From: Sinomicrobium soli
Lineage (GTDB): Bacteria; Bacteroidota; Bacteroidia; Flavobacteriales; Flavobacteriaceae
Reading direction: 5' to 3'
Assembly: GCF_003285545.1 (NCBI RefSeq)
Contig: NZ_QLNV01000009.1
Span: 1 to 64,000 of the forward strand
Length of the DNA stretch: 64,000 bases
A program made the position numbers and the translations under genes. Numbering within the stretch: position 1 is the first letter of the stretch; the number at the start of each line of letters is the position of its first letter. Below, piece after piece: positions 1-64,000 of this stretch. The notes below the pieces were generated by a model. It was not told the origin of the DNA, did not search any database, and was given only the letters and a program-made list of their open reading frames with translations.

Positions 1-1
1 T

Positions 2-748
2 TCGGAATGCTACGACGAGTGCATATGGGTTGATGATCCAGATTACCCCGAAGAACCTGATCCTTGCGAAGATGTAGCGAATTGGGATGAATGTTATGGG
101 GATGATGGAGGATATGATCAGCCTTCAGGAGGAGATGGCGAATATATTCCCTTTAATATTACAAACCAATTAACGGGGAAAGCTAATTGTGTATATGGCA
201 AACTTGTAGGAACGGCTTTGGACAATCACAATATAATTAGACAAACATTTATGGATTTTGGTAATGGTCTTAATTATGATCAAAGTCAATTGATATATAA
301 ACAACAAGCGGGACTAACTGGCGAAGACGGAAAACCGATTAATGGATCGACTGGAAAAGCAGGGAGTGTTTATACCGTAACTTTGAACTCTGATTTTATA
401 GACAATAGAGCTCCGATTGAAATAGCCAAAACAATTCTTCATGAATCCGTTCACGCTATAATAAGAAGACAGTATAATGTAACCACAGGGGGTTTTTTGG
501 AATATTTTGAGGCGTATGTAAAAGATAAAGTGGGATATAGTATGGAACTTAGCCATGATATAATGAGAGATTATTATATTATTCCTATTGCCAATAATTT
601 AAAGCAATTTGATAACAACCAGGAACCATTTGATTTCTATGAAAATCTTGCGTGGGAGGGACTGCATCAATTTCTTTCGGCTAATGAAATAAGTGCAATA
701 GCGAATGACATTAACTATGCAAGAGGGAAAGGGCTGGATTGTAATTAG
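2..748 (+). CDS. C-terminal part of a putative toxin or secreted protein with an HExxH metallopeptidase-like motif (5' partial)
   Basis: The reading frame is open from the first bases of the window, so the true start lies upstream and only about 248 C-terminal residues are visible. The first 60 residues are a low-complexity acidic, Gly- and Cys-containing linker. The following domain carries HESVH in the context ILHESVHAII (codons about 436-465), which fits the HExxH zinc-binding and catalytic motif of metallopeptidases, and it ends with NLAWEGLHQF shortly before the stop. A variable C-terminal domain behind a linker, followed 20 nt later by a small gene with an N-terminal membrane segment, resembles the end of a polymorphic toxin with its immunity gene. 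Seen: HExxH and the open 5' end. Inferred: the toxin role. It could instead be an ordinary surface-protein domain. Confidence 0.6.
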   Translation, partial: SECYDECIWVDDPDYPEEPDPCEDVANWDECYGDDGGYDQPSGGDGEYIPFNITNQLTGKANCVYGKLVGTALDNHNIIRQTFMDFGNGLNYDQSQLIYKQQAGLTGEDGKPINGSTGKAGSVYTVTLNSDFIDNRAPIEIAKTILHESVHAIIRRQYNVTTGGFLEYFEAYVKDKVGYSMELSHDIMRDYYIIPIANNLKQFDNNQEPFDFYENLAWEGLHQFLSANEISAIANDINYARGKGLDCN

Positions 749-768
749 ATATAATCAATAAGAAGATT

Positions 769-1332
769 ATGAAAAAAATATTGCTTATACTAATTTTTTT
801 TGTACTTGGCTTAATAATAATTAATCACAAAAAAGTCGGAAATATATTTTTTAAAGAAAAAGTCTATATCTTATTTGATAGGGAAAGAGATGTATTTAAG
901 AAACCCGACTGGTCCAAATATATCGGATTATTCCCTCCGGATTTTGATCCTGAAAAAGCCAGTGATATTGAGCAGTTGGCCAAACTGAATGAAAAACAGC
1001 GAAAACAATACGATAATATTAGGAAAATATTGTATAAATACCCACGGAAGGTAATATCTTTTACTAATGAAAATAGAAAATATGTTATCATGCTGTCTTC
1101 TAAAGAGGCCATAGAGTATACAATAATAAGTACAAAACCTGTGGATTATGAAGAAAGTAAGAGTTTCGATGTCATCCCTGTGGATTCTGTAGTAAATATT
1201 ACTCCCGGGGTAAGGTTTGCACATTCTGAAGAAAAGAATAATAATTTACTGTTTAATATTATTGAAATAGATAGCATTAATAAAAAAGCGTTTATTAGTC
1301 AAGTAAAACCAATTATTGTGGAGTATGATTAG
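769..1332 (+). CDS. hypothetical protein with N-terminal membrane anchor; candidate immunity protein
   Basis: This 187-residue protein has a hydrophobic N-terminal helix (residues about 3-20) after MKK, so it is probably membrane-anchored with the rest in the periplasm; there is no clear lipobox. The remainder is Lys- and Ile-rich and I recognise no family. It starts 20 nt after the stop of the HExxH-domain gene and is AT-rich like it, so the two are probably co-transcribed. From this position the best guess is an immunity protein for the upstream domain. That is inference from gene order alone. Confidence 0.6.
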   Translation: MKKILLILIFFVLGLIIINHKKVGNIFFKEKVYILFDRERDVFKKPDWSKYIGLFPPDFDPEKASDIEQLAKLNEKQRKQYDNIRKILYKYPRKVISFTNENRKYVIMLSSKEAIEYTIISTKPVDYEESKSFDVIPVDSVVNITPGVRFAHSEEKNNNLLFNIIEIDSINKKAFISQVKPIIVEYD

Positions 1333-1339
1333 GGTATGA

Positions 1340-1579
1340 ATATTGGGAAGAAAGTATAGTCATTCATTTTTATTTTTCCGGGAGCCGGAGTTTCCCAATC
1401 CCTGCATAATAATAGTTCCAACACCAATGCAACTTTATATGGATTTAGCTTGGGAGGGATTAAATCATAGTAGTATTGCCGCTTGGCAAAATATAGCATC
1501 CGAACAAGAAAGAGACAGAATAGATCAAACTATTTCAAATTATATTACCCAATATAAAAATGAAAATTGTACGCCATGA
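1340..1579 (+). pseudogene. displaced C-terminal fragment of a toxin-like protein, paralogous to the tail of the first gene
   Basis: The only in-frame start is a TTG at 1343 with no convincing ribosome binding site. The translated end contains YMDLAWEGLNHSS followed by a helical AWQNIASEQERDRI segment, and it aligns with the YENLAWEGLHQF end of the gene at 2-748. The HExxH part is missing. This looks like the last 60 or so codons of a second, related C-terminal domain left behind by recombination, as in displaced toxin cassettes. Its TGA stop overlaps the ATG of a short signal-peptide-like frame (ATGA, 1576-1579). Confidence 0.55.
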
Positions 1580-1644
1580 AAGCACTTGCTCATTTGTTTA
1601 TATTTTTATTCGTTACAATAGTGTCTTATGTGCAGGAAAAATAA
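1576..1644 (+). pseudogene. 22-codon remnant of a secreted protein gene (broken signal peptide)
   Basis: The ATG overlaps the stop of the preceding toxin fragment (ATGA). The frame encodes a Lys followed by a run of hydrophobic residues ending near SYVQEK, then TAA. This is what the first 20 residues of an exported protein look like, with the rest of the gene lost. Together with the upstream fragment it reads as a scar of a second toxin-immunity pair. It is too short for certainty. Confidence 0.4.
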
Positions 1645-1663
1645 ACATTGAAAAATAAAAGAG

Positions 1664-2203
1664 ATGAGAAGTGTAAAAACAATATGGAAAAAAAGCGGGG
1701 TTTTCGTTGTTTTGGCGATGTGTTCAGGTCTTGTACACGCGCAAACCCCACCCCAACCAGGGGATAATATCCTTGATCCCGAATCGGATAAATTTATCGG
1801 GGAATGGCGATGGGTAAACGGGCAGGACACCTTGGAAATAAGCCTGAAAAAAGGGAACATCGCCGACCCGTTTGGTGTGGGGTATCGGCTCGATGTGTTA
1901 ATCGGATTTCACCGGTATAAAAAAGGAAACACCGTCATTGAAAGTTCATATGCCAATATTTCAACAGATGCCGCTGATAAAAAATGGACGCTGTTAGGTG
2001 GCTCAGACAATGATGACGCAATGGTATTTTCAGGAAGGCTTAAAGATATATCCAAAAATAAATCCGGAAACTTGCGAATGGTACTAAATGCAGACAGGAC
2101 GCAGTTAACATGGGAACTGAGCAACAGTGAAGGGGTCCGGATTGGAGAGTATGACTGGGGTTTTACGCTTCCCAAACAATTAACGCTGCACAAGGTAGAT
2201 TAG
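1664..2203 (+). CDS. exported protein of unknown function, lipocalin-like in length and composition
   Basis: This 179-residue protein has a signal peptide ending near GLVHAQ (cleavage after residue about 26). The mature part begins with FIGEWRWVNGQDTLEISL and alternates short beta strands with turns, ending in LPKQLTLHKVD. The FIGxW...DTLxI pattern resembles small secreted Flavobacteriaceae proteins with a lipocalin-like barrel, but no catalytic residue is evident. It lies in the AT-rich accessory block after the toxin-like fragments. Its start is preceded by an AAAGAG purine stretch. The family assignment is tentative. Confidence 0.6.
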   Translation: MRSVKTIWKKSGVFVVLAMCSGLVHAQTPPQPGDNILDPESDKFIGEWRWVNGQDTLEISLKKGNIADPFGVGYRLDVLIGFHRYKKGNTVIESSYANISTDAADKKWTLLGGSDNDDAMVFSGRLKDISKNKSGNLRMVLNADRTQLTWELSNSEGVRIGEYDWGFTLPKQLTLHKVD

Positions 2204-2241
2204 GTGCAAAGTCATCCGTATGTTAGGATTGTTTTTAAACT

Positions 2242-2835
2242 ATGGCAAACATGAATAAATTAATAATTCTGGCAATTTTTAAAAGAACAACAACATTCTT
2301 TTGTGGTGTTTTTTTCTGTTTATCATCATATTCGCAAACCATAGATATTAAGGAAATTAATGTGGGAGATTCTATCCTGAAGGAACAGATAAAAGCATAT
2401 ATAGTTGATACAAAAAAAAGAAATACCCTGTTTTCCAAACGAGGATATATGGAAGTAAGACTATTATACTCAAATAATGAAGCAATTAAGGACCAATTAA
2501 AATTAAGTTATAGAATTAAAGATCAATATTACAATATACATGTTCGGAGACCATCCGAATTCCCGATATTCTATGGATACATCTCTGACAAATTGGTATT
2601 ATTTTATGATCTTATGCCTGGTTTGATTTGTGCTTCAGATATTTCTAAGAGAAGCAGGCGACGTTTATCTAAGAGGATTAAACCTTATTTAAAGGAAAGA
2701 GAACATATTATAGCAAAAGACAGTGAAGGAAATGTAATAATTAATGACAGAGATTTTGTTGACGAAACCTATAATATTCATGGAGGTATCATATTGAAAA
2801 TATACAATGATGGGAAATGGGAAGTTGAGCATTAA
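2242..2835 (+). CDS. exported hypothetical protein
   Basis: This 197-residue protein has a likely signal peptide ending at about SSYSQ (residue 32). Starts at 2242 or at 2251 (MNKLIIL) are both possible. The mature part is rich in Lys, Arg, Ile and Tyr and includes a basic cluster SKRSRRRLSKRIK near residue 140. The C-terminal third has features often seen in small Bacteroidota periplasmic proteins (DSEGNV, ILKIYNDGKWE). I do not recognise the family. It ends 39 nt before the GH2 gene, and its codon use is AT-rich, unlike that gene. Confidence 0.6.
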   Translation: MANMNKLIILAIFKRTTTFFCGVFFCLSSYSQTIDIKEINVGDSILKEQIKAYIVDTKKRNTLFSKRGYMEVRLLYSNNEAIKDQLKLSYRIKDQYYNIHVRRPSEFPIFYGYISDKLVLFYDLMPGLICASDISKRSRRRLSKRIKPYLKEREHIIAKDSEGNVIINDRDFVDETYNIHGGIILKIYNDGKWEVEH

Positions 2836-2874
2836 AACGAATGGTCAGCATTAAGAAATATAAAAGTAAGGTTA

Positions 2875-5325
2875 ATGAACAAATTACATATAACATTATT
2901 ACTTTTTAGCACAGTATTGTTTTCCTGTTCCGATCCTGTAGTTTCCGGTCCGGCAAGGGAACAGAGATCTCTCGATCACCATTGGCGCTTTTATCCCGGG
3001 GACGTGAGTGATGCCCATCAAAAGGATTTTGACGACAGCACATGGCGGATGCTCGATCTTCCGCACGACTGGAGTATCGAAGGAGCATACGACAAAAATA
3101 ACCCGGCCGGGATTGCCGGGGCTTTTTTGCCTACGGGGATCGGATGGTACCGGAAAGCGATCGACTATCAGCCGGAATGGGACAACAGGAGGGTCGCCAT
3201 TCTTTTTGACGGGGTGTATATGAACTCGACAGTGTATATCAACGGCAAGGTATTGGGAACACGCCCCTATGGCTATATCGGGTTTCAGTACGACCTGACC
3301 GATTACCTCGTGCCGGGAAAGAATGTCATTGCCGTAAAGGTGGATCATTCGAAAGCTCCCAGTGGAAGGTGGTACACGGGATCAGGGATCTATCGCCATG
3401 TCAATCTCCTGGTAACGGGACAGCTTCACCTGTCCAGGCACGGAGTTCAGGTACAGAGCGAGCTGGAACGCCTGGACCTGGCCACGGTACGTATCACATC
3501 TACCCTTGAAAACCATTCCTCCGGACCCGGATCTGTAGTGCTGCACCAGATCTTAAGGGATAAGGAAGGACGCGTTGTGCACGAACAGCGGTCGGAAAAA
3601 ACCGCGATCGACCGGGAGGAAGTAGTCGATCAGCAATTCACGCTTGAAGATCCCCTGTTGTGGTCTGCCGAAAGCCCCGAAAACCGGTATGTGCTGGAAA
3701 CAAGGGTGTTGGATGGCCGGGAGAATGTCATTGATGAGGTTTCCAATGTCATCGGTTTCAGGAAAATAGAAGTATCCGCAGAAAAAGGGCTGCTGGTCAA
3801 CGGGAAAAAGACGATTATAAAAGGGATGTGTATGCATCACGATGCCGGTCCCGTAGGAGCGGCAGTCCCGGAAGATGTATTGCGCAGAAGGCTGGAGCTG
3901 CTCAAACAGATGGGATGCAATGCCATAAGGACCACTCATAACCCCTTTGCCCCCGAATTTTACAGGATGTGTGATGAAATGGGGTTTTATGTCATGGATG
4001 AGGCCTTCGACGGCTGGGAAGTGGCCAAGGCCGAGCACGATTACGGCAATTATTTCGAGGAGTGGTGGCAGCAGGATCTCACCGAGTTCATTAAAAGGGA
4101 TATGAACCATCCGAGTGTGATCTTCTGGAGCATAGGCAACGAGGTACGGGGCTTTACGGATAAGCGGCAACACGAACTGGTCGGTTTTATTGAACGGCTC
4201 GACCCTACCCGCCCGGTTACCCAGGGAGAAGGAAGCGAGGGAACGGCCATCGGGATAGCCGGGATGAACGGGCATGGAGAAATGAAAGGAGCCATAGCTG
4301 ACTTCCACCGGAAACATCCCGGAAAACCCATTATCGGTACCGAGATCACCCACACCTATCAGACCCGGGGAGTGTACAGGACCAGAACCAGCTACCGGAG
4401 ACGGGATTTTCCGGCCCCCTGGGAGCAGGGGCAATCCTTTGACGGGTTGAAAGACAAAATATACCTCATTCCCGACCTTTCCGAAAAGGAGGTCTTTCCC
4501 GAATCCGGACTTCCCTACCAGTCTTCTTACGACAATTCGATTGTCCGGATGGGGATCAGGGACTATTGGAGGGAAACCAAAGACAAGCCGTATTTTCTCG
4601 GAGCATTCCGGTGGACGGCATTCGACTACCTCGGGGAATCCTTCGGGTGGCCGGCACGTACGGCTCCTTTCGGCATTATGGACCTGTGCGGATTTCCGAC
4701 GGATAATTATTACCTGTACCAGAGTATCTGGAGCGATAAGCCCATGGTACACCTGTTGCCGCACTGGACGCATCCTGGCAAGGAAAATGTAAAGATCCCC
4801 GTAGTGGTCTATACCAACACCGGGGGTGCCGAGCTTTTCCTGAACGGGAAGTCCCTGGGCAGAAAGATGCTGAAAGAAGATGAACTGCAACTGGTATGGC
4901 AGGTGCCCTATCAGCCTGGTGAGCTGAAGGTGGTTGCCCGTACCGATGCAGGAAAGGAAATCACAAAAAGCTATAAGACGGCCGGTACTCCTGCTGCCGT
5001 AAAGATCAGTACCGATCGTACGGGGCTGTCGTACAAAGAAGGAGATGTCGCTCACCTGGAAATCACTATTGTGGACGACAAGGGAACAGAGGTCCCCCAG
5101 GCCAACCGCAAGCTTCATATTGAAGTCAGTGGCGGAGGCAGATGCCTCGGATTGGAAAACGGGGATATACTCGATCATACCCCACACCAAAGCCCGTACA
5201 GGAAGACTTTCAACGGAAAGCTGCTCGCACTGGTCGGGGCCGACGACACAGCACAGGATATCGGAATCACGGTATCCGGAGAGGGATTGGCCCCGGCCCG
5301 GCTGACCCTGGAAAAACTGGATTAG
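2875..5325 (+). CDS. glycoside hydrolase family 2 lipoprotein (beta-galactosidase-like)
   Basis: This 816-residue enzyme should hydrolyse terminal beta-glycosidic bonds, with beta-galactoside as the family's usual substrate. A lipobox-type signal peptide (LFSC, Cys18) predicts a lipid-anchored protein. Domain order: sugar-binding jelly roll (about 30-180, with GVYMNSTVYINGK), Ig-like domain (about 185-300), TIM barrel (about 305-600), then a DUF4982-type domain (GGAELFLNGKSLGRK) and a C-terminal beta domain. The catalytic acid/base is Glu423 in FWSIGNE and the probable nucleophile is Glu490 in IIGTEIT. GMCMHHD and RTTHNP are typical GH2 barrel motifs. It is not obviously in an operon with the AT-rich genes upstream, and 382 nt separate it from the next sigma factor gene. 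The exact substrate cannot be read from the sequence. Confidence 0.92.
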   Translation: MNKLHITLLLFSTVLFSCSDPVVSGPAREQRSLDHHWRFYPGDVSDAHQKDFDDSTWRMLDLPHDWSIEGAYDKNNPAGIAGAFLPTGIGWYRKAIDYQPEWDNRRVAILFDGVYMNSTVYINGKVLGTRPYGYIGFQYDLTDYLVPGKNVIAVKVDHSKAPSGRWYTGSGIYRHVNLLVTGQLHLSRHGVQVQSELERLDLATVRITSTLENHSSGPGSVVLHQILRDKEGRVVHEQRSEKTAIDREEVVDQQFTLEDPLLWSAESPENRYVLETRVLDGRENVIDEVSNVIGFRKIEVSAEKGLLVNGKKTIIKGMCMHHDAGPVGAAVPEDVLRRRLELLKQMGCNAIRTTHNPFAPEFYRMCDEMGFYVMDEAFDGWEVAKAEHDYGNYFEEWWQQDLTEFIKRDMNHPSVIFWSIGNEVRGFTDKRQHELVGFIERLDPTRPVTQGEGSEGTAIGIAGMNGHGEMKGAIADFHRKHPGKPIIGTEITHTYQTRGVYRTRTSYRRRDFPAPWEQGQSFDGLKDKIYLIPDLSEKEVFPESGLPYQSSYDNSIVRMGIRDYWRETKDKPYFLGAFRWTAFDYLGESFGWPARTAPFGIMDLCGFPTDNYYLYQSIWSDKPMVHLLPHWTHPGKENVKIPVVVYTNTGGAELFLNGKSLGRKMLKEDELQLVWQVPYQPGELKVVARTDAGKEITKSYKTAGTPAAVKISTDRTGLSYKEGDVAHLEITIVDDKGTEVPQANRKLHIEVSGGGRCLGLENGDILDHTPHQSPYRKTFNGKLLALVGADDTAQDIGITVSGEGLAPARLTLEKLD

Positions 5326-5513
5326 AGCGGGAAATATAATATGGCCTGTATTTTTGCGATGTGGCAATAATTTGTTTTTCTTCTTGCCGATTCCGGAAAT
5401 TCCACCCGGAGGGGGAAGGTATTTTTTGTGGTGGGCACAAAAAATAAACCTTTCGGATTCTCCCGAATGACTTCTTATAAGCCCGGGAATTTATTATATC
5501 TTTAAAATATTCC

Positions 5514-5521
5514 TAATTTTG
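5514..5521 (+). promoter_or_regulatory. candidate -7 promoter element before the first ECF sigma gene
   Basis: TAATTTTG fits the Bacteroidota -7 consensus TAnnTTTG and lies about 190 nt upstream of the sigma factor start. No clear TTG is present at the expected -33 distance; the upstream stretch is A/T-rich. Apart from this, the 382-nt gap 5326-5707 shows no gene that I can support. Confidence 0.35.
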
Positions 5522-5707
5522 GGTTAAATATGCACTGGTCAATCTACTGTTGCCTGGAAAATGTCACATGCTCAGGTCAGTGATAATGCCCCTTTGAAAC
5601 AGAATACTGCTTAGAGACATATGGGCAGATATGCTGCAATGGTATGATGCTGAAAAGGAGAACACGGGCTATATCCGGGTTTTTGGTAAACATAGGGAAA
5701 GACGGTA

Positions 5708-6334
5708 ATGAAAGCAGATTTCAGATTGGATTACGGGGTATCCGAAGAATCCGGACAAGAGGGGAAACACCCCCCGGGGGCGTTGTCTCCGGATGCGTTG
5801 CTCTGGACCAGGTTTCAATCCGGTGATCCGGATGCTTATGAGGAGATATATGTAAAACATATTCCTTCCCTATACCGTTATGGCCTGCGGCTTACGGACG
5901 ATCCGGACCTGGTGAAGGACAGTGTACAGGAAATTTTTATGGAGCTTTGGGACAAGAGGGAAAACCTGGGTAAAGTCAGTGCTATCCGTCCGTACCTCTA
6001 TACCGTATTGCGCAGGAAACTCCTGGCCCGGGCACAGGGAAACGCCAGATGGCTTCAGCTGGAAGAAGAGAATGAAAACCAGCTTCAGGCAAGCGGCTCT
6101 CCGGAAAGTGAAATTATCGAATCGGAACGGTCTGCAATACTATCCGGAAAACTTCGGGAAGCCGTAAAAAAGCTGAACCCGCGTCAGCAGGAACTCCTTC
6201 ACCTGAAATACCATGCCCGGCTGAACAATATGGAAATCGCGGAGATCACCGGGATGCATTCCAAAAAAGTATCATACCATATCAGGACAGCTATCGGGAT
6301 CCTTCAGGGGATGATGTATGGAAAAGACCTGTAA
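5708..6334 (+). CDS. ECF-family RNA polymerase sigma factor (FecI-like), locus A
   Basis: This 208-residue sigma-70 factor should direct transcription of the adjacent SusC/SusD operon when released by its FecR partner. Region 2 spans about residues 35-100 (LYRYGLRL, then DSVQEIFMELWDKR, the core-binding and -10 recognition helices). Region 4 is near 150-205 (LNPRQQELLHLKY, then an HTH with NMEIAEITGMHSKKVSYHI). The order sigma - FecR - STN-containing SusC is the standard Bacteroidota transmembrane signalling module. The N-terminal 30 residues are a poorly conserved extension, so a slightly later start is possible. The anti-sigma gene follows after 162 nt. Confidence 0.93.
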   Translation: MKADFRLDYGVSEESGQEGKHPPGALSPDALLWTRFQSGDPDAYEEIYVKHIPSLYRYGLRLTDDPDLVKDSVQEIFMELWDKRENLGKVSAIRPYLYTVLRRKLLARAQGNARWLQLEEENENQLQASGSPESEIIESERSAILSGKLREAVKKLNPRQQELLHLKYHARLNNMEIAEITGMHSKKVSYHIRTAIGILQGMMYGKDL

Positions 6335-6496
6335 ATTGGATTTACTTCAATAAAAAGGCCCTTTTTATCTTGTTGTCTTATAGTGCTTTGTGATTTGTTC
6401 TGAAAAAAATGAATTTTTTTTTCGGAAAAAACGGAAACCTCCCCTCTCTATATATAAAGGCAATTCCTTTTTTTTAGTGTAAAGAGACCAGTCACC

Positions 6497-7672
6497 ATGA
6501 AATACGAAAAATTTCAGGAAGAAGATTTTATAGCGGATGATGATTTCCTGCAGTGGGTATGGTACCCGGATCAGCAGAACGAGTTGTTCTGGAGCCGTTT
6601 CCTCGAAGAGTACCCGGAAAAGCAGAATACGGTGCAGCGTGCCAGGGAGCGCGTGTTGTCATTATCTGAAGAGGAGGATGTACCGGGGGAGGTCTTTTCG
6701 GAAATCAGGGATAATATCAGGAAATATACCCATGCGGAACCGGAACGGAAGAGAAGGAGATTATTCGGTACGGCATTTATAAAATATGCCGCTGCTGCGG
6801 TGATCCTGTTGGGTGTTGCCGGAGGGCTGCTGTTTTTCGATGGCCGGGAGCAGGAGAAGGCTCCGGTTCAGCTTGTGGCCGGGTCGGGAAAAGCCATGCT
6901 CACGCTCGATAACGGGGAAGTGATCGAACTTTCGGAGGAAACCGAATACCAAAGCGGAGGGGTACAGGTAAAGAACAGGCAGTTGCTTTACGACCGCAGG
7001 GAGGCCCCTTCGGAGGCATTGAGTTATCATTACCTCACCATTCCCAGGGGAGGAAAATTTACGGTGGCATTGCCTGACGGAACCAAAGTATGGCTCAATT
7101 CGGATTCGAAACTGAAATACCCGGTTCATTTCAGGTCCGGGCAGCCCCGCGAAATAGAACTGTTGTACGGAGAAGCCTATTTCGAAGTGTCGCACAGTAC
7201 GGAACATGACGGAGATTCTTTCCGGGTGATTACCGGAAACCAGGATGTTGAAGTGCTGGGGACACAATTCAATATCAGGGCTTATCCCGAAGAAAGCGAG
7301 GTGTATACAACCCTTTCCGAAGGAAGTATAGCCGTGAGCAACGGGGAGGAACATGCAGTGATTATGCCGGGACAGCAGGTGATTACCGGAAAACCCGGTA
7401 TACCGATGAGGATAAAGGATACAGATACCGGGTATGCCGCGGCCTGGAAAAACGGCCTGTTTGTGTTTGAAAAAGAAACCCTGGGCAGAATGATGGACGA
7501 GCTGTCCAGGTGGTATGATGCGGAAGTTGTATTTGAACATCCCGAAAAGGCTGCCTACCGCTTTTCCGGTGAACTGAAAAGGGATGAAGACATCAGGCTC
7601 CTGCTCGATAACCTGGAACAGACCGGTGAGGTCGGATTTGAAATAAACGGAAAGACAATCACCATAAAATAG
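6497..7672 (+). CDS. FecR-type anti-sigma factor, locus A
   Basis: This 391-residue inner-membrane protein should hold the ECF sigma factor inactive and sense SusC through its periplasmic domain. Residues 1-90 are cytoplasmic and acidic. One transmembrane helix covers about residues 92-112 (YAAAAVILLGVAGGLLFF). The periplasmic FecR domain has LTIPRGGKFTVALPDGTKVWLNS and GEAYFEV (about 180-240), and a C-terminal DUF4974-like domain ends in the protein. It is 162 nt downstream of the sigma gene. A short hairpin-forming stretch (AAAAGGCCCTTTT, near 6352) lies between them. Confidence 0.93.
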   Translation: MKYEKFQEEDFIADDDFLQWVWYPDQQNELFWSRFLEEYPEKQNTVQRARERVLSLSEEEDVPGEVFSEIRDNIRKYTHAEPERKRRRLFGTAFIKYAAAAVILLGVAGGLLFFDGREQEKAPVQLVAGSGKAMLTLDNGEVIELSEETEYQSGGVQVKNRQLLYDRREAPSEALSYHYLTIPRGGKFTVALPDGTKVWLNSDSKLKYPVHFRSGQPREIELLYGEAYFEVSHSTEHDGDSFRVITGNQDVEVLGTQFNIRAYPEESEVYTTLSEGSIAVSNGEEHAVIMPGQQVITGKPGIPMRIKDTDTGYAAAWKNGLFVFEKETLGRMMDELSRWYDAEVVFEHPEKAAYRFSGELKRDEDIRLLLDNLEQTGEVGFEINGKTITIK

Positions 7673-7681
7673 ACAGTAAAA

Positions 7682-7730
7682 AAAGGAATTAAAGTTCGCA
7701 CCTTCCACAGCAACAAACTGAAATTCCTTT
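7682..7730 (+). promoter_or_regulatory. stem-loop in the leader between fecR and susC, locus A
   Basis: AAAGGAATT (7682-7690) is perfectly complementary to AATTCCTTT (7722-7730), with a 31-nt loop, 44 nt before the SusC start. The corresponding gap in locus B also carries a stem-loop at a similar place. No U-run follows, so it is not a plain intrinsic terminator. It may stabilise or process the mRNA between the low-abundance regulator and the abundant transporter. Confidence 0.4.
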
Positions 7731-7774
7731 ATGTGATTATTTAAAACAATGTTTAATTAACCTTCTACAAATTT

Positions 7775-10700
7775 ATGAAAATTAATTTTACCAGCCTCCG
7801 CGGTTTCCCGTGCCGCGGCTTTTACAAATTCTTTATGAGAACGTTTGTATTTCTGCTTTGTAACGCCGCGTTGGCATTGAATTCCGGTATCGGGTTTTCC
7901 CAGGATGCCCCGATTGTTGTCGATGAAAGCAAAACTCTTTCCCTGGAAGAAGTTTTTACCTTGATCCGGACACAGACTGATTATCAATTTGTTTACCGTT
8001 ACGACAGTATTAAAGATGCTCCTCCCGTGTCGGTGGAACAGGGTGTTATAAAAACCTCAGAACTTCTGAAAAGGAGCCTGGAAAGGTCGGGGTTGACCTT
8101 TAAATTCAAGGATAATACTGTAATTATCAGTAGAGAAAAAGAAATTCCGGCTCCGAAACAGGCCGTGATCGATGTTACCGGTACGGTGAGAGACACTCTC
8201 GGGATGCCTTTGCCCGGGGTTACCGTTCTGGTCAAAAACACGGACAAGGTGGTAGCTGCCGATATGGAAGGAGCATTCCGGATTGCCAATGTCCGCATCG
8301 GCGCTACTATAGTATTCAGCCATATGGGGTTTATGGAGCGTGAGGTGATTATTTCTCCCGAAAATGCAGAAAATATGGTGGTTGTACTCCGCGAAGATGT
8401 CAACGAACTGGAAGAGGTGGTTCTTGTCTCTACAGGATATCAGACCATTTCCAAGGAAAGAAGTACAGGTTCTTTTTCAAAACCGGACATGGAGGTATTT
8501 GAGAACCGAAGTAGTAGTATGAATGTGGCCGAACGGTTGGATGGCCTTGTGCCGGGACTTACAGTAAACAGAAGCCCGGGCGCAGAATTGTTCAACCCGT
8601 TGTTGATACGGGGCTTGTCTACCCTGTCATTGCTTCAGACCAGTCCGCTGATCGTTGTAGATGGTATTCCAGTTGCCGATATATCAACACAGACGAACAG
8701 TGATGTGGCCTTGTCGGGGCTGCTGAATATCAATCCGCAGGATATCAGGGACATTACCGTGCTGAAAGATGCTACTGCAGCTTCTATATGGGGAGCCCGG
8801 GCAGCCAACGGAGTGATCGTGATCAATACGAAAAAAGGATCTTCGGCCGGAGGAGTGGAATTCCAGTACGATGCTTTCGTGACTATGGAGGGACGCCCGG
8901 ACCTGGATTATCTGCGTACACTGGACAGCAAAGACTTTATACGTGTTGCAGAAGAAATTTTTGATCCCGAACGCAATGTCTACGAAGAAGTTACCGGGTA
9001 TACCACTTCGGGCAACGGGGTCTCTCCCCACGAACAGATCCTTTACGACCGTTATCGGGGCACAATTAGTGTAGCGACCGCCGGACGGCGCCTGGATAGC
9101 CTGAGTGCTATCAATAACAGAGGGCAGATCAAAAATTTGTGGTATCGCCCGTCTGTATTGACCACACATACTTTATCCGTATCTGCCGGTAAGAAGGGGT
9201 ATACCTTTTATGGCTCGGGAAACTACACCAGTACGCAAAGTCATAGTCCGGGAGAAAAGAACAACCGCTATAAGCTGAACCTGAGACAGAATTTCGAAGT
9301 GGGAAAGCGGTTTAAATTTGATCTGATCACGGACCTTACCTATCAGGACAGATACTCTCCCAACAACATACAGGCAGACAGCCGTTTTCTGCCTTATCAG
9401 CTGTTCAGGGATGCTGATGGGAACAATATCGACATGTCATTTATGACTGAACTGAACGATTCGATACGAGGGGTGTATGAAGACGCAAGCCGGCTGGACC
9501 TGGGGTATACACCGCTTGACGAAACCGGCTATGCCTATACTAAAAACAAGACCAAGTCTATACGGAACATCCTGGGAGTTGAGGTAGATATAATAGACGG
9601 GTTAACTTTTCAGGGAAAATACGGCTATACTTCAAATACGGTAGATAACGAAGAATATACGGATCACCTGGCGATAAGACAGCGGACAGAAGTGGCCGAA
9701 TTTGCCGTAGTGTCCTCACCGGGGGCAGAACCGGTATATTATCTGCCGGCTACCGGGGGAAAATACACCACCAGGAACACCGGTGTGGAGGCCTGGACGG
9801 TAAGGAATCAGTTGTCTTATGTAAAGAGCTGGAACGACAGGTTACACCAGCTCAACCTGATCGCGGGACAGGAGGCACAGGAACAGGTGAGTGTACTCAA
9901 ATACAGTAGTGTAAGGGGGTATGACGATCGGTTACAGAGTTATGAACAAATTGACTACGGCGCACTGGCCAGGGTAGATAACGTGGTAAAACCTAATCAA
10001 TATAACCTCCCCGAATACGGACTGGTTTTCAGCAGTCTCGACGGTGAAAGGTATTTCGGGCGTAGTGAAAGTACTACCAGGTTTGCTTCCTATTACGGCA
10101 ATGCTGCCTATACCTATAATCAGAAGTATTCAATCAATGCCAGTATACGGAACGACCAGAGCAATCTTTTCGGACTCGACAAGTCGGCACAGAACAAACC
10201 AGTCTGGAGCGGAGGAGTCAAATGGGATATAGGAAAAGAATCCTTTCTCCAGGAAGTGTCCTGGGTCCATATGCTGGGGATAAGGGCTACTTATGGTATA
10301 GCCGGAAACGCGCCAAGACCGGGAACAGCAGCGTCTTTTGATATCCTGACCCCGGTAGCCTCTATCTTTTTCCCGGAAACCGGGTTGAGAATCTCAACAC
10401 CTGGTAACCGTAAACTAAGCTGGGAACGCACTGCCACGAAGAACTTCGGGATAGATTTCGCATTTCTGGGACGTATTTCCGGTTCTATAGACTATTATGA
10501 CCGCAGAACCTCTGACCTTTTGGGGGTTATTCCCACCAACCCTTTTACGGGATACAGCAGTGTTACAGGCAATCTGGGAGACCTTAAGAACAAAGGGGTT
10601 GAAATATCACTGAATACAAGGAATATAGTGTTTAAGGATTTTGCATGGAGTTCGAACCTGAACATAGCTTTTAATGAAAACAGAATTACCTATCTCAACG

Positions 10701-11422
10701 TGATCGATGAAACTACCTCTGGAGATATCAGGGTCGGGCAACAGTTTGTAACAGGTTATCCTTCTTTTGCGCTCTTTGCCTATGATTACGCCGGGCTTGA
10801 TGCCAATGGCGATCCCCAGGTAAGGCTGGCAGATGGTACGGTGACTACAGAGCCCAATGTCACCACTCCCGACGACATCAAGCTGATGGGTACCACCCAG
10901 CCGAAATGGAACGGAGGTTTTGGAAACACTTTCCGGTATAAGAATATTTCTTTGAATATCAATACGGTTTACAGCCTCGGTCATGTGATGCGAAGGGATG
11001 TGAATAATTTCTATTACGGTACGCGACTGGATGCTGCCAACTATAGTTTTATTTCCGGAAATATCAATGAAGATTACCTCGACAGGTGGCAGCAACCGGG
11101 TGATGAAGCCTATACCGATATCCCCCGTCACCAGGATGTAGGCGACGGTTCACGCAATACCAATTATTATACGCTTGGAGACCATAATGTGATCAGCGCT
11201 TCATATATCAAGATCAGGGATATTAACCTGGTCTATCGACTACCTAATACCCTTTTCGGTAATACAGGCATCCAACAGATTACCGTAAGAGGACAGGTGT
11301 CCAATATTTTGTTGTGGGCGGATAACAAGTACGGGATAGACCCGGAGTATCATTATTACGGCGGGAGCCGGGTCTTGAGATATGGGCAGAGTCTGACCCT
11401 GGGATTAAATGTAAGATTCTGA
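7775..11422 (+). CDS. SusC/RagA-type TonB-dependent outer-membrane transporter with N-terminal STN signalling domain, locus A
   Basis: This 1215-residue transporter moves ligands captured by its SusD partner across the outer membrane, powered by TonB. A long signal region ends near GFSQ (about residue 43). The STN domain (about 50-120, LSLEEVFTLIRTQTDYQFVY) contacts the FecR anti-sigma factor. A carboxypeptidase-regulatory-like beta domain follows (about 128-208, GTVRDTLGMPLPGVTVLVKN), then the plug (about 215-360, with LLIRGLSTL and VLKDATAASIWGARAANGVIVI) and the 22-strand barrel ending in LTLGLNVRF. The terminal Phe is typical of barrel proteins. Its TGA overlaps an upstream in-frame ATG of the SusD gene by one base. 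The substrate is probably peptide, judging from the M16 protease in the locus. Confidence 0.95.
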   Translation: MKINFTSLRGFPCRGFYKFFMRTFVFLLCNAALALNSGIGFSQDAPIVVDESKTLSLEEVFTLIRTQTDYQFVYRYDSIKDAPPVSVEQGVIKTSELLKRSLERSGLTFKFKDNTVIISREKEIPAPKQAVIDVTGTVRDTLGMPLPGVTVLVKNTDKVVAADMEGAFRIANVRIGATIVFSHMGFMEREVIISPENAENMVVVLREDVNELEEVVLVSTGYQTISKERSTGSFSKPDMEVFENRSSSMNVAERLDGLVPGLTVNRSPGAELFNPLLIRGLSTLSLLQTSPLIVVDGIPVADISTQTNSDVALSGLLNINPQDIRDITVLKDATAASIWGARAANGVIVINTKKGSSAGGVEFQYDAFVTMEGRPDLDYLRTLDSKDFIRVAEEIFDPERNVYEEVTGYTTSGNGVSPHEQILYDRYRGTISVATAGRRLDSLSAINNRGQIKNLWYRPSVLTTHTLSVSAGKKGYTFYGSGNYTSTQSHSPGEKNNRYKLNLRQNFEVGKRFKFDLITDLTYQDRYSPNNIQADSRFLPYQLFRDADGNNIDMSFMTELNDSIRGVYEDASRLDLGYTPLDETGYAYTKNKTKSIRNILGVEVDIIDGLTFQGKYGYTSNTVDNEEYTDHLAIRQRTEVAEFAVVSSPGAEPVYYLPATGGKYTTRNTGVEAWTVRNQLSYVKSWNDRLHQLNLIAGQEAQEQVSVLKYSSVRGYDDRLQSYEQIDYGALARVDNVVKPNQYNLPEYGLVFSSLDGERYFGRSESTTRFASYYGNAAYTYNQKYSINASIRNDQSNLFGLDKSAQNKPVWSGGVKWDIGKESFLQEVSWVHMLGIRATYGIAGNAPRPGTAASFDILTPVASIFFPETGLRISTPGNRKLSWERTATKNFGIDFAFLGRISGSIDYYDRRTSDLLGVIPTNPFTGYSSVTGNLGDLKNKGVEISLNTRNIVFKDFAWSSNLNIAFNENRITYLNVIDETTSGDIRVGQQFVTGYPSFALFAYDYAGLDANGDPQVRLADGTVTTEPNVTTPDDIKLMGTTQPKWNGGFGNTFRYKNISLNINTVYSLGHVMRRDVNNFYYGTRLDAANYSFISGNINEDYLDRWQQPGDEAYTDIPRHQDVGDGSRNTNYYTLGDHNVISASYIKIRDINLVYRLPNTLFGNTGIQQITVRGQVSNILLWADNKYGIDPEYHYYGGSRVLRYGQSLTLGLNVRF

Positions 11423-11448
11423 TGACTTGTACACAAAATTTAAAAGAG

Positions 11449-12870
11449 ATGAAAAATATATATAAGAGATATTATAAGGTGCTTTTTGGAATTCTTGGAA
11501 TAATGATATATAGCTCCTGCTCTGATGAGTTCCTTGAGGTCGTCCCCAAAGGGCAGCTGATAGGTGAAAAGGTGGTAGATTACGACAAGATGTTTTACAA
11601 CCTGAATCTCATAAATATGACTTCGACCAATGCACAGGTTCCGCTTGGCGCAGAACTTGTTGCCTTCGAGCCTTATATTAGCGGCTCGGGCCTTCGCACG
11701 CAGCGGCTGTACCGTTGGGAAGCAGAGGTTTACAACGACGGTGACAATGCTGCGGAACTGGAGAATACCATGGAGAATATTTATATCTATAACAAGATTA
11801 TCAATGAAGTTATGGAGGCCACGGAGGGTTCAGAAGCCGAAAAGCGTTCGTTGCGGGCTGAAGCGTTGGCCGGTAGGGCATGGACCTATTTCCTGCTGAT
11901 CAATTATTACGGACTTCCGTATAACGAAGGGACGTCGGCTACGGATGCGGGATTTCCCATTGTAGAGGTAGCAGATCTTGTAGCCTCGGATTTCCGGCGC
12001 GCTACGGTACAGGAAGTCTATGATTTTATAGTGGACGACCTGACCACTGCACTGCAGGACCTTCCGGCACAGGTACCCAGCAGGTTCAGGTTTTCACAGG
12101 CGGCAGGGAAAGCATTGTTGGGAAAGGTATACACCTTTATGGGGAAGTTTGAAGAAGCCTCCCCATTGCTGACAGAAGCCCTTGATCAGATAGAGGATAC
12201 AGGTACAGAAGTACGACTTCTGGATTATAATGAGGGTTATAGTAATCCCCGTGTAGACACCGATCCCGAAGGGATATACGGGAAGCAGTTTTCCAATAAC
12301 TGGGCTAATACAGCCAGTGAGCTGGTGGTAAATCCCGAAATCATGGCACTGTTTGATGAAAGTGATCTGCGGCTGGAATACCTGTATACAGAAACGGCAC
12401 AAAATGGTAATGAATACCCCCTGGAAGGCGTGTTCAGAAAACAGATAGGAACAGGGCAAACCTTCTTCGGGGTACGGGTACAAGAGGTGTATTTGTTCCT
12501 GGCAGAAGTAAAGTGCCGCCTTGGGGACCTCACAGCAGCGGTGAGTATACTCGAAGAATTCCGTAAGCACCGTATGCCGGAAGAAAATGCTATAGTCCCG
12601 CAGGAGATTGCTGCAGACCGTGAAACCCTGCTGCGCTTTGTCTTTGACGAACGGCTCCGGGAATTTGCAGCACAGGGAGTGTACTGGTTTGATATGAGAA
12701 GGTTAACCGTAGACCCCGATATTCCCGTGCCGGTATCGTCTTATACTCATACGATCTACGATACCGACGGATCGGTAAAGGGAGAATACCAGCTTACCAA
12801 AGAACGGCTGGTGCTCCGGTTCCCGAAAACCGTGACTGATCAGAATCCCAACCTGGAGAACAATCCCTGA
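11449..12870 (+). CDS. SusD/RagB-family outer-membrane nutrient-binding lipoprotein, locus A
   Basis: This protein should form the lid that captures substrate above SusC. I chose the ATG at 11449 because it follows a purine-rich AAAAGAG and begins a normal lipoprotein signal (MKNIYKR... to YSSC), although the frame is open from an ATG at 11422 that overlaps the SusC stop. The mature protein starts at the Cys followed by SDEFLEVVPKG, the usual SusD N-terminus. Helical TPR-like repeats follow (AEALAGRAWTYFLLINYYG; AAGKALLGKVYTFMGKFEEA), and the C-terminus has the family pattern RLREFAAQGVYWFDMRRL. About 474 residues, normal to slightly short for the family. Confidence 0.93.
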   Translation: MKNIYKRYYKVLFGILGIMIYSSCSDEFLEVVPKGQLIGEKVVDYDKMFYNLNLINMTSTNAQVPLGAELVAFEPYISGSGLRTQRLYRWEAEVYNDGDNAAELENTMENIYIYNKIINEVMEATEGSEAEKRSLRAEALAGRAWTYFLLINYYGLPYNEGTSATDAGFPIVEVADLVASDFRRATVQEVYDFIVDDLTTALQDLPAQVPSRFRFSQAAGKALLGKVYTFMGKFEEASPLLTEALDQIEDTGTEVRLLDYNEGYSNPRVDTDPEGIYGKQFSNNWANTASELVVNPEIMALFDESDLRLEYLYTETAQNGNEYPLEGVFRKQIGTGQTFFGVRVQEVYLFLAEVKCRLGDLTAAVSILEEFRKHRMPEENAIVPQEIAADRETLLRFVFDERLREFAAQGVYWFDMRRLTVDPDIPVPVSSYTHTIYDTDGSVKGEYQLTKERLVLRFPKTVTDQNPNLENNP

Positions 12871-12948
12871 CCGCATTTTGTCGTTCCGACCGTAGTGGAG
12901 GGATCTCCGGGTTTTCCGCTATACTGTTGTAAGTTCTTCGGTCTGTCA

Positions 12949-13045
12949 CTGAGATTCTTCGACTGCGATGCGCTCCCCCGATGCTCGGGACAGGCTGCTT
13001 AGCATGAAAATAGCGCTGTCATTCCGGCAGCAGGAGGAATCTCAG
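12949..13045. repeat. palindromic intergenic repeat element (about 97 bp)
   Basis: The stretch begins with CTGAGATTC and ends with GAATCTCAG, a perfect 9-bp inverted repeat. Inside are CGATGCTCGGGACAGG and TGTCATTCCGGCAGCAGGAGG. A related line (TCGTTCCGACCGTAGTGGAGGGATCTCC, split here as TCGTTCCGACC and GGAGGGATCTCC) lies just upstream near 12880-12908. This pattern (TCATTCCG...GGAATCTCAG) is typical of dispersed palindromic repeats between genes in some Bacteroidota genomes. It fills the 227-nt gap between SusD and the first TlpA-like gene and may form a transcript-processing hairpin. Confidence 0.5.
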
Positions 13046-13097
13046 TCTGGATATTGTGCCTCAAATAAAAGCATAGTATAAATTTAAAATTAATGAA

Positions 13098-14219
13098 ATG
13101 AAAAATAGTTGTTTTCTTGCTGCTGCCATGATGACTCTGATATCCTGTAAGGATAAAAGCCAGGCTGAAGGATTTATAATCAAGGGGACCCTGAACGATC
13201 TTCCCGAGGCATCCATGGCTCTACTTTCCTATACGGAGAATGAAGTTGAAGTTGTCGATTCGGTACCGGTAAAGAACGGAGCCTTTTCCTTTGAAGGAAA
13301 GGTCGATGCCCCGGCACAGGCCTATATCAGTATACGGCACGGTGATATATTTCCCGAAGCGTCGTGGGACAGAGATACTTTTCACTTCTTTATTGAGAAT
13401 ACGGAAATGCGACTTGTTTCGAAAGATTCCATCAAAAGAGCAACCCTTGAGGGTTCCCTGCTCAATGCAGAGGCTGACACTTTGAATTCGGCGGTAAGCC
13501 CGCTGCGGCAAAAAATTCAGGAATTGAGCTTTTCCCTACAGGGAAAACCCAAGGATTCTGCCTATATGGCTACCGTGGATACGATCAAGGCAACAGGAGA
13601 GAAAGCGGAAACCACAGTAAGGGAGTTTATCGAAAACCATCGCAATTCGTATATAGCCCTGCGCGCTTTTGCCAATTATGAAATGGGTTATGATTTTGAT
13701 CCTGCAGTGGCGGAAAGGGAATACGACCAGTTTGGAGAAACCATAAAAAACACGCCGCTGGGGAAAAAAGTCAGTGCTAAAATAGCGCTGGCAAAGAAGA
13801 CGGCGATCGGGCAGAAAGTGATAGATTTTACCCAGGAAAACCTTTCTGGGGAGGCTTTCACCTTAAGTTCCCTGAGGGGAAAATACGTGCTGGTCGATTT
13901 CTGGGCCAGCTGGTGTGTGCCGTGCAGGATGGAAAACCCCCATGTGTTAAAGGCCTATGAGCAATTCGGAAATCAAAACTTTGAAATCGTGGGCGTTTCA
14001 CTCGATGAAAAACGGAAAAACTGGGAGCATGCTATTGAAAAAGACGGTTTGCCCTGGATACACGTCAGCGACCTGAAAGGGTGGAAAAATGAAGTGGCAC
14101 AACAGTATGGAGTTACTGCCGTTCCGCAGAATCTGCTGATAGACCCGGAAGGTATCATAGTGGCCAAAAACCTGAGGGGAGAAGAACTTTCCGAGCGTTT
14201 GTCCGCTGTTTTCAACTGA
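13098..14219 (+). CDS. TlpA-like thioredoxin-fold lipoprotein with N-terminal DUF4369-type domain (copy 1), locus A
   Basis: This 373-residue periplasm-facing protein probably acts as a thiol-disulfide oxidoreductase. The lipobox LISC gives an N-terminal lipid anchor. Residues about 25-130 form a beta-rich DUF4369-like domain (FIIKGTLNDLPEASMALLSY), followed by a helical linker. The thioredoxin/AhpC-TSA domain starts near 235 (KVIDFTQENLSGEAFTLSSL), with the redox motif WCVPC at Cys273/Cys276 and the cis-Pro segment VTAVPQNLLIDPEG. It lies between SusD and a close paralog and is probably co-transcribed with them. Reduction or isomerisation of disulfides in imported peptides would fit the M16 protease nearby, but that is inference. 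Confidence 0.9.
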   Translation: MKNSCFLAAAMMTLISCKDKSQAEGFIIKGTLNDLPEASMALLSYTENEVEVVDSVPVKNGAFSFEGKVDAPAQAYISIRHGDIFPEASWDRDTFHFFIENTEMRLVSKDSIKRATLEGSLLNAEADTLNSAVSPLRQKIQELSFSLQGKPKDSAYMATVDTIKATGEKAETTVREFIENHRNSYIALRAFANYEMGYDFDPAVAEREYDQFGETIKNTPLGKKVSAKIALAKKTAIGQKVIDFTQENLSGEAFTLSSLRGKYVLVDFWASWCVPCRMENPHVLKAYEQFGNQNFEIVGVSLDEKRKNWEHAIEKDGLPWIHVSDLKGWKNEVAQQYGVTAVPQNLLIDPEGIIVAKNLRGEELSERLSAVFN

Positions 14220-14276
14220 GGAACCCCGTTCTTGATGTTGTGTTGCTGAAGTTTCGTTTAACTAAAATTTATCAGA

Positions 14277-15419
14277 ATGAAAAAATACCTGTATATCAGC
14301 CTCGTTTTCACCTTGCTTTCCGGAGCATGCAAAGACCATAAGGGAACCAAGACCCCGGATGGGGGCTATACCCTTACCGGTACCGTAAAAAACCTGCCCC
14401 CGGCTTCACTGGTCATACTGTCGTATCAGCAGAACGACAGCACCGTGGCCGATACCGCTGTGATAGAAAACGGCAGGTTTACTTTCGGCGGAAAGGTCGT
14501 ACATCCGTCGGAAGCCATGCTGCAATTGCGCCACGGAAGCCGTTTTCCCGAAAAGATGTGGGAAAGCGATACGTACCGCTTTTTTATAGAGAACAGCACC
14601 ATGCAGCTAACCACAGAAGATTCATTGAAAAATGCGGTTTTAAAAGGTTCCGTCCTTACCGGTGAAGCGATTGAAATAGAAAACCGTATACGTCCCCTTA
14701 CCGATGAGATCATAGCCCTGCAAAACCGTATGGACGGCAGAAGCAGGGAAGAAAAACTGATAACGTATGACACTGTTCAGGTTTATGTAGACAGCATACG
14801 TAATGTAACACACCGGTTTATCATGTCTCACCCGGATTCCTATGTGGCATTGCAACGTTTTTTACGCCACGAGCTGCCCAAGAACTTTGACCCCGATGAA
14901 GCCGATAAAAATTTTAATACCCTGTTTGGTGAAACCCTGCGACAGACCCCGACAGGGAAGCTTATAGCCGAAAAGATCGCCATAGCCAAAAAGTCGGATA
15001 TCGGTAAAGTGGCCATGGATTTTACCCAGGAAACCCTTGAAGGAGAGCCGTTTACCCTGAGTTCCCTGAGAGGAAAATACGTGCTGGTCGATTTCTGGGC
15101 CAGCTGGTGCAAGCCCTGCAGGGCCGAAAACCCGTTTGTGGTGAAGGCATATGAAAAATATAAGGAGGATAATTTCGAGATCGTAGGCGTGTCGCTCGAC
15201 GCCGGGAAAGAGGCGTGGAAAGCCGCGGTGGAAAAAGACGGGCTTCCCTGGATTCACGTCAGCGACCTCAAATACTGGAAAAATGAAGTGGCCGTGCAGT
15301 ACGATATCAATTCCGTGCCTTCCAGTTTCCTGGTAGACCCGGAAGGGGTTATTATAGCCAAAAACCTTAGGGGGAAAGCTCTGGAAGACAAACTGGCCGA
15401 AATTTTTCCAGATAAATAA
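14277..15419 (+). CDS. TlpA-like thioredoxin-fold lipoprotein (copy 2), locus A
   Basis: This 380-residue paralog of the preceding gene has the same design: a signal peptide with GAC as a probable lipidation site, a DUF4369-like beta domain (YTLTGTVKNLPPASLVILSY), a helical linker, and a thioredoxin domain with WCKPC (Cys278/Cys281) and a cis-Pro segment INSVPSSFLVDPEG. A 50-nt stretch around the active site (15060-15109) differs from copy 1 (13866-13915) at one base only, although the proteins differ more elsewhere. That points to tandem duplication with strong constraint or local gene conversion. It sits 57 nt after copy 1 and 20 nt before the protease gene. Confidence 0.9.
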   Translation: MKKYLYISLVFTLLSGACKDHKGTKTPDGGYTLTGTVKNLPPASLVILSYQQNDSTVADTAVIENGRFTFGGKVVHPSEAMLQLRHGSRFPEKMWESDTYRFFIENSTMQLTTEDSLKNAVLKGSVLTGEAIEIENRIRPLTDEIIALQNRMDGRSREEKLITYDTVQVYVDSIRNVTHRFIMSHPDSYVALQRFLRHELPKNFDPDEADKNFNTLFGETLRQTPTGKLIAEKIAIAKKSDIGKVAMDFTQETLEGEPFTLSSLRGKYVLVDFWASWCKPCRAENPFVVKAYEKYKEDNFEIVGVSLDAGKEAWKAAVEKDGLPWIHVSDLKYWKNEVAVQYDINSVPSSFLVDPEGVIIAKNLRGKALEDKLAEIFPDK

Positions 15420-15439
15420 ATATCAAAAGCATCCTTCTT

Positions 15440-18253
15440 ATGAGACGTTACTTCTCCCTGTTCCGCATTTTTTTTCCGGGGGTACTGTTGATGGCAGGGC
15501 TTCAATCCGCCACCGGGCAGCAAGATACGCCCGGGCCGTTCCGCGCTGTCGCCCTGGCTTCCGGGGTTCTGGATAACGGCCTGCACTACTATATCATGCA
15601 CAATGAAAACCCGGAGAAAAGGGCTGCGTTTTATTTTGCGCAGCATGTAGGCTCTGTGCAGGAGGAAGATTCCCAGCGGGGCCTGGCTCATTTCCTGGAA
15701 CATATGGCCTTTAACGGGACCCTGCACTATCCGGGCAAGGAGATGCTGAAATTCCTGGAAAAGAACGGGATTAAATTCGGGGAAGAGATCAATGCATTTA
15801 CCGATTACGACAAAACGGTGTACAGTATACGGAATGTGCCCGTGCATAACGAGAGTGTCCTGGATTCCGTATTACTGATACTGCACGACTGGTCTGGCGG
15901 TCTTACCCTCTCTGAAGAGGAGATCGACATGGAGCGGGGTGTGGTGCGGGAAGAATGGCGCACGAGATATCATACCCGGAAACGTGTAGCCGACAGCGTT
16001 AAAAACCGCGGTTTGCTCCGGGGTTCCAGGTATGCGGAGCGCATACCCATAGGGAAGATGGAGGTCATCGACAATTTTGAATACCAGGAGCTTCGCGACT
16101 ATTACCGGAAGTGGTACCGGCCCGATCTGCAGGCGGTGATTATTGTGGGGGATATCGACGCCGGGAAGATGGAGGAGAAGGTCAGAAAACGGTTTTCAGG
16201 CATACCCCTTCGGGAGGGGCTTCCGGAACGCCTGCAATTCGACGTTCCCGTCGATGATGCATTTACCTATATCAATATCACCGACAAGGAACTCGGTCCC
16301 CCCGATATTGAATTCTATATCAAACACTCAGTAACATACCACCCCGGTGAAGAAGAAGAGATCAGGAGCAGTATAAAATCCGGTCTTGTCCATACTGTGC
16401 TTAACCGGCGGTTGGCACGGATGTCCGGCCGGCCGGACAGTCCGGTGTTGTCGGCGCGTTTCGATATCGAAGAAGTGGCAGGCCCTCTCGAAGTCCTGAA
16501 AATGACGGTCAAACCTAAAAAAGACAGTATCCTTCCGGCCCTGGAATTTGCGCTTTCCGAATTAAAGAGAATGGCGATATACGGGGCCACTGATGAAGAG
16601 TTTGACCACGTGAGATCTGTTTCCCTACGCAGCCTTGAACCTGGTGCCGGGGCTTCCCGCGGCCAGAGTCATGTATATCTTGCCATTAAGCTATATGAAA
16701 CCTTTTTTAAAAATCAGCAACTGCCGGACCCTGACTGGGAACGGGATTTCCGAGGGGCATACCTGCAACAGCTCCATGCCGATAGCCTTACCGCCTTTCT
16801 CAACTCGTATTATACCGAAAAAGGAAATGTAGTAGCCATAACAGGATGGGAAAAGACACAGTATCCTGCCGAAAAAGAAATTTTGAAGGTTTTTGAAAGT
16901 GTACGCAACTCCCTGCCGGAACCCTACCGGGAAAGAGAAGTGCATGCAACACTGGAAATGCCGCCGGTGCCCGGGGGAGAAATTGTCAGGGAAACGTATG
17001 CAGACAGTGCGGGCAGTATAAACTACGTATTGTCAAACGGAGCCAGGGTACTCCTGTATAAAACGGACGGGGACAATGAAGGAATATATTTCGAAGCGTT
17101 CAGTCCCGGAGGGAGATCGGCCCTGGACGAAAACCTGTTGCCCAATGCCCTCTTTGCCACCGTATTTTCCGGGGCTTCCGGCCTTGCCAACCTCGATAAT
17201 ACAGCGTTGCGGCAATCGGAAAAGGTTATTCCCGTAAAGGTAACCATAGACGAATATGAAGAATCCTTGTCCGGACATGCGGCGGCAGGTAACCTGGAAA
17301 AACTGCTTCGCGGTGTATTCCTCGCCTTTACGGCCCCGAGGTTCGATCCGGAAGTATTTGACGGTACCAGGCAGCAGCTGGAAATGCTCCGGGCCACCCT
17401 TAAGGGAAATGCGCAAAGCATATTGGGCGATTCGATGCAGCGGGCCATAAACAATTACAGCAGTCGAACCGTACTCTTTGATGAGAAGCTGATGGACAAG
17501 CTGTCGATGCCGGATGTGGAAGCGGTTTACCGCGACCGTATCCGCAATGCCGCCGATTTCGAATTCGTATTTATGGGAAATCCGGACAGCCTGCAGTTCC
17601 GGGAGCTGGTCAAAAAATATATCGGGAGCATCCCCGGAGATGCCCGGATGCGGGAAGTACCGGAAGATCACGGCATGAAACCGGAAAGGGGTACACGTAA
17701 TGTGCACCTGGTAACCGCCATGCAATCGCCCAAATCGGTGGTGAGTATTCACCTTGAAAGAGCGATAGACGATACCCCCGAAAACCGGTTGCTGCTGGAA
17801 ATTACCGGGAAACTCCTGAATAAACGTTATATGGAGCGGATACGGGAAGATGAAGGCGGTACTTATGGCGTTAAAGTAACTTCCGGGCTTTTGCATGTGC
17901 CCGAAGAACACTTGACCCTGGATATCCGCTTCGACTGTAACCCTGAAAAGACCTCCCGGCTGGTGGCCATAGTCTATGAAGAGCTGGAAGAGTTGCAGCA
18001 AAAAGCAGATGCCACATCGCTGGCGGAAATAAAGAACCAGATGAAAAAGGAAATTTCGGAAAAGGTGGGCCATACCACTGCCCGTTTTGAAGAGATCATG
18101 CATAGTGCCAGGACAGGCATCCCGGTACCCGACGCCGGTCTGCCGAAAGCCATCGATGCCGTATCTGCACAGGATATCACGGAATTTGTTACAAAAATGA
18201 TGGATGACCCCGCCATAGTGGAAGGGGTGCTGATGCCTGAAGAAAAGAGATAA
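15440..18253 (+). CDS. M16-family (pitrilysin/insulinase-like) zinc metalloprotease
   Basis: This 937-residue exported protease is expected to degrade oligopeptides in a closed chamber formed by M16 halves. A signal peptide ends near SATGQ (about residue 28). The inverted zinc motif HFLEH (His84, Glu87, His88) is complete, with the third ligand expected in ERGVVREEWR about 80 residues later. Three further M16 domains follow, including the inactive C-terminal half (RYMERIREDEGGTYGVKV is the usual R/Y signature). It is the last gene of locus A, 20 nt after TlpA copy 2. Its presence suggests that SusC/SusD here import peptides or proteins. It is intact. Confidence 0.93.
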   Translation: MRRYFSLFRIFFPGVLLMAGLQSATGQQDTPGPFRAVALASGVLDNGLHYYIMHNENPEKRAAFYFAQHVGSVQEEDSQRGLAHFLEHMAFNGTLHYPGKEMLKFLEKNGIKFGEEINAFTDYDKTVYSIRNVPVHNESVLDSVLLILHDWSGGLTLSEEEIDMERGVVREEWRTRYHTRKRVADSVKNRGLLRGSRYAERIPIGKMEVIDNFEYQELRDYYRKWYRPDLQAVIIVGDIDAGKMEEKVRKRFSGIPLREGLPERLQFDVPVDDAFTYINITDKELGPPDIEFYIKHSVTYHPGEEEEIRSSIKSGLVHTVLNRRLARMSGRPDSPVLSARFDIEEVAGPLEVLKMTVKPKKDSILPALEFALSELKRMAIYGATDEEFDHVRSVSLRSLEPGAGASRGQSHVYLAIKLYETFFKNQQLPDPDWERDFRGAYLQQLHADSLTAFLNSYYTEKGNVVAITGWEKTQYPAEKEILKVFESVRNSLPEPYREREVHATLEMPPVPGGEIVRETYADSAGSINYVLSNGARVLLYKTDGDNEGIYFEAFSPGGRSALDENLLPNALFATVFSGASGLANLDNTALRQSEKVIPVKVTIDEYEESLSGHAAAGNLEKLLRGVFLAFTAPRFDPEVFDGTRQQLEMLRATLKGNAQSILGDSMQRAINNYSSRTVLFDEKLMDKLSMPDVEAVYRDRIRNAADFEFVFMGNPDSLQFRELVKKYIGSIPGDARMREVPEDHGMKPERGTRNVHLVTAMQSPKSVVSIHLERAIDDTPENRLLLEITGKLLNKRYMERIREDEGGTYGVKVTSGLLHVPEEHLTLDIRFDCNPEKTSRLVAIVYEELEELQQKADATSLAEIKNQMKKEISEKVGHTTARFEEIMHSARTGIPVPDAGLPKAIDAVSAQDITEFVTKMMDDPAIVEGVLMPEEKR

Positions 18254-18394
18254 AAAACGGACGGTTTTCAAGTAATGAATCCGTAATCTCCGGGTTGATC
18301 TCTCAAAACCACAGTAAACAGGGATAAATACTTTGTTTTTTATAAATATTTCCCCGGATTCATAAAATAGTTTAAAATATTTCTCCCGAATTAA

Positions 18395-18402
18395 TAGATT
18401 TG
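18395..18402 (+). promoter_or_regulatory. candidate -7 promoter element before the second ECF sigma gene
   Basis: TAGATTTG fits TAnnTTTG, about 84 nt upstream of the sigma start. TTTAAAATATTT lies near the -33 position without a clear TTG, and a similar TTTAAAATATT also precedes the -7 candidate of the first sigma gene. The 232-nt gap holds nothing else I can support. Confidence 0.4.
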
Positions 18403-18485
18403 TATCGCTTTTCACAAAGAACAGTGCCTTTGATCTTACTTTTTACAGATGGAGTGAGAGGTATACTAATCAATTAAAAAGGCGT

Positions 18486-19175
18486 ATGATGCATAGTGGC
18501 CGGCTTCGGGACCATCACGGAGAGGAAAGGGATTTTCGGGAAAATGAGATCAATATCGGCAAGCTTTCCGATACGGAACTCTGGGAGGCATTCCGGAAGG
18601 GGAACCGTATGGCGTTTGAACTGATCTACCGGCGTAACGAAGAACGACTGTTTTATTACGGCATGAAAGTCGTTGCCGATGAAGACCTGGTCTGGGATAC
18701 CGTTCAGGACCTGTTCCTGGACCTTTGGAAAAAGAAATCCGGTATCGGAGAGGTCCGGGTTATCAGGTCTTACCTGTATAAAGCCCTCCGGAACCGGTTG
18801 ATACGGAATGTTGCCCGCCGCAGGAAGATACTTCACTTCGCAGGCGAAGAAGAAGCCGTCCCGGAACCCGGGCGTGTGCCTTTACGGGAACAGCCCGAAG
18901 AACAGGAAGATGACGGTGACCGGGAAAAAAGGATCAGGCAGGTCCTCTCCCTGCTGAGCCGTAAACAACAGGAACTCATCTACCTCCGTTTTTACGACGG
19001 CCTGTCTGCAGATGAGATCGCCGGAGTTACGGGGATGAAAAGGAGAACGGTGTATTACGGACTTTCCAGGGCGATGGAACTCTTAAAAGGGCTCGGTAAG
19101 GACGTCTTTCTTCTCGTGGTACTCCCGCTATCCCTGCAGTTGCGAAAATTAAACGGTATCAAATCTGCACGATAA
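18486..19175 (+). CDS. ECF-family RNA polymerase sigma factor (FecI-like), locus B
   Basis: This 229-residue sigma factor has region 2 at about residues 30-100 (MAFELIYRRNEERLFYYG, VWDTVQDLFLDLWKK) and region 4 at about 150-205 (LLSRKQQELIYLRFYDG, then the HTH ADEIAGVTGMKRRTVYYGL). A highly charged linker (about 120-145) joins them. It is paralogous to the sigma factor of locus A and is followed by FecR and an STN-SusC, so it should control locus B. Starts at 18486 and 18489 are equally possible. The C-terminal tail after region 4 is hydrophobic (VFLLVVLPLSLQL), which is unusual but short. Confidence 0.92.
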   Translation: MMHSGRLRDHHGEERDFRENEINIGKLSDTELWEAFRKGNRMAFELIYRRNEERLFYYGMKVVADEDLVWDTVQDLFLDLWKKKSGIGEVRVIRSYLYKALRNRLIRNVARRRKILHFAGEEEAVPEPGRVPLREQPEEQEDDGDREKRIRQVLSLLSRKQQELIYLRFYDGLSADEIAGVTGMKRRTVYYGLSRAMELLKGLGKDVFLLVVLPLSLQLRKLNGIKSAR

Positions 19176-19356
19176 CTATTTTTATTCTCGTGGTTTTAAG
19201 ACCTGTTTCGTCATATATCATGTCCTGTCCTCCTGCGTCAGCTATTACAGTATTTTTAAAGTTTTTTTAAAAAAAGTATCATGTTTATTGCACAAAGTGA
19301 CCGGGTGAGGTATCCTGTAAATGGATGTTATGGTTTTCCGATAAAAAAATCCGGTC

Positions 19357-20547
19357 ATGAAATACAAGAATTACAGCGGTGATGATTTTCTGAAAGACGA
19401 TGATTTTCTGATGTGGATCTGCGCTCCCGATCCGGAGTCGGATGCCTTCTGGAAAGCCTTTCTCCTGCAACATCCCGAAAAATCGGGAACGATCGCTGCG
19501 GCCCGGAAAAAAGCGGAAGAATACGGCAGGCTGGCCATATATGACGAGCGGCAGAAATACAGCCGGGCGACCTCCGAGGCGGTTTATTCGGCCATTGTAC
19601 AGGGTGTGGAACAGGCAGACCGTACCCGGAAAATATCCGGAAAAACCTTCCCGTTTTCACGGCTGTGGGCGGTGGCCGCCAGTATGGTCGTACTACTGTC
19701 TGCCGGATGGTATTTTTACCGTTATGTGCAGGATGCCGGAAGTCCGGAAGACCGTATAGAAGCCGGTAGCAGCAAGGCCGTACTGACCCTTTCCGATGGT
19801 TCGGAGGTACTCCTGCAGCAGGGAACGGACTACATTTCCGGGCGTGCCAGCAGTGACGGAACTTCGGTCATCTACAGGCATGCCGTAGCCCCGGAGAAAG
19901 AGATGGCCTATAACGAACTCACCATACCCCGCGGAGGGGAATTTTTCCTGTTGTTGTCCGACAGTACTAAAGTATGGCTCAATTCGGAAACCAGGATCAG
20001 GTATCCCGAAAGTTTTACAGACGGAAAACCCAGGGAGGTAGCGCTGCTTTACGGTGAAGCCTATTTTGAAGTCTCTCCTGCCGCAAAACACGGGGGCAAC
20101 AGTTTTAAGGTACGGACGAAAAACCAGGAGATCGAGGTATTGGGTACGCAGTTTAATATCACCGCCTACCCGGAAGATCACGGAGTTACCAGTACCCTGA
20201 TCGAAGGGGAAGTAGCTGTAACCGCCGGGAACGTCCGAAAGGAACTACAGCCCGGGCAACAGGCCGTGGCAGCAAAAAACAATACCATTACCGTAAAAGA
20301 AGTGGAGGTCTTTACGTATACCGCCTGGAAAGAGGGCTATTTCGGTTTCAGGAGCAAACCCCTGGCAGAAGTCATGAACACCCTTTCGCGGTGGTATGAC
20401 GTAAATATCATTATCGAAAACCCCGAACTGGAAAAAATACGCTTTAACGGCATGCTCGACCGCAAACAATCCATTAAAGAAATCCTGTCCATGATCGATC
20501 ACGATATCCGGTTTGATATCCGGGAACGCAATATTACCATATACTGA
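19357..20547 (+). CDS. FecR-type anti-sigma factor, locus B
   Basis: This 396-residue protein has an N-terminal cytoplasmic part (about 1-100), one membrane helix (about 104-122, WAVAASMVVLLSAGWYFY), a periplasmic FecR domain (LTIPRGGEFFLLLSDSTKVWLNS, GEAYFEVSP) and a DUF4974-like C-terminus (FRSKPLAEVMNTLSRWYDV). It is a clear paralog of the locus A FecR. It sits between the sigma factor (181 nt upstream) and the STN-SusC (182 nt downstream) and should relay the SusC signal to the sigma factor. Confidence 0.93.
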   Translation: MKYKNYSGDDFLKDDDFLMWICAPDPESDAFWKAFLLQHPEKSGTIAAARKKAEEYGRLAIYDERQKYSRATSEAVYSAIVQGVEQADRTRKISGKTFPFSRLWAVAASMVVLLSAGWYFYRYVQDAGSPEDRIEAGSSKAVLTLSDGSEVLLQQGTDYISGRASSDGTSVIYRHAVAPEKEMAYNELTIPRGGEFFLLLSDSTKVWLNSETRIRYPESFTDGKPREVALLYGEAYFEVSPAAKHGGNSFKVRTKNQEIEVLGTQFNITAYPEDHGVTSTLIEGEVAVTAGNVRKELQPGQQAVAAKNNTITVKEVEVFTYTAWKEGYFGFRSKPLAEVMNTLSRWYDVNIIIENPELEKIRFNGMLDRKQSIKEILSMIDHDIRFDIRERNITIY

Positions 20548-20640
20548 GATTCATCCGCAATTATGCCACAACATTACCAGAGATCCACGCGAAGTCCCTG
20601 AACAGAGCGGGTAGTAAAATAACAGCTTGTCAGACAAAAA

Positions 20641-20687
20641 AAGGGTAAAAAGTCTATCAACTCTCACATCGCCAGACTTCTACCCTT
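20641..20687 (+). promoter_or_regulatory. stem-loop in the leader between fecR and susC, locus B
   Basis: AAGGGTA (20641-20647) pairs with TACCCTT (20681-20687), and inside it AAGTCT (20650-20655) pairs with AGACTT (20674-20679), a 13-bp stem with small bulges. It ends 42 nt before the SusC start, almost the same distance as the locus A hairpin. The stem sequences differ between the loci, so structure seems kept and not sequence. Confidence 0.45.
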
Positions 20688-20729
20688 AACCATCATTAAT
20701 TAATTACTAACCAATGAATTCACAAATGT

Positions 20730-23700
20730 ATGAAAATTAAATACAGCAACCTCCGGTACCATAGGGTATACGGAAAAAAAATAGTACTCTTTGGCATGAG
20801 ATTATTTATCATCCTTTTTTGTACGATAACCTTCGGGTTTACTTCTCCGGATATCCTTGCGCAGCATTCAATCACGGTAAAAGCAACTAAAACCATAGGA
20901 CCAGACGAACTGTTTGAACTGATCATGCAACAGACAGACTATGTGTTTTTTTACCCGGAACACATACTCAAGGGGCTTACGCCTCTTACGCTGCACAAGG
21001 GAAAAATAAAAGTGTCGGAACTGTTAGACCGATATCTGTCATCCACAGACGTGGTTTATGAAGTCGATAAAAAGGTCATTAAGATCTTCCGGAAAACGAG
21101 TTCCCCGGATACACCAAAACAGCACCAGAGGCCCGATTCGTCCCAGCAACAATACCTGCGTATCGGAGGTGCCGTTACCGGTTCGGAGGGAGAGGTTCTG
21201 CCAGGGGTAAATATTGTCGTTAAAAATACGGGCAGGGGCACCATGTCGGATGAAGCAGGGGAATATAACCTGCGGGCAAACCCGAACGACACGCTTGTTT
21301 TTACATACATCGGGTTCAAAAAAACAAGTATACCGGTAAACGGCCGGGAACAGATCGATGTGGTCATGCAGGAAGATATCATGTCTCTGGAAGGCGTGGT
21401 AATCAATGCCGGGTACTATAAGGTAAAGGACAGGGAGCGTACGGGAAATATCACAAAGGTAACATCAAAAGATATAGAAAATCAACCGGTGACCAACCCG
21501 ATCATGGCATTGCAGGGGAGGGTAGCGGGACTGGATATTACTCCTTCGAGCGGAATTGCCGGTGGTGCATTCCATATCGAAATAAGGGGCAGGAACAGCC
21601 TGTCAAACACCAATGGTTCCCGGCCGCTCATCATCGTAGATGGAGTGCCGGTAAACCTGGAACAGATCAATTCTTCCAATCCGCTCTTGAACGCCTCGGG
21701 AGGATATGACCCTCTGAGCACCCTTGATCCGGGCAATATTGAAAGTATGGAAGTGTTGAAGGATGCCGATGCCACGGCGATTTACGGGTCGAGGGGAGCC
21801 AATGGCGTGGTCCTGATCACCACCAAAAACAACAACAGGAAAACCGGTACCCATATCAATGTGCGTTTTTCTTCCGGTATTGCAGAAGTTCCCCATAGGC
21901 TCCAACTACTCAACAGTTCACAATACCTCGAAATGCGCCGAGAAGCATTTGAAAATGCCGGACAGGAACCTACTGCCGCCAATGCCCCCGATCTTATGGT
22001 ATGGGACACTTCAAGGAATACCGATTGGCAAAAGGAACTTCTGGGAAACACCGCAAATATCACCGATTTTCAATCCCGTATAAGCACCGGAACGGGCAAC
22101 ACCACCTTTAGTTTCGGAGCGGCGTATCACAAGGAAAATTTCGTGTTCCCGGGAGACTTCTATTACGAAAGAATGAACCTTAATTTCAATGCCAACCACC
22201 TCTCGGAAAACGGGAAGTTCAAGGCCGTGGTTTCCGGAAATTACGGGATTACCAACAACAGGTTGTTCTCCGGGCAGGACATAACGGGTGTAGCCCTGAA
22301 CCTTCCCCCGGTAGCACCGCCGATATATGATGAAAACGGACATCTCAACTGGGAGAACAATACCTTTAACAATCCCCTGGCAGTGTTGGAAAAAAAAGAT
22401 AAGAACCGGATCAATAATTTGATCTTCAACACAAATATGTCTTATACCATATGGCCTACCCTATCTGCGTCGATAAGTATGGGCTATAACCGCCTGGACC
22501 GGAAAGGGCACACCATAGCTCCGATTAGTGCTCTCAATCCCAGTAATATAGGTCCTGAAACCACAGGCTCCGGAGAGTTTTATGTCAATGACCGGACCTC
22601 GTGGATCATGGAACCGCAATTAAACTATGCCGAATCGTTCGGAGACCATGCACTGGATATGCTCGTAGGGACTACATTTCAGAAAAACAGTTCTTCATAC
22701 CAGCGTATCGAAGCCCTCGGATATTCTTCCGATTCTCAATTGGAAAGTCTCGTAGCTGCTTCAACCATCAATTATGTAACAGATGATGAAATCATTTACA
22801 AATACGCCGCCATATATGCCCATATAGGATATAATTATAAAAGCAGGTACTTTGTAAACCTTACCGGAAGAAGAGATGGTTCTTCCCGTTTCGGGCCCAA
22901 TAACCGTTTCGGGAATTTTGGGGCTTTAGGTGCGGCGTGGATCTTCTCTGAAGAGCATTTTCTCAGGGACAATGCTGTGCTGAACTTCGGAAAACTGAGG
23001 ATGAGCTACGGAACCACGGGAAGTGACAACATAGGAGATTACAGTTACCTGGACCTCTATACCAGCAAGTACTATTCATATTTAGGCGTTACCCCCGTAT
23101 CTCCTCTGGCGCTTTACAATGCCGATTACCAGTGGGAAATTACCAGAAAATTGGAAGCAGCAGCAGAAGTGAGCTTTCTGAATGATCGTATTCATCTCGA
23201 AACAGCCTGGTACAGAAACCGCTCTTCCAACCAGCTGGTCGATTACCGTTTGGCAAACACTACAGGGTTTAGTTCGGTGATCACCAATCAGAATGCTGTT
23301 GTGCAGAATACGGGTTGGGAAATTTTATTGAACACCCGGAATATATCGGGCGATGACTTTTCCTGGATGACATCGTTCAATCTCACCATACCCAGGAATA
23401 AGCTGATAGCCTTTCCCGATTTCGAGAATTCGTCCTATGCGTCTGTTTATGAAATAGGGCAGCCCCTCAGCCTTGCCAAACTGTACAGGTTTAAAGGAGT
23501 AAACCCCGACACCGGGGTTTATGAAGTAGAAGATGCCAATGCCGATGGTGTTATAGATAATAATGACAGGGTGGTCTATCAGAATACAGGACGAAAGTTC
23601 TACGGAGGCTTACAGAACACCTTCAGGTATAAGGATTTTGAACTCAACGTTCTGCTTCAGTATTCCAGGCAGGTAAACCGGACTCCGGTCTCGCTCATTG

Positions 23701-24059
23701 GGATGTACGCCGAAAACTACCCCGTACGTATCCTGGACCGATGGCAGGCTCCCGGCGATGATGCTTCCTTCCAAAAATATTCCTCAGACTCCTCTATTGT
23801 CCTTCCCTGGTCTTATGCCTCACAAAGTACCTTCGGGTTTGTGGACAATTCGTTTGTACGATTAAAAACACTAAATCTCACCTATCATGTTCCCGGAAAG
23901 ATCAAGAAATCCCTGAAGCTCAAAAGCGCCAAGGTCTATCTGCAGGGGCAGAACCTCCTGACATTTACAAAGTCCGGGGATTACCAGCTCGATCCTGAAA
24001 CCAACAACGGGTTTCCTCCCCTGCGTATGATGCTCCTCGGGATAGATGTCAACTTCTAA
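20730..24059 (+). CDS. SusC/RagA-type TonB-dependent outer-membrane transporter with STN domain, locus B
   Basis: This 1109-residue protein has a long signal region ending near DILAQ (about residue 45), an STN domain (about 55-125, LFELIMQQTDYVFFYPE), a carboxypeptidase-regulatory-like domain (about 145-212, GSEGEVLPGVNIVVKNTG), a plug (about 225-365, IEIRGRNSLSN and VLKDADATAIYGSRGANGVVLI) and a barrel ending in LLGIDVNF. The STN domain links it to the FecR/sigma pair upstream. It is the paralog of the locus A transporter but about 100 residues shorter in the barrel. The SusD gene follows directly. Confidence 0.95.
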   Translation: MKIKYSNLRYHRVYGKKIVLFGMRLFIILFCTITFGFTSPDILAQHSITVKATKTIGPDELFELIMQQTDYVFFYPEHILKGLTPLTLHKGKIKVSELLDRYLSSTDVVYEVDKKVIKIFRKTSSPDTPKQHQRPDSSQQQYLRIGGAVTGSEGEVLPGVNIVVKNTGRGTMSDEAGEYNLRANPNDTLVFTYIGFKKTSIPVNGREQIDVVMQEDIMSLEGVVINAGYYKVKDRERTGNITKVTSKDIENQPVTNPIMALQGRVAGLDITPSSGIAGGAFHIEIRGRNSLSNTNGSRPLIIVDGVPVNLEQINSSNPLLNASGGYDPLSTLDPGNIESMEVLKDADATAIYGSRGANGVVLITTKNNNRKTGTHINVRFSSGIAEVPHRLQLLNSSQYLEMRREAFENAGQEPTAANAPDLMVWDTSRNTDWQKELLGNTANITDFQSRISTGTGNTTFSFGAAYHKENFVFPGDFYYERMNLNFNANHLSENGKFKAVVSGNYGITNNRLFSGQDITGVALNLPPVAPPIYDENGHLNWENNTFNNPLAVLEKKDKNRINNLIFNTNMSYTIWPTLSASISMGYNRLDRKGHTIAPISALNPSNIGPETTGSGEFYVNDRTSWIMEPQLNYAESFGDHALDMLVGTTFQKNSSSYQRIEALGYSSDSQLESLVAASTINYVTDDEIIYKYAAIYAHIGYNYKSRYFVNLTGRRDGSSRFGPNNRFGNFGALGAAWIFSEEHFLRDNAVLNFGKLRMSYGTTGSDNIGDYSYLDLYTSKYYSYLGVTPVSPLALYNADYQWEITRKLEAAAEVSFLNDRIHLETAWYRNRSSNQLVDYRLANTTGFSSVITNQNAVVQNTGWEILLNTRNISGDDFSWMTSFNLTIPRNKLIAFPDFENSSYASVYEIGQPLSLAKLYRFKGVNPDTGVYEVEDANADGVIDNNDRVVYQNTGRKFYGGLQNTFRYKDFELNVLLQYSRQVNRTPVSLIGMYAENYPVRILDRWQAPGDDASFQKYSSDSSIVLPWSYASQSTFGFVDNSFVRLKTLNLTYHVPGKIKKSLKLKSAKVYLQGQNLLTFTKSGDYQLDPETNNGFPPLRMMLLGIDVNF

Positions 24060-24069
24060 TACTAAAAAA

Positions 24070-25437
24070 ATGAAATACACACTTCTGAACATATGCTGTA
24101 CGATCTCCGCGATATTCCTCTGTATATCCTGTGAAGATTTTCTGGATGCCGAACTGAACAAGTCGCTGAGTACCAAAGAAACCATTTTTGCAAGCGATGA
24201 AGGGGCTACTTCAGCCATGTTTTCGGTCTATTACGACATGATGTCTTACAGTAAACTGAGTGGTTATCCCGAAGGGCTTTTCGATATGGCCGGAGTTGGT
24301 GCCGATAACCTGCATTACTATCCCGAAAGCGGGAGCCTCTACGAATTTGAAACACACAATATCGATCCCGAAAACACCCATGTCAGTGCATTGTGGAACC
24401 TGATGTACAATTTGATCTATCAGGTCAACGCCATTATTGAAGGAGTAAATGCTTCCGGAAGTATTTCCGCCGATACTAAAGACCAGTTATTGGGAGAAGC
24501 AAAATTTATGCGGGCCTATTTCTATTTTTACCTCACGGAGCTCTTTGGAGATGTCCCCCTGATTACGTCAACAGATTACAATGAAAATACCTCTACACCG
24601 AGAACACCCAGGGAAGAGATAGACCAGCGTATTCTGGAAGACCTTTCGGAGGCTTTGGGGCACCTGGGCGACGACTATATCACTTCAGGGCGTATTCGCC
24701 CTAACAAGGCCTGTGCCCAGGCTATGCTCGCCAGGGTATATCTCTTCAGGAAAGATTGGGAAAATGCGGAACAGAAAGCCACGGAGGTCATTGAAAACCC
24801 CGCATATCACATATCTCCGGTAGACGAAGCTTTTTTAAAAGACAGTGAGGAAACCATATGGCAATTAAAACCTGTAATTCCTACTTACGGTACCCCGGAA
24901 GGGTACAATTATATTCTGACCGCCACGCCCCGGAACACCGTGCTTACCGAAGCATTGATCCGGTCTTTTGAAGAAAATGATCTTCGTCTGCACCACTGGA
25001 TAGGGACATTTACAGGAGACACAGGGACCTTTTATTATCCTTATAAGTATAAGGTCAGGACAAAGGGAGATACTGAAGAATGGATCGAGTATTCGAAGGT
25101 ATTCCGCCTGTCCGAACAATATCTCATCCGCGCGGAAGCCAGGGTACAACTGGGGAAACTCGATGAAGCGAGGGCCGATCTCAATGTGGTGCGTAACCGG
25201 GCGGAGATAGGAAAGACCGGTGAGCAGGAGCCACTTGACCTCCTTGCATCCATAGCCGTGGAACGCCGCCATGAACTGTTTGCCGAATGGGGGCACCGGT
25301 GGCTGGACATTAAACGTGAATTGTCGCCTTCCGGAGTATTGACCGATCCCGATAAAAAACTATGGCCCATACCACAGGACGAATTTTACCGGAACCCTGG
25401 ACTGGGAGATCAGAACCCGGGTTACCCGCTTTATTAA
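24070..25437 (+). CDS. SusD/RagB-family nutrient-binding lipoprotein, locus B
   Basis: I place the start at the ATG at 24070, 10 nt after the SusC stop; an in-frame ATG at 24046 lies inside the SusC gene. The product is about 455 residues, with a lipoprotein signal ending LCISC (Cys near residue 22), the typical mature start EDFLDAELNKS, TPR-like helices (LLGEAKFMRAYFYFYLTELFGDVPLI; ACAQAMLARVYLFRKDWENAE) and the C-terminal signature RRHELFAEWGHRWLDIKR. It should bind the locus B substrate at the surface. Confidence 0.93.
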   Translation: MKYTLLNICCTISAIFLCISCEDFLDAELNKSLSTKETIFASDEGATSAMFSVYYDMMSYSKLSGYPEGLFDMAGVGADNLHYYPESGSLYEFETHNIDPENTHVSALWNLMYNLIYQVNAIIEGVNASGSISADTKDQLLGEAKFMRAYFYFYLTELFGDVPLITSTDYNENTSTPRTPREEIDQRILEDLSEALGHLGDDYITSGRIRPNKACAQAMLARVYLFRKDWENAEQKATEVIENPAYHISPVDEAFLKDSEETIWQLKPVIPTYGTPEGYNYILTATPRNTVLTEALIRSFEENDLRLHHWIGTFTGDTGTFYYPYKYKVRTKGDTEEWIEYSKVFRLSEQYLIRAEARVQLGKLDEARADLNVVRNRAEIGKTGEQEPLDLLASIAVERRHELFAEWGHRWLDIKRELSPSGVLTDPDKKLWPIPQDEFYRNPGLGDQNPGYPLY

Positions 25438-25467
25438 TACTATCGTATAACATTATAATTTGACAAG

Positions 25468-27402
25468 ATGAATATCATATACCGAATAAATATCTTAATA
25501 ACCATACTCTGCCTGGCAGCTTGTACGGACGGAAAAGAACGGAAAACCGGAGAAGGAAAGCATATCGGTAATCTTTATGTGTCAGGGGCCCAACCTGCTG
25601 CCGGAGACGAAATCCGGCTGCGCTATCAGGACAATCCCCGGGATACCTCCCGGACAGAAACAACAGTAAATTATATCGTAGGCAAAAAAATATACGCCAG
25701 CGATATCGACATGACAACAGATTCTCTGGGAGTCATGAAAGGCCAAATCCGTATTCCCGATACGGCGCAGGCCATCAGCTTTAATTTCAGGAAGCACGGA
25801 ATTTACGATAACAACCGGAAAAGGGGATACATACTTCCGGTGTATGACAAAAACGGAACATACGTGCCCGGTGCAGCAGCAGCCATCGCCAGCTATGTTA
25901 CCCTTTACGGGGAAAGATATGGTATAAGAATGGAAGCCGATTCTGTTATTGCATTGCTGGAAGCCGATCTGCGAAACTATCCCCGTCTTAAAAGCACCTA
26001 CATGGTTACGTATGCAAGGCTGTTGGCAGAAAAAGACAGGAAGGCCGGAACAGATTACGCCATGAAGCAGGTGCAAGCGTATCAGAATAAGGAAAGTCTG
26101 GATTATCAGGATTACGACAACCTGTACCGCCTGTATGCGTTGCTGAATATAGGCAAGGAACAACTGGATTCCCTTCGTACGCTGATAATGGATAAGTTTC
26201 CTTCTTCTCAACTCTCCCTCTTTAAATACAAGTCACGGTTTTTTAAAGCATCTTCAATAGCCGGAAAACTGGCCATCCTGAACGAACTGGATAGCATGCA
26301 TGTCCGGGATGAAGATACCAGAGATTACATGGTGATGCAAATTGCCGAATCTTATGCCCGGGAAGGAAACTGGACAAAATTTATGGAATACGGCAGTATG
26401 GTGCGCAACAAACTTTCACAGGCCCAGTTATACAATTCCAATGCATGGACCCTGGCAAATACCGGAAAAGATCTCGAACGATCTGCCGGCTTGTCCCGCA
26501 AATCCATTGCGATCATAAAGGAAGACGAAATGACATTGGCATCCAGACCCGGTTATCTTTCCCGGAAACAATATGCACATGAGCTGGAGGTCAACCGGGC
26601 CAATTTTATGGATACTTATGCCTATATCTTGTACCGGAAGGGAGATATCCGACGGGCCCTGGATGTTCAGGAGCAGGTCGTTGCCATGTATACCGGCCAG
26701 GAGCAGAATGCCCATCATATCCAATACCTTATGGAAACCGGTGATTTTGTGCGGGCAAGAGAATTTTCTGAGAAATACATCGAAGAACAGCAGGCAGGAG
26801 ATCAGATCAGAACATACCTGGAAGAAGCCTACCGGAAAACCGAAAATACCGACAAAGGGTATGAAAGGTATCTGGCAGGTATCGAAGCTCGGGCCAGAAA
26901 GCACGGTATGAAGGAATTCCGTTATCATATGACAGAAGAGAACGCGCCGGACTTTAGTCTCATGGACATGGAAGGGAACACCGTAAGCCTGAAATCCATG
27001 AAAGGAAAGATTGTTATTCTCGATTTCTGGGCCACCTGGTGCGGGCCGTGTAAGGAATCCTTTCCCGGAATGGAAAAGGCCGTAGCACATTACCGGGACA
27101 ACTCCGATGTAGTATTCCTTTTTGTAAATACTTTTGAAGCCGAAAAAAACAGAAAAGAAAGGGCAGAGGCATTTATAGCGCAACACCGGTATCCCTTCCG
27201 GGTCTTGTATGACACAGGAAAGAAGAATGGTGCCACGGCCACGAGTTACGGTGTAACGGGTATACCGACTAAAATAGTCATAGGCCCCCGGGGAAAGATT
27301 AGGTTCCGAATGGTGGGATATGACGGAGACATAGCCCGGATGATGGAGGAGATCGGTTACGCCGTCGATATCCTGGAGAAGCAAAAAAGCAAGGCATCCT
27401 GA
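25468..27402 (+). CDS. TlpA-like thioredoxin-domain lipoprotein with long helical N-terminal region, locus B
   Basis: This 644-residue protein starts with a lipoprotein signal (LCLAAC). Residues about 30-150 are a beta-rich domain (NLYVSGAQPAAGDEIRLRY). Residues about 160-490 are helical and repeat-like (many AxxYAxxGNW- and tandem-helix patterns), perhaps TPR-like. The C-terminal thioredoxin domain (about 490-635) begins APDFSLMDMEGNTVSLKSM and carries WCGPC at Cys525/Cys528 and the cis-Pro segment VTGIPTKIVIGPRGKI. It is 30 nt after SusD and closes locus B. It probably handles disulfides of the imported substrate. No protease is present in this locus. Confidence 0.88.
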   Translation: MNIIYRINILITILCLAACTDGKERKTGEGKHIGNLYVSGAQPAAGDEIRLRYQDNPRDTSRTETTVNYIVGKKIYASDIDMTTDSLGVMKGQIRIPDTAQAISFNFRKHGIYDNNRKRGYILPVYDKNGTYVPGAAAAIASYVTLYGERYGIRMEADSVIALLEADLRNYPRLKSTYMVTYARLLAEKDRKAGTDYAMKQVQAYQNKESLDYQDYDNLYRLYALLNIGKEQLDSLRTLIMDKFPSSQLSLFKYKSRFFKASSIAGKLAILNELDSMHVRDEDTRDYMVMQIAESYAREGNWTKFMEYGSMVRNKLSQAQLYNSNAWTLANTGKDLERSAGLSRKSIAIIKEDEMTLASRPGYLSRKQYAHELEVNRANFMDTYAYILYRKGDIRRALDVQEQVVAMYTGQEQNAHHIQYLMETGDFVRAREFSEKYIEEQQAGDQIRTYLEEAYRKTENTDKGYERYLAGIEARARKHGMKEFRYHMTEENAPDFSLMDMEGNTVSLKSMKGKIVILDFWATWCGPCKESFPGMEKAVAHYRDNSDVVFLFVNTFEAEKNRKERAEAFIAQHRYPFRVLYDTGKKNGATATSYGVTGIPTKIVIGPRGKIRFRMVGYDGDIARMMEEIGYAVDILEKQKSKAS

Positions 27403-27619
27403 TCTGAGGTTCCTTTTCTGGCGAGACTTAAAGGGGGCAGGCGGCTATGCCTGTAGTCCTCCCGGACGTAGCTGGTAATATACTATGCTTAAATGGTGAC
27501 ACTGAGTGCCATCGTGGATCATGATGATACTACACGTTGAAACGCATACTAACCCGACGAGGTCGCTTTCTGGGTTTATCACGACGTATTTGAATTGTGA
27601 GGTGGAATACGATCAATCC
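27403..27619. other. gene-free stretch with several small hairpins, function unknown
   Basis: No convincing coding frame. Small inverted repeats follow one another: CAGGC/GCCTG near 27440-27455, CAC/GTG near 27502-27510 within ATGG...CCAT, and AACCC/GGGTT near 27550-27577. This could be the 3' end of the locus B transcript, a structured small RNA, or decayed sequence. I see no U-tract terminator directly after the TlpA gene. Confidence 0.25.
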
Positions 27620-27652
27620 TTGACTACTTTAGTATGATAAAAATAAGTTTTG
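27620..27652 (+). promoter_or_regulatory. promoter of the double-glycine peptide gene
   Basis: TTG at 27620-27622 is followed 21 nt later by TAAGTTTTG (27644-27652), a near match to the Bacteroidota TTG-N19-21-TAnnTTTG promoter (one extra base in the -7 element). The peptide start codon lies 25 nt downstream. Confidence 0.5.
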
Positions 27653-27677
27653 TTCACCTATTTAAAATCAGAAAATT

Positions 27678-27833
27678 ATGAATGTAGAGCATTTAAGTGT
27701 AGAAGAATTAAGTGTGAAGGAATCAACGAAGATCAATGGAGGCGGACTGAATTATACCAAAAAGGAACTGGATATGATCTTTCAAGTGGTTATTACTGAC
27801 GAGTTGACTAATTGGTTTGCGTACGCTCCTTGA
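27678..27833 (+). CDS. 51-residue peptide precursor with double-glycine leader (putative bacteriocin or signalling peptide)
   Basis: The frame ATG 27678 to TGA 27831-27833 encodes 51 residues. The first 22 read as a double-glycine leader: EHLSVEELSVKESTKINGG fits the LSxxEL...IxGG pattern recognised by peptidase-containing ABC exporters. Cleavage after GG would release a 29-residue core beginning GLNYTKKELDM and ending WFAYAP, with a hydrophobic centre (MIFQVVI), an aromatic tail and no cysteine. It has its own promoter and terminator, so it is a monocistronic unit. No exporter, modification enzyme or immunity gene is in the flanking 10 kb. Seen: the leader and the transcription signals. Inferred: export and activity. 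Confidence 0.65.
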   Translation: MNVEHLSVEELSVKESTKINGGGLNYTKKELDMIFQVVITDELTNWFAYAP

Positions 27834-27890
27834 AAGAGATTAGTACACTCCTTTTTAACGATAGACTAACGTTTTGGTACAATGATTCAG

Positions 27891-27918
27891 GTGCGGGTAT
27901 TGCCCGCACCTTTTTTTT
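27891..27918 (+). terminator. intrinsic terminator of the double-glycine peptide gene
   Basis: GTGCGGG (27891-27897) pairs with CCCGCAC (27903-27909) around a 5-nt loop and is followed by a run of eight T. It lies 57 nt after the peptide stop codon. Confidence 0.85.
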
Positions 27919-28057
27919 GAAATAGTTTTTGTTACTGATATGCTTTAAACTCCCGGACAACATTCCGGATTTATGTAAAAAATTCCTTTTTATAAACATC
28001 CAATACTTCTGATTGAATACCTGAACCCGGGCCGGTTTAGGCTGCCAATTCCATGAT

Positions 28058-28660
28058 ATGAGCTATAAAAATAAATTTATAGCCCATATAATACTATTGT
28101 TGGAGCCTGTCGGAAATGAGTATTTGCCAAAGAAATTTAGTCGTGTTATAAGTAAAAGCTTTCGCGATTCGACCGTGTTTATCCAGGGCGATACCTCCCG
28201 TCTTTCAGACCGGGAAGTGCTGGGGCTGCACCTGTTCCGTACTAAGGCAAGGTGTATCAATTGTCATAATTCGCCCCTGTTTTCCGATAACAAATTCCAC
28301 AATACCGGGCTTACCTATTACGGCCGTAAGTACGAAGACCTGGGCCGGTATGGGCATACGGGCAAAAAGGAGGATGTCGGTAAGTTCCGTACGGTTACTC
28401 TGCGGGAAGTTGCCCGTACCGCTCCCTATATGCACAACGGGATCTTCCCGCACCTCAGAGGGGTTATCAACCTGTACGACGCCGGAATGCCGCGTCCTGT
28501 ACGCAAACCGCATCAGCAACGCGATTCCCTTTTCCCCGAAACCTCACCCCTGCTGAAAAAACTGCACCTTACCGATGACGAAAAACTCTCATTGCGGGCC
28601 TTTCTCCTTACGCTTACGTCCCGGGCCAGGAGGGAAGCTCCCCCGGGACTGCCGAAATGA
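28058..28660 (+). pseudogene. truncated di-heme cytochrome c peroxidase (MauG/CcpA family), C-terminal part only
   Basis: About 200 codons remain. From residue about 43 the sequence is typical of the C-terminal half of bacterial cytochrome c peroxidases: LSDREVLGLHLFRTKARCINCHNSPLFSD, with one CxxCH heme site (CINCH), then NTGL, and the LREVARTAPYMHNG segment. The N-terminal heme domain and signal peptide are absent. The first 35 residues have no resemblance to the family and no export signal, so heme could not be attached in the periplasm. It is best read as a decayed gene with a fortuitous start. Confidence 0.7.
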
Positions 28661-28713
28661 CCTGGATATGAAGTGAATAATCCGGGAGTTTACCCTTATG
28701 TTTATTTCCGAAA

Positions 28714-28752
28714 AACACGTGTTCGTAATTATGAAATAAACACGTATATTTG
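28714..28752 (+). promoter_or_regulatory. promoter and probable operator of the toxin-antitoxin pair
   Basis: TATATTTG (28745-28752) matches the -7 consensus TAnnTTTG, 16 nt before the antitoxin ATG. The perfect palindrome AACACGTGTT (28714-28723) lies near the -33 region, and AACACGT is repeated at 28739-28745, overlapping the -7 element. Repeated half-sites of this kind suit autorepression by a ribbon-helix-helix antitoxin. Confidence 0.5.
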
Positions 28753-28767
28753 TTGTAAAAAGAAGTC

Positions 28768-29022
28768 ATGAATACTAAGTTGACCCTGACCATGGAAAAA
28801 GAGGTGATCAGAATTGCCAAGGAATATGCCAGAGATAAAGGACAGAGTCTTTCTGAAATGGTTGAAAATTACTTTAAACTGATTACCGTAAACAGAAGGA
28901 AAATTAAGCCTAAGCAGCTTTCGCCCAAGGTTCAAAAACTTCGGGGGATCATCAAAACCGGTGAAAATGTTGACTACAAAAAAATCTTAACCGAAGAATT
29001 GTCAAAAAAATATGGTGTTTAA
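28768..29022 (+). CDS. DUF6364-like antitoxin (ribbon-helix-helix type)
   Basis: This 84-residue protein starts with a basic/hydrophobic strand MNTKLTLTMEKEV followed by two helices (IRIAKEYARDKGQSLSEMVENYF), a ribbon-helix-helix pattern for DNA binding. The Lys-rich C-terminal part should wrap the toxin. Its last 11 bases overlap the start of the PIN-domain gene, which indicates translational coupling. The pair is the common Bacteroidota DUF6364/PIN arrangement. It should bind its own promoter, where AACACGT repeats are seen. Confidence 0.8.
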   Translation: MNTKLTLTMEKEVIRIAKEYARDKGQSLSEMVENYFKLITVNRRKIKPKQLSPKVQKLRGIIKTGENVDYKKILTEELSKKYGV

Positions 29023-29443
29023 ACTGTTTATAGACTCCGATGTTGTTATAGACTTTTTTACGGACAGGAAACCTCATGTCAACCCGGCAAGTGAGCTTTT
29101 TGAACTCAATGAAAAAGGAAGTGTTATTCTGTATTTATCTGCTATCAGCATTAATAATATCTATTATATCGCAAGGAGGTTTTTAGGGCATAAAAAAACG
29201 CTGGAAGTAGTGGAAACACTGACAGAAATAACGGAGATCGTAGGAATCACAAAAAAAGAGATTTTGCAGGCCCTGAAAAATGACTTTTCCGATTACGAAG
29301 ATTCCATACAGTATTCGTCGGCTTCAACCATTAAGGGACTGGATGCAATAATAACCAGGAACATCAGGGATTACAGGAAATCGGATATCGCGGTAATGAC
29401 TCCCCTCAGTTTTTTAAAGATGAAGGATAAGATCGATGGTTAA
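29012..29443 (+). CDS. PIN-domain toxin (VapC-like ribonuclease)
   Basis: This 143-residue protein has the PIN fold. The N-terminal acidic residues sit in LFIDSDVVIDFF (Asp8, Asp10, Asp14), a further Asp/Glu cluster sits in NDFSDYEDSIQYSSA, and the final conserved segment is GLDAIITRNIRDYRKS. These are the positions that bind Mg2+ in VapC-type RNases. The ATG at 29012 overlaps the antitoxin; a GTG at 29015 is an alternative. It is expected to cleave RNA and to be neutralised by the upstream antitoxin. Confidence 0.82.
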   Translation: MVFKLFIDSDVVIDFFTDRKPHVNPASELFELNEKGSVILYLSAISINNIYYIARRFLGHKKTLEVVETLTEITEIVGITKKEILQALKNDFSDYEDSIQYSSASTIKGLDAIITRNIRDYRKSDIAVMTPLSFLKMKDKIDG

Positions 29444-29464
29444 ACCGAGAGTAAAAACAACACC

Positions 29465-30511
29465 ATGGAAGAACCGGTAGGTATAAAACAGATCGCTCAG
29501 ATGGCCAATGTATCTATTGGCACGGTAGACCGGGTGCTGCACCGCCGGGAAGGGGTGTCCAGGCATACCCGTGAGCGGGTGGAAGCGGTGATCAGAAAAA
29601 CCGGGTACAAGAAAAACACGGCGGCCAGCCGGTTGCGGCTGGGGGCGCATAAAAAGATCAGGATAGCAGTGCTGATCCCGGAGGTGACCAATAACTGGGG
29701 ATACTGGGAACTGCCCAAATGCGGCGTGGAAAAAGCGGTGGAGGACTTGCACGACCTGGGAGTAAGGGTCTCCTATTATTACTTTTCAGATCCTGTTTCT
29801 TTTACGAAAAAAAGCGAGCAGATCCTCGGCAAGGAGTTCGACGGTATTGTTACGGCCCCCTTTTTTGCCGAAGAAAGCAAGGCACTGCTCGAAAATTGCA
29901 GCGACAGGAATACCCCGGTGGTCCTGCTCGATACCCGGGTGGCCCTCGAAGGGGCAAATTTTATATGCCAGGATGCCCACAGGGCCGGTATGGTAGCGGG
30001 AAGACTGTTGTACGGACTTGCCGGGGAAAACGGGCTCTATATCGTGGTAAACCTGGTCAATGCCGGGGGATTGCATGAAAATAACCGGCAGCGAGAACAG
30101 GGGTTCAGGGCATTTTTCGATACTGACCTTCCCGGGAAGAATGTTGAAATCCACACGGTAGACTACCCCCTGGACAGGCCTTTTGACATATCCCCGGAAA
30201 TCGGGAAATGGTTGAAGGATAAAAGGGCAAAAGGAGTGTTTGTCACTAATTCAAGGGCCTATGTTATTCCCGGAATACTCCGCAAGTACCATGTGGATAA
30301 TGTGCATATCGTGGGCTTTGACCTGAACCGGGAGAACCTGGAATGCCTCAGGAACCGCGATATTTTCTTTCTCATTAACCAGAAACCCGAAGAACAGGGA
30401 TATCTCGCGGTTCGCGGACTTTTCCGGTATCTCACCGAAAAGGATGCTTCCGGGCTACAGGCCGATATTCCCGTGGAAATAGTAGTACGGGAAAACCTTT
30501 TTACCGTATAG
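29465..30511 (+). CDS. LacI-family transcriptional regulator
   Basis: This 348-residue repressor or activator has an N-terminal HTH (about residues 5-27, GIKQIAQMANVSIGTVDRVLH) with the hinge helix after it, then a periplasmic-binding-protein-like sensor domain (about 65-345, RIAVLIPEVTNNWGYWELPKCG through VEIVVREN). The 'substrate-binding' type with WELPKCGVEKAV resembles sensors of sugars or small ligands. It lies 21 nt after the PIN gene and 329 nt before a SusC gene without its own sigma factor, so it probably controls that transporter. A palindrome in the gap is a candidate operator. Confidence 0.9.
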   Translation: MEEPVGIKQIAQMANVSIGTVDRVLHRREGVSRHTRERVEAVIRKTGYKKNTAASRLRLGAHKKIRIAVLIPEVTNNWGYWELPKCGVEKAVEDLHDLGVRVSYYYFSDPVSFTKKSEQILGKEFDGIVTAPFFAEESKALLENCSDRNTPVVLLDTRVALEGANFICQDAHRAGMVAGRLLYGLAGENGLYIVVNLVNAGGLHENNRQREQGFRAFFDTDLPGKNVEIHTVDYPLDRPFDISPEIGKWLKDKRAKGVFVTNSRAYVIPGILRKYHVDNVHIVGFDLNRENLECLRNRDIFFLINQKPEEQGYLAVRGLFRYLTEKDASGLQADIPVEIVVRENLFTV

Positions 30512-30678
30512 GAACGCACCGGGAACCAACCTTGTTTGTTCCGGAATCCGTGACCCTTCAAATCCGTTAATAGCACAGTCTGCCCGGTATATCCGGCAAC
30601 ATGGCATCGCCCCTGCTTTGTCATTCATCTTTTCCGGCTTGTTATTGATCTAAAAATTTTTGAAATATTAAAATGATT

Positions 30679-30705
30679 GCTAAAATTTAGCTCATAGGTT
30701 TTAGC
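30679..30705 (+). promoter_or_regulatory. candidate LacI-type operator upstream of the SusC gene
   Basis: GCTAAAATTTAGC (30679-30691) is a perfect 6+1+6 palindrome, and the half-site TTTAGC recurs at 30700-30705. It lies between the regulator gene and the SusC it probably controls. No other gene or terminator was seen in the 328-nt gap 30512-30839. Confidence 0.45.
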
Positions 30706-30839
30706 ACTGCCTCAATAACTTTTATCTACTCTCACCGTTTTTTAAGGATTTTATAATTGTGTATCTGCCGGACAGACAACTTCGGGAATAAGGTGTGGTA
30801 TGTCTGAAAATTTCCGGGAGGTGTAAGAACTAAACTCAA

Positions 30840-33800
30840 ATGACTATGCTGAAAAAACAATTACTACTGATGTGGGCATGCGGGCTGTGTGGCCTGAATG
30901 TTCTCCTGGCACAGGAAAAAACGGTGACAGGTATAGTTACGGACGGGGCCGACAAGGCCCCTCTCCCGGGGGCCAATGTGGTGGTAAAGGGGAGTACCAC
31001 CGGAACTGCTACCGATTTTGACGGAAATTATACCCTGAATGTACCCGAAGGTGCAGTGCTCGTGTTTTCCGCCCTGGGGTACAAAACCCAGGAAATTGCT
31101 GTCGAGGGAAGGGAACAGGTAGACGTTTCGCTGAATTCCGATACCGAACAGCTGGAAGGAGTTGTGGTAACAGCTCTCGGGATAAGGCGGGAGAAAAAGG
31201 CACTTACCTATGCTTCACAGGAGGTGGGCTCGGAAGAACTGACCCGGATCAAGGAAGTAAATCCGTTGAACAGTATGGCCGGGAAGGCTGCCGGGGTGGT
31301 GATCAACAGGAGTTCTGCAGGTGCCGGAGGATCGGTAAAGGTGGTGCTGCGGGGAAATTCGTCCACACGTAGTAACCAGCCCCTGTACGTCATCGACGGG
31401 GTCCCCATGCTGAATACCCCCGATGAAGGTCGCGGGGCAGAGGGCGTTTTCGGGGGGACGGGGGATACCGGCGACGCACTGTCCATGCTGAATCCTGATG
31501 ATATAGAAAATATTTCCGTACTCCGGGGAGCTTCTGCAGCGGCATTATACGGTAGCCAGGGAGCCAACGGGGTAATACTTATCACTACGAAATCCGGAAA
31601 GGACGGGAGAACAACAGTTACGGTATCCTCCAATACGACTTTTGACAAGGCTGTGAACCTTCCCAGGACACAGTATTCCTATACAGCTATGGACGAAGAG
31701 GGAAATGCAGGCTCCCAGTCCTGGGGCGTAAAAGGGAATTCCCCTGATCATATGAAAGGTTTTTTCAATACCGGGGTCACCTCCATCAATTCGGTGTCCA
31801 TGTCGGCAGGTACCGAAAAGGCCCAGACCTATTTCTCTTATTCCTATACCGATGTAAAGGGGATAGTCCCTACCAACGAATTGCAGAAACATACCTTTAA
31901 TTTCAGGGAAACCGCCGAGTTTTTCGAGGGAAAGCTGAAGGCTGATGCCAATATCACACTTTCCGACCAGGGAGTGGCCAACCGCCCGGTAGCGGGTTTT
32001 TACTACAATCCCATAAATGGAGCCTATCTTTTTCCGAGGGGGCTGAATTATAACAGCTATAAGGAGAATTATGCGGTCTTTGACGAGAGCAGGAACCTGT
32101 ATACGCAAAACTGGCCACAGCTGGAAAATGAACAGCAAAACCCGTACTGGATACTGAACCGGAACAGGTCTGAAGAAGATAACCAGAGGCTGGTTGCCGC
32201 GATAAAGCTGGACTACCGGGCCACCGACTGGCTTACTGTTAAATCCCGGATGAGCTATGACCGGCTGTTCAACACCTTCGAACGCAAGATATACGCAGGA
32301 ACCCTCGGGGTACTGGGCGGAGAATTCGGAGCCTATAATTACAGCGAAAACACCAATACCCAGCTGTATGCCGATATTATTGCCGTAGCCAATGCCACTG
32401 CGGGAGATTTTGACGTCAGCGCTACCGTGGGGTCCAGCGTTACGCGCTATACTTTCGGGCAGGGGGTGTCTTTTGCCGGGACCCTGAAATACGCAAACCT
32501 TTTCAATGTGGATAATTACCTGAACCCTGCCGGGACATTCCATAGGAAAACTGATGCGAGAAAAGAAATACAGTCGGTCTTCTCCAGTGTAAACGTCGGC
32601 TTTAAAGGCATGGTATACCTCGATGTTACCGCGCGTAATGACTGGTCTTCCACCCTGGTAAATTCAGGGGGTAATATATCCTATTTTTATCCGTCGGTCG
32701 GACTTACGGGAGTGTTGAGCGAGATGTTTACCATGCCGGATTTTGTCAGTTTCCTGAAGCTGAGAGGGTCGTATTCCGAAGTGGGGAATGACATTCCCGC
32801 CTTTGTGACCACACCGGTACAGACCATTACGGCAGGGGTATCCTCCTTTCCGGAAAAGGGATTACTCGACGGAGAACCGTTAAAACCGGAACGGCAGAAA
32901 TCGCATGAATTCGGACTGGAAGCCCGGTTTTTTAACAGCAGGCTCAACCTCGATGTCACCTACTATAAATCGAATACCGTAAACCAGTATTTTGAGATAG
33001 AGGCACCGTCTACCAACCCCAACGGCTTTACCTATTTCGCCGTCAATGCAGGGGATATCCAGAACAAGGGATACGAGATATCCCTCGGGGGAAAGCCTGT
33101 GGAAGGAGAGGAGTTCGGCTGGGATACGCAATTCAACTTTGCCTCTAATGAGAATACGGTAAAGAACATACATCCCAAATTAAACGGAAGGGCTAATATA
33201 TCCACATCCGACACCTATCGCTATGCTATTGTAGAGGGAAGGCCTTACGGGGTCATAGAGAGCAAGACCTTTGTGGAAGATGAGCAGGGAAGGATAATAC
33301 TCAACCCTGACGGAACACCGAAAATAAGTGATGATTACAGCGAGGTGGGAAATGCCAATCCGGACTGGACGCTGGGGTGGAACAACCAGTTCCGGTTTAA
33401 GAACCTTACTCTTAATTTCCTGGTAGATGCCCGCGTAGGAGGTGAGGTCATGAGCCTTACGGAAGCCTACCTGGACCAGTACGGGGTGTCGCAGCGCAGT
33501 GCCCGGGCCAGGGATAATGGCGGGGTACGGGTCGATGCGGTTATGGAAGATGGTACCCCGGTGTCGCAGATCGATGCCAGAACCTATTACAATACCATAG
33601 GCGGAAGAAACGGGGTAGGGGCCAATTATGTGTATGATGCTACCAATGTGCTGATGCGTGAGATAGGGCTGGGATATACCTTTGATATGCCCGAAGACCA
33701 TTTTATCAGGTCGCTTAAGATTTCCGCCATAGCGAGGAACCTTTTCTTTTTCTATAAGGAGGCTCCTTTCGATCCCAATATCACCCTGAATACGGGCAAT

Positions 33801-33875
33801 AAATTCCAGGGTATAGAATTGTTTTCGGTGCCCAATACCAGGAGTATAGGGGTCAACTTCAACATAATATTCTAA
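30840..33875 (+). CDS. SusC/RagA-type TonB-dependent outer-membrane transporter without STN domain
   Basis: This 1011-residue protein has a signal peptide ending NVLLAQ (about residue 25), directly followed by a carboxypeptidase-regulatory-like domain (about 28-100, GADKAPLPGANVVVKGSTTGT) and a plug (about 115-250, VVLRGNSSTRS, VLRGASAAALYGSQGANGVILI). The barrel ends in GVNFNIIF. There is no STN domain and no sigma/FecR pair, so control is likely through the upstream LacI-type regulator. The SusD partner follows 13 nt later. No enzyme gene is linked, so the substrate is unknown. Confidence 0.95.
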   Translation: MTMLKKQLLLMWACGLCGLNVLLAQEKTVTGIVTDGADKAPLPGANVVVKGSTTGTATDFDGNYTLNVPEGAVLVFSALGYKTQEIAVEGREQVDVSLNSDTEQLEGVVVTALGIRREKKALTYASQEVGSEELTRIKEVNPLNSMAGKAAGVVINRSSAGAGGSVKVVLRGNSSTRSNQPLYVIDGVPMLNTPDEGRGAEGVFGGTGDTGDALSMLNPDDIENISVLRGASAAALYGSQGANGVILITTKSGKDGRTTVTVSSNTTFDKAVNLPRTQYSYTAMDEEGNAGSQSWGVKGNSPDHMKGFFNTGVTSINSVSMSAGTEKAQTYFSYSYTDVKGIVPTNELQKHTFNFRETAEFFEGKLKADANITLSDQGVANRPVAGFYYNPINGAYLFPRGLNYNSYKENYAVFDESRNLYTQNWPQLENEQQNPYWILNRNRSEEDNQRLVAAIKLDYRATDWLTVKSRMSYDRLFNTFERKIYAGTLGVLGGEFGAYNYSENTNTQLYADIIAVANATAGDFDVSATVGSSVTRYTFGQGVSFAGTLKYANLFNVDNYLNPAGTFHRKTDARKEIQSVFSSVNVGFKGMVYLDVTARNDWSSTLVNSGGNISYFYPSVGLTGVLSEMFTMPDFVSFLKLRGSYSEVGNDIPAFVTTPVQTITAGVSSFPEKGLLDGEPLKPERQKSHEFGLEARFFNSRLNLDVTYYKSNTVNQYFEIEAPSTNPNGFTYFAVNAGDIQNKGYEISLGGKPVEGEEFGWDTQFNFASNENTVKNIHPKLNGRANISTSDTYRYAIVEGRPYGVIESKTFVEDEQGRIILNPDGTPKISDDYSEVGNANPDWTLGWNNQFRFKNLTLNFLVDARVGGEVMSLTEAYLDQYGVSQRSARARDNGGVRVDAVMEDGTPVSQIDARTYYNTIGGRNGVGANYVYDATNVLMREIGLGYTFDMPEDHFIRSLKISAIARNLFFFYKEAPFDPNITLNTGNKFQGIELFSVPNTRSIGVNFNIIF

Positions 33876-33888
33876 AAAGAGACAAGCG

Positions 33889-35493
33889 ATGAAAAAAATG
33901 ATATATAAGGCAGGTGTCGCAATAGTATTACTGGTAGCAGGATGTACCGGTAATTTTGATGAACTCAACAAAGATCCCGACGGTTTTACCAATGACGAAT
34001 TCGAACAGGATAATAATCTTATGGGAACCTTGTGCGGGGCGATGCTGCAGTGGGGCATCCCGGCCCAGGAGAATTCGTACCAGGTAGGTACCAACCTCAG
34101 CGCTGATATCTATTCGGGATATATGATGACCGGTACACCGTTTGAGGGTAACCAGAATAATGCCAGTTATGCCCTGGTCCCCGGATGGAACGAGGAAACC
34201 TGGAACAAGGGATACCGGGAGGTGATGTCGAGGGTCCTTAAAGTGGAGCAGTTCGGGGCAAAAGAAAATTTTCCGGACTTCTATGCCTGGTCCCTTATCC
34301 TGAAAGTGGCTGCGATGCACAGGGTAGCCGATTATTATGGCCCCATGGTGTATTCGCAGTACGGACAAGGAGAGTCCGACAATATCATCCCCTATGACAG
34401 CCAGGAAGATGTTTACGATGCGTTTTTCAAAGATCTCGACGAAGCTGTGGAGATACTGACTGCCGCTGTGGGTGGTGGCGGGGATACCGGGAAATTTGAG
34501 CGGTTTGATATTTCCACTTATAAAAAGAGGGGATTTGAATCGTGGATAAAATTTGCCAACTCGCTACGCCTGCGCCTGGCCATGCGTATTGTCAAGGTAG
34601 ACGGACAGCGGGCCAGGGAAGAGGCTGAAAAAGCGATACACCAGGATTACGGGGTTATTGAGGATAACCGGGACAACCTGATCATGGTTTCCGAAGGAGG
34701 GTTCAGGGCTCATCCGCTGCAGATCATTTCTACGGAATGGCTGGACACCCGTATGGGAGCTCCCATGGAATCTTATCTGACCGGGTATGATGACCCGAGA
34801 ATAGAGGTGTATTTCAGGACCTCGGAAGAATATCCCGGAGAATATAAGGGAATACGAAACGGGATCGAGATCACGGCCAAGGATGTGTACCAGGGTTTTT
34901 CTGCCATAGGCACACTCATAGATAAACCTGAAATACAGTGGATGAACGCGGCCGAAGTGTATTTTCTCCGGGCAGAAGGAGCGCTGAGGGGCTGGAACAT
35001 GGAAGGGGAGGTACAGGATTTTTACGAAAGGGGGATCAGGAGCTCTTTTGAGCAGTACGGCCTTGCGGGAAGTGATGAGTATATCGCGGATACAACCAGC
35101 AAACCGGTCCCTTATAACGACCCGAAGAACAGTGAGAACGATGTGCCGGAAGGTGCCCCATACCTGAGCAATATGACTATTGCCTGGGATAACGGGGCTT
35201 CGGACGAACAGAAACTGGAGAAGATCATGACCCAGAAATGGCTGGCGGTATATCCTAACGGAGCGGAAGCCTGGGCGGAGTTCCGCAGGACAGGCTACCC
35301 GAAACTTTTCCCGGTGGTCATAAACAATAGCGGGGGAACCATATCGACATCAGAATTTATCAGGAGATTGCCGTTCCCCCAGAGCGAACGGCAGAACAAC
35401 ACGGCCGAATATGAAAAAGGAGTACAATTGCTGGGGGGTACAGATAACGGCGGTACCCGTATATGGTGGGACGTGAGAGGGGGGAACTTCTGA
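33889..35493 (+). CDS. SusD-like lipoprotein (SusD/RagB, SusD-like_2 type)
   Basis: This 534-residue lipoprotein has LLVAGC as lipobox (Cys near residue 19), followed by TGNFDELNKDPDGF, the N-terminal pattern of the SusD-like_2 group. Helical segments WIKFANSLRLRLAMRIV and EVYFLRAEGALRGW and the C-terminal MTQKWLAVYPNGAEAWAEFRRTGYP are characteristic. It is 13 nt after the SusC gene and should be its partner. A strong terminator lies 86 nt downstream. Confidence 0.93.
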   Translation: MKKMIYKAGVAIVLLVAGCTGNFDELNKDPDGFTNDEFEQDNNLMGTLCGAMLQWGIPAQENSYQVGTNLSADIYSGYMMTGTPFEGNQNNASYALVPGWNEETWNKGYREVMSRVLKVEQFGAKENFPDFYAWSLILKVAAMHRVADYYGPMVYSQYGQGESDNIIPYDSQEDVYDAFFKDLDEAVEILTAAVGGGGDTGKFERFDISTYKKRGFESWIKFANSLRLRLAMRIVKVDGQRAREEAEKAIHQDYGVIEDNRDNLIMVSEGGFRAHPLQIISTEWLDTRMGAPMESYLTGYDDPRIEVYFRTSEEYPGEYKGIRNGIEITAKDVYQGFSAIGTLIDKPEIQWMNAAEVYFLRAEGALRGWNMEGEVQDFYERGIRSSFEQYGLAGSDEYIADTTSKPVPYNDPKNSENDVPEGAPYLSNMTIAWDNGASDEQKLEKIMTQKWLAVYPNGAEAWAEFRRTGYPKLFPVVINNSGGTISTSEFIRRLPFPQSERQNNTAEYEKGVQLLGGTDNGGTRIWWDVRGGNF

Positions 35494-35550
35494 GACGAGA
35501 CCTGGCTTTATAACCGTATCCTGAGCTCCGTATTACTTATGTTTTAGGTG

Positions 35551-35617
35551 CTGTATACCTATTGTATACAGGTATTTTAACTTCGTTATATTGTAAGAAT
35601 ATAACGAAGTTTTTTTT
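35551..35617 (+). terminator. tandem hairpins ending the LacI-linked SusC/SusD operon
   Basis: CTGTATAC (35551-35558) pairs with GTATACAG (35564-35571). Just after it AACTTCGTTATATT (35579-35592) pairs perfectly with AATATAACGAAGTT (35598-35611) around GTAAG and runs into eight T. The second hairpin is a typical intrinsic terminator. The rest of the gap, 35618-35990, is very AT-rich with no gene seen and should hold the promoter of the next SusC. Confidence 0.85.
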
Positions 35618-35990
35618 GTGCTTAACGCTACTTGTTAGTACTATTTTAACTTTTTAACAATGTGATGATTATTGCTTTGTATAAATATATGTTATAAAAA
35701 TAGCTATAAATTTATTTATTTTTTATAATTTAGGCTTCAAAATAATAATAAGGAAGTTTTGTGTTAATATCAAATTATATGTTATTAACAAAAAATTAGT
35801 AGTCTTTTAGCGATGGGATGAGGTTTTGTATGCTGATGACATAAATATGGCTGCATTTTGACTAATTACTTTTTTTGAAAGAAAAAATATGATTATACGG
35901 TCGTTAATTATTTCGACATTTAAAATTTTTTCTTAATACCAACCGGAGATAAAAATTGCCTTGAATGAATACAACTAACAAACTTTATTT

Positions 35991-38900
35991 ATGGAAAAAA
36001 GAATTTTTACGAGAATTCGTACGGAGTTGCAGCACGTGTCGGGCGTGCTGCTTTTTTGTGGAATACTGCTTACCTGTAGCCATGCCCTGGCTTCTGCCGG
36101 AGACCGGTATTCGGGAGAGGCTTTATTTTTGAGCATTACCGGTAAGGTAACCGCCGAAGACGGTATGCCGCTGGCCGGGGCCAGTATCATGGAAAAAGGG
36201 ACCTCTAACGGGGTGGTCACCGATTTTGACGGGAACTACGAGATAGAGGTGCACAGTGACAAAGCCGTACTGGTGGTCTCTTATGTTGGGTTTAAAACCC
36301 TGGAGGTGCCGGTAGACGGAAAGGCAATGGTCAATGTTACACTTCAGGAAGACCTGGCCAAACTGGAAGAGGTAGTGGTTGTGGGTTACGGTACACAACG
36401 CAAAAAGGACCTTACCGGGGCAGTGGCCGTAGTAGATGTAAACGAACTGAAACAACAGCCCGCTGCCAGTCCCGTTGAAGGTCTGCAGGGAAAGGCCACC
36501 GGGGTACAGATCATTAACAGCGGGGCGCCCGGGGCAACCCCACAAATCCGTATCCGGGGGTTCAGTACCATTAATAATAACGACCCGTTATATGTCATAG
36601 ATGGAATGCCCTATGAAGGGAAACTGAGCTGGCTGAGCGCTAATGATATCGAGAGTATGCAGGTGCTGAAAGATGCTTCTGCAGCATCCATTTACGGTGC
36701 CCGCGCCAATAATGGGGTGGTGATCGTAACCACCCGAAAGGGGGTAAAGGGAAAGCCCCGTATCACCTTTGATACCTACTATGGTGTGCAGACCCCCAAC
36801 CGCAGCCGTTTTCCCGAGTTCCTCAACCCACAGCAGTACGGGGAGTATGTGTACCGGCAATATATTAATAAACCGGGAGCAACACCCGGTACTGATGCTA
36901 CCACCGGGGCGAATTACGGTTCCGACCCGACCCGTCCCACCTTGCCGGAATACCTGTTGGCCGGGACAGCGGAAGGACATAATATTACGGCGGCAGATGC
37001 CGATCCTTCCAGGTACCGTTATGTGATGGACCCTGAACAGTACTATACCATTGTCAAAGCCAACCAGAAAGGAACCGACTGGTTCGACGTCATCACACGC
37101 GATGCGCCCATTCGCAACCACCAGCTGAGCATACTCGGTGGTGGGGATAATGCTACTTACGCTTTCAGTGCCAGTGCCTTTAAACAGGAGGGGACTTTCC
37201 GCCATACCGGGTTTGAGCGGTATACCGTTCGCAGCAACAGCCAGTTTACGTTTCTCGACGACCGGCTGACGATCGGGGAGAATATACAGTATTCCGCCAC
37301 CAAAGGCGTCGGTTTCGGGGTCAATGAAAATACATCGGGCTCTTACCAGGCGGAGGATTCGCCTATAGGCTGGGCCTATCGCATACAAACCATCATCCCG
37401 GTATACGATATCAACGGTAATTTTGCAGGAACCAAGGGCGATAAAATGGGCAATGCCGATAACCCGCTTGCCGTATTGTACCGTGCCAAAGACAATATTA
37501 ATAAAAGCAATCAGTTTTTCGGGAGCGCCTATGCAGACCTTGAGCTGCTCAAAGGGCTCAATTTCAGGACGACCTTCGGTATTCGCTATGAAAACTTTGA
37601 CGGTAAATCTATCGGGTATCCCAACCCGGAACGCTCCGAGGGGAGTTATACCAATAATACCCTGGAGGAATACCAGGGATACAATAAGGAATGGACGTGG
37701 TCTAATACCGCGACATATAAGGCCACGTTTAACGATATTCATGACCTTACCGTGCTGGCGGGGACCGAAGCTGTGGAGTCCAATTACCGCCAGTTGACCG
37801 GTACGGGAAATGATTTCTTTATATCCGGTGATCTCGATTATTATTACCTCGGTACGGCGGCCAATACTTCTGCCAACAGTGAAGGGGCCAACAGCTCCCT
37901 GTTCTCTGTTTTCGGACGGGTCGATTATTCCTTTGATGACCGGTACCTGTTTTCAGCTACCGTACGGCGCGACGGTTCTTCCAATTTCGGGCCCGATAAC
38001 CGTTACGGGACTTTTCCCGCGGGTAGTTTTGCCTGGCGGTTGTCTAACGAGAGATTTATGGAACCGCTTTCCTGGGTAGACGACCTGAAGTTCAGAGCAG
38101 GCTATGGGGTTACCGGTAACCAGAGAATCCCTACCTTCCAGTACCTGCGGCAGTATGCTTCCGGTATTAACCAGTCCTTTTATCCCATAGGCGGAGGGAA
38201 TGATCTCAGCAGTGGGATATGGACCAGTAATTACGACAACCCGGATGCAAAATGGGAGGAGCTTAAATCGGTAAACCTGGGGCTCGATTTTACCCTGCTC
38301 AACAATAGTCTGGACGGGTCGGTCGAATGGTTCGACCGGCGTACAGACGGTGTGCTTTACCCTGTGCCACAACCGTCCGCAGCCGTAGGTACCGGGGCCT
38401 CTCCCTTTATCAACTCAGGTAAGATCAAGAATGCCGGTGTGGAGATAGAGCTCAATTATCACTTTAATCCCTACGCAGCCGAAGGTGATTTCCGGTTTGA
38501 TGTGGGGGCGTTCTTTTCGAAATACAGCAATGATGTCATGGAACTGGCACCGACCGTTTCCGAACAGCCTTATCTGACACTACGCGGAGTGACTACTTCG
38601 GTATTAAAAGCCGGGGCACCTTTTGGTTCATTTTATGGGTATCAGGTAGACGGTATCTTTCAGAGCGAAGAAGATATTGCCGGCAATCCTTCTTATGACG
38701 GCGCCCGGGTGGGAGGATTTAAATTTGCTGATGTGAATCATGATGGAGTGATTGACGGGGACGATCGTACGGTAATAGGTAATCCTCATCCGGATTTTAT
38801 CTATTCCCTCAGCCTGAATGCGGAGTATAAGCGTTTTGATATCAGTATGTTCTTCAACGGTTCCCAGGGTAATGACATTTTTGACCTGACCCGTCAGTAT

Positions 38901-39290
38901 ACCGATCTTTTCGCTTTTCCCGGTGCGGTGAGTACCCGTACCTTAAATGCCTGGAGCCCGGAAAACCCCAATAGCAGGATGCCTTCGGCTTATGCCGATG
39001 CGCCTTCTTTTGAGCGGCAGTCTTCCAGCTACTATGTTCAGGATGGTAGCTTTTTCAGAATGAAGAACCTGCAGATAGGGTATACTGTCCCCGTGGAGGA
39101 TATTTTCCAGGGGTATGTGTCCAATCTGAGGATCTATGCCAGTGCAACCAACCTGTTTCTCATTACCGGTTACAGCGGGATGGACCCGGAGGTAAGCCAG
39201 TACTCTTCTACATTTTCAGCTCCCGGGGTAGATATGGGAGTTTACCCGGTGCCACGCCAGTATTTGCTGGGATTCAGTGTTACGTTTTAA
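35991..39290 (+). CDS. SusC/RagA-type TonB-dependent outer-membrane transporter
   Basis: This 1099-residue protein has a signal peptide ending near HALASA (about residue 35), a carboxypeptidase-regulatory-like domain (about 48-120, EDGMPLAGASIMEKGTSNGV), the junction VVVGYGTQRKKDLTGAV, a plug (IRIRGFSTINNND, VLKDASAASIYGARANNGVVIV) and a barrel ending in LLGFSVTF. It lacks an STN domain and has no linked regulator. The next gene is its SusD partner. It is not a close copy of the preceding SusC, so the two tandem pairs probably have different substrates. Confidence 0.95.
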   Translation: MEKRIFTRIRTELQHVSGVLLFCGILLTCSHALASAGDRYSGEALFLSITGKVTAEDGMPLAGASIMEKGTSNGVVTDFDGNYEIEVHSDKAVLVVSYVGFKTLEVPVDGKAMVNVTLQEDLAKLEEVVVVGYGTQRKKDLTGAVAVVDVNELKQQPAASPVEGLQGKATGVQIINSGAPGATPQIRIRGFSTINNNDPLYVIDGMPYEGKLSWLSANDIESMQVLKDASAASIYGARANNGVVIVTTRKGVKGKPRITFDTYYGVQTPNRSRFPEFLNPQQYGEYVYRQYINKPGATPGTDATTGANYGSDPTRPTLPEYLLAGTAEGHNITAADADPSRYRYVMDPEQYYTIVKANQKGTDWFDVITRDAPIRNHQLSILGGGDNATYAFSASAFKQEGTFRHTGFERYTVRSNSQFTFLDDRLTIGENIQYSATKGVGFGVNENTSGSYQAEDSPIGWAYRIQTIIPVYDINGNFAGTKGDKMGNADNPLAVLYRAKDNINKSNQFFGSAYADLELLKGLNFRTTFGIRYENFDGKSIGYPNPERSEGSYTNNTLEEYQGYNKEWTWSNTATYKATFNDIHDLTVLAGTEAVESNYRQLTGTGNDFFISGDLDYYYLGTAANTSANSEGANSSLFSVFGRVDYSFDDRYLFSATVRRDGSSNFGPDNRYGTFPAGSFAWRLSNERFMEPLSWVDDLKFRAGYGVTGNQRIPTFQYLRQYASGINQSFYPIGGGNDLSSGIWTSNYDNPDAKWEELKSVNLGLDFTLLNNSLDGSVEWFDRRTDGVLYPVPQPSAAVGTGASPFINSGKIKNAGVEIELNYHFNPYAAEGDFRFDVGAFFSKYSNDVMELAPTVSEQPYLTLRGVTTSVLKAGAPFGSFYGYQVDGIFQSEEDIAGNPSYDGARVGGFKFADVNHDGVIDGDDRTVIGNPHPDFIYSLSLNAEYKRFDISMFFNGSQGNDIFDLTRQYTDLFAFPGAVSTRTLNAWSPENPNSRMPSAYADAPSFERQSSSYYVQDGSFFRMKNLQIGYTVPVEDIFQGYVSNLRIYASATNLFLITGYSGMDPEVSQYSSTFSAPGVDMGVYPVPRQYLLGFSVTF

Positions 39291-39340
39291 GAAAGAGATA
39301 AAGACTGATAGTGTTTTTAACCAATACAAATTTTTCAACA

Positions 39341-41071
39341 ATGACTATACGATACAGATATATAAAGGTGCTGGCGATGGCGTTGCTGCTGGGAATGGCC
39401 AGCTGTGGTTCGGATTTCCTGGAGCAGAAACCGCAGGGAAAACTGACAGATGACCAGCTCAACAACACCAAAGGCGTGGAATGGCTGCTTACCGGAGCCT
39501 ATGCCTTGATGAATGGTAACCGCGACGGTACTTGGGGTAATTACGCGGCTGCTCCGAGCCAGTGGGTATTCGGTGACCTGGCCGGGGGGGATGCCCATAA
39601 GGGAAGCGAGGCCGGAGACCAGGCTACTTTATTTGATATTGAACGGCATACGGCCATCCCGGTGAATGAACACCTGTCTGCGATGTGGAACAATTACTAC
39701 GAAGGTATTAACCGTTGTAATACCACACTGAGGCAGCTGAAGCTGTTACAGGAAGGGGAGGGAGAGACGTTCACCGAAGAGCGGGCTACCGAAATAGAAG
39801 CGGAAGCAAAGATGCTGCGGGGACATTATTATTTTTTCCTCTGGAGGGTGTTTAAGAATATTCCCTATATTGATGAAACCGTTTCTACTGCAGATGCCGC
39901 ACAAACGCCTAATGATGTAGATGTGTTGCCGTTTATCGAGGCGGATTTCCGGTTTGCCGCCGACCACCTCACAAACACCCCGCCGAACGGGGATGAAGGC
40001 CGGGTAGACGGTATTGCGGCCAAGGCCTATTTGGGTAAGCTGTACTTATATCAAAAGAAATACGAAGAGGCCCTGGTCCTGTTTAAGGATGTTATCGCAG
40101 ATAGGCCGGAGCTGGAAACCTTACCGTTCCTGGATAACTTCAACATCAATACCGAAAACGGACCGGAGGCAATTTTTTCGGCCCAGCACGCCATCAGCCC
40201 GGATGGTAGCGGGGACAATGGCAATGTGGGTGACATGCTGTCGGGGTTATACGGTTCGGCGCCGGTAAACTGCTGTGGTTTTTTTAACCCCTCTTTTGAC
40301 CTTGTCAATGCGTTTCGGGTAACGGAAGAAGGGCTCCCCATGCTTGACGGGGCTTTCCGCAATGATCCTTATGTGTCGGATTTCGGGTTAACCGGTGATG
40401 CCCAGAAAAATTATGAGGTAGATCAATCCCTTGCCATAGACCCGCGGCTCGACTATACCGTAGGGCGCAGGGGCGTACCCTATCACGACTGGGGCATCAT
40501 GCCAGGCAACGACTGGATGAGGGACCCTGCCTATCACGGGCCTTTTGTGTCGTATAAACGCCTGCTGGACCAGGCAGATTTTGCCGGAAATACCCAGTCG
40601 GGAGGAGTGTACTACGTGACTGGGCTGGATGTTATCATTATCCGGCTGGCCGATGTGTACCTGATGGCAGCGGAATGTGCGACGGAAACAGGCGATTTGC
40701 CGTATGCCCGTACCCTGGTCAATAACGTGCGGAAACGTGCGGATAACCTGCCGCGCAAACAGATCAATGGCAGTGATGCGGCTGCTTATAGCGTACAGCC
40801 CTATCCGGAGTCGGCATTCGGTTCAAAAGAGGATGCCCTGAAAGCTATCCGGTTTGAGCGCAGACTGGAACTGGCACTGGAGGGACATCGTTTCTTCGAC
40901 CTGGTACGATGGGGTATTGCCAGGGAAGAACTGGAAAGCTACTCGGCATTTGAAGGCAGCCTTATCGGGATATACGGCGGACTCTCTTTTTCTGAAAACG
41001 ACACTGTTTTCCCGATCCCGCAGGACCAGATCGACCGCAGCGGAGGGGCACTGAAACAAAATCCGAATTAA
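39341..41071 (+). CDS. SusD/RagB-family nutrient-binding lipoprotein
   Basis: I choose the ATG at 39341 (MTIRYRYIKVLAM) because it begins a normal lipoprotein signal ending MASC; the frame extends upstream to a GTG at 39311 without a sensible signal. The product is 576 residues. The mature start is GSDFLEQKPQGKL. TPR-like helices (EAKMLRGHYYFFLWRVFKNIPYI; AAKAYLGKLYLYQKKYEEA) and the C-terminal RFERRLELALEGHRFFDLVRWG are family hallmarks. It pairs with the SusC 50 nt upstream. It ends 31 nt before the end of the convergent AddB-like gene. Confidence 0.93.
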   Translation: MTIRYRYIKVLAMALLLGMASCGSDFLEQKPQGKLTDDQLNNTKGVEWLLTGAYALMNGNRDGTWGNYAAAPSQWVFGDLAGGDAHKGSEAGDQATLFDIERHTAIPVNEHLSAMWNNYYEGINRCNTTLRQLKLLQEGEGETFTEERATEIEAEAKMLRGHYYFFLWRVFKNIPYIDETVSTADAAQTPNDVDVLPFIEADFRFAADHLTNTPPNGDEGRVDGIAAKAYLGKLYLYQKKYEEALVLFKDVIADRPELETLPFLDNFNINTENGPEAIFSAQHAISPDGSGDNGNVGDMLSGLYGSAPVNCCGFFNPSFDLVNAFRVTEEGLPMLDGAFRNDPYVSDFGLTGDAQKNYEVDQSLAIDPRLDYTVGRRGVPYHDWGIMPGNDWMRDPAYHGPFVSYKRLLDQADFAGNTQSGGVYYVTGLDVIIIRLADVYLMAAECATETGDLPYARTLVNNVRKRADNLPRKQINGSDAAAYSVQPYPESAFGSKEDALKAIRFERRLELALEGHRFFDLVRWGIAREELESYSAFEGSLIGIYGGLSFSENDTVFPIPQDQIDRSGGALKQNPN

Positions 41072-41102
41072 CGGGGTTGGGTTATTCAGGCAAACTTATT
41101 AA

Positions 41103-43865
41103 CTACCTATCCGAAAACGGGATATCCGGGTTGCATATTTCGGAGATGATATGGTACAGTTGTGTGGTAAAATGCTCAAAGGTCTCTTCGGAGATGATAT
41201 GGTTTTTATCAGACCGGGAGGCTCCTTTTTTGGCGAACCTTAAAAATCCTTTCTGAAGGTTTTTAAAGGAAATGATGGCAGCTTCTACCGGTAGCGGGTA
41301 TGAAGGGTCACGTGTAAGCATATAGGCGTAGCACAGCAGCTGGAAAGCCTTGCCGTATTTTTCGCCGGAGGATAATACTTCCCATTCGGGCAGTTCCAGT
41401 TCCGGGGGGTCTACCCGGCCGGTCTTGTAGTCGATAAAGCGGAGGGTCCCGTTGATCTCCTCTACCCGGTCTACCTTGCCCCTGAGATAAACGGGAAAAG
41501 CCACACCGGGAACACGGACCGGGATACGCAGGTCGGTCTCCACCGCAATGATCCTGATGGTATCCCCGTTTTCAAGCCGTTTCTGTTCGAGTTTGAGGAA
41601 GTTTTTCAAGTACCTTTTGGCTACTTCGTAGCTGAGCAGGTTTTTCCCCCGGCTAAAGTCCCCGCCCTGATATACGGCGGCAAAGTTTTTACGGATGAGG
41701 GATTCTGCCTCTTGCTGCATGGCGGCTATATGCTTTTTTTTAAGCACGGTGCCTTCAAGGGGCTTGTACAGGTCTTCGAGCGTGTCGTGAACGATGGTTC
41801 CCAGGGTGTTGGCGGCAATGGTTTCTTCCACATCGTACTCGTTGCGTATGCCCAGTACGGACTGTTGATAGAACTCCATGGGGTTCCGGATGTAATTCGT
41901 AAGGGAAGTGGGAGAGAACCCTCTTTCGGCATGTTGGCGTATGGCCTCCATCAGGGAGGGTGTTTTGGGAACGGTGGACACTCCGGAGGGAGGGGGCGCA
42001 GCCTGTGCCAGGGCTATTTTTTCGGTTGTGATATGGAGGGGTTGCGAAAATGTGGTAAGCTGTTGCAGAAACCGGCTTTTTTCGGCCCCGTCAAAAGAAC
42101 CGGCATCGGTGTTGTAAAGGAGGTAGATCTTCCGGGCCCGCTGTAGCAGCCTGTAAAAATGATAGGCATATATGGCGTCTTTTTCCTTGTATGTAGGCAG
42201 CCCGTAGGCCACCTTAAGGTCGAACGGAATAAAGGAATTGCCCGATTTTCCGGAAGGCAGGTTGCCTTCGTTGGCAGAAGTGAGGATCACGGTATCGAAG
42301 TCGAGGTTCCGGCTTTCCAGTACTCCCATGACCTGAAGCCCTTCCAGGGGCTCTCCCTGGAAATCCACGGTTTGCTGTAAAAGTAATTCCGTATACACCT
42401 GGGTAAGTGCGGAAAGGGATAATACCTGGTAGGTCTTATTGAAAAAAAGCAGCTGGTTGAAAATTTCGTGAAAGTGGAACAGGTATTCGAGAAAAAGCGG
42501 GTTGTTTTGCGGGCTGTATGCTTCCCTGAACTGTTCTGTCAGCGAAATACACTTTTGTATGACCTCGTCCGAAGTATGGTGCCCGGGGGAGAAAAAAAGT
42601 AATGCCCTGAGCTCGGCGGGTAAAGCGCCCTCCTGCTCCCCGCCGGTAAAAATATGATCCAGGTGCTCCCGGGTAACAAAAACGATATTGTTGTCCTGTA
42701 TGTATTTGAGGAATTCCGAAACGGTATCGCGGCCGTTCCTGTTCAGCAGGGTTCCGGACACCGGGTGCGAAATAAGATGGATCACATGCTGGTAATACCA
42801 CGTCCCGGAGTTCTCGTTTTCCATAAGCCGGAAAAAGGCGCGGAACCAGGAAGCCAGGGGAGAATAGGCCAGGGGAAATCCCCCGGTGATATTGACTCCC
42901 GTAATGTGATCGGGGATGGCGTTGAGCACCGGGTTAAGCAGGGCTTCATCACCCAGAATGAGGGCTGTTCCCGAAAGGTCTCCCTGCTCCTGAAGTGATG
43001 AAAGTATATTTCCGGCATACATGGCCTGCCCGGTCTTTCCGGGAATCCCGATGATGTTGATGTTCTTTTTTTCCGAAAAATGGCTGCTGATCTTTTCAAA
43101 AGGATGTTCCTGGTAGTATCTCCAGTTTTTTTGGTATTGCCGCATAAAAAGCCCTGCGTCGTGCTCCGTGTCGTCTATAAAGACCTTGTCGGTGTCCCAG
43201 TATATCCGTGCCCCTTTTCGGAGAAATTCCTGTATGATGGTGGTCTCGGCATTATTCAGGGCATTAAACCCTACAAAGATAAAATGGCGGTCACTGCGAC
43301 GTGTGGTATAAGCCTCCAGATGTCTTAGGGTCTGGCGGTAGATCAGTCCCTGGTAACCGTTCCCGGAACTGACCAGGGAATGGCTCAGTGCCCGGTAATA
43401 AGAACCCAGCGTGTCCCAGAAACGGATGTATTGTTGTTGCAGGGGTGTTTTTTCTTCGGAAAGGTACCAGTGATCCATTTCCTTTATGGCGGAAAGATGT
43501 GAAAAAATGGCTTCGGGAGGGATGAGGTAACGGTCTATCTCGTTGAAATCCTGCAACACCGTTTGTGCCCATCTCGAAAAACTGTTAAAATCTTCCTGCT
43601 GTTCCCCGGGGGTGAGGTCCCGGTAAATATTGTAAAATTCAAAGAGTAGCTGGATATTGGACATCAGCCGTATGCCGGAAATTTCCTGGACGAATTCTTC
43701 TATACTGTATATCTCGGGGGCAAAGGCGGTTTTTGTACTGCGTGATTGCAGTTCCTTTTTCAGAAAGATCCCCGCCCTTTTTCCCGGAAGGACAAAGGTG
43801 ATATGGCTGGTATCCCGGTTTTCGGAAAGTACGGCATCGACGACTTCAGAGAGAAATGTTTTCAC
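41103..43865 (-). CDS. AddB-like helicase-fold protein with C-terminal PD-(D/E)XK nuclease
   Basis: This 920-residue protein is the likely partner of the AddA-like helicase-nuclease encoded at 46.7-49.9 kb, for processing DNA double-strand breaks before RecA loading. The N-terminal UvrD-like region has VLPGKRAGIFLKKEL where a Walker A would be, without GKT/GKS, so it probably does not hydrolyse ATP. The nuclease motif is at the C-terminus: LRGKVDRVEEINGTLRFIDYKTG (about 790-815). The Cys residues that hold an Fe-S cluster in Firmicutes AddB are not present (the TNYIRNPMEFY position has Asn). The gene is on the minus strand, separated from AddA by ompA and kbl. Confidence 0.85.
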   Translation of the reverse strand: MKTFLSEVVDAVLSENRDTSHITFVLPGKRAGIFLKKELQSRSTKTAFAPEIYSIEEFVQEISGIRLMSNIQLLFEFYNIYRDLTPGEQQEDFNSFSRWAQTVLQDFNEIDRYLIPPEAIFSHLSAIKEMDHWYLSEEKTPLQQQYIRFWDTLGSYYRALSHSLVSSGNGYQGLIYRQTLRHLEAYTTRRSDRHFIFVGFNALNNAETTIIQEFLRKGARIYWDTDKVFIDDTEHDAGLFMRQYQKNWRYYQEHPFEKISSHFSEKKNINIIGIPGKTGQAMYAGNILSSLQEQGDLSGTALILGDEALLNPVLNAIPDHITGVNITGGFPLAYSPLASWFRAFFRLMENENSGTWYYQHVIHLISHPVSGTLLNRNGRDTVSEFLKYIQDNNIVFVTREHLDHIFTGGEQEGALPAELRALLFFSPGHHTSDEVIQKCISLTEQFREAYSPQNNPLFLEYLFHFHEIFNQLLFFNKTYQVLSLSALTQVYTELLLQQTVDFQGEPLEGLQVMGVLESRNLDFDTVILTSANEGNLPSGKSGNSFIPFDLKVAYGLPTYKEKDAIYAYHFYRLLQRARKIYLLYNTDAGSFDGAEKSRFLQQLTTFSQPLHITTEKIALAQAAPPPSGVSTVPKTPSLMEAIRQHAERGFSPTSLTNYIRNPMEFYQQSVLGIRNEYDVEETIAANTLGTIVHDTLEDLYKPLEGTVLKKKHIAAMQQEAESLIRKNFAAVYQGGDFSRGKNLLSYEVAKRYLKNFLKLEQKRLENGDTIRIIAVETDLRIPVRVPGVAFPVYLRGKVDRVEEINGTLRFIDYKTGRVDPPELELPEWEVLSSGEKYGKAFQLLCYAYMLTRDPSYPLPVEAAIISFKNLQKGFLRFAKKGASRSDKNHIISEETFEHFTTQLYHIISEICNPDIPFSDR

Positions 43866-43915
43866 GGTTGCGGTTTATCGGTTAGAGCAGGCTTCCGGCC
43901 CTAAAAATAAAAAAA

Positions 43916-43942
43916 ATCCCGCCCGGGTCATCCGGGCGGGAT
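43916..43942 (-). terminator. intrinsic terminator of the OmpA gene
   Basis: ATCCCGCCCGG (43916-43926) pairs with CCGGGCGGGAT (43932-43942). Reading the minus strand, the hairpin is followed by a run of T (the A tract at 43908-43916). It lies 26 nt after the OmpA stop and upstream of the AddB-like start. Confidence 0.85.
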
Positions 43943-43968
43943 TATATTATTTTATCAAAAGGGGATAC

Positions 43969-45318
43969 TTATTCCTTTACCAGGTTTATTTCCACCCTTC
44001 TGTTTTCTTTTCTACCTGCGGCAGTGGCATTGGTAGAGATCGGTTTGTCCTGTCCGTATCCTATGGAAGACAATCTCGAAGCATTGATGCCTTTCTCTGC
44101 AAGATATTTTCTTACGGATTCTGCTCTTTGCTCAGATAATTGCTGGTTGAATTTGGCACTTCCGGTACTGTCGGTGTGTCCTTCAACGGTGAATTTGGAT
44201 TCGGGATACTCGTTGAGCACGCTTACGATCTGGTCGAGTACGTCTGCCGATTCGGGCTTGATCGTAGATTTTCCGGTATCGAACAGAATGGTTTTTGCAA
44301 AGTCGTTCAATTTTTTCTGAACTTCTTCTGTTACTTCGGGACAACCGTTGTTGGCTACGGTTCCGGCTACATCAGGACATTTGTCGTCCTTGTCAGGCAC
44401 ACCGTCTCCATCCCTGTCGGGGCATCCTTGCAGTGAAGCAGGACCGGCTTCGTTCGGGCAGGCATCATCCTTGTCGGCTATACCGTCGCCGTCGGCATCA
44501 GGGCATCCGTTAAGTTCTGCCAGACCGGCTACATCAGGACATGCATCATCTTTGTCCGGAACTCCGTCACCGTCAGAATCAGGACATCCGTTAAGCTCGG
44601 CAGGACCGGCTTCGTTCGGGCAGGCATCATCCTTGTCAGGAATACCGTCACCGTCGGAATCGGGACATCCGTTGAATTCGGGAAGACCGGCCACTTCGGG
44701 GCACTCGTCATCCTTGTCGTAGATACCGTCACCATCGGTATCGGTTCCGCCGAATTTAATGGCGATACCGGCCAGGTGCTGGAAGTGAGGTGCGAGATAG
44801 TCTTCGAAAGAGTGCTTGTAGGTAGACTGCAGGTTGAAACCGATGTTGTCGGTAAACCAGATGTTGAAACCGACACCTCCGTTAACTGTTCCGGCCCCGA
44901 TCTCGTCTATCCAGGTATATCCTCCGCCTACTTCGATAAACGGATCAAACCATCCTTCTTCTGTAAAGTTGTACTTTAACGTACCGTCAACACCATAGTA
45001 TGATAGATCGTCTACATCTGCATCTCCCCATTTATCTATTTTGTTCAGGGATCCCCGGACGCCCAGGGAGAACCTGTTCCCTACATACCGCGAAACCGCT
45101 ATGGTAGAAACAGAAGGTAGGATGTTGTAGTGGTCGCTGACGTTAAAGTATTCGTCAAACCACTTTCCGAGTCCTGCCTGGTTGGTGGGGTAAACATCAA
45201 CGGCGTTTACACCAAAACTCACCTGCCAGGGATTGTTGGAGTCTTGCGCCTGAACGTTACCAAATCCTATTAATAGGAGTACGGCAACTAATAATTTGCT
45301 AAGATGTTTCATGTTCAA
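43969..45318 (-). CDS. OmpA-family outer-membrane protein with thrombospondin type-3 repeats
   Basis: This 449-residue protein has a signal peptide ending NVQAQ (about residue 25) and an N-terminal eight-strand barrel-like region (about 30-190). Next come five Ca2+-binding TSP3-type repeats of about 27 residues (core [15 protein letters not shown], about 195-330). The C-terminal OmpA domain (about 340-449) has [23 protein letters not shown] and GYGQDKPI, which bind peptidoglycan. It should tether the outer membrane to the cell wall. It has its own promoter and terminator, so it is a single-gene unit. Confidence 0.95.
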
Positions 45319-45346
45319 GTGTTTAATTTTAAGTATTAATTAAGAG

Positions 45347-45376
45347 CAAAAATAAGCCGTGAGGCCCTATAAACAA
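45347..45376 (-). promoter_or_regulatory. promoter of the OmpA gene
   Basis: On the minus strand TTG (45376-45374) is followed after 19 nt by TATTTTTG (45354-45347), an exact fit to the TTG-N19-TAnnTTTG Bacteroidota promoter. It lies 29 nt before the start codon, which suits a highly expressed envelope protein. Confidence 0.7.
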
Positions 45377-45434
45377 AGATAAATATAGTAAATTTTTTGG
45401 TTTTATTAAGAAAATACCACACTAATACTACGCT

Positions 45435-46628
45435 TTATATTATATGGAGTTCCCTGCCGGTTTCCGTAAATGCCTGAATGGCACGGTCCAGGTGTTCCTT
45501 CTGGTGTGCTGCCGAAAGCTGTACTCTTATTCTCGCTTTCCCCTTGGGGACTACCGGGTAAAAGAACCCGATAACATAGATGCCTTTTTCCAGTAGCCTG
45601 TCGGCCATCACCTGTGAGAGTTTGGCATCGTAAAGCATTACGGGAACAATAGCGGAGTCGCCGTCTATGATGTCAAAACCGGCTTCCTTCATCCCTTGTT
45701 TAAAATAGCGGGTGTTTTCTTCCAGCTTGTCCCGCAGTTCGGTATTTTCCGAAAGCATGTCAAAGACCTTTATGGAAGCGCCTACAATGGCGGGAGCCAG
45801 CGAATTGGAGAACAGGTATGGCCTGGAGCGCTGCCGGAGTATCTCGATGATCTCTTTTTTTCCCGTTGTATAACCTCCCATGGCTCCCCCGAGGGCTTTT
45901 CCCAGTGTGCCGGTGATAATGTCTATTTTCCCCATTACCCCTTTTTCTTCCAGGGTCCCGCGCCCGGTTTCCCCGATAAAACCGGCGGCATGGCACTCAT
46001 CTATCATGATCATGGCATCGTATTTTTCGGCCAGGGCAGCGATCCTGTCGAGCGGGGCTACAAGCCCGTCCATCGAAAACACACCATCGGTAACGATGAC
46101 CTTAAACCGGGCCCCGTCCGCATTGGCCTGTTTCAGCTTCTCTTCCAGGTCGGCCGTATTGCTGTTTTCATAACGGTAACGACGGGCCTTACAAAGCCGT
46201 ACCCCGTCGATGATGGAAGCGTGGTTGAGGGAATCGGATATAATGGCATCCTCTGCAGTGAGCAGGGGTTCGAAAACCCCGCCGTTGGCATCGAATGCTG
46301 CAGCGTATAAAATGGTATCTTCGGTGCCGTAGAAGTCAGCTATCTTTTTTTCCAGCTCCTTGTGAATGTCCTGGGTGCCGCAGATAAAACGGACAGAAGA
46401 CATTCCGAACCCGTGGGTGTCGAGGGTGTCTTTGGCTGCCTGGATGACTTCGGGATGGGAAGACAGCCCGAGGTAGTTGTTGGCGCAGAAATTAATAACC
46501 TCTTCTCCCGTGGATATCCTGATCACGGCATCCTGTGGAGAGGTGATGATGCGCTCTTTTTTATACAGGCCGCTATCCTTGATGTCCTGTAGTTCTTTTT
46601 GCAGATGTTCCTTTATTTTTCCGTACAT
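45435..46628 (-). CDS. kbl: 2-amino-3-ketobutyrate CoA ligase (glycine C-acetyltransferase)
   Basis: This 397-residue PLP enzyme of the alpha-oxoamine synthase family cleaves 2-amino-3-ketobutyrate with CoA to glycine and acetyl-CoA, the second step of threonine breakdown. Full length for the family. PLP-binding Lys244 sits in [14 protein letters not shown]. The PLP aspartate is in [13 protein letters not shown], and [12 protein letters not shown] and [16 protein letters not shown] are typical of Kbl. The closely related 8-amino-7-oxononanoate synthase is less likely given RFICGTQ and the near-complete match to Kbl motifs. Threonine dehydrogenase is not in the window. Upstream CAAAGGTA (46652-46659) reads TACCTTTG on the minus strand, a possible -7 element. 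Confidence 0.93.
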
Positions 46629-46720
46629 GACTTTTGGTTTGTGTTAGGACACAAAGGTAATAAAAACGGTATGTAGTGAAATAAACGTGATTTGGCGGCA
46701 CGTATTGTATGGCAAGAGAT

Positions 46721-49700
46721 CTAAACCCTGTATATTTTGACCGGGTCATTGATAAAAACAATAAATCCGGCGGTGATCCGGTAGCCCATCTCACCGACAA
46801 CCTCCATGTATCGGGTTACCTGGCGTTCGTATTTGCTGTCCGGGCTGCCGGTCTTGTAGTCCAGGATTACGGCAGTATGGTCGTCGGGGTTGATCGCTAT
46901 ACGGTCCGGGCGGAGGAGTTCGCCCCCGGCTGTGAAAATATCCCTTTCGTTATGAATGATATAAGGCGAACGGAAATAAGCGGCGATATCCGGATGAGAA
47001 ACAATGGCCTTTAGCTGGATTAAGATCCTGTCTTTGTCGGATGCAGGGATACTGCCTTCCGCAATGGTCTTTACAAGGGTGTTTTCAATATCGCCGGCAT
47101 GGTTTACCTGTGAAAGCAGGGTGTGATAGATATTACCTCTTTCTATGGCATCATTACGCCCCGCGTCCCAGAGCGAACCGGAGCGGGTAATGATCCTGAA
47201 CCTGGCCTGTGCGCTGATGTTGGAGAAATAGGGAATAATCCCGGTTTTGCCGGAGGCCCTGTAGCTCCTGTCCGTTGGCTGGTATGGCGTGTTTCCGGGG
47301 GTGAGCTGATAGGAGAATTTTCCGTCTTCCCACCATCCTTCGGAACGGAGATAGCTTATCAACAGCCCCGAAAAGCTTTTGAGATTTTCCCGTCCGCTTT
47401 TGTCCATATCCGTTTTTCCTATAATATGCAGCTGTTCCACAGCCCTGGTCAGTGCTACATAAAGCAGGTTAAAGCTGTCCAGTTCCAGCATGGCATCGTA
47501 ACGGGCCACCATATCTGCTGCCCGGTCGCTGAAGGCGGCAAGTTCCCTGTTCCTGGCTACGAGTGCATAGGGTATTCCGTAGTGTTCACGGTCTATGGGA
47601 AACCATAGCAATGGTTCGCGGTCGTCGTAAATATTGGTGTCGGCAAAAGGGAAGAGTACTACGGGAAACTGCAGGCCCTTCGATTTGTGGATGGTCATGA
47701 TCTGTACAGCCTCCGCTCCGTCAGGGGCATTGATGGCCAGCGAATCTTTTTGCTTTTCCCAGTATTCCAGGAATTCCGACGGACTGCTGTGATTCCGGTT
47801 TACCTGGTTCAGGACTTCGTCGAGAAAAGTCTGCAGGTAGGCATCCGACGGGTCGTTCAGGGCAAAACACGATATGGCATACTGGATGGCGTCATACAGC
47901 GGTCGCTGCCGGAATATTCCCGGAGAAAAACCGTGTTCTTTCCAGACCCGTCCCGGATTTTCAAGCCCCGAAGAGAAATAGGCATGTTTGTCCTGTGTTT
48001 TTTCCTTTTCTGCAAGGAATTCCAGCAGATGCAGTAACACGTCCCTGTTGTCGGGTTGTTGCAGGTAGTGGAGCAGGTATACGAGGAATTCCACTTTGGG
48101 GTGGTTTTTCAGTAACAGGGACTCCGAGGAGATCACCGGAATGCCGTTTTCCTGTAAAAGGGTAGCCAGCATGGCCCCCTGGCTGCGTTTCCTGGTAAGG
48201 ACACAGATGGCGCTGAGCGGATATCCCGCCCCGGTAAGGCTGTTGATCTTTTGCAGGGTTTCCCGGCAGTATGCCTCGTTGAGGTCGTCACTGTTCTTGT
48301 CGATAAAGGTAATGCTTACCGTGCCTCCCTTTTTGGTATTCGGCTCCTGGTAACTCTTGTTCTCATACAGGTCACGGTATTCGTCCTGCGACAGGAACCG
48401 GGAAATGTATTTAAAAAAACTGTTGTTAAAACCGATGATCCGGTCATAACTCCTGTAGTTTACGGGTAGCGGTTGTACGGCCTGTGCCACCTGGAAAGGT
48501 GCGGTGTTGCTGTTGTACAGGTCTATAAACTGTTCGGCCTTCCCCCCCCGCCAGCGGTAGATGGCCTGTTTGGCGTCGCCTACCAGCATCAGGGAACCTC
48601 TTTTCCCCGTCAGGGTTTCTCCTTCGAGGGCACTGCCTATAAGCGGCAGGAGGTTGTTCCATTGCATTTCGGAGGTGTCCTGGAATTCGTCGATAAAATA
48701 GTGCCTGTATTTTTCGCCCAGCCGCTCATAGATATACGGTGCGGGCTGATGGGCTACGGCTTCGGCGAGAATGCTGTTGAATTCTGAAATGAGCATCAGG
48801 TTTTCCGAATTCTTGATGGCGGTCAGTTCCTGATTGATGGCACTCAACAGGGAAAGCGGGATAAGCTTCCCCCGGAAGTTTTCCAGGAAACGCTTCAGGA
48901 AAAAAAGCTGTGATACCGTCTGGAAAAGTGTTGCGATGTGCGGCTGCAGTTCATCGAGCAACTGTGCTCTGGCAGGGTCTTTCTTTTCCAGGGTTTTGGT
49001 GTACAACGGATCGGTACTGATGTTTTCCTGCCACTTTTTGCCTTGAAGGTCAGTTCCTTTCAGGGAGTTTCCGGCAGCTTTTTCGAAAAACCCGGGAACG
49101 AGGTTCCTGTTGAAATCAGTTGTTTCTATACCGTTTTCTTCCAGGAGGTCAAAAAATGCCTTGGCATTTTCCGACAATTGTTTTTCGGTCTGCCCGATCT
49201 GCTGTTTCAATACGGCCGACAGTTGCTTCAGGTCGGAAAGGCTTTTGCTTTCGATCTGCCTGATGTGCTCATAGTGGTTTTCCTGAAGGAGCAGCCTGGC
49301 TGTTTTTTTGAGGTCGAGGCTGATATCCCAGCTTTTATCGTCATCGGCTTTTTCGAGGGCATAACTGACCAGTACTTCGGTAAGAACGGGATCTTCACCG
49401 GCTTTATACACCAGCCGGTCTACGGCTTCGTTGAGCAGGCTTACGGTATCTAAGGCCACTTCGAAATTCACGGGCAGTTGCAGGTCGTGGGCAAAGGTGC
49501 GCAACAGCCGGTGATTGAACTTGTCGATGGTGGAAATATCAAAGAAGGCATAGTTGTGCAGTATGCGTTTCAATACTCTTCCGGCCCTCTGGTGCAGGGT
49601 TTCCGGGGCTGTTTTCAGGGATTCACACAATTGAAGGAACATATCGGAGGGTTCGGAAAGAATCTCTTCCGAGGCCATTTCCCGGAGGCTGTCTATCACT

Positions 49701-49870
49701 CTTTCCTTCATTTCGTTAACGGCCTTGTTGGTAAAGGTAATGGCCAGGATCTGCCTGTAGGTATCCGGGGTTTCGGAAGACAACAGAAGGGTGAGGTATT
49801 CCCGTACCAGGGTAAAGGTCTTTCCGGCCCCGGCCGAAGCGTTGTATATCTTAAAGGCTGTTGAGGTCAA
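46721..49870 (-). CDS. AddA-like UvrD-family helicase/exonuclease
   Basis: This 1049-residue superfamily 1 DNA helicase has a C-terminal RecB-type nuclease. Walker A is ASAGAGKTFTLV (Lys17). Walker B is FIDEFQDTSEMQW, motif III is LVGDAKQAIYRWRGG, and motifs V-VI include MTIHKSKGLQFPVV and LYVALTRAVEQLHI. The nuclease motif near the end is DRIAINPDDHTAVILDYKTG. With the AddB-like protein at 41.1-43.9 kb it should form the double-strand-break end resection machine. It is transcribed on the minus strand. There is no gene between its start and the divergent sod gene. Confidence 0.9.
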   Translation of the reverse strand: MTSTAFKIYNASAGAGKTFTLVREYLTLLLSSETPDTYRQILAITFTNKAVNEMKERVIDSLREMASEEILSEPSDMFLQLCESLKTAPETLHQRAGRVLKRILHNYAFFDISTIDKFNHRLLRTFAHDLQLPVNFEVALDTVSLLNEAVDRLVYKAGEDPVLTEVLVSYALEKADDDKSWDISLDLKKTARLLLQENHYEHIRQIESKSLSDLKQLSAVLKQQIGQTEKQLSENAKAFFDLLEENGIETTDFNRNLVPGFFEKAAGNSLKGTDLQGKKWQENISTDPLYTKTLEKKDPARAQLLDELQPHIATLFQTVSQLFFLKRFLENFRGKLIPLSLLSAINQELTAIKNSENLMLISEFNSILAEAVAHQPAPYIYERLGEKYRHYFIDEFQDTSEMQWNNLLPLIGSALEGETLTGKRGSLMLVGDAKQAIYRWRGGKAEQFIDLYNSNTAPFQVAQAVQPLPVNYRSYDRIIGFNNSFFKYISRFLSQDEYRDLYENKSYQEPNTKKGGTVSITFIDKNSDDLNEAYCRETLQKINSLTGAGYPLSAICVLTRKRSQGAMLATLLQENGIPVISSESLLLKNHPKVEFLVYLLHYLQQPDNRDVLLHLLEFLAEKEKTQDKHAYFSSGLENPGRVWKEHGFSPGIFRQRPLYDAIQYAISCFALNDPSDAYLQTFLDEVLNQVNRNHSSPSEFLEYWEKQKDSLAINAPDGAEAVQIMTIHKSKGLQFPVVLFPFADTNIYDDREPLLWFPIDREHYGIPYALVARNRELAAFSDRAADMVARYDAMLELDSFNLLYVALTRAVEQLHIIGKTDMDKSGRENLKSFSGLLISYLRSEGWWEDGKFSYQLTPGNTPYQPTDRSYRASGKTGIIPYFSNISAQARFRIITRSGSLWDAGRNDAIERGNIYHTLLSQVNHAGDIENTLVKTIAEGSIPASDKDRILIQLKAIVSHPDIAAYFRSPYIIHNERDIFTAGGELLRPDRIAINPDDHTAVILDYKTGSPDSKYERQVTRYMEVVGEMGYRITAGFIVFINDPVKIYRV

Positions 49871-49998
49871 TGTGTTTCTGTTTTTATCTACTGATATCTA
49901 CTGAGGTTTTCCGTGTTGAAATGTTATCCCCTATTTGCAAATACTATGGCAAAATAAGCAAAGTTTATGAGTCCTTTACCATTAATTATTATGGATTG

Positions 49999-50020
49999 TT
50001 TAAGTTTATACTTAAATTTG
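49999..50020 (+). promoter_or_regulatory. sod promoter -7 element overlapped by an inverted repeat
   Basis: TTTAAGT (49999-50005) pairs with ACTTAAA (50010-50016), and TAAATTTG (50013-50020) matches the TAnnTTTG element, so the right arm of the repeat covers the -7 box. The start codon is 41 nt downstream. This suits a repressor site, for instance for a metal- or redox-responsive regulator. No linked regulator gene is known to me. Confidence 0.45.
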
Positions 50021-50061
50021 TTAGTCGCAAGTATAACTAAATAAACTAAAAATTTAATATC

Positions 50062-50670
50062 ATGGCTTTTGAATTACCGAAATTACCGTATGCTTATGAT
50101 GCCCTGGAGCCTCATATAGACGCCCGTACGATGGAAATACACCATACAAAACACCACAACGGGTACACTACGAACCTGAACAAGGCAATCGAAGGTACTG
50201 CACTGGATGGTAAAAGTATAGAGGAAATCCTTAAAGGACTGGACCTGGATAATGCTGCCGTAAGGAACAACGGGGGAGGTTTTTACAACCACAGCCTGTT
50301 CTGGCAGATCATGTCTCCCGACGGAGGGGGAAAACCTTCCGGAGAACTTGCAGCGGCGATAGACGCTGCCTTCGGTTCGTTTGATGCCTTTAAGGACGAA
50401 TTTGCCAAAGCGGCTGCCACGAGATTCGGTTCCGGATGGGCATGGCTTTGTGTACACAAAGGCGGGAAAGTGGAGATCTGCTCTTCTGCCAACCAGGACA
50501 ACCCTTTAATGCCGGGTATCGGTTGCGGCGGAACGCCCATTCTCGGTCTTGATGTCTGGGAACATGCTTATTACCTGAACTACCAGAACAGAAGGCCCGA
50601 TTATATATCAGCCTTTTTTAATGTCATTAACTGGGATAAGGTGGCCGAACTCTATGCGGCAAACAAATAA
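50062..50670 (+). CDS. sodA: superoxide dismutase, Fe/Mn family (Mn-type by sequence)
   Basis: This 202-residue cytoplasmic enzyme dismutates superoxide to oxygen and peroxide. Metal ligands are visible: His in [10 protein letters not shown] (about 27), His in FYNHSLFW (about 77), and Asp and His in [11 protein letters not shown] (about 162-167). A Gly before FYNH and Gln in SANQDNPLM are the residues seen in Mn-type enzymes, so Mn or cambialistic use is likely; Fe cannot be excluded. It is a single gene between a promoter and a terminator of its own. Confidence 0.93.
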
Positions 50671-50700
50671 AAAAGCAGTTTTTTCAACTGTGATAAAGGA

Positions 50701-50724
50701 CGGGGCGTAATGCCCCGTTTTTTT
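50701..50724 (+). terminator. intrinsic terminator of the sod gene
   Basis: CGGGGC (50701-50706) pairs with GCCCCG (50712-50717) around GTAAT, followed by seven T. It lies 31 nt after the sod stop and just before the convergent Xre-type gene. Confidence 0.85.
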
Positions 50725-50738
50725 ATGGGCATATATGG

Positions 50739-50996
50739 CTACTTCCTGCCTGCTCTCTCTTTGGCCATATACGAAAAGAGCTCACTGATAAATTCTTTGG
50801 GATCTGTCTCGAGGGCCGGGGCCAGTTTTTCGCAGATCCAGTAGAGGGTGGGGCTTACCTCACCCCGTTCTATGGCCGAGATATTCTGGTAATTGTTTCC
50901 CGCCCTGGCGGCCAGTACGGACTGCGACCACTTGCGCTCCAGGCGCCTGGCTTTTACAAAACTGCCCAGAAGGCGATTAAAGTCGTTTTTGTCCAT
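50739..50996 (-). CDS. small Xre-family helix-turn-helix regulator
   Basis: This 85-residue protein is essentially one HTH domain: VKARRLERKWSQSVLAARAGNNYQNISAIERGEVSPTLYWI, the Xre/Cro pattern with the recognition helix at about residues 34-45. A short C-terminal helix (EFISELFSYMAKER) could mediate dimerisation. It is convergent with sod and divergent from the SusC gene at 51.3 kb, so it might regulate itself or that transporter. The target is unknown. Confidence 0.85.
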   Translation of the reverse strand: MDKNDFNRLLGSFVKARRLERKWSQSVLAARAGNNYQNISAIERGEVSPTLYWICEKLAPALETDPKEFISELFSYMAKERAGRK

Positions 50997-51240
50997 TCAC
51001 GAAAACTCCAAATTTTTTTCCACCTCCTTCTAACGGTATGCGATTAGTTTAGTGTTTTTAATTGCGTTTCTTTTGTTTGCGAACGTTGCCTGTAACGTGT
51101 GATTTGAGCCGGTACAGGCTTTCGTACAATTGATCCGTAGGTGAAATAATCTTCTGTTTGTGAGTGCTTTGTTGTGCGTTGATTGATATAATATGGGGTT
51201 AGTCAGCACAGTACAGGATACTGAAAGGTGTGATTCAGAA

Positions 51241-51248
51241 TATATTTG
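51241..51248 (+). promoter_or_regulatory. candidate -7 promoter element before the SusC/GH31/sulfatase operon
   Basis: TATATTTG matches TAnnTTTG, 37 nt before the SusC start. The expected -33 TTG is not clear. The rest of the 289-nt gap 50997-51285 shows no gene I can support. Confidence 0.4.
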
Positions 51249-51285
51249 AGTATTCAATCATTCTAAATAAACTAATCCGATATTT

Positions 51286-54200
51286 ATGAAATACGTTTTG
51301 AAGAACATCTCATTGTTTTTATTCGGCCTGTTTTTTTCGGTTCCGGTTATGGCCCAGGAACCTGAAATTACGGGTACAGTTGCAGATGACAAAGGAGTTC
51401 CCCTGCCGGGAGTAAACATACTTATTAAGGATGCCGGTAAAGGAACACAGACTGATTTTGACGGGAATTTTTCTATCCGGGCCTCAGATGGTGATATCCT
51501 CGTTTTTTCGTATATAGGGATGAAAACGGTGGAAAGGAAAGTAGCCGGGCAAACTCATTATAATATTATTTTAGAACCCGACAGTGCCGAGCTGGACGAG
51601 GTGGTGGTGGTCGGCTATGGCAACCAGAAGCGGTCTGATGTAACTTCGGCGATAGCCACGATGAGCACGGAAGGTATTGACGAGCGGCCTCTTGCCAAAG
51701 TGGACCAGGCCATGGTGGGGCAAATGGCCGGGGTGAGGGTAAAGCAAACCAGTGGTTTACCCGGCCAGGGGTTTTCTGTGGAAATCAGGGGAACGGGATC
51801 TATTTCCGCGAGCAATCAACCCCTGTATGTTATCGATGGTTTTCCCCTGGAACCTTCCAGCCAGAGTGGTAGCGGAGGTTTTGCAACCGGTAATCCCCTG
51901 TCTAACATCAACCCGAACGATATAGCGTCCATGCAGGTTTTAAAAGACGCTGCTGCTGCTGCCATTTACGGGTCGAGAGCATCTAACGGGGTCGTTATCA
52001 TTACCACAAAATCGGGTAGACAGGGGAAGCCCCGGATCAATTTCAACACGTATTTCGGGATTAACCGGACCGTAAAAAAATTAGATGTGTTAAGTACGGA
52101 AGAATGGATTGAACGGGCTACGGAAATGATAGATTACAACTGGGTTCATTCCGGGATTTCCGGGGCTTCGGCGAGTCAGTCCATAAGTGAAAGAAGGGAT
52201 ATATATAATAATTACCAGGTTGCTCAGGGTAATCCGAATGCCGTTTTGGGGGCCGGCGAATTTAATACAGATTATATGCAGGACCCCCGGTGGTATGAGC
52301 CGGGTTATGGCAATCTGGATGCCATAGACTGGCAGGATGAGATATTCAGGACCGGGGTGGTCAGAAGTTACCAGTTGTCTGCCCAGGGGGCTACCGATAA
52401 TGTGAAATATTATGTTTCCGGAGAACACCTGGACCAGGAAGGAGTAGCGATAGGGGTAGATTATAAAAGATATTCTGCCCGTGCCAATGTAGAGGTGAAG
52501 GCGAGTGACCAACTTAAGATCGGGGTTAATGTGGCTCCGTCGTATTCCGTTTCGAACGATCCGGGAGTGGAAGGGAAAGATCGCGAACTGCACAGGGCCG
52601 TATCTACGGCTCCTCTCAGTGCAGATGGGTTAGCACTTAATGTGGGGGATAATACTCCCTATGCCTGGGGTGGGAGCAATGTAAGTCCTGTTGCCGCAGC
52701 GAAAAACAGCCTGGGGGAAGAGAAGATCTTCAGGACGCTCTCTACCTTATTTGTAAATTATGAGGTCATAGAAGGGCTCAATATAAAATCTACCCTTAAT
52801 TTTGACAACGCCGAGTCGAAATCCAAATACTTTAAACCTGCTTCCGTAAGCAGTAACAGGCAGGCCACGGGGACTTTCAGTTCTTATCAGCGTCAGAATT
52901 TCGTAAATGAAAATACCATTTCCTACGATAAGGTTTTTGCCGAGAAACACAGCCTTTCGGCATTGGGAGGGATATCTTACAGTACTTTTAAATTTGACAA
53001 CCAGCGAATAGCTTCGGCAGATGGTTTCGGAACAGACCTGGTGCCTACGCTCAATGGGGCCAATAACATCAGTGCAAGCGGCACCTATACCCTGGAGACC
53101 AAAAAGGTACTGGTTTCCTATTTCGGAAGGTTACAGTATAATTATGACGAAAGATATTTGCTCACGGCAAGTATCAGGCGTGACGGGTCTTCCAATTTCG
53201 GAAGGAGTACCCAATGGGGGGTATTCCCTTCGGCTTCCGTAGGCTGGAATATGGCCAAAGAAAAGTTTATGGCTCCTGTAGATTTTATTCAGAACCTGAA
53301 ACTCAGGGCCAGTTGGGGGCTTTCCGGTAATAACGGTTTTAGCGATGATTATGCCAGTATAGCGAGACTGGGAATTTCCAACTATTCTTACGGCGGTTCT
53401 CTGGGAAGCGGTCTTGTGCCTGTAAATTCACCTAACCCGGATCTGAGCTGGGAAGAGTCCGAAACCATTAACGTAGGTGCGGACATAGGTATTTTCAACA
53501 ACAGGATATTTACCTCTTTCGACTATTATATAAAAACCAATAAGGACCTTTTGCTGAATGTGCCTGTGCCTACGGCCTCGGGGTTTTCCAACGTAGTGAC
53601 CAATATAGGAAAGATAGAAAACCGCGGTTGGGAACTGGAGCTTACCACGAGAAATCTCGTAGGCGATTTTCAATGGACCACCAATCTTAACTTGACCCAC
53701 AATACCAATGAAGTTAAGCAGTTGGGTCCTGATAATTCCCCTATATTGGGAGGGTCCTTTGATATTGAACACAATATCCTCATGGTGGGACAACCCATGT
53801 ACAGCCTGTATCTCGTGCATCAGGACGGTATCCTGACGCAGGAAGATATAGACAGCGGGGCCGCCCTGTATGGCAATCAGACCGTGGGGGACCCCAAATA
53901 TGTGGATGCCAATGGCGATGGCGTAATAAGTCCGGACGACCGGGTGCTGTCGGGCCATCCCAACCCTGATTATATATGGGGTATTACCAATAATATTGAA
54001 TATAAGAATTTTGACCTGTCGGTTCTGTTGCAGGGGCAATGGGGAGGAAAGATCTATTCCAACTACGGCCGTGCAATAGACCGTACGGGTATGGGATATA
54101 ATGAAAATGTCCTGGGAACGCACAGAGACCGGTGGCGGTCTCCCGAAAATCCGGGAAATGGTGAAGATGGAAAGGCAAACTCCAATTTTGGACGGATCAA

Positions 54201-54453
54201 GAACACCAATTGGCTGTATCCTTCAGATTACTGGAGGATCAGGAATATAACCCTGGGCTACAATGTGAGTCCCGACCTGTTAAAGAGTAACTTTATAAAG
54301 GGATTCAGGATATATGTCTCCCTGGAAAACTGGTTTGGCGGAGATAAATATGTAGGCGGGTTTAATCCCGAAGCAGTCAATAACGACGGAGACGATTACG
54401 GGGCATTTCCGCTCTCGAAATCTATTGTAACAGGTTTGAATTTTACTTTTTAA
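51286..54453 (+). CDS. SusC/RagA-type TonB-dependent outer-membrane transporter of a glycan utilisation locus
   Basis: This 1055-residue protein has a signal peptide ending PVMAQ (about residue 24), a carboxypeptidase-regulatory-like domain (about 27-100, DDKGVPLPGVNILIKDAGKGT), the junction VVVVGYGNQKRSDVTSAI, a plug (VEIRGTGSISASN, VLKDAAAAAIYGSRASNGVVII) and a barrel ending in VTGLNFTF. No STN domain. It is followed by SusD (17 nt), a GH31 enzyme and a sulfatase on the same strand, so it probably imports an oligosaccharide made from a sulfated glycan. Confidence 0.95.
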   Translation: MKYVLKNISLFLFGLFFSVPVMAQEPEITGTVADDKGVPLPGVNILIKDAGKGTQTDFDGNFSIRASDGDILVFSYIGMKTVERKVAGQTHYNIILEPDSAELDEVVVVGYGNQKRSDVTSAIATMSTEGIDERPLAKVDQAMVGQMAGVRVKQTSGLPGQGFSVEIRGTGSISASNQPLYVIDGFPLEPSSQSGSGGFATGNPLSNINPNDIASMQVLKDAAAAAIYGSRASNGVVIITTKSGRQGKPRINFNTYFGINRTVKKLDVLSTEEWIERATEMIDYNWVHSGISGASASQSISERRDIYNNYQVAQGNPNAVLGAGEFNTDYMQDPRWYEPGYGNLDAIDWQDEIFRTGVVRSYQLSAQGATDNVKYYVSGEHLDQEGVAIGVDYKRYSARANVEVKASDQLKIGVNVAPSYSVSNDPGVEGKDRELHRAVSTAPLSADGLALNVGDNTPYAWGGSNVSPVAAAKNSLGEEKIFRTLSTLFVNYEVIEGLNIKSTLNFDNAESKSKYFKPASVSSNRQATGTFSSYQRQNFVNENTISYDKVFAEKHSLSALGGISYSTFKFDNQRIASADGFGTDLVPTLNGANNISASGTYTLETKKVLVSYFGRLQYNYDERYLLTASIRRDGSSNFGRSTQWGVFPSASVGWNMAKEKFMAPVDFIQNLKLRASWGLSGNNGFSDDYASIARLGISNYSYGGSLGSGLVPVNSPNPDLSWEESETINVGADIGIFNNRIFTSFDYYIKTNKDLLLNVPVPTASGFSNVVTNIGKIENRGWELELTTRNLVGDFQWTTNLNLTHNTNEVKQLGPDNSPILGGSFDIEHNILMVGQPMYSLYLVHQDGILTQEDIDSGAALYGNQTVGDPKYVDANGDGVISPDDRVLSGHPNPDYIWGITNNIEYKNFDLSVLLQGQWGGKIYSNYGRAIDRTGMGYNENVLGTHRDRWRSPENPGNGEDGKANSNFGRIKNTNWLYPSDYWRIRNITLGYNVSPDLLKSNFIKGFRIYVSLENWFGGDKYVGGFNPEAVNNDGDDYGAFPLSKSIVTGLNFTF

Positions 54454-54470
54454 GTATAAATACGATAAAG

Positions 54471-55961
54471 ATGAGAAAACATTTAATGGCATTACTGAGT
54501 GGTCTTGTTGTGCTTTCCTCTTGTGAGAATGAGCTGGACCAGACCCCGATATCAGAGATAGGAAGCGATGATTATTACAATACGGTAGAAGAATACGAAA
54601 TTGCGGTAAACGGTGTTTACAGTACTTTAAAAACCTATCCCAATTTCCAGTTTTATCTTTCCGAAGTAAGATCAGACAATATGTATTCGGTGACCCAGAC
54701 CGGGGTCAGGGATTATGAACCTATCAATAATTTCTTTGTCAACTTATCCCCGAACAGCATTATCGGGGATCACTGGAACAGTAATTTCGAAGGGATATAC
54801 AGGGCCAATGATTTTTTGAGCAAACTGGACGAAACTATTGTAACCGATGAAGAAACCTATCAGCGCATGGAAGGTGAAGCCAGGTTTTTGAGGGCATTCT
54901 TTTATTTTGACCTGGTCCGGACCTATGGCGGGGTGCCTGTCCTGGACCGGCCCTATTCACCGATAGAAACACTGGAAATAGGGAGAAGCCCGGTAAGTGA
55001 AGTGTATGATTTTATTATAGGAGATCTGGAAGATGCCATAGCGCTGTTACCGGAAAGTTATCCGGCCTCCGAAGAGGGTAAGGTTACCTCGTGGGCGGCC
55101 AAAGCTATTCTGGGGGAAGTGTATTTAACCCGGTCAGGCCCTGCTTACGGCATAGAAGGTCCGGGAATGGATAGCGGGGAATATGATCTGGCGCTCGGCC
55201 TGTTTAATGATATCATAAACAATGGCCCTTTTGGTTTTGTAGATGATTACAGTTCGATTTTTGGCTATGACAATGAAAATAACGAGGAGATCGTATTTGA
55301 CATAGAGTTTATCAGCGGAGGTGTGGGTGCCGGGGGTGAATATCAGTCCCTTACCGTGCCCAACGGGTACCTGGTGGTCAATGAGGTCGGCTTTCCCAAC
55401 GGGGAAGACCGCAAACCGGTAGCTACCGGCCTGATCAATGCCTATGAAGAGGGCGATATACGTCGCGGGTTTAATATCCTCGAAGGATATACCGACCAGA
55501 ACGGTAACTTTATCCCTTCTCCTTTTTATGTCAAATTCATAGACCTGGAATATTCGGGACAGGATCGTTTTGACTGGGGTCTCAACTATCCGGTAGTAAG
55601 ATATACCGATATTTTAATGATGAAGGCCGAAGCTGTCCTTATGGGAGGTACGGGAGACCAGTCTGAAGTAGATCATATCGTAAATATGGTAAGGGGCAGG
55701 GCTGGCCTGGGCGATGTTTCGGGGGTAGACATCGATATGCTGCTGGAAGAAAAAAGAAAGGAATTCGCCTGTGAAAGCAAGCGCTGGTACGATTTGGTCC
55801 GCACCGGAAAAGTTGTCGATGTGATCAACGGGTGGATCCCGGGTGAAGACATCCAGGACAGGATGAACCTGATGGATGCCAACCAGATTATCTATCCTAT
55901 ACCTTCTGCACAAATGACCGTAAAGGAAGGTCTTTATGATCAAAACCCGGGATACAATTAA
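54471..55961 (+). CDS. SusD/RagB-family glycan-binding lipoprotein
   Basis: This 496-residue lipoprotein has the lipobox LSSC (Cys about residue 19) and the usual mature start ENELDQTPISEI. It has TPR-like helices (GEARFLRAFFYFDLVRTYGGVPVLDRP; WAAKAILGEVYLT) and the C-terminal signature EEKRKEFACESKRWYDLVRTG. It is the partner of the SusC gene 17 nt upstream and should capture the glycan at the cell surface. Confidence 0.94.
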   Translation: MRKHLMALLSGLVVLSSCENELDQTPISEIGSDDYYNTVEEYEIAVNGVYSTLKTYPNFQFYLSEVRSDNMYSVTQTGVRDYEPINNFFVNLSPNSIIGDHWNSNFEGIYRANDFLSKLDETIVTDEETYQRMEGEARFLRAFFYFDLVRTYGGVPVLDRPYSPIETLEIGRSPVSEVYDFIIGDLEDAIALLPESYPASEEGKVTSWAAKAILGEVYLTRSGPAYGIEGPGMDSGEYDLALGLFNDIINNGPFGFVDDYSSIFGYDNENNEEIVFDIEFISGGVGAGGEYQSLTVPNGYLVVNEVGFPNGEDRKPVATGLINAYEEGDIRRGFNILEGYTDQNGNFIPSPFYVKFIDLEYSGQDRFDWGLNYPVVRYTDILMMKAEAVLMGGTGDQSEVDHIVNMVRGRAGLGDVSGVDIDMLLEEKRKEFACESKRWYDLVRTGKVVDVINGWIPGEDIQDRMNLMDANQIIYPIPSAQMTVKEGLYDQNPGYN

Positions 55962-56004
55962 TGAAAAATTCATGAACTCAAGACGAGTTCGATCTATGTT
56001 ATAA

Positions 56005-58416
56005 ATGATAAAAATCCAGTTTGTTTTGAAAAATATACTATTTGTTCTTGCCGCTGTATGTATATGCCCGCTTATCGTGGCCCAGGAAACAGGCCGTGTC
56101 CGGAACATAAGTTCTGAGGGGGACAACAGCTTTCACCTGAAAACTTCCGACGCCGATGTGAAAATCAAATTCTGTACCCCTTCTATCGTCCGTTTCAGAA
56201 CCTCCTGGAATGGTGAATTCAGGGAAGAGGAACCTTATATGGTCAGTAATTATCACTGGGATAAAGTAGATGTCCGGCGGAAAGAAACGGCAGATAAGGT
56301 CACTTTTCAGACAGACCGGTTAAACATTGAGATTGAAAAAGATCCTTTTCAGGTCAGTATTTACGATAAATCCGGAAACCTGTTGAGCTCAGATACTTCG
56401 GCAACACCGATCCCCGAAGGTCATTCCGGAATTGCGAAAAAGCTCCGGGCCGACGAGCATTTTTTCGGTTTCGGGGAACGAATGGACTTTCTTGACCGAC
56501 GTGGGAAAGAGGTGACGCTTAATGTGGGCCGCGGTCTGGGGAAGCCCCATATTACCGGGGCTTATAACATACTGGAAGCCAATTATGCTCCCGTACCGTT
56601 TTTTATGAGTACCGGGGGATACGGAATTTTCTACCATACGGCTTATCCCTCTACATGGGATATGGGAAAATCAGACCCGGAAACCTATCGCTTTTTTTCC
56701 GAAGATCCGGAAGCAGATTATTATTTTATCTACGGCCCGGATCTGCCGGCGATCCTGGACGGATATACTTCGATTACCGGGAAATCGCCCATGTTGCCGA
56801 AATTTGCCATGGGGTTGCACGTAGGGACCTACAGCGGCGGTACCTGGGGTCACGAAGAGAAAACTTCTGCCCGCTACCCGGTGGCCCTGGTTGAAAAATT
56901 CAGAAAATTTCACATTCCTGTCGATGTACTTCACCTGGATTCTACCTGGAGAATGTTTGGTGAAAACGGGGGAAGTGGCGCCACTACATTTGAGTGGCGG
57001 GAAACTTTTCACGATACCGGAAAAATGTTCGACAGCCTGTATGCCTTAAACCTGAATGCGGTTGGTTTGCATGTTCGCCCGCGTTTTGACAACGGTAAAA
57101 AATTACGCTTGCTGGATAAAGCCAGGGAAGCGGGCTATGTGTACCCGGAGCCCGGCAATTCCGGGGAGTTTGTCAATTTTTTTGATGAAGACGCCGTTGA
57201 CTGGTGGTGGAAAAACGGGGCGATGCTTGTGGCGCGGCAAGGTGCGATGTTCTTTAAAACCGACGAGGGAAGTGCTTTCGGAAGAAAAGCAAACGAGAGT
57301 GACAAAACCGGGCCGCAGGGACAGGAAATCAAATCGCTGCACAATGTATTTCCGATAGCCTATGCCAGGGCGCCTTACGAAAAGTACCAGGAATACAACA
57401 ATATGCGGGGCATGAACCACACCCGTGAAGGTTATGCCGGTATCCAGCGTTATCCCTTTATATGGGCGGGAGACTGGCCCAGCGAATGGCAGTATTTCGA
57501 GCCGGTAATTACGGCCGGACTGAATATCGGGATGTCCGGGGTAGGGTACTGGAGCCACAATATGGGGGGCTTTGAACACGTGGCAGATCCCGAACTGTAC
57601 ATCAGGTGGTGCCAGTTTGGCTTTTTCAGCCCTGTTGCGCACCTTTTCGGAATGGAACATCCCAACTACAAGGAACCCTGGAATTACGGTGAGGAAGCAC
57701 AACGTATTTTTAAACAATACGACGATCTTCGTTATAGCTTGATCCCGTATATCTACAGTACGGCTTACCAGAACCATAAAACGGGAATGCCGTTAATGCG
57801 TGCACTGGTACTGGAATATAAAGATGATCCTAATGTGTATACCATCACCGACCAGTATTTGTTCGGCGAAAGTATGCTTATCTGCCCGGTTACTACCAAA
57901 GGAGCAAAAACCAGGATCGTTTACCTTCCCGAAGGAAAATGGACGAATTACTGGACCGGGGAGCAGTTTGACGGCAAACAATATTTGAATGTTCTATGCC
58001 CCTTGGATCAAATGCCGGTTTTTATAAAAGGAGGAGCCATTATTCCAGGTCAGGAAGTGGTGCAATACGTTGGAGAGAAGGATGTGGACACCATTACACT
58101 GGATATTTACCCGGACGGAAACTCTTCTTTCACACTGTATGATGACGACGGAAAAAGCCTGGATTACCAGGAAGGGCAATATGCCCTGACCAGGGTTGAA
58201 GTCACTTCGGGAGAAGATCAGGCACAAGTGACCATTCATCCTTCCGAAGGAAAATATAAGCTGGGGAACAGGACGTATAATCTTCGTCTGCACGGAAGAT
58301 ATTCGACAGCGGAAGCTGATGGAAAACCACTTCGGCTTCAACAGGAAAAAGACGGGGTTTCCGTTTTCAGCATTCCGGGAAATAACAGGAAGAAAACGAC
58401 GATCAATCTGAAATAA
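56005..58416 (+). CDS. GH31-family alpha-glycosidase (alpha-glucosidase/xylosidase-like), exported
   Basis: This 803-residue protein has a signal peptide ending LIVAQ (about residue 27). The N-terminal beta domain (about 30-240) precedes the catalytic barrel (about 250-600), followed by beta domains. FFKTDEG places the nucleophile at Asp420, and IWAGDWPSEW gives the acid/base Asp490, as in YicI-like GH31 enzymes. FFGFGERMDFLDRRGKEV is the conserved GH31 N-terminal motif. It retains the anomeric configuration and removes alpha-linked sugars; glucose, xylose or another hexose cannot be separated by sequence. It is 43 nt after SusD in one operon with the sulfatase. Confidence 0.92.
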   Translation: MIKIQFVLKNILFVLAAVCICPLIVAQETGRVRNISSEGDNSFHLKTSDADVKIKFCTPSIVRFRTSWNGEFREEEPYMVSNYHWDKVDVRRKETADKVTFQTDRLNIEIEKDPFQVSIYDKSGNLLSSDTSATPIPEGHSGIAKKLRADEHFFGFGERMDFLDRRGKEVTLNVGRGLGKPHITGAYNILEANYAPVPFFMSTGGYGIFYHTAYPSTWDMGKSDPETYRFFSEDPEADYYFIYGPDLPAILDGYTSITGKSPMLPKFAMGLHVGTYSGGTWGHEEKTSARYPVALVEKFRKFHIPVDVLHLDSTWRMFGENGGSGATTFEWRETFHDTGKMFDSLYALNLNAVGLHVRPRFDNGKKLRLLDKAREAGYVYPEPGNSGEFVNFFDEDAVDWWWKNGAMLVARQGAMFFKTDEGSAFGRKANESDKTGPQGQEIKSLHNVFPIAYARAPYEKYQEYNNMRGMNHTREGYAGIQRYPFIWAGDWPSEWQYFEPVITAGLNIGMSGVGYWSHNMGGFEHVADPELYIRWCQFGFFSPVAHLFGMEHPNYKEPWNYGEEAQRIFKQYDDLRYSLIPYIYSTAYQNHKTGMPLMRALVLEYKDDPNVYTITDQYLFGESMLICPVTTKGAKTRIVYLPEGKWTNYWTGEQFDGKQYLNVLCPLDQMPVFIKGGAIIPGQEVVQYVGEKDVDTITLDIYPDGNSSFTLYDDDGKSLDYQEGQYALTRVEVTSGEDQAQVTIHPSEGKYKLGNRTYNLRLHGRYSTAEADGKPLRLQQEKDGVSVFSIPGNNRKKTTINLK

Positions 58417-58557
58417 ACTACAAGACGAACATGAACGAGGATGGAAGTCGGGCTCCCGAAGTGAAAAATTGATCCCGGGACTTCCGTTTTCGGGCTTCAG
58501 ACAAAAGCAGGCTAAAATCAATTTAAACAAGATTCACATATAAAGAAACGTATGTAA

Positions 58558-59985
58558 ATGGCATACTGTAAATTTATTCTCATGAACCTTCAGCTTTCAT
58601 TTTTTAAAACAGGTATCTGTTGTCTGGCTTTATGTATTGCTTTTTCCTGTAAAAATAAAAAATTCACTTCCGGAGAAACAGAGACCGATCCGCAGAAAAC
58701 CATATCAGGAAAACCGGACTTCCTGGTAATCATTGCAGACGATGCCGGGTGGAATGACATGAGTTTCCACGGTTCGGAAATTAAAACGCCTCACCTGGAT
58801 CAGCTTGCCGGAAAAGGGATTCAGCTGGAAAGGTTTTATGTAAACCCCACCTGTTCACCTTCCCGGGCAAGTTTGCTCACGGGAATGCCGGCCAGCAGGA
58901 TCGGCATCGTTGCTCCGATCAGCGGACGCAGTGAAAAGACGTTGCCCGACAGTATTGTAACCCTTCCGCAGGCATTAAAAAAAGCAGATTACCAGACCGC
59001 TTTAATCGGTAAATGGCATTTGGGACTGAAACCGGAGAACGGGCCGGAAGCCTATGGGTTTGATTATTCTTACGGATTTTTGCACGGGCAGATAGACCAG
59101 TATTCCCACCGGTACAAAAACGGGGACCGCAGCTGGCACCGGCAGGGAGAATTCATTGAAGAAGAGGGGCACGCCACCGATCTAATTACCCGGGAGGCAC
59201 TGCAATGGCTCGATCAAAGAGATAAAGGCCGGCCTTTCTTTTTACAACTGGCCTACAGTGCTCCGCATATTCCGTTGCAGGAACCCGGGCAGTGGAAAGC
59301 GCCATACGATTTTATTGAAAACAGATCGAGACGTGATTACGCCGCAGCGATGTCACATCTCGACAATGCCATAGGGAAAGTGTTGGAGCACCTGGATCAC
59401 CTGGGCCGGAGAGAAAATACCGTCGTATTGTTTATAAGCGACAACGGGGCCCAGGAAAAATGGAATCCTGTCACACAATATGACGGCAGGTATGGCCCGA
59501 ACGACCAGTTGGGAAGCAACCACCCGTTGCGGGACTATAAAACCAGTAATTACGAAGGTGCAATCCGCGTGCCGGCCATTATTGCCTGGAACGGCTATGC
59601 CGAAACCGGGAAACTTCAGCACTATATGAGTGTGACCGATGTGATGCCTACTTTTTTAGAACTGGCAGAAGTACCGGTACCGGAACAGGTAGAAGGGAAA
59701 TCTGTTCATTCCATACTGCAAAAACCTTCGGATCAGAAGAATCACGAGATCTATGTTCGTGGTCATTTGCAGGAAAGCCTGATTCAAAAACCCTGGAAAC
59801 TGCTGAGGGCACGGCATGTAAATGCCCCCGCAGTATTTGAATTATATGATATTGAGGCAGATCCTTCAGAAAGAGAAAACCTGATCCGGAAATATCCCGA
59901 AGTTGCGGAAAAGATGAAACGGGCTATGGAACAGCAGTTCAGAAAGGATGCAAAAGCAGTAAATGTGGCTTTGCCTGGGGGGTGA
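58558..59985 (+). CDS. S1-family sulfatase, probable exported lipoprotein
   Basis: This 475-residue enzyme hydrolyses sulfate esters. Starts at 58558 or 58582 (MNLQLSFF) are possible; either gives a signal ending AFSC with a Cys as lipidation site. The active-site Cys99 (numbered from 58558) lies in CSPSR, which is oxidised to formylglycine. Metal-binding segments IIADDAGWND and FISDNGA and the KWHLG motif are intact, as is the C-terminal YDIEADPSERENL. It is the last gene of the operon, 141 nt after GH31. Sulfatase plus alpha-glycosidase suggests a sulfated, alpha-linked polysaccharide. The formylglycine-generating enzyme is not in the window. Confidence 0.92.
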   Translation: MAYCKFILMNLQLSFFKTGICCLALCIAFSCKNKKFTSGETETDPQKTISGKPDFLVIIADDAGWNDMSFHGSEIKTPHLDQLAGKGIQLERFYVNPTCSPSRASLLTGMPASRIGIVAPISGRSEKTLPDSIVTLPQALKKADYQTALIGKWHLGLKPENGPEAYGFDYSYGFLHGQIDQYSHRYKNGDRSWHRQGEFIEEEGHATDLITREALQWLDQRDKGRPFFLQLAYSAPHIPLQEPGQWKAPYDFIENRSRRDYAAAMSHLDNAIGKVLEHLDHLGRRENTVVLFISDNGAQEKWNPVTQYDGRYGPNDQLGSNHPLRDYKTSNYEGAIRVPAIIAWNGYAETGKLQHYMSVTDVMPTFLELAEVPVPEQVEGKSVHSILQKPSDQKNHEIYVRGHLQESLIQKPWKLLRARHVNAPAVFELYDIEADPSERENLIRKYPEVAEKMKRAMEQQFRKDAKAVNVALPGG

Positions 59986-60097
59986 GGTATTGTGTTTGAT
60001 TCTATTCCGCCATGATAAATTTTTGGTTTGGTATATTTCTTAGAAAAGTATTCGGTCGAGTATTCGGTGCGTAATTTATTTAAAATAGAAACCATAA

Positions 60098-60124
60098 AAA
60101 AATGCGCCTTAAGAGCGCATTTTT
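60098..60124. terminator. bidirectional intrinsic terminator at the island border
   Basis: AAAAATGCGC (60098-60107) pairs with GCGCATTTTT (60115-60124) with loop CTTAAGA; both strands end in a T-run. On the plus strand it can stop the sulfatase operon. On the minus strand it lies directly beyond the tRNA 3'-end remnant and fits the terminator of that former tRNA gene. Confidence 0.75.
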
Positions 60125-60143
60125 ATTGATTTCAAGAGCTTTT

Positions 60144-60161
60144 TGTACCTCGGGTGGGAAT
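60144..60161 (-). other. tRNA 3'-end remnant, candidate attL of an integrated element
   Basis: On the minus strand the 18 nt read ATTCCCACCCGAGGTACA: the 3' half of a T-arm, the acceptor 3' strand and the discriminator base of a tRNA, perhaps tRNA-Leu with a GCCTCGG 5' end. Identity to a tRNA stops at 60162, going rightwards into the element. That is the expected picture when an element enters a tRNA 3' end and leaves a short copy behind, while the full tRNA is rebuilt at the far border beyond the window. The match was judged by eye. Confidence 0.55.
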
Positions 60162-60266
60162 ACCGTAAAACTTTTCTGTTTTCAAACTCTCATAACTTTC
60201 TGTAAATCATTATATTTGAGATAGGTGAAATTTACTTGAATCTACTTTTTTTAAGTTTTTTTCAAA

Positions 60267-60288
60267 TTTTGCCACCTTTTTTGCCACC
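60267..60288 (+). promoter_or_regulatory. tandem TTTTGCCACC repeats upstream of the integrase
   Basis: TTTTGCCACC occurs at 60267-60276 and again at 60279-60288 (12-bp period), followed by TCTTTTGGGC. The position, just before the integrase and about 110 bp inside the att candidate, suits binding sites for the integrase arm domain or an excisionase. The 335-nt gap 59986-60320 otherwise holds the terminator, the att candidate and no gene. Confidence 0.4.
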
Positions 60289-60320
60289 TCTTTTGGGCAA
60301 TTAAATCAATAGGAATTATT

Positions 60321-61562
60321 ATGCAAGTTTCATTTCATATCGTTAAGAACAAGATAGATAAAAGGGGATTTGTTCCCGTTTATTACACCATAACCTTGAA
60401 TGGACAAAGGATAAGAAAGCAGATTAAAGGGGTAAAATGTCTTCCTTCTCACTGGAAAGATAAAGAGGAAAAGATCAAAGCGCCTTATAAATCTGAGGCG
60501 TATAATTTTCATTTGGAATACAACAAGAAAATAGAAGAGATCAAAACGAAATTTGCTGCCTTATACCGATATATTCATTTGAATGGTTTAAGCCCTTCCA
60601 AAGAATTTATCATAGAAAAGATTGAAAGTGATGGATGGGCCAACGTAAATTTTTCTCATGATTTTTTTACTTCTTTTCAGGAGTTCATTGACATTAATAA
60701 GACTACAAAATCCGAAAGAACCATAAAAGGCTATGTGACAAATAAGAACTTTTTAACCGCTTTTGAAGCGTTTACAGGTGATAAGCTGCATTTTGAAAGT
60801 ATCAACAGGGAGTTTTATGAGAAGCTAAGGGATTATGCCTTTGAAGAAAGAGAAGCGAGGAATAACTATTTTTTCAAGATCATATCGGTGCTCAAAACCT
60901 TTATGAATTGGGCCTATGAAAGGGGCTATCACGAGAACCTGGCTTATCAGAGATTTAAACGGCAGGAAGATGAAACGGAAGTCATTTATTTAACTATGGA
61001 TGAATTAATGACATTGTATAACCATGACTTTGAATCCAAACGTTTGGAGCATGTAAGGGATGTGTACTGCTTTGGTTGTTTTACCGGATTGCGGTACAGT
61101 GATATAAAACAATTAAGGACTTCAAATATATTCGACAATCACCTCCGTATTAATGTACAAAAAACGAGGACCATAGATCATAAAATACCGTTAAATATGT
61201 ACTCTAAAACGATATTAGATAAATACAGGGACACCGTTTATGAACCTCTTCCGGTAATTTCAGGACAAAAGTTTAATAAGTATATAAAGGAATGCTGTGA
61301 AGAAGTAGAAATAAATACTCCAACAACCATTACCCGGTATATCGGCCAAAAACGTATTGATAAAACCTTTCCGAAACACGAGCTGATTACAAGCCATACA
61401 GCACGGAAGACTTTTGTAACCAACAGCCTTATTTTGGGAATGAAGGAAATGATTGTCCGGGATATAACAGGGCATAAAAAGGAAAGTTCTTTTAAGCGCT
61501 ATGTAAAAATAGCAGAAGATTTTAAGCAGAAGGAAATGGACAGTACCTGGAACAAATTATGA
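60321..61562 (+). CDS. tyrosine-type site-specific integrase
   Basis: This 413-residue recombinase has an arm-binding N-terminus (about 1-50, SFHIVKNKIDKRGFVPVYYTI), a SAM-like core-binding domain (about 110-215) and a catalytic domain with all main residues: Arg258 in FTGLRYSD, His359 and Arg362 in SHTARKTF, His385 in ITGHKK and the nucleophile Tyr394 in FKRYVK. It fits the integrases of Bacteroidota mobile elements. A tRNA 3'-end remnant lies 160 nt upstream. The terminal ten codons (MDSTWNKL stop) are repeated almost exactly after the next gene. The region is AT-rich compared with the PUL genes to the left, which supports transfer. Confidence 0.93.
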   Translation: MQVSFHIVKNKIDKRGFVPVYYTITLNGQRIRKQIKGVKCLPSHWKDKEEKIKAPYKSEAYNFHLEYNKKIEEIKTKFAALYRYIHLNGLSPSKEFIIEKIESDGWANVNFSHDFFTSFQEFIDINKTTKSERTIKGYVTNKNFLTAFEAFTGDKLHFESINREFYEKLRDYAFEEREARNNYFFKIISVLKTFMNWAYERGYHENLAYQRFKRQEDETEVIYLTMDELMTLYNHDFESKRLEHVRDVYCFGCFTGLRYSDIKQLRTSNIFDNHLRINVQKTRTIDHKIPLNMYSKTILDKYRDTVYEPLPVISGQKFNKYIKECCEEVEINTPTTITRYIGQKRIDKTFPKHELITSHTARKTFVTNSLILGMKEMIVRDITGHKKESSFKRYVKIAEDFKQKEMDSTWNKL

Positions 61563-61570
61563 AACAGATT
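61536..61570 (+). repeat. 35-bp direct repeat, copy 1 (integrase 3' end)
   Basis: This stretch (starting ATGGACAGTACCTGGAACAA) covers the last codons and stop of the integrase and a TTATGA overlap that can start a next gene. It matches 63509-63543 at 30 of 35 positions. In this copy the overlapping ATG leads only to ten codons (MKQILIFEER) before a stop. Confidence 0.7.
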
Positions 61571-61762
61571 CTTATATTTGAAGAAAGGTAATTGTATAAC
61601 TATAGCCTTTAAAATCAGTTTAAAGATGCGGAAAAGAGTAAGATAGTTAACTCATTTCTGAAATGTCAATAACCATCACACACTTGGTGTTGGGATATAA
61701 CAGAAAAGACTAATAGAAAGGATGACCATGATAATTTGGCCTTCTCAACGTGTTAAAATAAT

Positions 61763-63439
61763 ATGAATTGGATTTTTGGTATAGTAATAGTGGTGGCCAT
61801 TTTATTGATCTTCAAAAGATGTATTGAGCACCAAAAGAGACGTAAACTCAGATTATTTATTCAGGATAATTGGGGACTCCCCAAGGAAGATGAGTATTAT
61901 AATTTTGATACAATTGGTTTGTACTTCAGGAATAATAATGACCTGAAGAATGCTTATCAGATCATTTCGGACAGTACTTGGGATGATTTGGATATGGATG
62001 AAGTATTTCGGTATATTGATCGTACCTGTTCGAAGATAGGGCAACAATACCTTTACAGACAGCTAAGAACCGTCACATCTATCTCTTCTTTGAAAAGATT
62101 TGGGAATTTTTCCCGTATGTTCGGCTCAGATGAAGCCCTAAGAGTGGATAGCCAACAGGAGTTATGTCAACTATCCTCCTATAAGTCTTACTATCTTGAA
62201 GAGTTGTTCCGCCCGGAACCTACTGAAAAGTCAGGGAAAATATGGATAGTTTATTTATTGTCCACCCTGGCCATCCTATCAGTGATTTTAAGCTTTTACT
62301 ATCCGATAGTAAGCTTGACCTTGATACCTGTATTTGTTTGTAATATGGTTTTTCATTACAGGAACAAGAATGTGATTCAGTACTATTTAAACGGTGTCGG
62401 GCAACTGTCTGTTAGTTATAGGGTTGCTAATAAATTAATAACTTTTTCAAAGATTCGGTCTTATCATAAGGATTTCGGTTTTATGAGTAATATAAAACCT
62501 GTCTTGTCTAAGGCCAGGTTTATTGAATGGGAAAAAAAATTAGACAACGAATATGCCGCCCTGTTTTGGCTTATGACGGAATTACTGAAAATCACGTTCA
62601 ATATAGAGTTTATTCTATTCTATCATTTCCAGGCTTCCCTGGAAAAGGAAAAGGCAAATATCAGAAAGTTGTTTTCGTTTATTGGAGAAGTAGATTCGGC
62701 CATTTCATGTGCTTCTTTGTATCACGGGCATCACAAAATTTGTGAACCGGTATTTAGTGGTGACAAAAGTATTGTGGTAGAAGGCCTATACCATCCCCTG
62801 ATTGAAAATTGTATTACCAATGATTTGGCTTTAAAAAACAGAAGCCTTTTACTTACAGGGTCTAATATGTCGGGAAAAACCACATTTATACGATCTTTCA
62901 GTATCAACGCTATATTATCTCAAACAATAAATGTATGTTTCGCTGACCGCTATATTGCTCCGTTTCTTAAGATATACTCATCCATAAGGATTTCGGATAA
63001 TCTTATGAAAAATACCAGTTATTACCTTCAGGAGGTTTTAACCATCAAAAATCTTATAGAGACCTCTGAGGATGAAACCCCGTGTTTATTTGTATTGGAT
63101 GAACTTTTCAAAGGAACAAACACCGTAGAAAGAATTGCTGCGGGAAAAGCTATATTGTCCTATCTGAATAAGGCTAACCACATAGTCATGGTATCAACTC
63201 ATGATTTGGAACTGACTGAATTGTTGGAGAACGAGAATTTCGAATTATATCATTTTGCGGAAAGTATTGAGAACAATAGCTTGATTTTCGATCATAAACT
63301 GAGACCCGGCAGGCTTAGGACGAGAAACGCCATCAAGATTCTTGAATTATATGATTATCCTATAGAAATTATTAAGGAATCGGAGGTTTGTGCCAAAAAT
63401 TGGGGGTATCTGCATAATGTCGATAAACCTTCACTTTAG
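61763..63439 (+). CDS. MutS-like ATPase with N-terminal membrane segments
   Basis: This 558-residue protein has a first transmembrane helix at about residues 3-18 and a hydrophobic hairpin at about 155-195 (IWIVYLLSTLAILSVILSFYY...). The C-terminal half is the MutS ABC-type ATPase: Walker A GSNMSGKT (366-373), the segment YLQEVLTIKNLI, Walker B CLFVLDELFKGTNT and the HIVMVSTHDLEL switch His. The mismatch-recognition and clamp domains of MutS proper are absent. It belongs to the membrane-anchored MutS-related group of Bacteroidota, whose function is not established. Located between an integrase and its repeated 3' end, it looks like cargo; a defence role is possible but unproven. Confidence 0.85.
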   Translation: MNWIFGIVIVVAILLIFKRCIEHQKRRKLRLFIQDNWGLPKEDEYYNFDTIGLYFRNNNDLKNAYQIISDSTWDDLDMDEVFRYIDRTCSKIGQQYLYRQLRTVTSISSLKRFGNFSRMFGSDEALRVDSQQELCQLSSYKSYYLEELFRPEPTEKSGKIWIVYLLSTLAILSVILSFYYPIVSLTLIPVFVCNMVFHYRNKNVIQYYLNGVGQLSVSYRVANKLITFSKIRSYHKDFGFMSNIKPVLSKARFIEWEKKLDNEYAALFWLMTELLKITFNIEFILFYHFQASLEKEKANIRKLFSFIGEVDSAISCASLYHGHHKICEPVFSGDKSIVVEGLYHPLIENCITNDLALKNRSLLLTGSNMSGKTTFIRSFSINAILSQTINVCFADRYIAPFLKIYSSIRISDNLMKNTSYYLQEVLTIKNLIETSEDETPCLFVLDELFKGTNTVERIAAGKAILSYLNKANHIVMVSTHDLELTELLENENFELYHFAESIENNSLIFDHKLRPGRLRTRNAIKILELYDYPIEIIKESEVCAKNWGYLHNVDKPSL

Positions 63440-63508
63440 TAAATGATACTTTTTTAAATGGGAGGGAATGAGTGGAATAAAAGTTTATTTATTTCGTAAA
63501 TGAAATAA

Positions 63509-63543
63509 ATGAATAGTACCTGGAACAAAGTATGAACCGGATT
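63509..63543 (+). repeat. 35-bp direct repeat, copy 2 (remnant of an integrase 3' end)
   Basis: This stretch (starting ATGAATAGTACCTGGAACAA) encodes MNSTWNKV and a stop, the end of an integrase-like protein without the rest of the gene. The stop overlaps the ATG of the following membrane-protein gene (ATGA), suggesting that the gene originally followed an integrase directly. Confidence 0.7.
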
Positions 63544-64000
63544 TTTAAAAATATAGGGGTATTGATGATAAAGGCGGACAATGCCTTTAATGGTTTGGTC
63601 CGGACAATACGCCATTTTTTCAGAACTAATCTATTTGCCATATTTTTTATCGCTTTATTCTGTGCATTTACTTTTGTAGAAGTAACTTACCTGTTGGATG
63701 ATGCGTACGATACCACAGACCGGATTATTGCAACTGTTTTGTATTTTATTTTTTTAGTGGTGGCTACTACGGCATTATACTTTTTCTTCAAACGAAAACG
63801 GATAAAAAATGTTAATGGTAATTGGGAGGTGATAAATTTTGAGGAAATAACTGATAAAGAAATGACCCCGGAAACCAAAAACACACCGGAACCTTCTATT
63901 TTTATCACAGCTCCACCGCACACTTCCATAAAATTAAAACTAAGGCCACAGGGGCACCACGGAAAGGAAGGAGTAGGGCAGAAAGACATGGTCAACTACT
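63532..64000 (+). CDS. membrane protein of unknown function (3' partial)
   Basis: The frame from ATG 63532 is open to the window end (156 codons seen). The start overlaps the stop of the integrase-tail repeat. Two transmembrane helices are visible (about residues 32-50 and 65-86), followed by basic residues FKRKRIK and a soluble, Pro-, Lys- and Thr-containing part (EMTPETKNTPEP). No family is recognised. From its position it is a gene of the integrated element. Confidence 0.65.
   Translation, partial: MNRIFKNIGVLMIKADNAFNGLVRTIRHFFRTNLFAIFFIALFCAFTFVEVTYLLDDAYDTTDRIIATVLYFIFLVVATTALYFFFKRKRIKNVNGNWEVINFEEITDKEMTPETKNTPEPSIFITAPPHTSIKLKLRPQGHHGKEGVGQKDMVNY

Follow-up and report, generated by a model that had tools for sequence, protein, structure and literature searches.

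The window, the 64-kb stretch of DNA analysed here, carries a short gene for a peptide with a double-glycine (GG) leader, preceded by three LytTR-type boxes and a promoter element and followed by an intrinsic terminator. Its neighbours are a TlpA gene on one side and a truncated MauG-like gene on the other, and the site is a point of rearrangement. The features of the locus are:

27495-27677, + strand: conserved upstream regulatory region; the BLAST match starts at 27495, and identical bases number 148 of 182 in the Parapedobacter tibetensis C5 copy and 113 of 165 in that of Sphingobacterium gobiense (190 nt before the ATG)
27541-27549, + strand: LytTR-type box 1, AACGCATAC, 21 bp before box 2
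27562-27570, + strand: LytTR-type box 2, GTCGCTTTC, following at the same 21-bp period and 63 bp ahead of the -7 element
27583-27591, + strand: LytTR-type box 3, GACGTATTT, its start 42 bp before the -7 element
27625-27632, + strand: -7 element, TACTTTAG, of the Bacteroidota TAnnTTTG type, at a position conserved in relatives
27678-27833, + strand: peptide gene, 51 aa, ATG to TGA
27678-27743, + strand: 22-residue double-glycine leader (leader HMM 28.8 bits; GG at residues 21-22)
27744-27830, + strand: 29-residue core, net charge -2, no cysteine
27865-27935, + strand: conserved 3' region including the terminator; a 71-base match, 91.5% identical to P. tibetensis C5, and 91% over 55 bp to Sinomicrobium weinanense
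27889-27911, + strand: intrinsic terminator, a stem-loop of 10 pairs (-18.8 kcal/mol) and then a T run
28058-28660, + strand: N-terminally truncated frame, what is left of a MauG/MbnH-like di-heme gene, context only; from residue 27-30 on it matches open frames of the genus (383-415 codons, 68-83%)

We conclude that the 51-codon gene is real. An HMM trained on 16 GG leaders of other genes, with the window gene excluded, ranked its leader top of the 1765 frames of the window at 28.8 bits (E 1e-7), a score that is flattered because several of the 16 leaders were originally found by their similarity to the window peptide. The second-best frame scored 3.6 bits, and the highest score across ten Markov-simulated windows was 10.4 bits. 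The frame, its GG leader and its cysteine-free core of 29 residues are as an earlier note on this DNA had described them, and the leader stands above chance in the simulations. No fitting family was found for the peptide in Pfam or PHROGs, and a scan of NCBIfam returned a single match, far under its cut-off; no bacteriocin model was among the NCBIfam matches.

The strong intrinsic terminator that had been proposed downstream is borne out by its predicted fold and by its conservation across species, the 55-bp match in S. weinanense lying just downstream of a different short GG-peptide gene. As a class, sites resembling terminators show no enrichment over the 6 kb that was scanned (7, against an expected 6.9). 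In P. tibetensis C5 and S. weinanense the gene ends at a stop that aligns with an in-frame TAA at 27867, 36 bp past the TGA of the window gene, so that the window core may be truncated. Further downstream, at 28768-29443, a gene for a DUF6364 protein is followed by one for a PIN-domain protein, which together look like a toxin-antitoxin pair. The earlier note had seen in the SusCD/TlpA neighbourhood a possible link to uptake. That this neighbourhood matters is not borne out by other copies: the one in S. gobiense, the one in S. weinanense and that of P. tibetensis C5 lie among other genes, judging their neighbours from the start of each frame. The exception is P. tibetensis C7, where frames that we read as SusC/SusD-like follow the exporter beside the peptide gene. 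The surroundings of most other copies thus lend SusCD-linked uptake no support.

A near-consensus promoter had been placed 25 nt before the ATG. A promoter is present, but its conserved -7 element lies 46-53 nt before the ATG; the nearer TAAGTTTTG-like element, probably the one the earlier note meant, is not conserved in the alignment as read by eye. In a flavobacterium, the -7 consensus for sigma-A is TAnnTTTG (PMC9723704), and letters identical to TACTTTAG precede the peptide gene on contig C18 of the window's own genome. The boxes are of 9 bp with spacers of 12 bp. PlnC/PlnD sites, as given in the accessible part of PMC2714321, are pairs of 9-bp repeats with 12 bp between them (consensus TACGTTAAT), and 12 bp separates most repeats of LytTR regulatory systems in the excerpted text of PMC6193735. 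The distance of 42 bp from the last box to the -7 element is found also in P. tibetensis C5 and C7 and in S. gobiense, and the C18 peptide promoter has a weak third box likewise 42 bp from its -7 element. Another way to view the conserved upstream DNA would be as a second coding gene, which we ruled out because an indel shifts the aligned frames. In three copies a palindrome, TTGTACAACAA, stands a few bases 3' of the -7 element (L118 9661-9671, L117 10157-10167 and L115 10115-10125); it is absent from the window, and in the C18 copy TTCTGTTTATACAGAA takes its place (L147 8501-8516).

We used a weight matrix, built from boxes chosen by eye in five copies, to examine how specific the combination of paired boxes and a -7 element is. 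Boxes 1 and 2 of the window, which are themselves in the matrix, score 16.4 bits, the best in the window, and a box pair of at least 13 bits occurs in the 64 kb only at the promoter of this peptide gene. At the kinase/regulator locus of P. tibetensis (L148), whose boxes were left out of the matrix, all four matches of at least 13 bits have a -7 element at 42-43 bp, a count to be read knowing that the 13-bit threshold and the -7 pattern were fixed after the first scans and that the spacing at two of these sites had been spotted by eye beforehand. One of the L148 sites precedes a gene that is followed by the regulator and kinase on the same strand. Shuffled sequences (100 shuffles) gave an average of 0.49 matches, and with a -7 element 0.00 (L148) and 0.01 (L147) per shuffle. 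At L147, the locus of the C18 peptide in the window's genome, the peptide promoter scores 13.8 bits with the -7 element 63 bp after the second box; it is outscored by a chance-like match of 14.3 bits that has no -7 element, and a further match of 13.1 bits has a -7-like TATTTTTA at 41 bp. Among the genes behind the box and -7 promoters of L148 (12126-19901) are those for a MORN-repeat protein and a possible Zn-ribbon protein (under the Pfam cut-off), together with frames of no assigned function.

Control DNA was scanned, as were other lags, after the rule had been set. None of the 8 box matches in 244,992 bp of controls, among them L067, where the peptide gene of S. weinanense lies, and two loci with exporters, has a -7 element, and neither does any of the 13 matches in 353,999 bp of the window's own genome (599 kb in total). 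Over lags of 15-29, matches with a -7 element occurred only at lag 21 (4 of 7). Plain autocorrelation was significant for S. gobiense (1 of 1000 shuffles), and not for the window (145 of 1000) or five other sequences (421-855 of 1000).

The earlier note had taken the gene to stand alone. Related peptide genes are present at four other loci in three species (S. weinanense, P. tibetensis and S. gobiense) and at one in the window's own genome, and it is the leader and frame that have these relatives. A protein search of six genomes of the genus gave no full-length relative of the core, the matches being other GG leaders or weak, and a protein scan of genome contigs likewise gave no full-length core relative. 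Matches with an E of at most 1 occur in 74 of 397 genomes of the family, and outside the window's own genome the strongest reaches E 0.002 over residues 1-27; of five loci with weak family matches read beyond the genus (L013, L016, L019, L025 and L034), four are GG peptides. A DNA pattern of the 3' region recovered seven loci. Three of these are relatives, in S. weinanense, P. tibetensis and S. gobiense; the other four (L077, L080, L081 and L082) were dropped because their upstream DNA showed no GG peptide. Searching the DNA of 399 Parapedobacter-family genomes brought in two tandem copies in genome G614 and a leader-region match adjoining a C39 exporter on P. tibetensis contig C7. Several other candidates were set aside: matches of only 25-36 bp in 15 of the 18 genomes of a DNA search, other GG-type peptides with likeness mainly in the leader in 7 of the 9 genomes of a peptide search, and a match in G351 that lies within a long helicase-like frame (read by eye). 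Viral contigs scanned by alignment and with two DNA patterns gave nothing, and the P. tibetensis element matched nothing among plasmids and phages. A transposase-like frame (L118 10072-10830), which we take to be of IS1595 type, starts some 160 bp past the end of the element in P. tibetensis C5.

Comparing the window with P. tibetensis C5 reveals a mosaic. Identity is 81% upstream and 93% in the 3' region (56 of 60 bases), against 62% in the leader-coding part (41 of 66), and an alignment of the cores is not meaningful (17 bases aligned). The cores of P. tibetensis C5, S. gobiense and S. weinanense form one group and those of the C18 and P. tibetensis C7 peptides another (for both, none of 5000 shuffles reaches the scores). 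The window core has no significant similarity to the other five (shuffle fractions 0.21-0.93). All six are acidic (net charge -1 to -3) and free of cysteine. In S. weinanense the peptide gene (L067 9164-9783) is divergent from an XRE-type regulator, with a dyad, GTATATTTGAGAATATAC, in the place of LytTR boxes, and reads as a member of the same peptide family under another control. Of the tandem copies in G614, one has an internal stop and the other lacks a GG site. Adjoining these damaged genes (L116 9430-10480) is a stop-containing remnant of the same kinase that accompanies the peptide elsewhere, as if they had been lost together.

The genome of the window (4.61 Mb, 43 contigs) holds a single C39-peptidase ABC exporter (E 2e-38), on contig C39 and thus off the window contig; export by a transporter elsewhere in the genome, as the earlier note supposed, is plausible. 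Two of the findings that the note would have taken as refutation, a lack of related leaders or frames and a lack of any C39 exporter, are thus contradicted. The exporter shares 62% identity with the one beside the P. tibetensis C7 peptide gene and 61% with the one beside the S. gobiense peptide gene. Its identity to eight other C39 exporters is 90% for S. weinanense C25, 59% for P. tibetensis L088 and below 39% for the remaining six. At least one C39 exporter is present in each of S. weinanense, P. tibetensis and S. gobiense. Upstream of the sole C39 exporter in the window's genome (L005 9041-10087) are genes for three GG-leader peptides, two of them with similar glycine-rich cores, and at the corresponding exporter site of S. 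weinanense six GG peptides are listed and a seventh was found by HMM.

In S. gobiense, genes for HlyD, the C39-ABC exporter, the GG peptide, the histidine kinase and the REC-LytTR regulator follow one another in this sequence. A full-length kinase and LytTR regulator pair is present on contig C18 of the window's genome, with PF06580 and PF04397 above cut-off; this kinase of 668 aa is 47% identical to the S. gobiense kinase (667 aa) over residues 15-663 of the latter. Divergent from the pair is a second GG-peptide gene (L147 8470-8315) with the same kind of boxes and the -7 element noted above. The pair thus adjoins the second peptide and not the window gene, and exporter, kinase pair and window gene lie on three different contigs. 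S. weinanense gives only a partial kinase match (residues 356-663) and has no LytTR boxes ahead of its peptide, and G614 likewise has a partial match and no full-length kinase.

The regulator and kinase of the window's genome are 81% and 62% identical to those of P. tibetensis. Between P. tibetensis and S. gobiense, which belong to the same family, the regulators are 63% identical and the kinases, full-length homologues, about 48-49%. The genus of the window's genome belongs to the Flavobacteriia, however, and Parapedobacter to the Sphingobacteriia. Regulator and kinase are thus closer between the window's genome and P. tibetensis than within the one family, and taken with the flank identities this points to horizontal transfer. 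All three kinases carry an N-terminal lipobox-like GC and, by hydropathy, one strong internal hydrophobic segment at 411-433 (that of P. tibetensis also passes at the N-terminal signal), for which reason we place the N-terminal domain, with some probability, in the periplasm. For this sensor a TPR fold is only suggested, and we rejected it as an assignment: the Pfam matches were under cut-off, a single-sequence AlphaFold model had a pLDDT of 54 and there was no match in the PDB.

Taken together, these results lead us to a reading that we consider likelier to be right than wrong, by some distance short of confidence: the window gene would belong, as an orphan, to a regulon of exported double-glycine peptides under LytTR two-component control, its core most likely an extracellular signal. 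The C18 response regulator would be phosphorylated by its partner kinase, bind the 9-bp boxes at 27541-27591 and activate the -7 promoter at 27625. The 51-residue precursor made from the activated gene would then be cleaved after the GG by the sole C39-peptidase ABC exporter, removing the 22-residue leader, and the 29-residue acidic core exported, most likely to act outside the cell as a signal read by the same or a related kinase. The parts that such a circuit would use can be read in the DNA, namely the leader, the boxes and their spacing, the -7 element and the terminator and, within the same genome, the exporter, kinase, regulator and second peptide. Regulator binding, cleavage, export, the topology of the kinase and signalling rather than killing are what we infer.

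Signalling is favoured by the peptides that adjoin a kinase in two genomes, by cores that are short, acidic and free of cysteine and that vary under constant control, and by the promoter with boxes that precedes the kinase genes of P. tibetensis. Against the regulon reading as a whole, S. weinanense keeps an intact-looking peptide with neither a full-length kinase nor boxes. On this evidence the window gene is probably a horizontally spread member of the regulon, and its role probably signalling. A wider proposal, which we put forward tentatively as a fair prospect but not yet a probable one, is that the Bacteroidota possess peptide-pheromone quorum sensing. Its components would be acidic peptides with GG leaders, a C39 exporter, a LytTR regulator and a histidine kinase whose N-terminal sensor resembles a lipoprotein, with an autoregulated regulon marked by boxes with a 21-bp period at a fixed 42-43 bp from the -7 element. 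The peptide genes would travel between classes as small units, each an exchangeable coding sequence enclosed by a conserved promoter and terminator. The type of signal could therefore be swapped without a change of control.

In the alternative that fares best, the signal would be the C18 peptide, and the same LytTR regulon would include the window gene as a bacteriocin-like output, on the pattern of the pln and blp loci. In regulons of Bacillota the GG peptide encoded next to the kinase typically serves as the signal, the remaining GG peptides being bacteriocins. Consistent with this, the genome has a separate kinase-adjacent peptide, the window core varies within conserved flanks, and among the genes with such promoters in P. 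tibetensis are that for the MORN-repeat protein and membrane- or lipoprotein-like frames that may have a role in immunity. The 29-residue core is acidic, however, with its net charge of -2; no immunity gene was recognised in the five neighbouring frames scanned; and the only peptide of S. gobiense that matches the model at E 0.01 or better adjoins the kinase. We therefore regard an antibacterial peptide as unlikely, though a serious contender; it shares the regulon and export steps with the preferred explanation, and our confidence in one is not exclusive of the other.

A further view is that of decay, in which a horizontally acquired gene with a diverged core, an early stop and an altered 5' region is losing its function. 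The stop that falls 36 bp before the position shared by two relatives, the loss of the palindrome that three relatives have, the position at a rearrangement point beside a truncated gene and the damage to the same genes in G614 all fit this view. Nevertheless, leader, start, boxes, -7 element and terminator are all present, and upstream and 3' regions are better kept than the leader-coding part relative to a copy from another class, so that we think decay improbable. That the peptide is a RiPP precursor, modified by the MauG-like neighbour or another enzyme, is most improbable in spite of the proximity of the MauG/MbnH-like frame (225 bp downstream) and of the one Trp and two Tyr in the core: the frame is truncated, for which reason MauG-dependent modification is ruled out, its genus relatives adjoin other genes, no MauG-like frame was noticed in listings beside the other peptide copies, and four further neighbouring frames scanned with Pfam yielded no intact modification enzyme.

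If the LytTR-regulon reading is true, the phylum gains a testable cell-to-cell signalling system of the Gram-positive peptide kind. It would supply the genes by name, candidate signals and a binding motif whose spacing follows a rule, and exported-peptide communication in Bacteroidota would therefore be directly testable. GG peptides with C39 exporters are known from Bacteroidales (PMC10352776 and PMC6671954, in the parts available), and homologues of some Gram-positive quorum-sensing proteins have been mapped to Bacteroidetes, the accessible text describing no such circuit (PMC8895600). Among the top-ranked entries and excerpts from searches of largely open-access literature, none describes a Bacteroidota circuit that combines a GG peptide with a LytTR two-component pair.

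Compared with bacteroidetocins, as described in the available sections of PMC6671954, the window peptide has a leader of 22 residues rather than 15-16 and no cysteine rather than at least two, and the adjacent membrane protein and, mostly, thiol oxidoreductase of those loci were not noticed here. The glycine-rich GG peptides of Sinomicrobium use the same exporter family, and two of their leaders in the window's genome align with that of the window peptide at 39-48% identity. Their cores, however, are glycine-rich and hydrophobic, unlike the window core, and their exporter locus has no box pair of at least 13 bits in 19.5 kb.

Peptide pheromone circuits are textbook in Gram-positive bacteria. 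In the ComCDE and BlpCHR systems of streptococci, a GG peptide, a C39 exporter, a histidine kinase and a LytTR regulator are joined by autoregulation; the circuit proposed here differs from these in phylum and in kinase architecture. The plantaricin regulon uses GG-leader peptides and a C39 exporter, as here, and its receptor kinase is of the polytopic kind typical of ComCDE/Pln systems. In this regulon, that of Lactobacillus plantarum C11, the LytTR-type regulators PlnC/PlnD act on a pair of 9-bp tandem repeats, spaced by 12 bp, that stand ahead of the promoter (PMC2714321, in part). Here, in contrast, the setting is Bacteroidota, with a TAnnTTTG-type -7 element and up to three boxes, cores that are acidic, parts that are scattered over the genome, and a kinase whose N-terminal domain is long and which has a single strong hydrophobic segment. 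The features held in common with ComCDE/Pln systems are the GG leader, a C39 exporter in the genome, the kinase and LytTR pair, and 9-bp repeats with a 12-bp spacer. Hydropathy did not indicate a polytopic receptor kinase in any of the three kinases, and for this reason we describe the circuit, by analogy, as one that appears to work like the Pln and Com systems rather than as a proven member of them.
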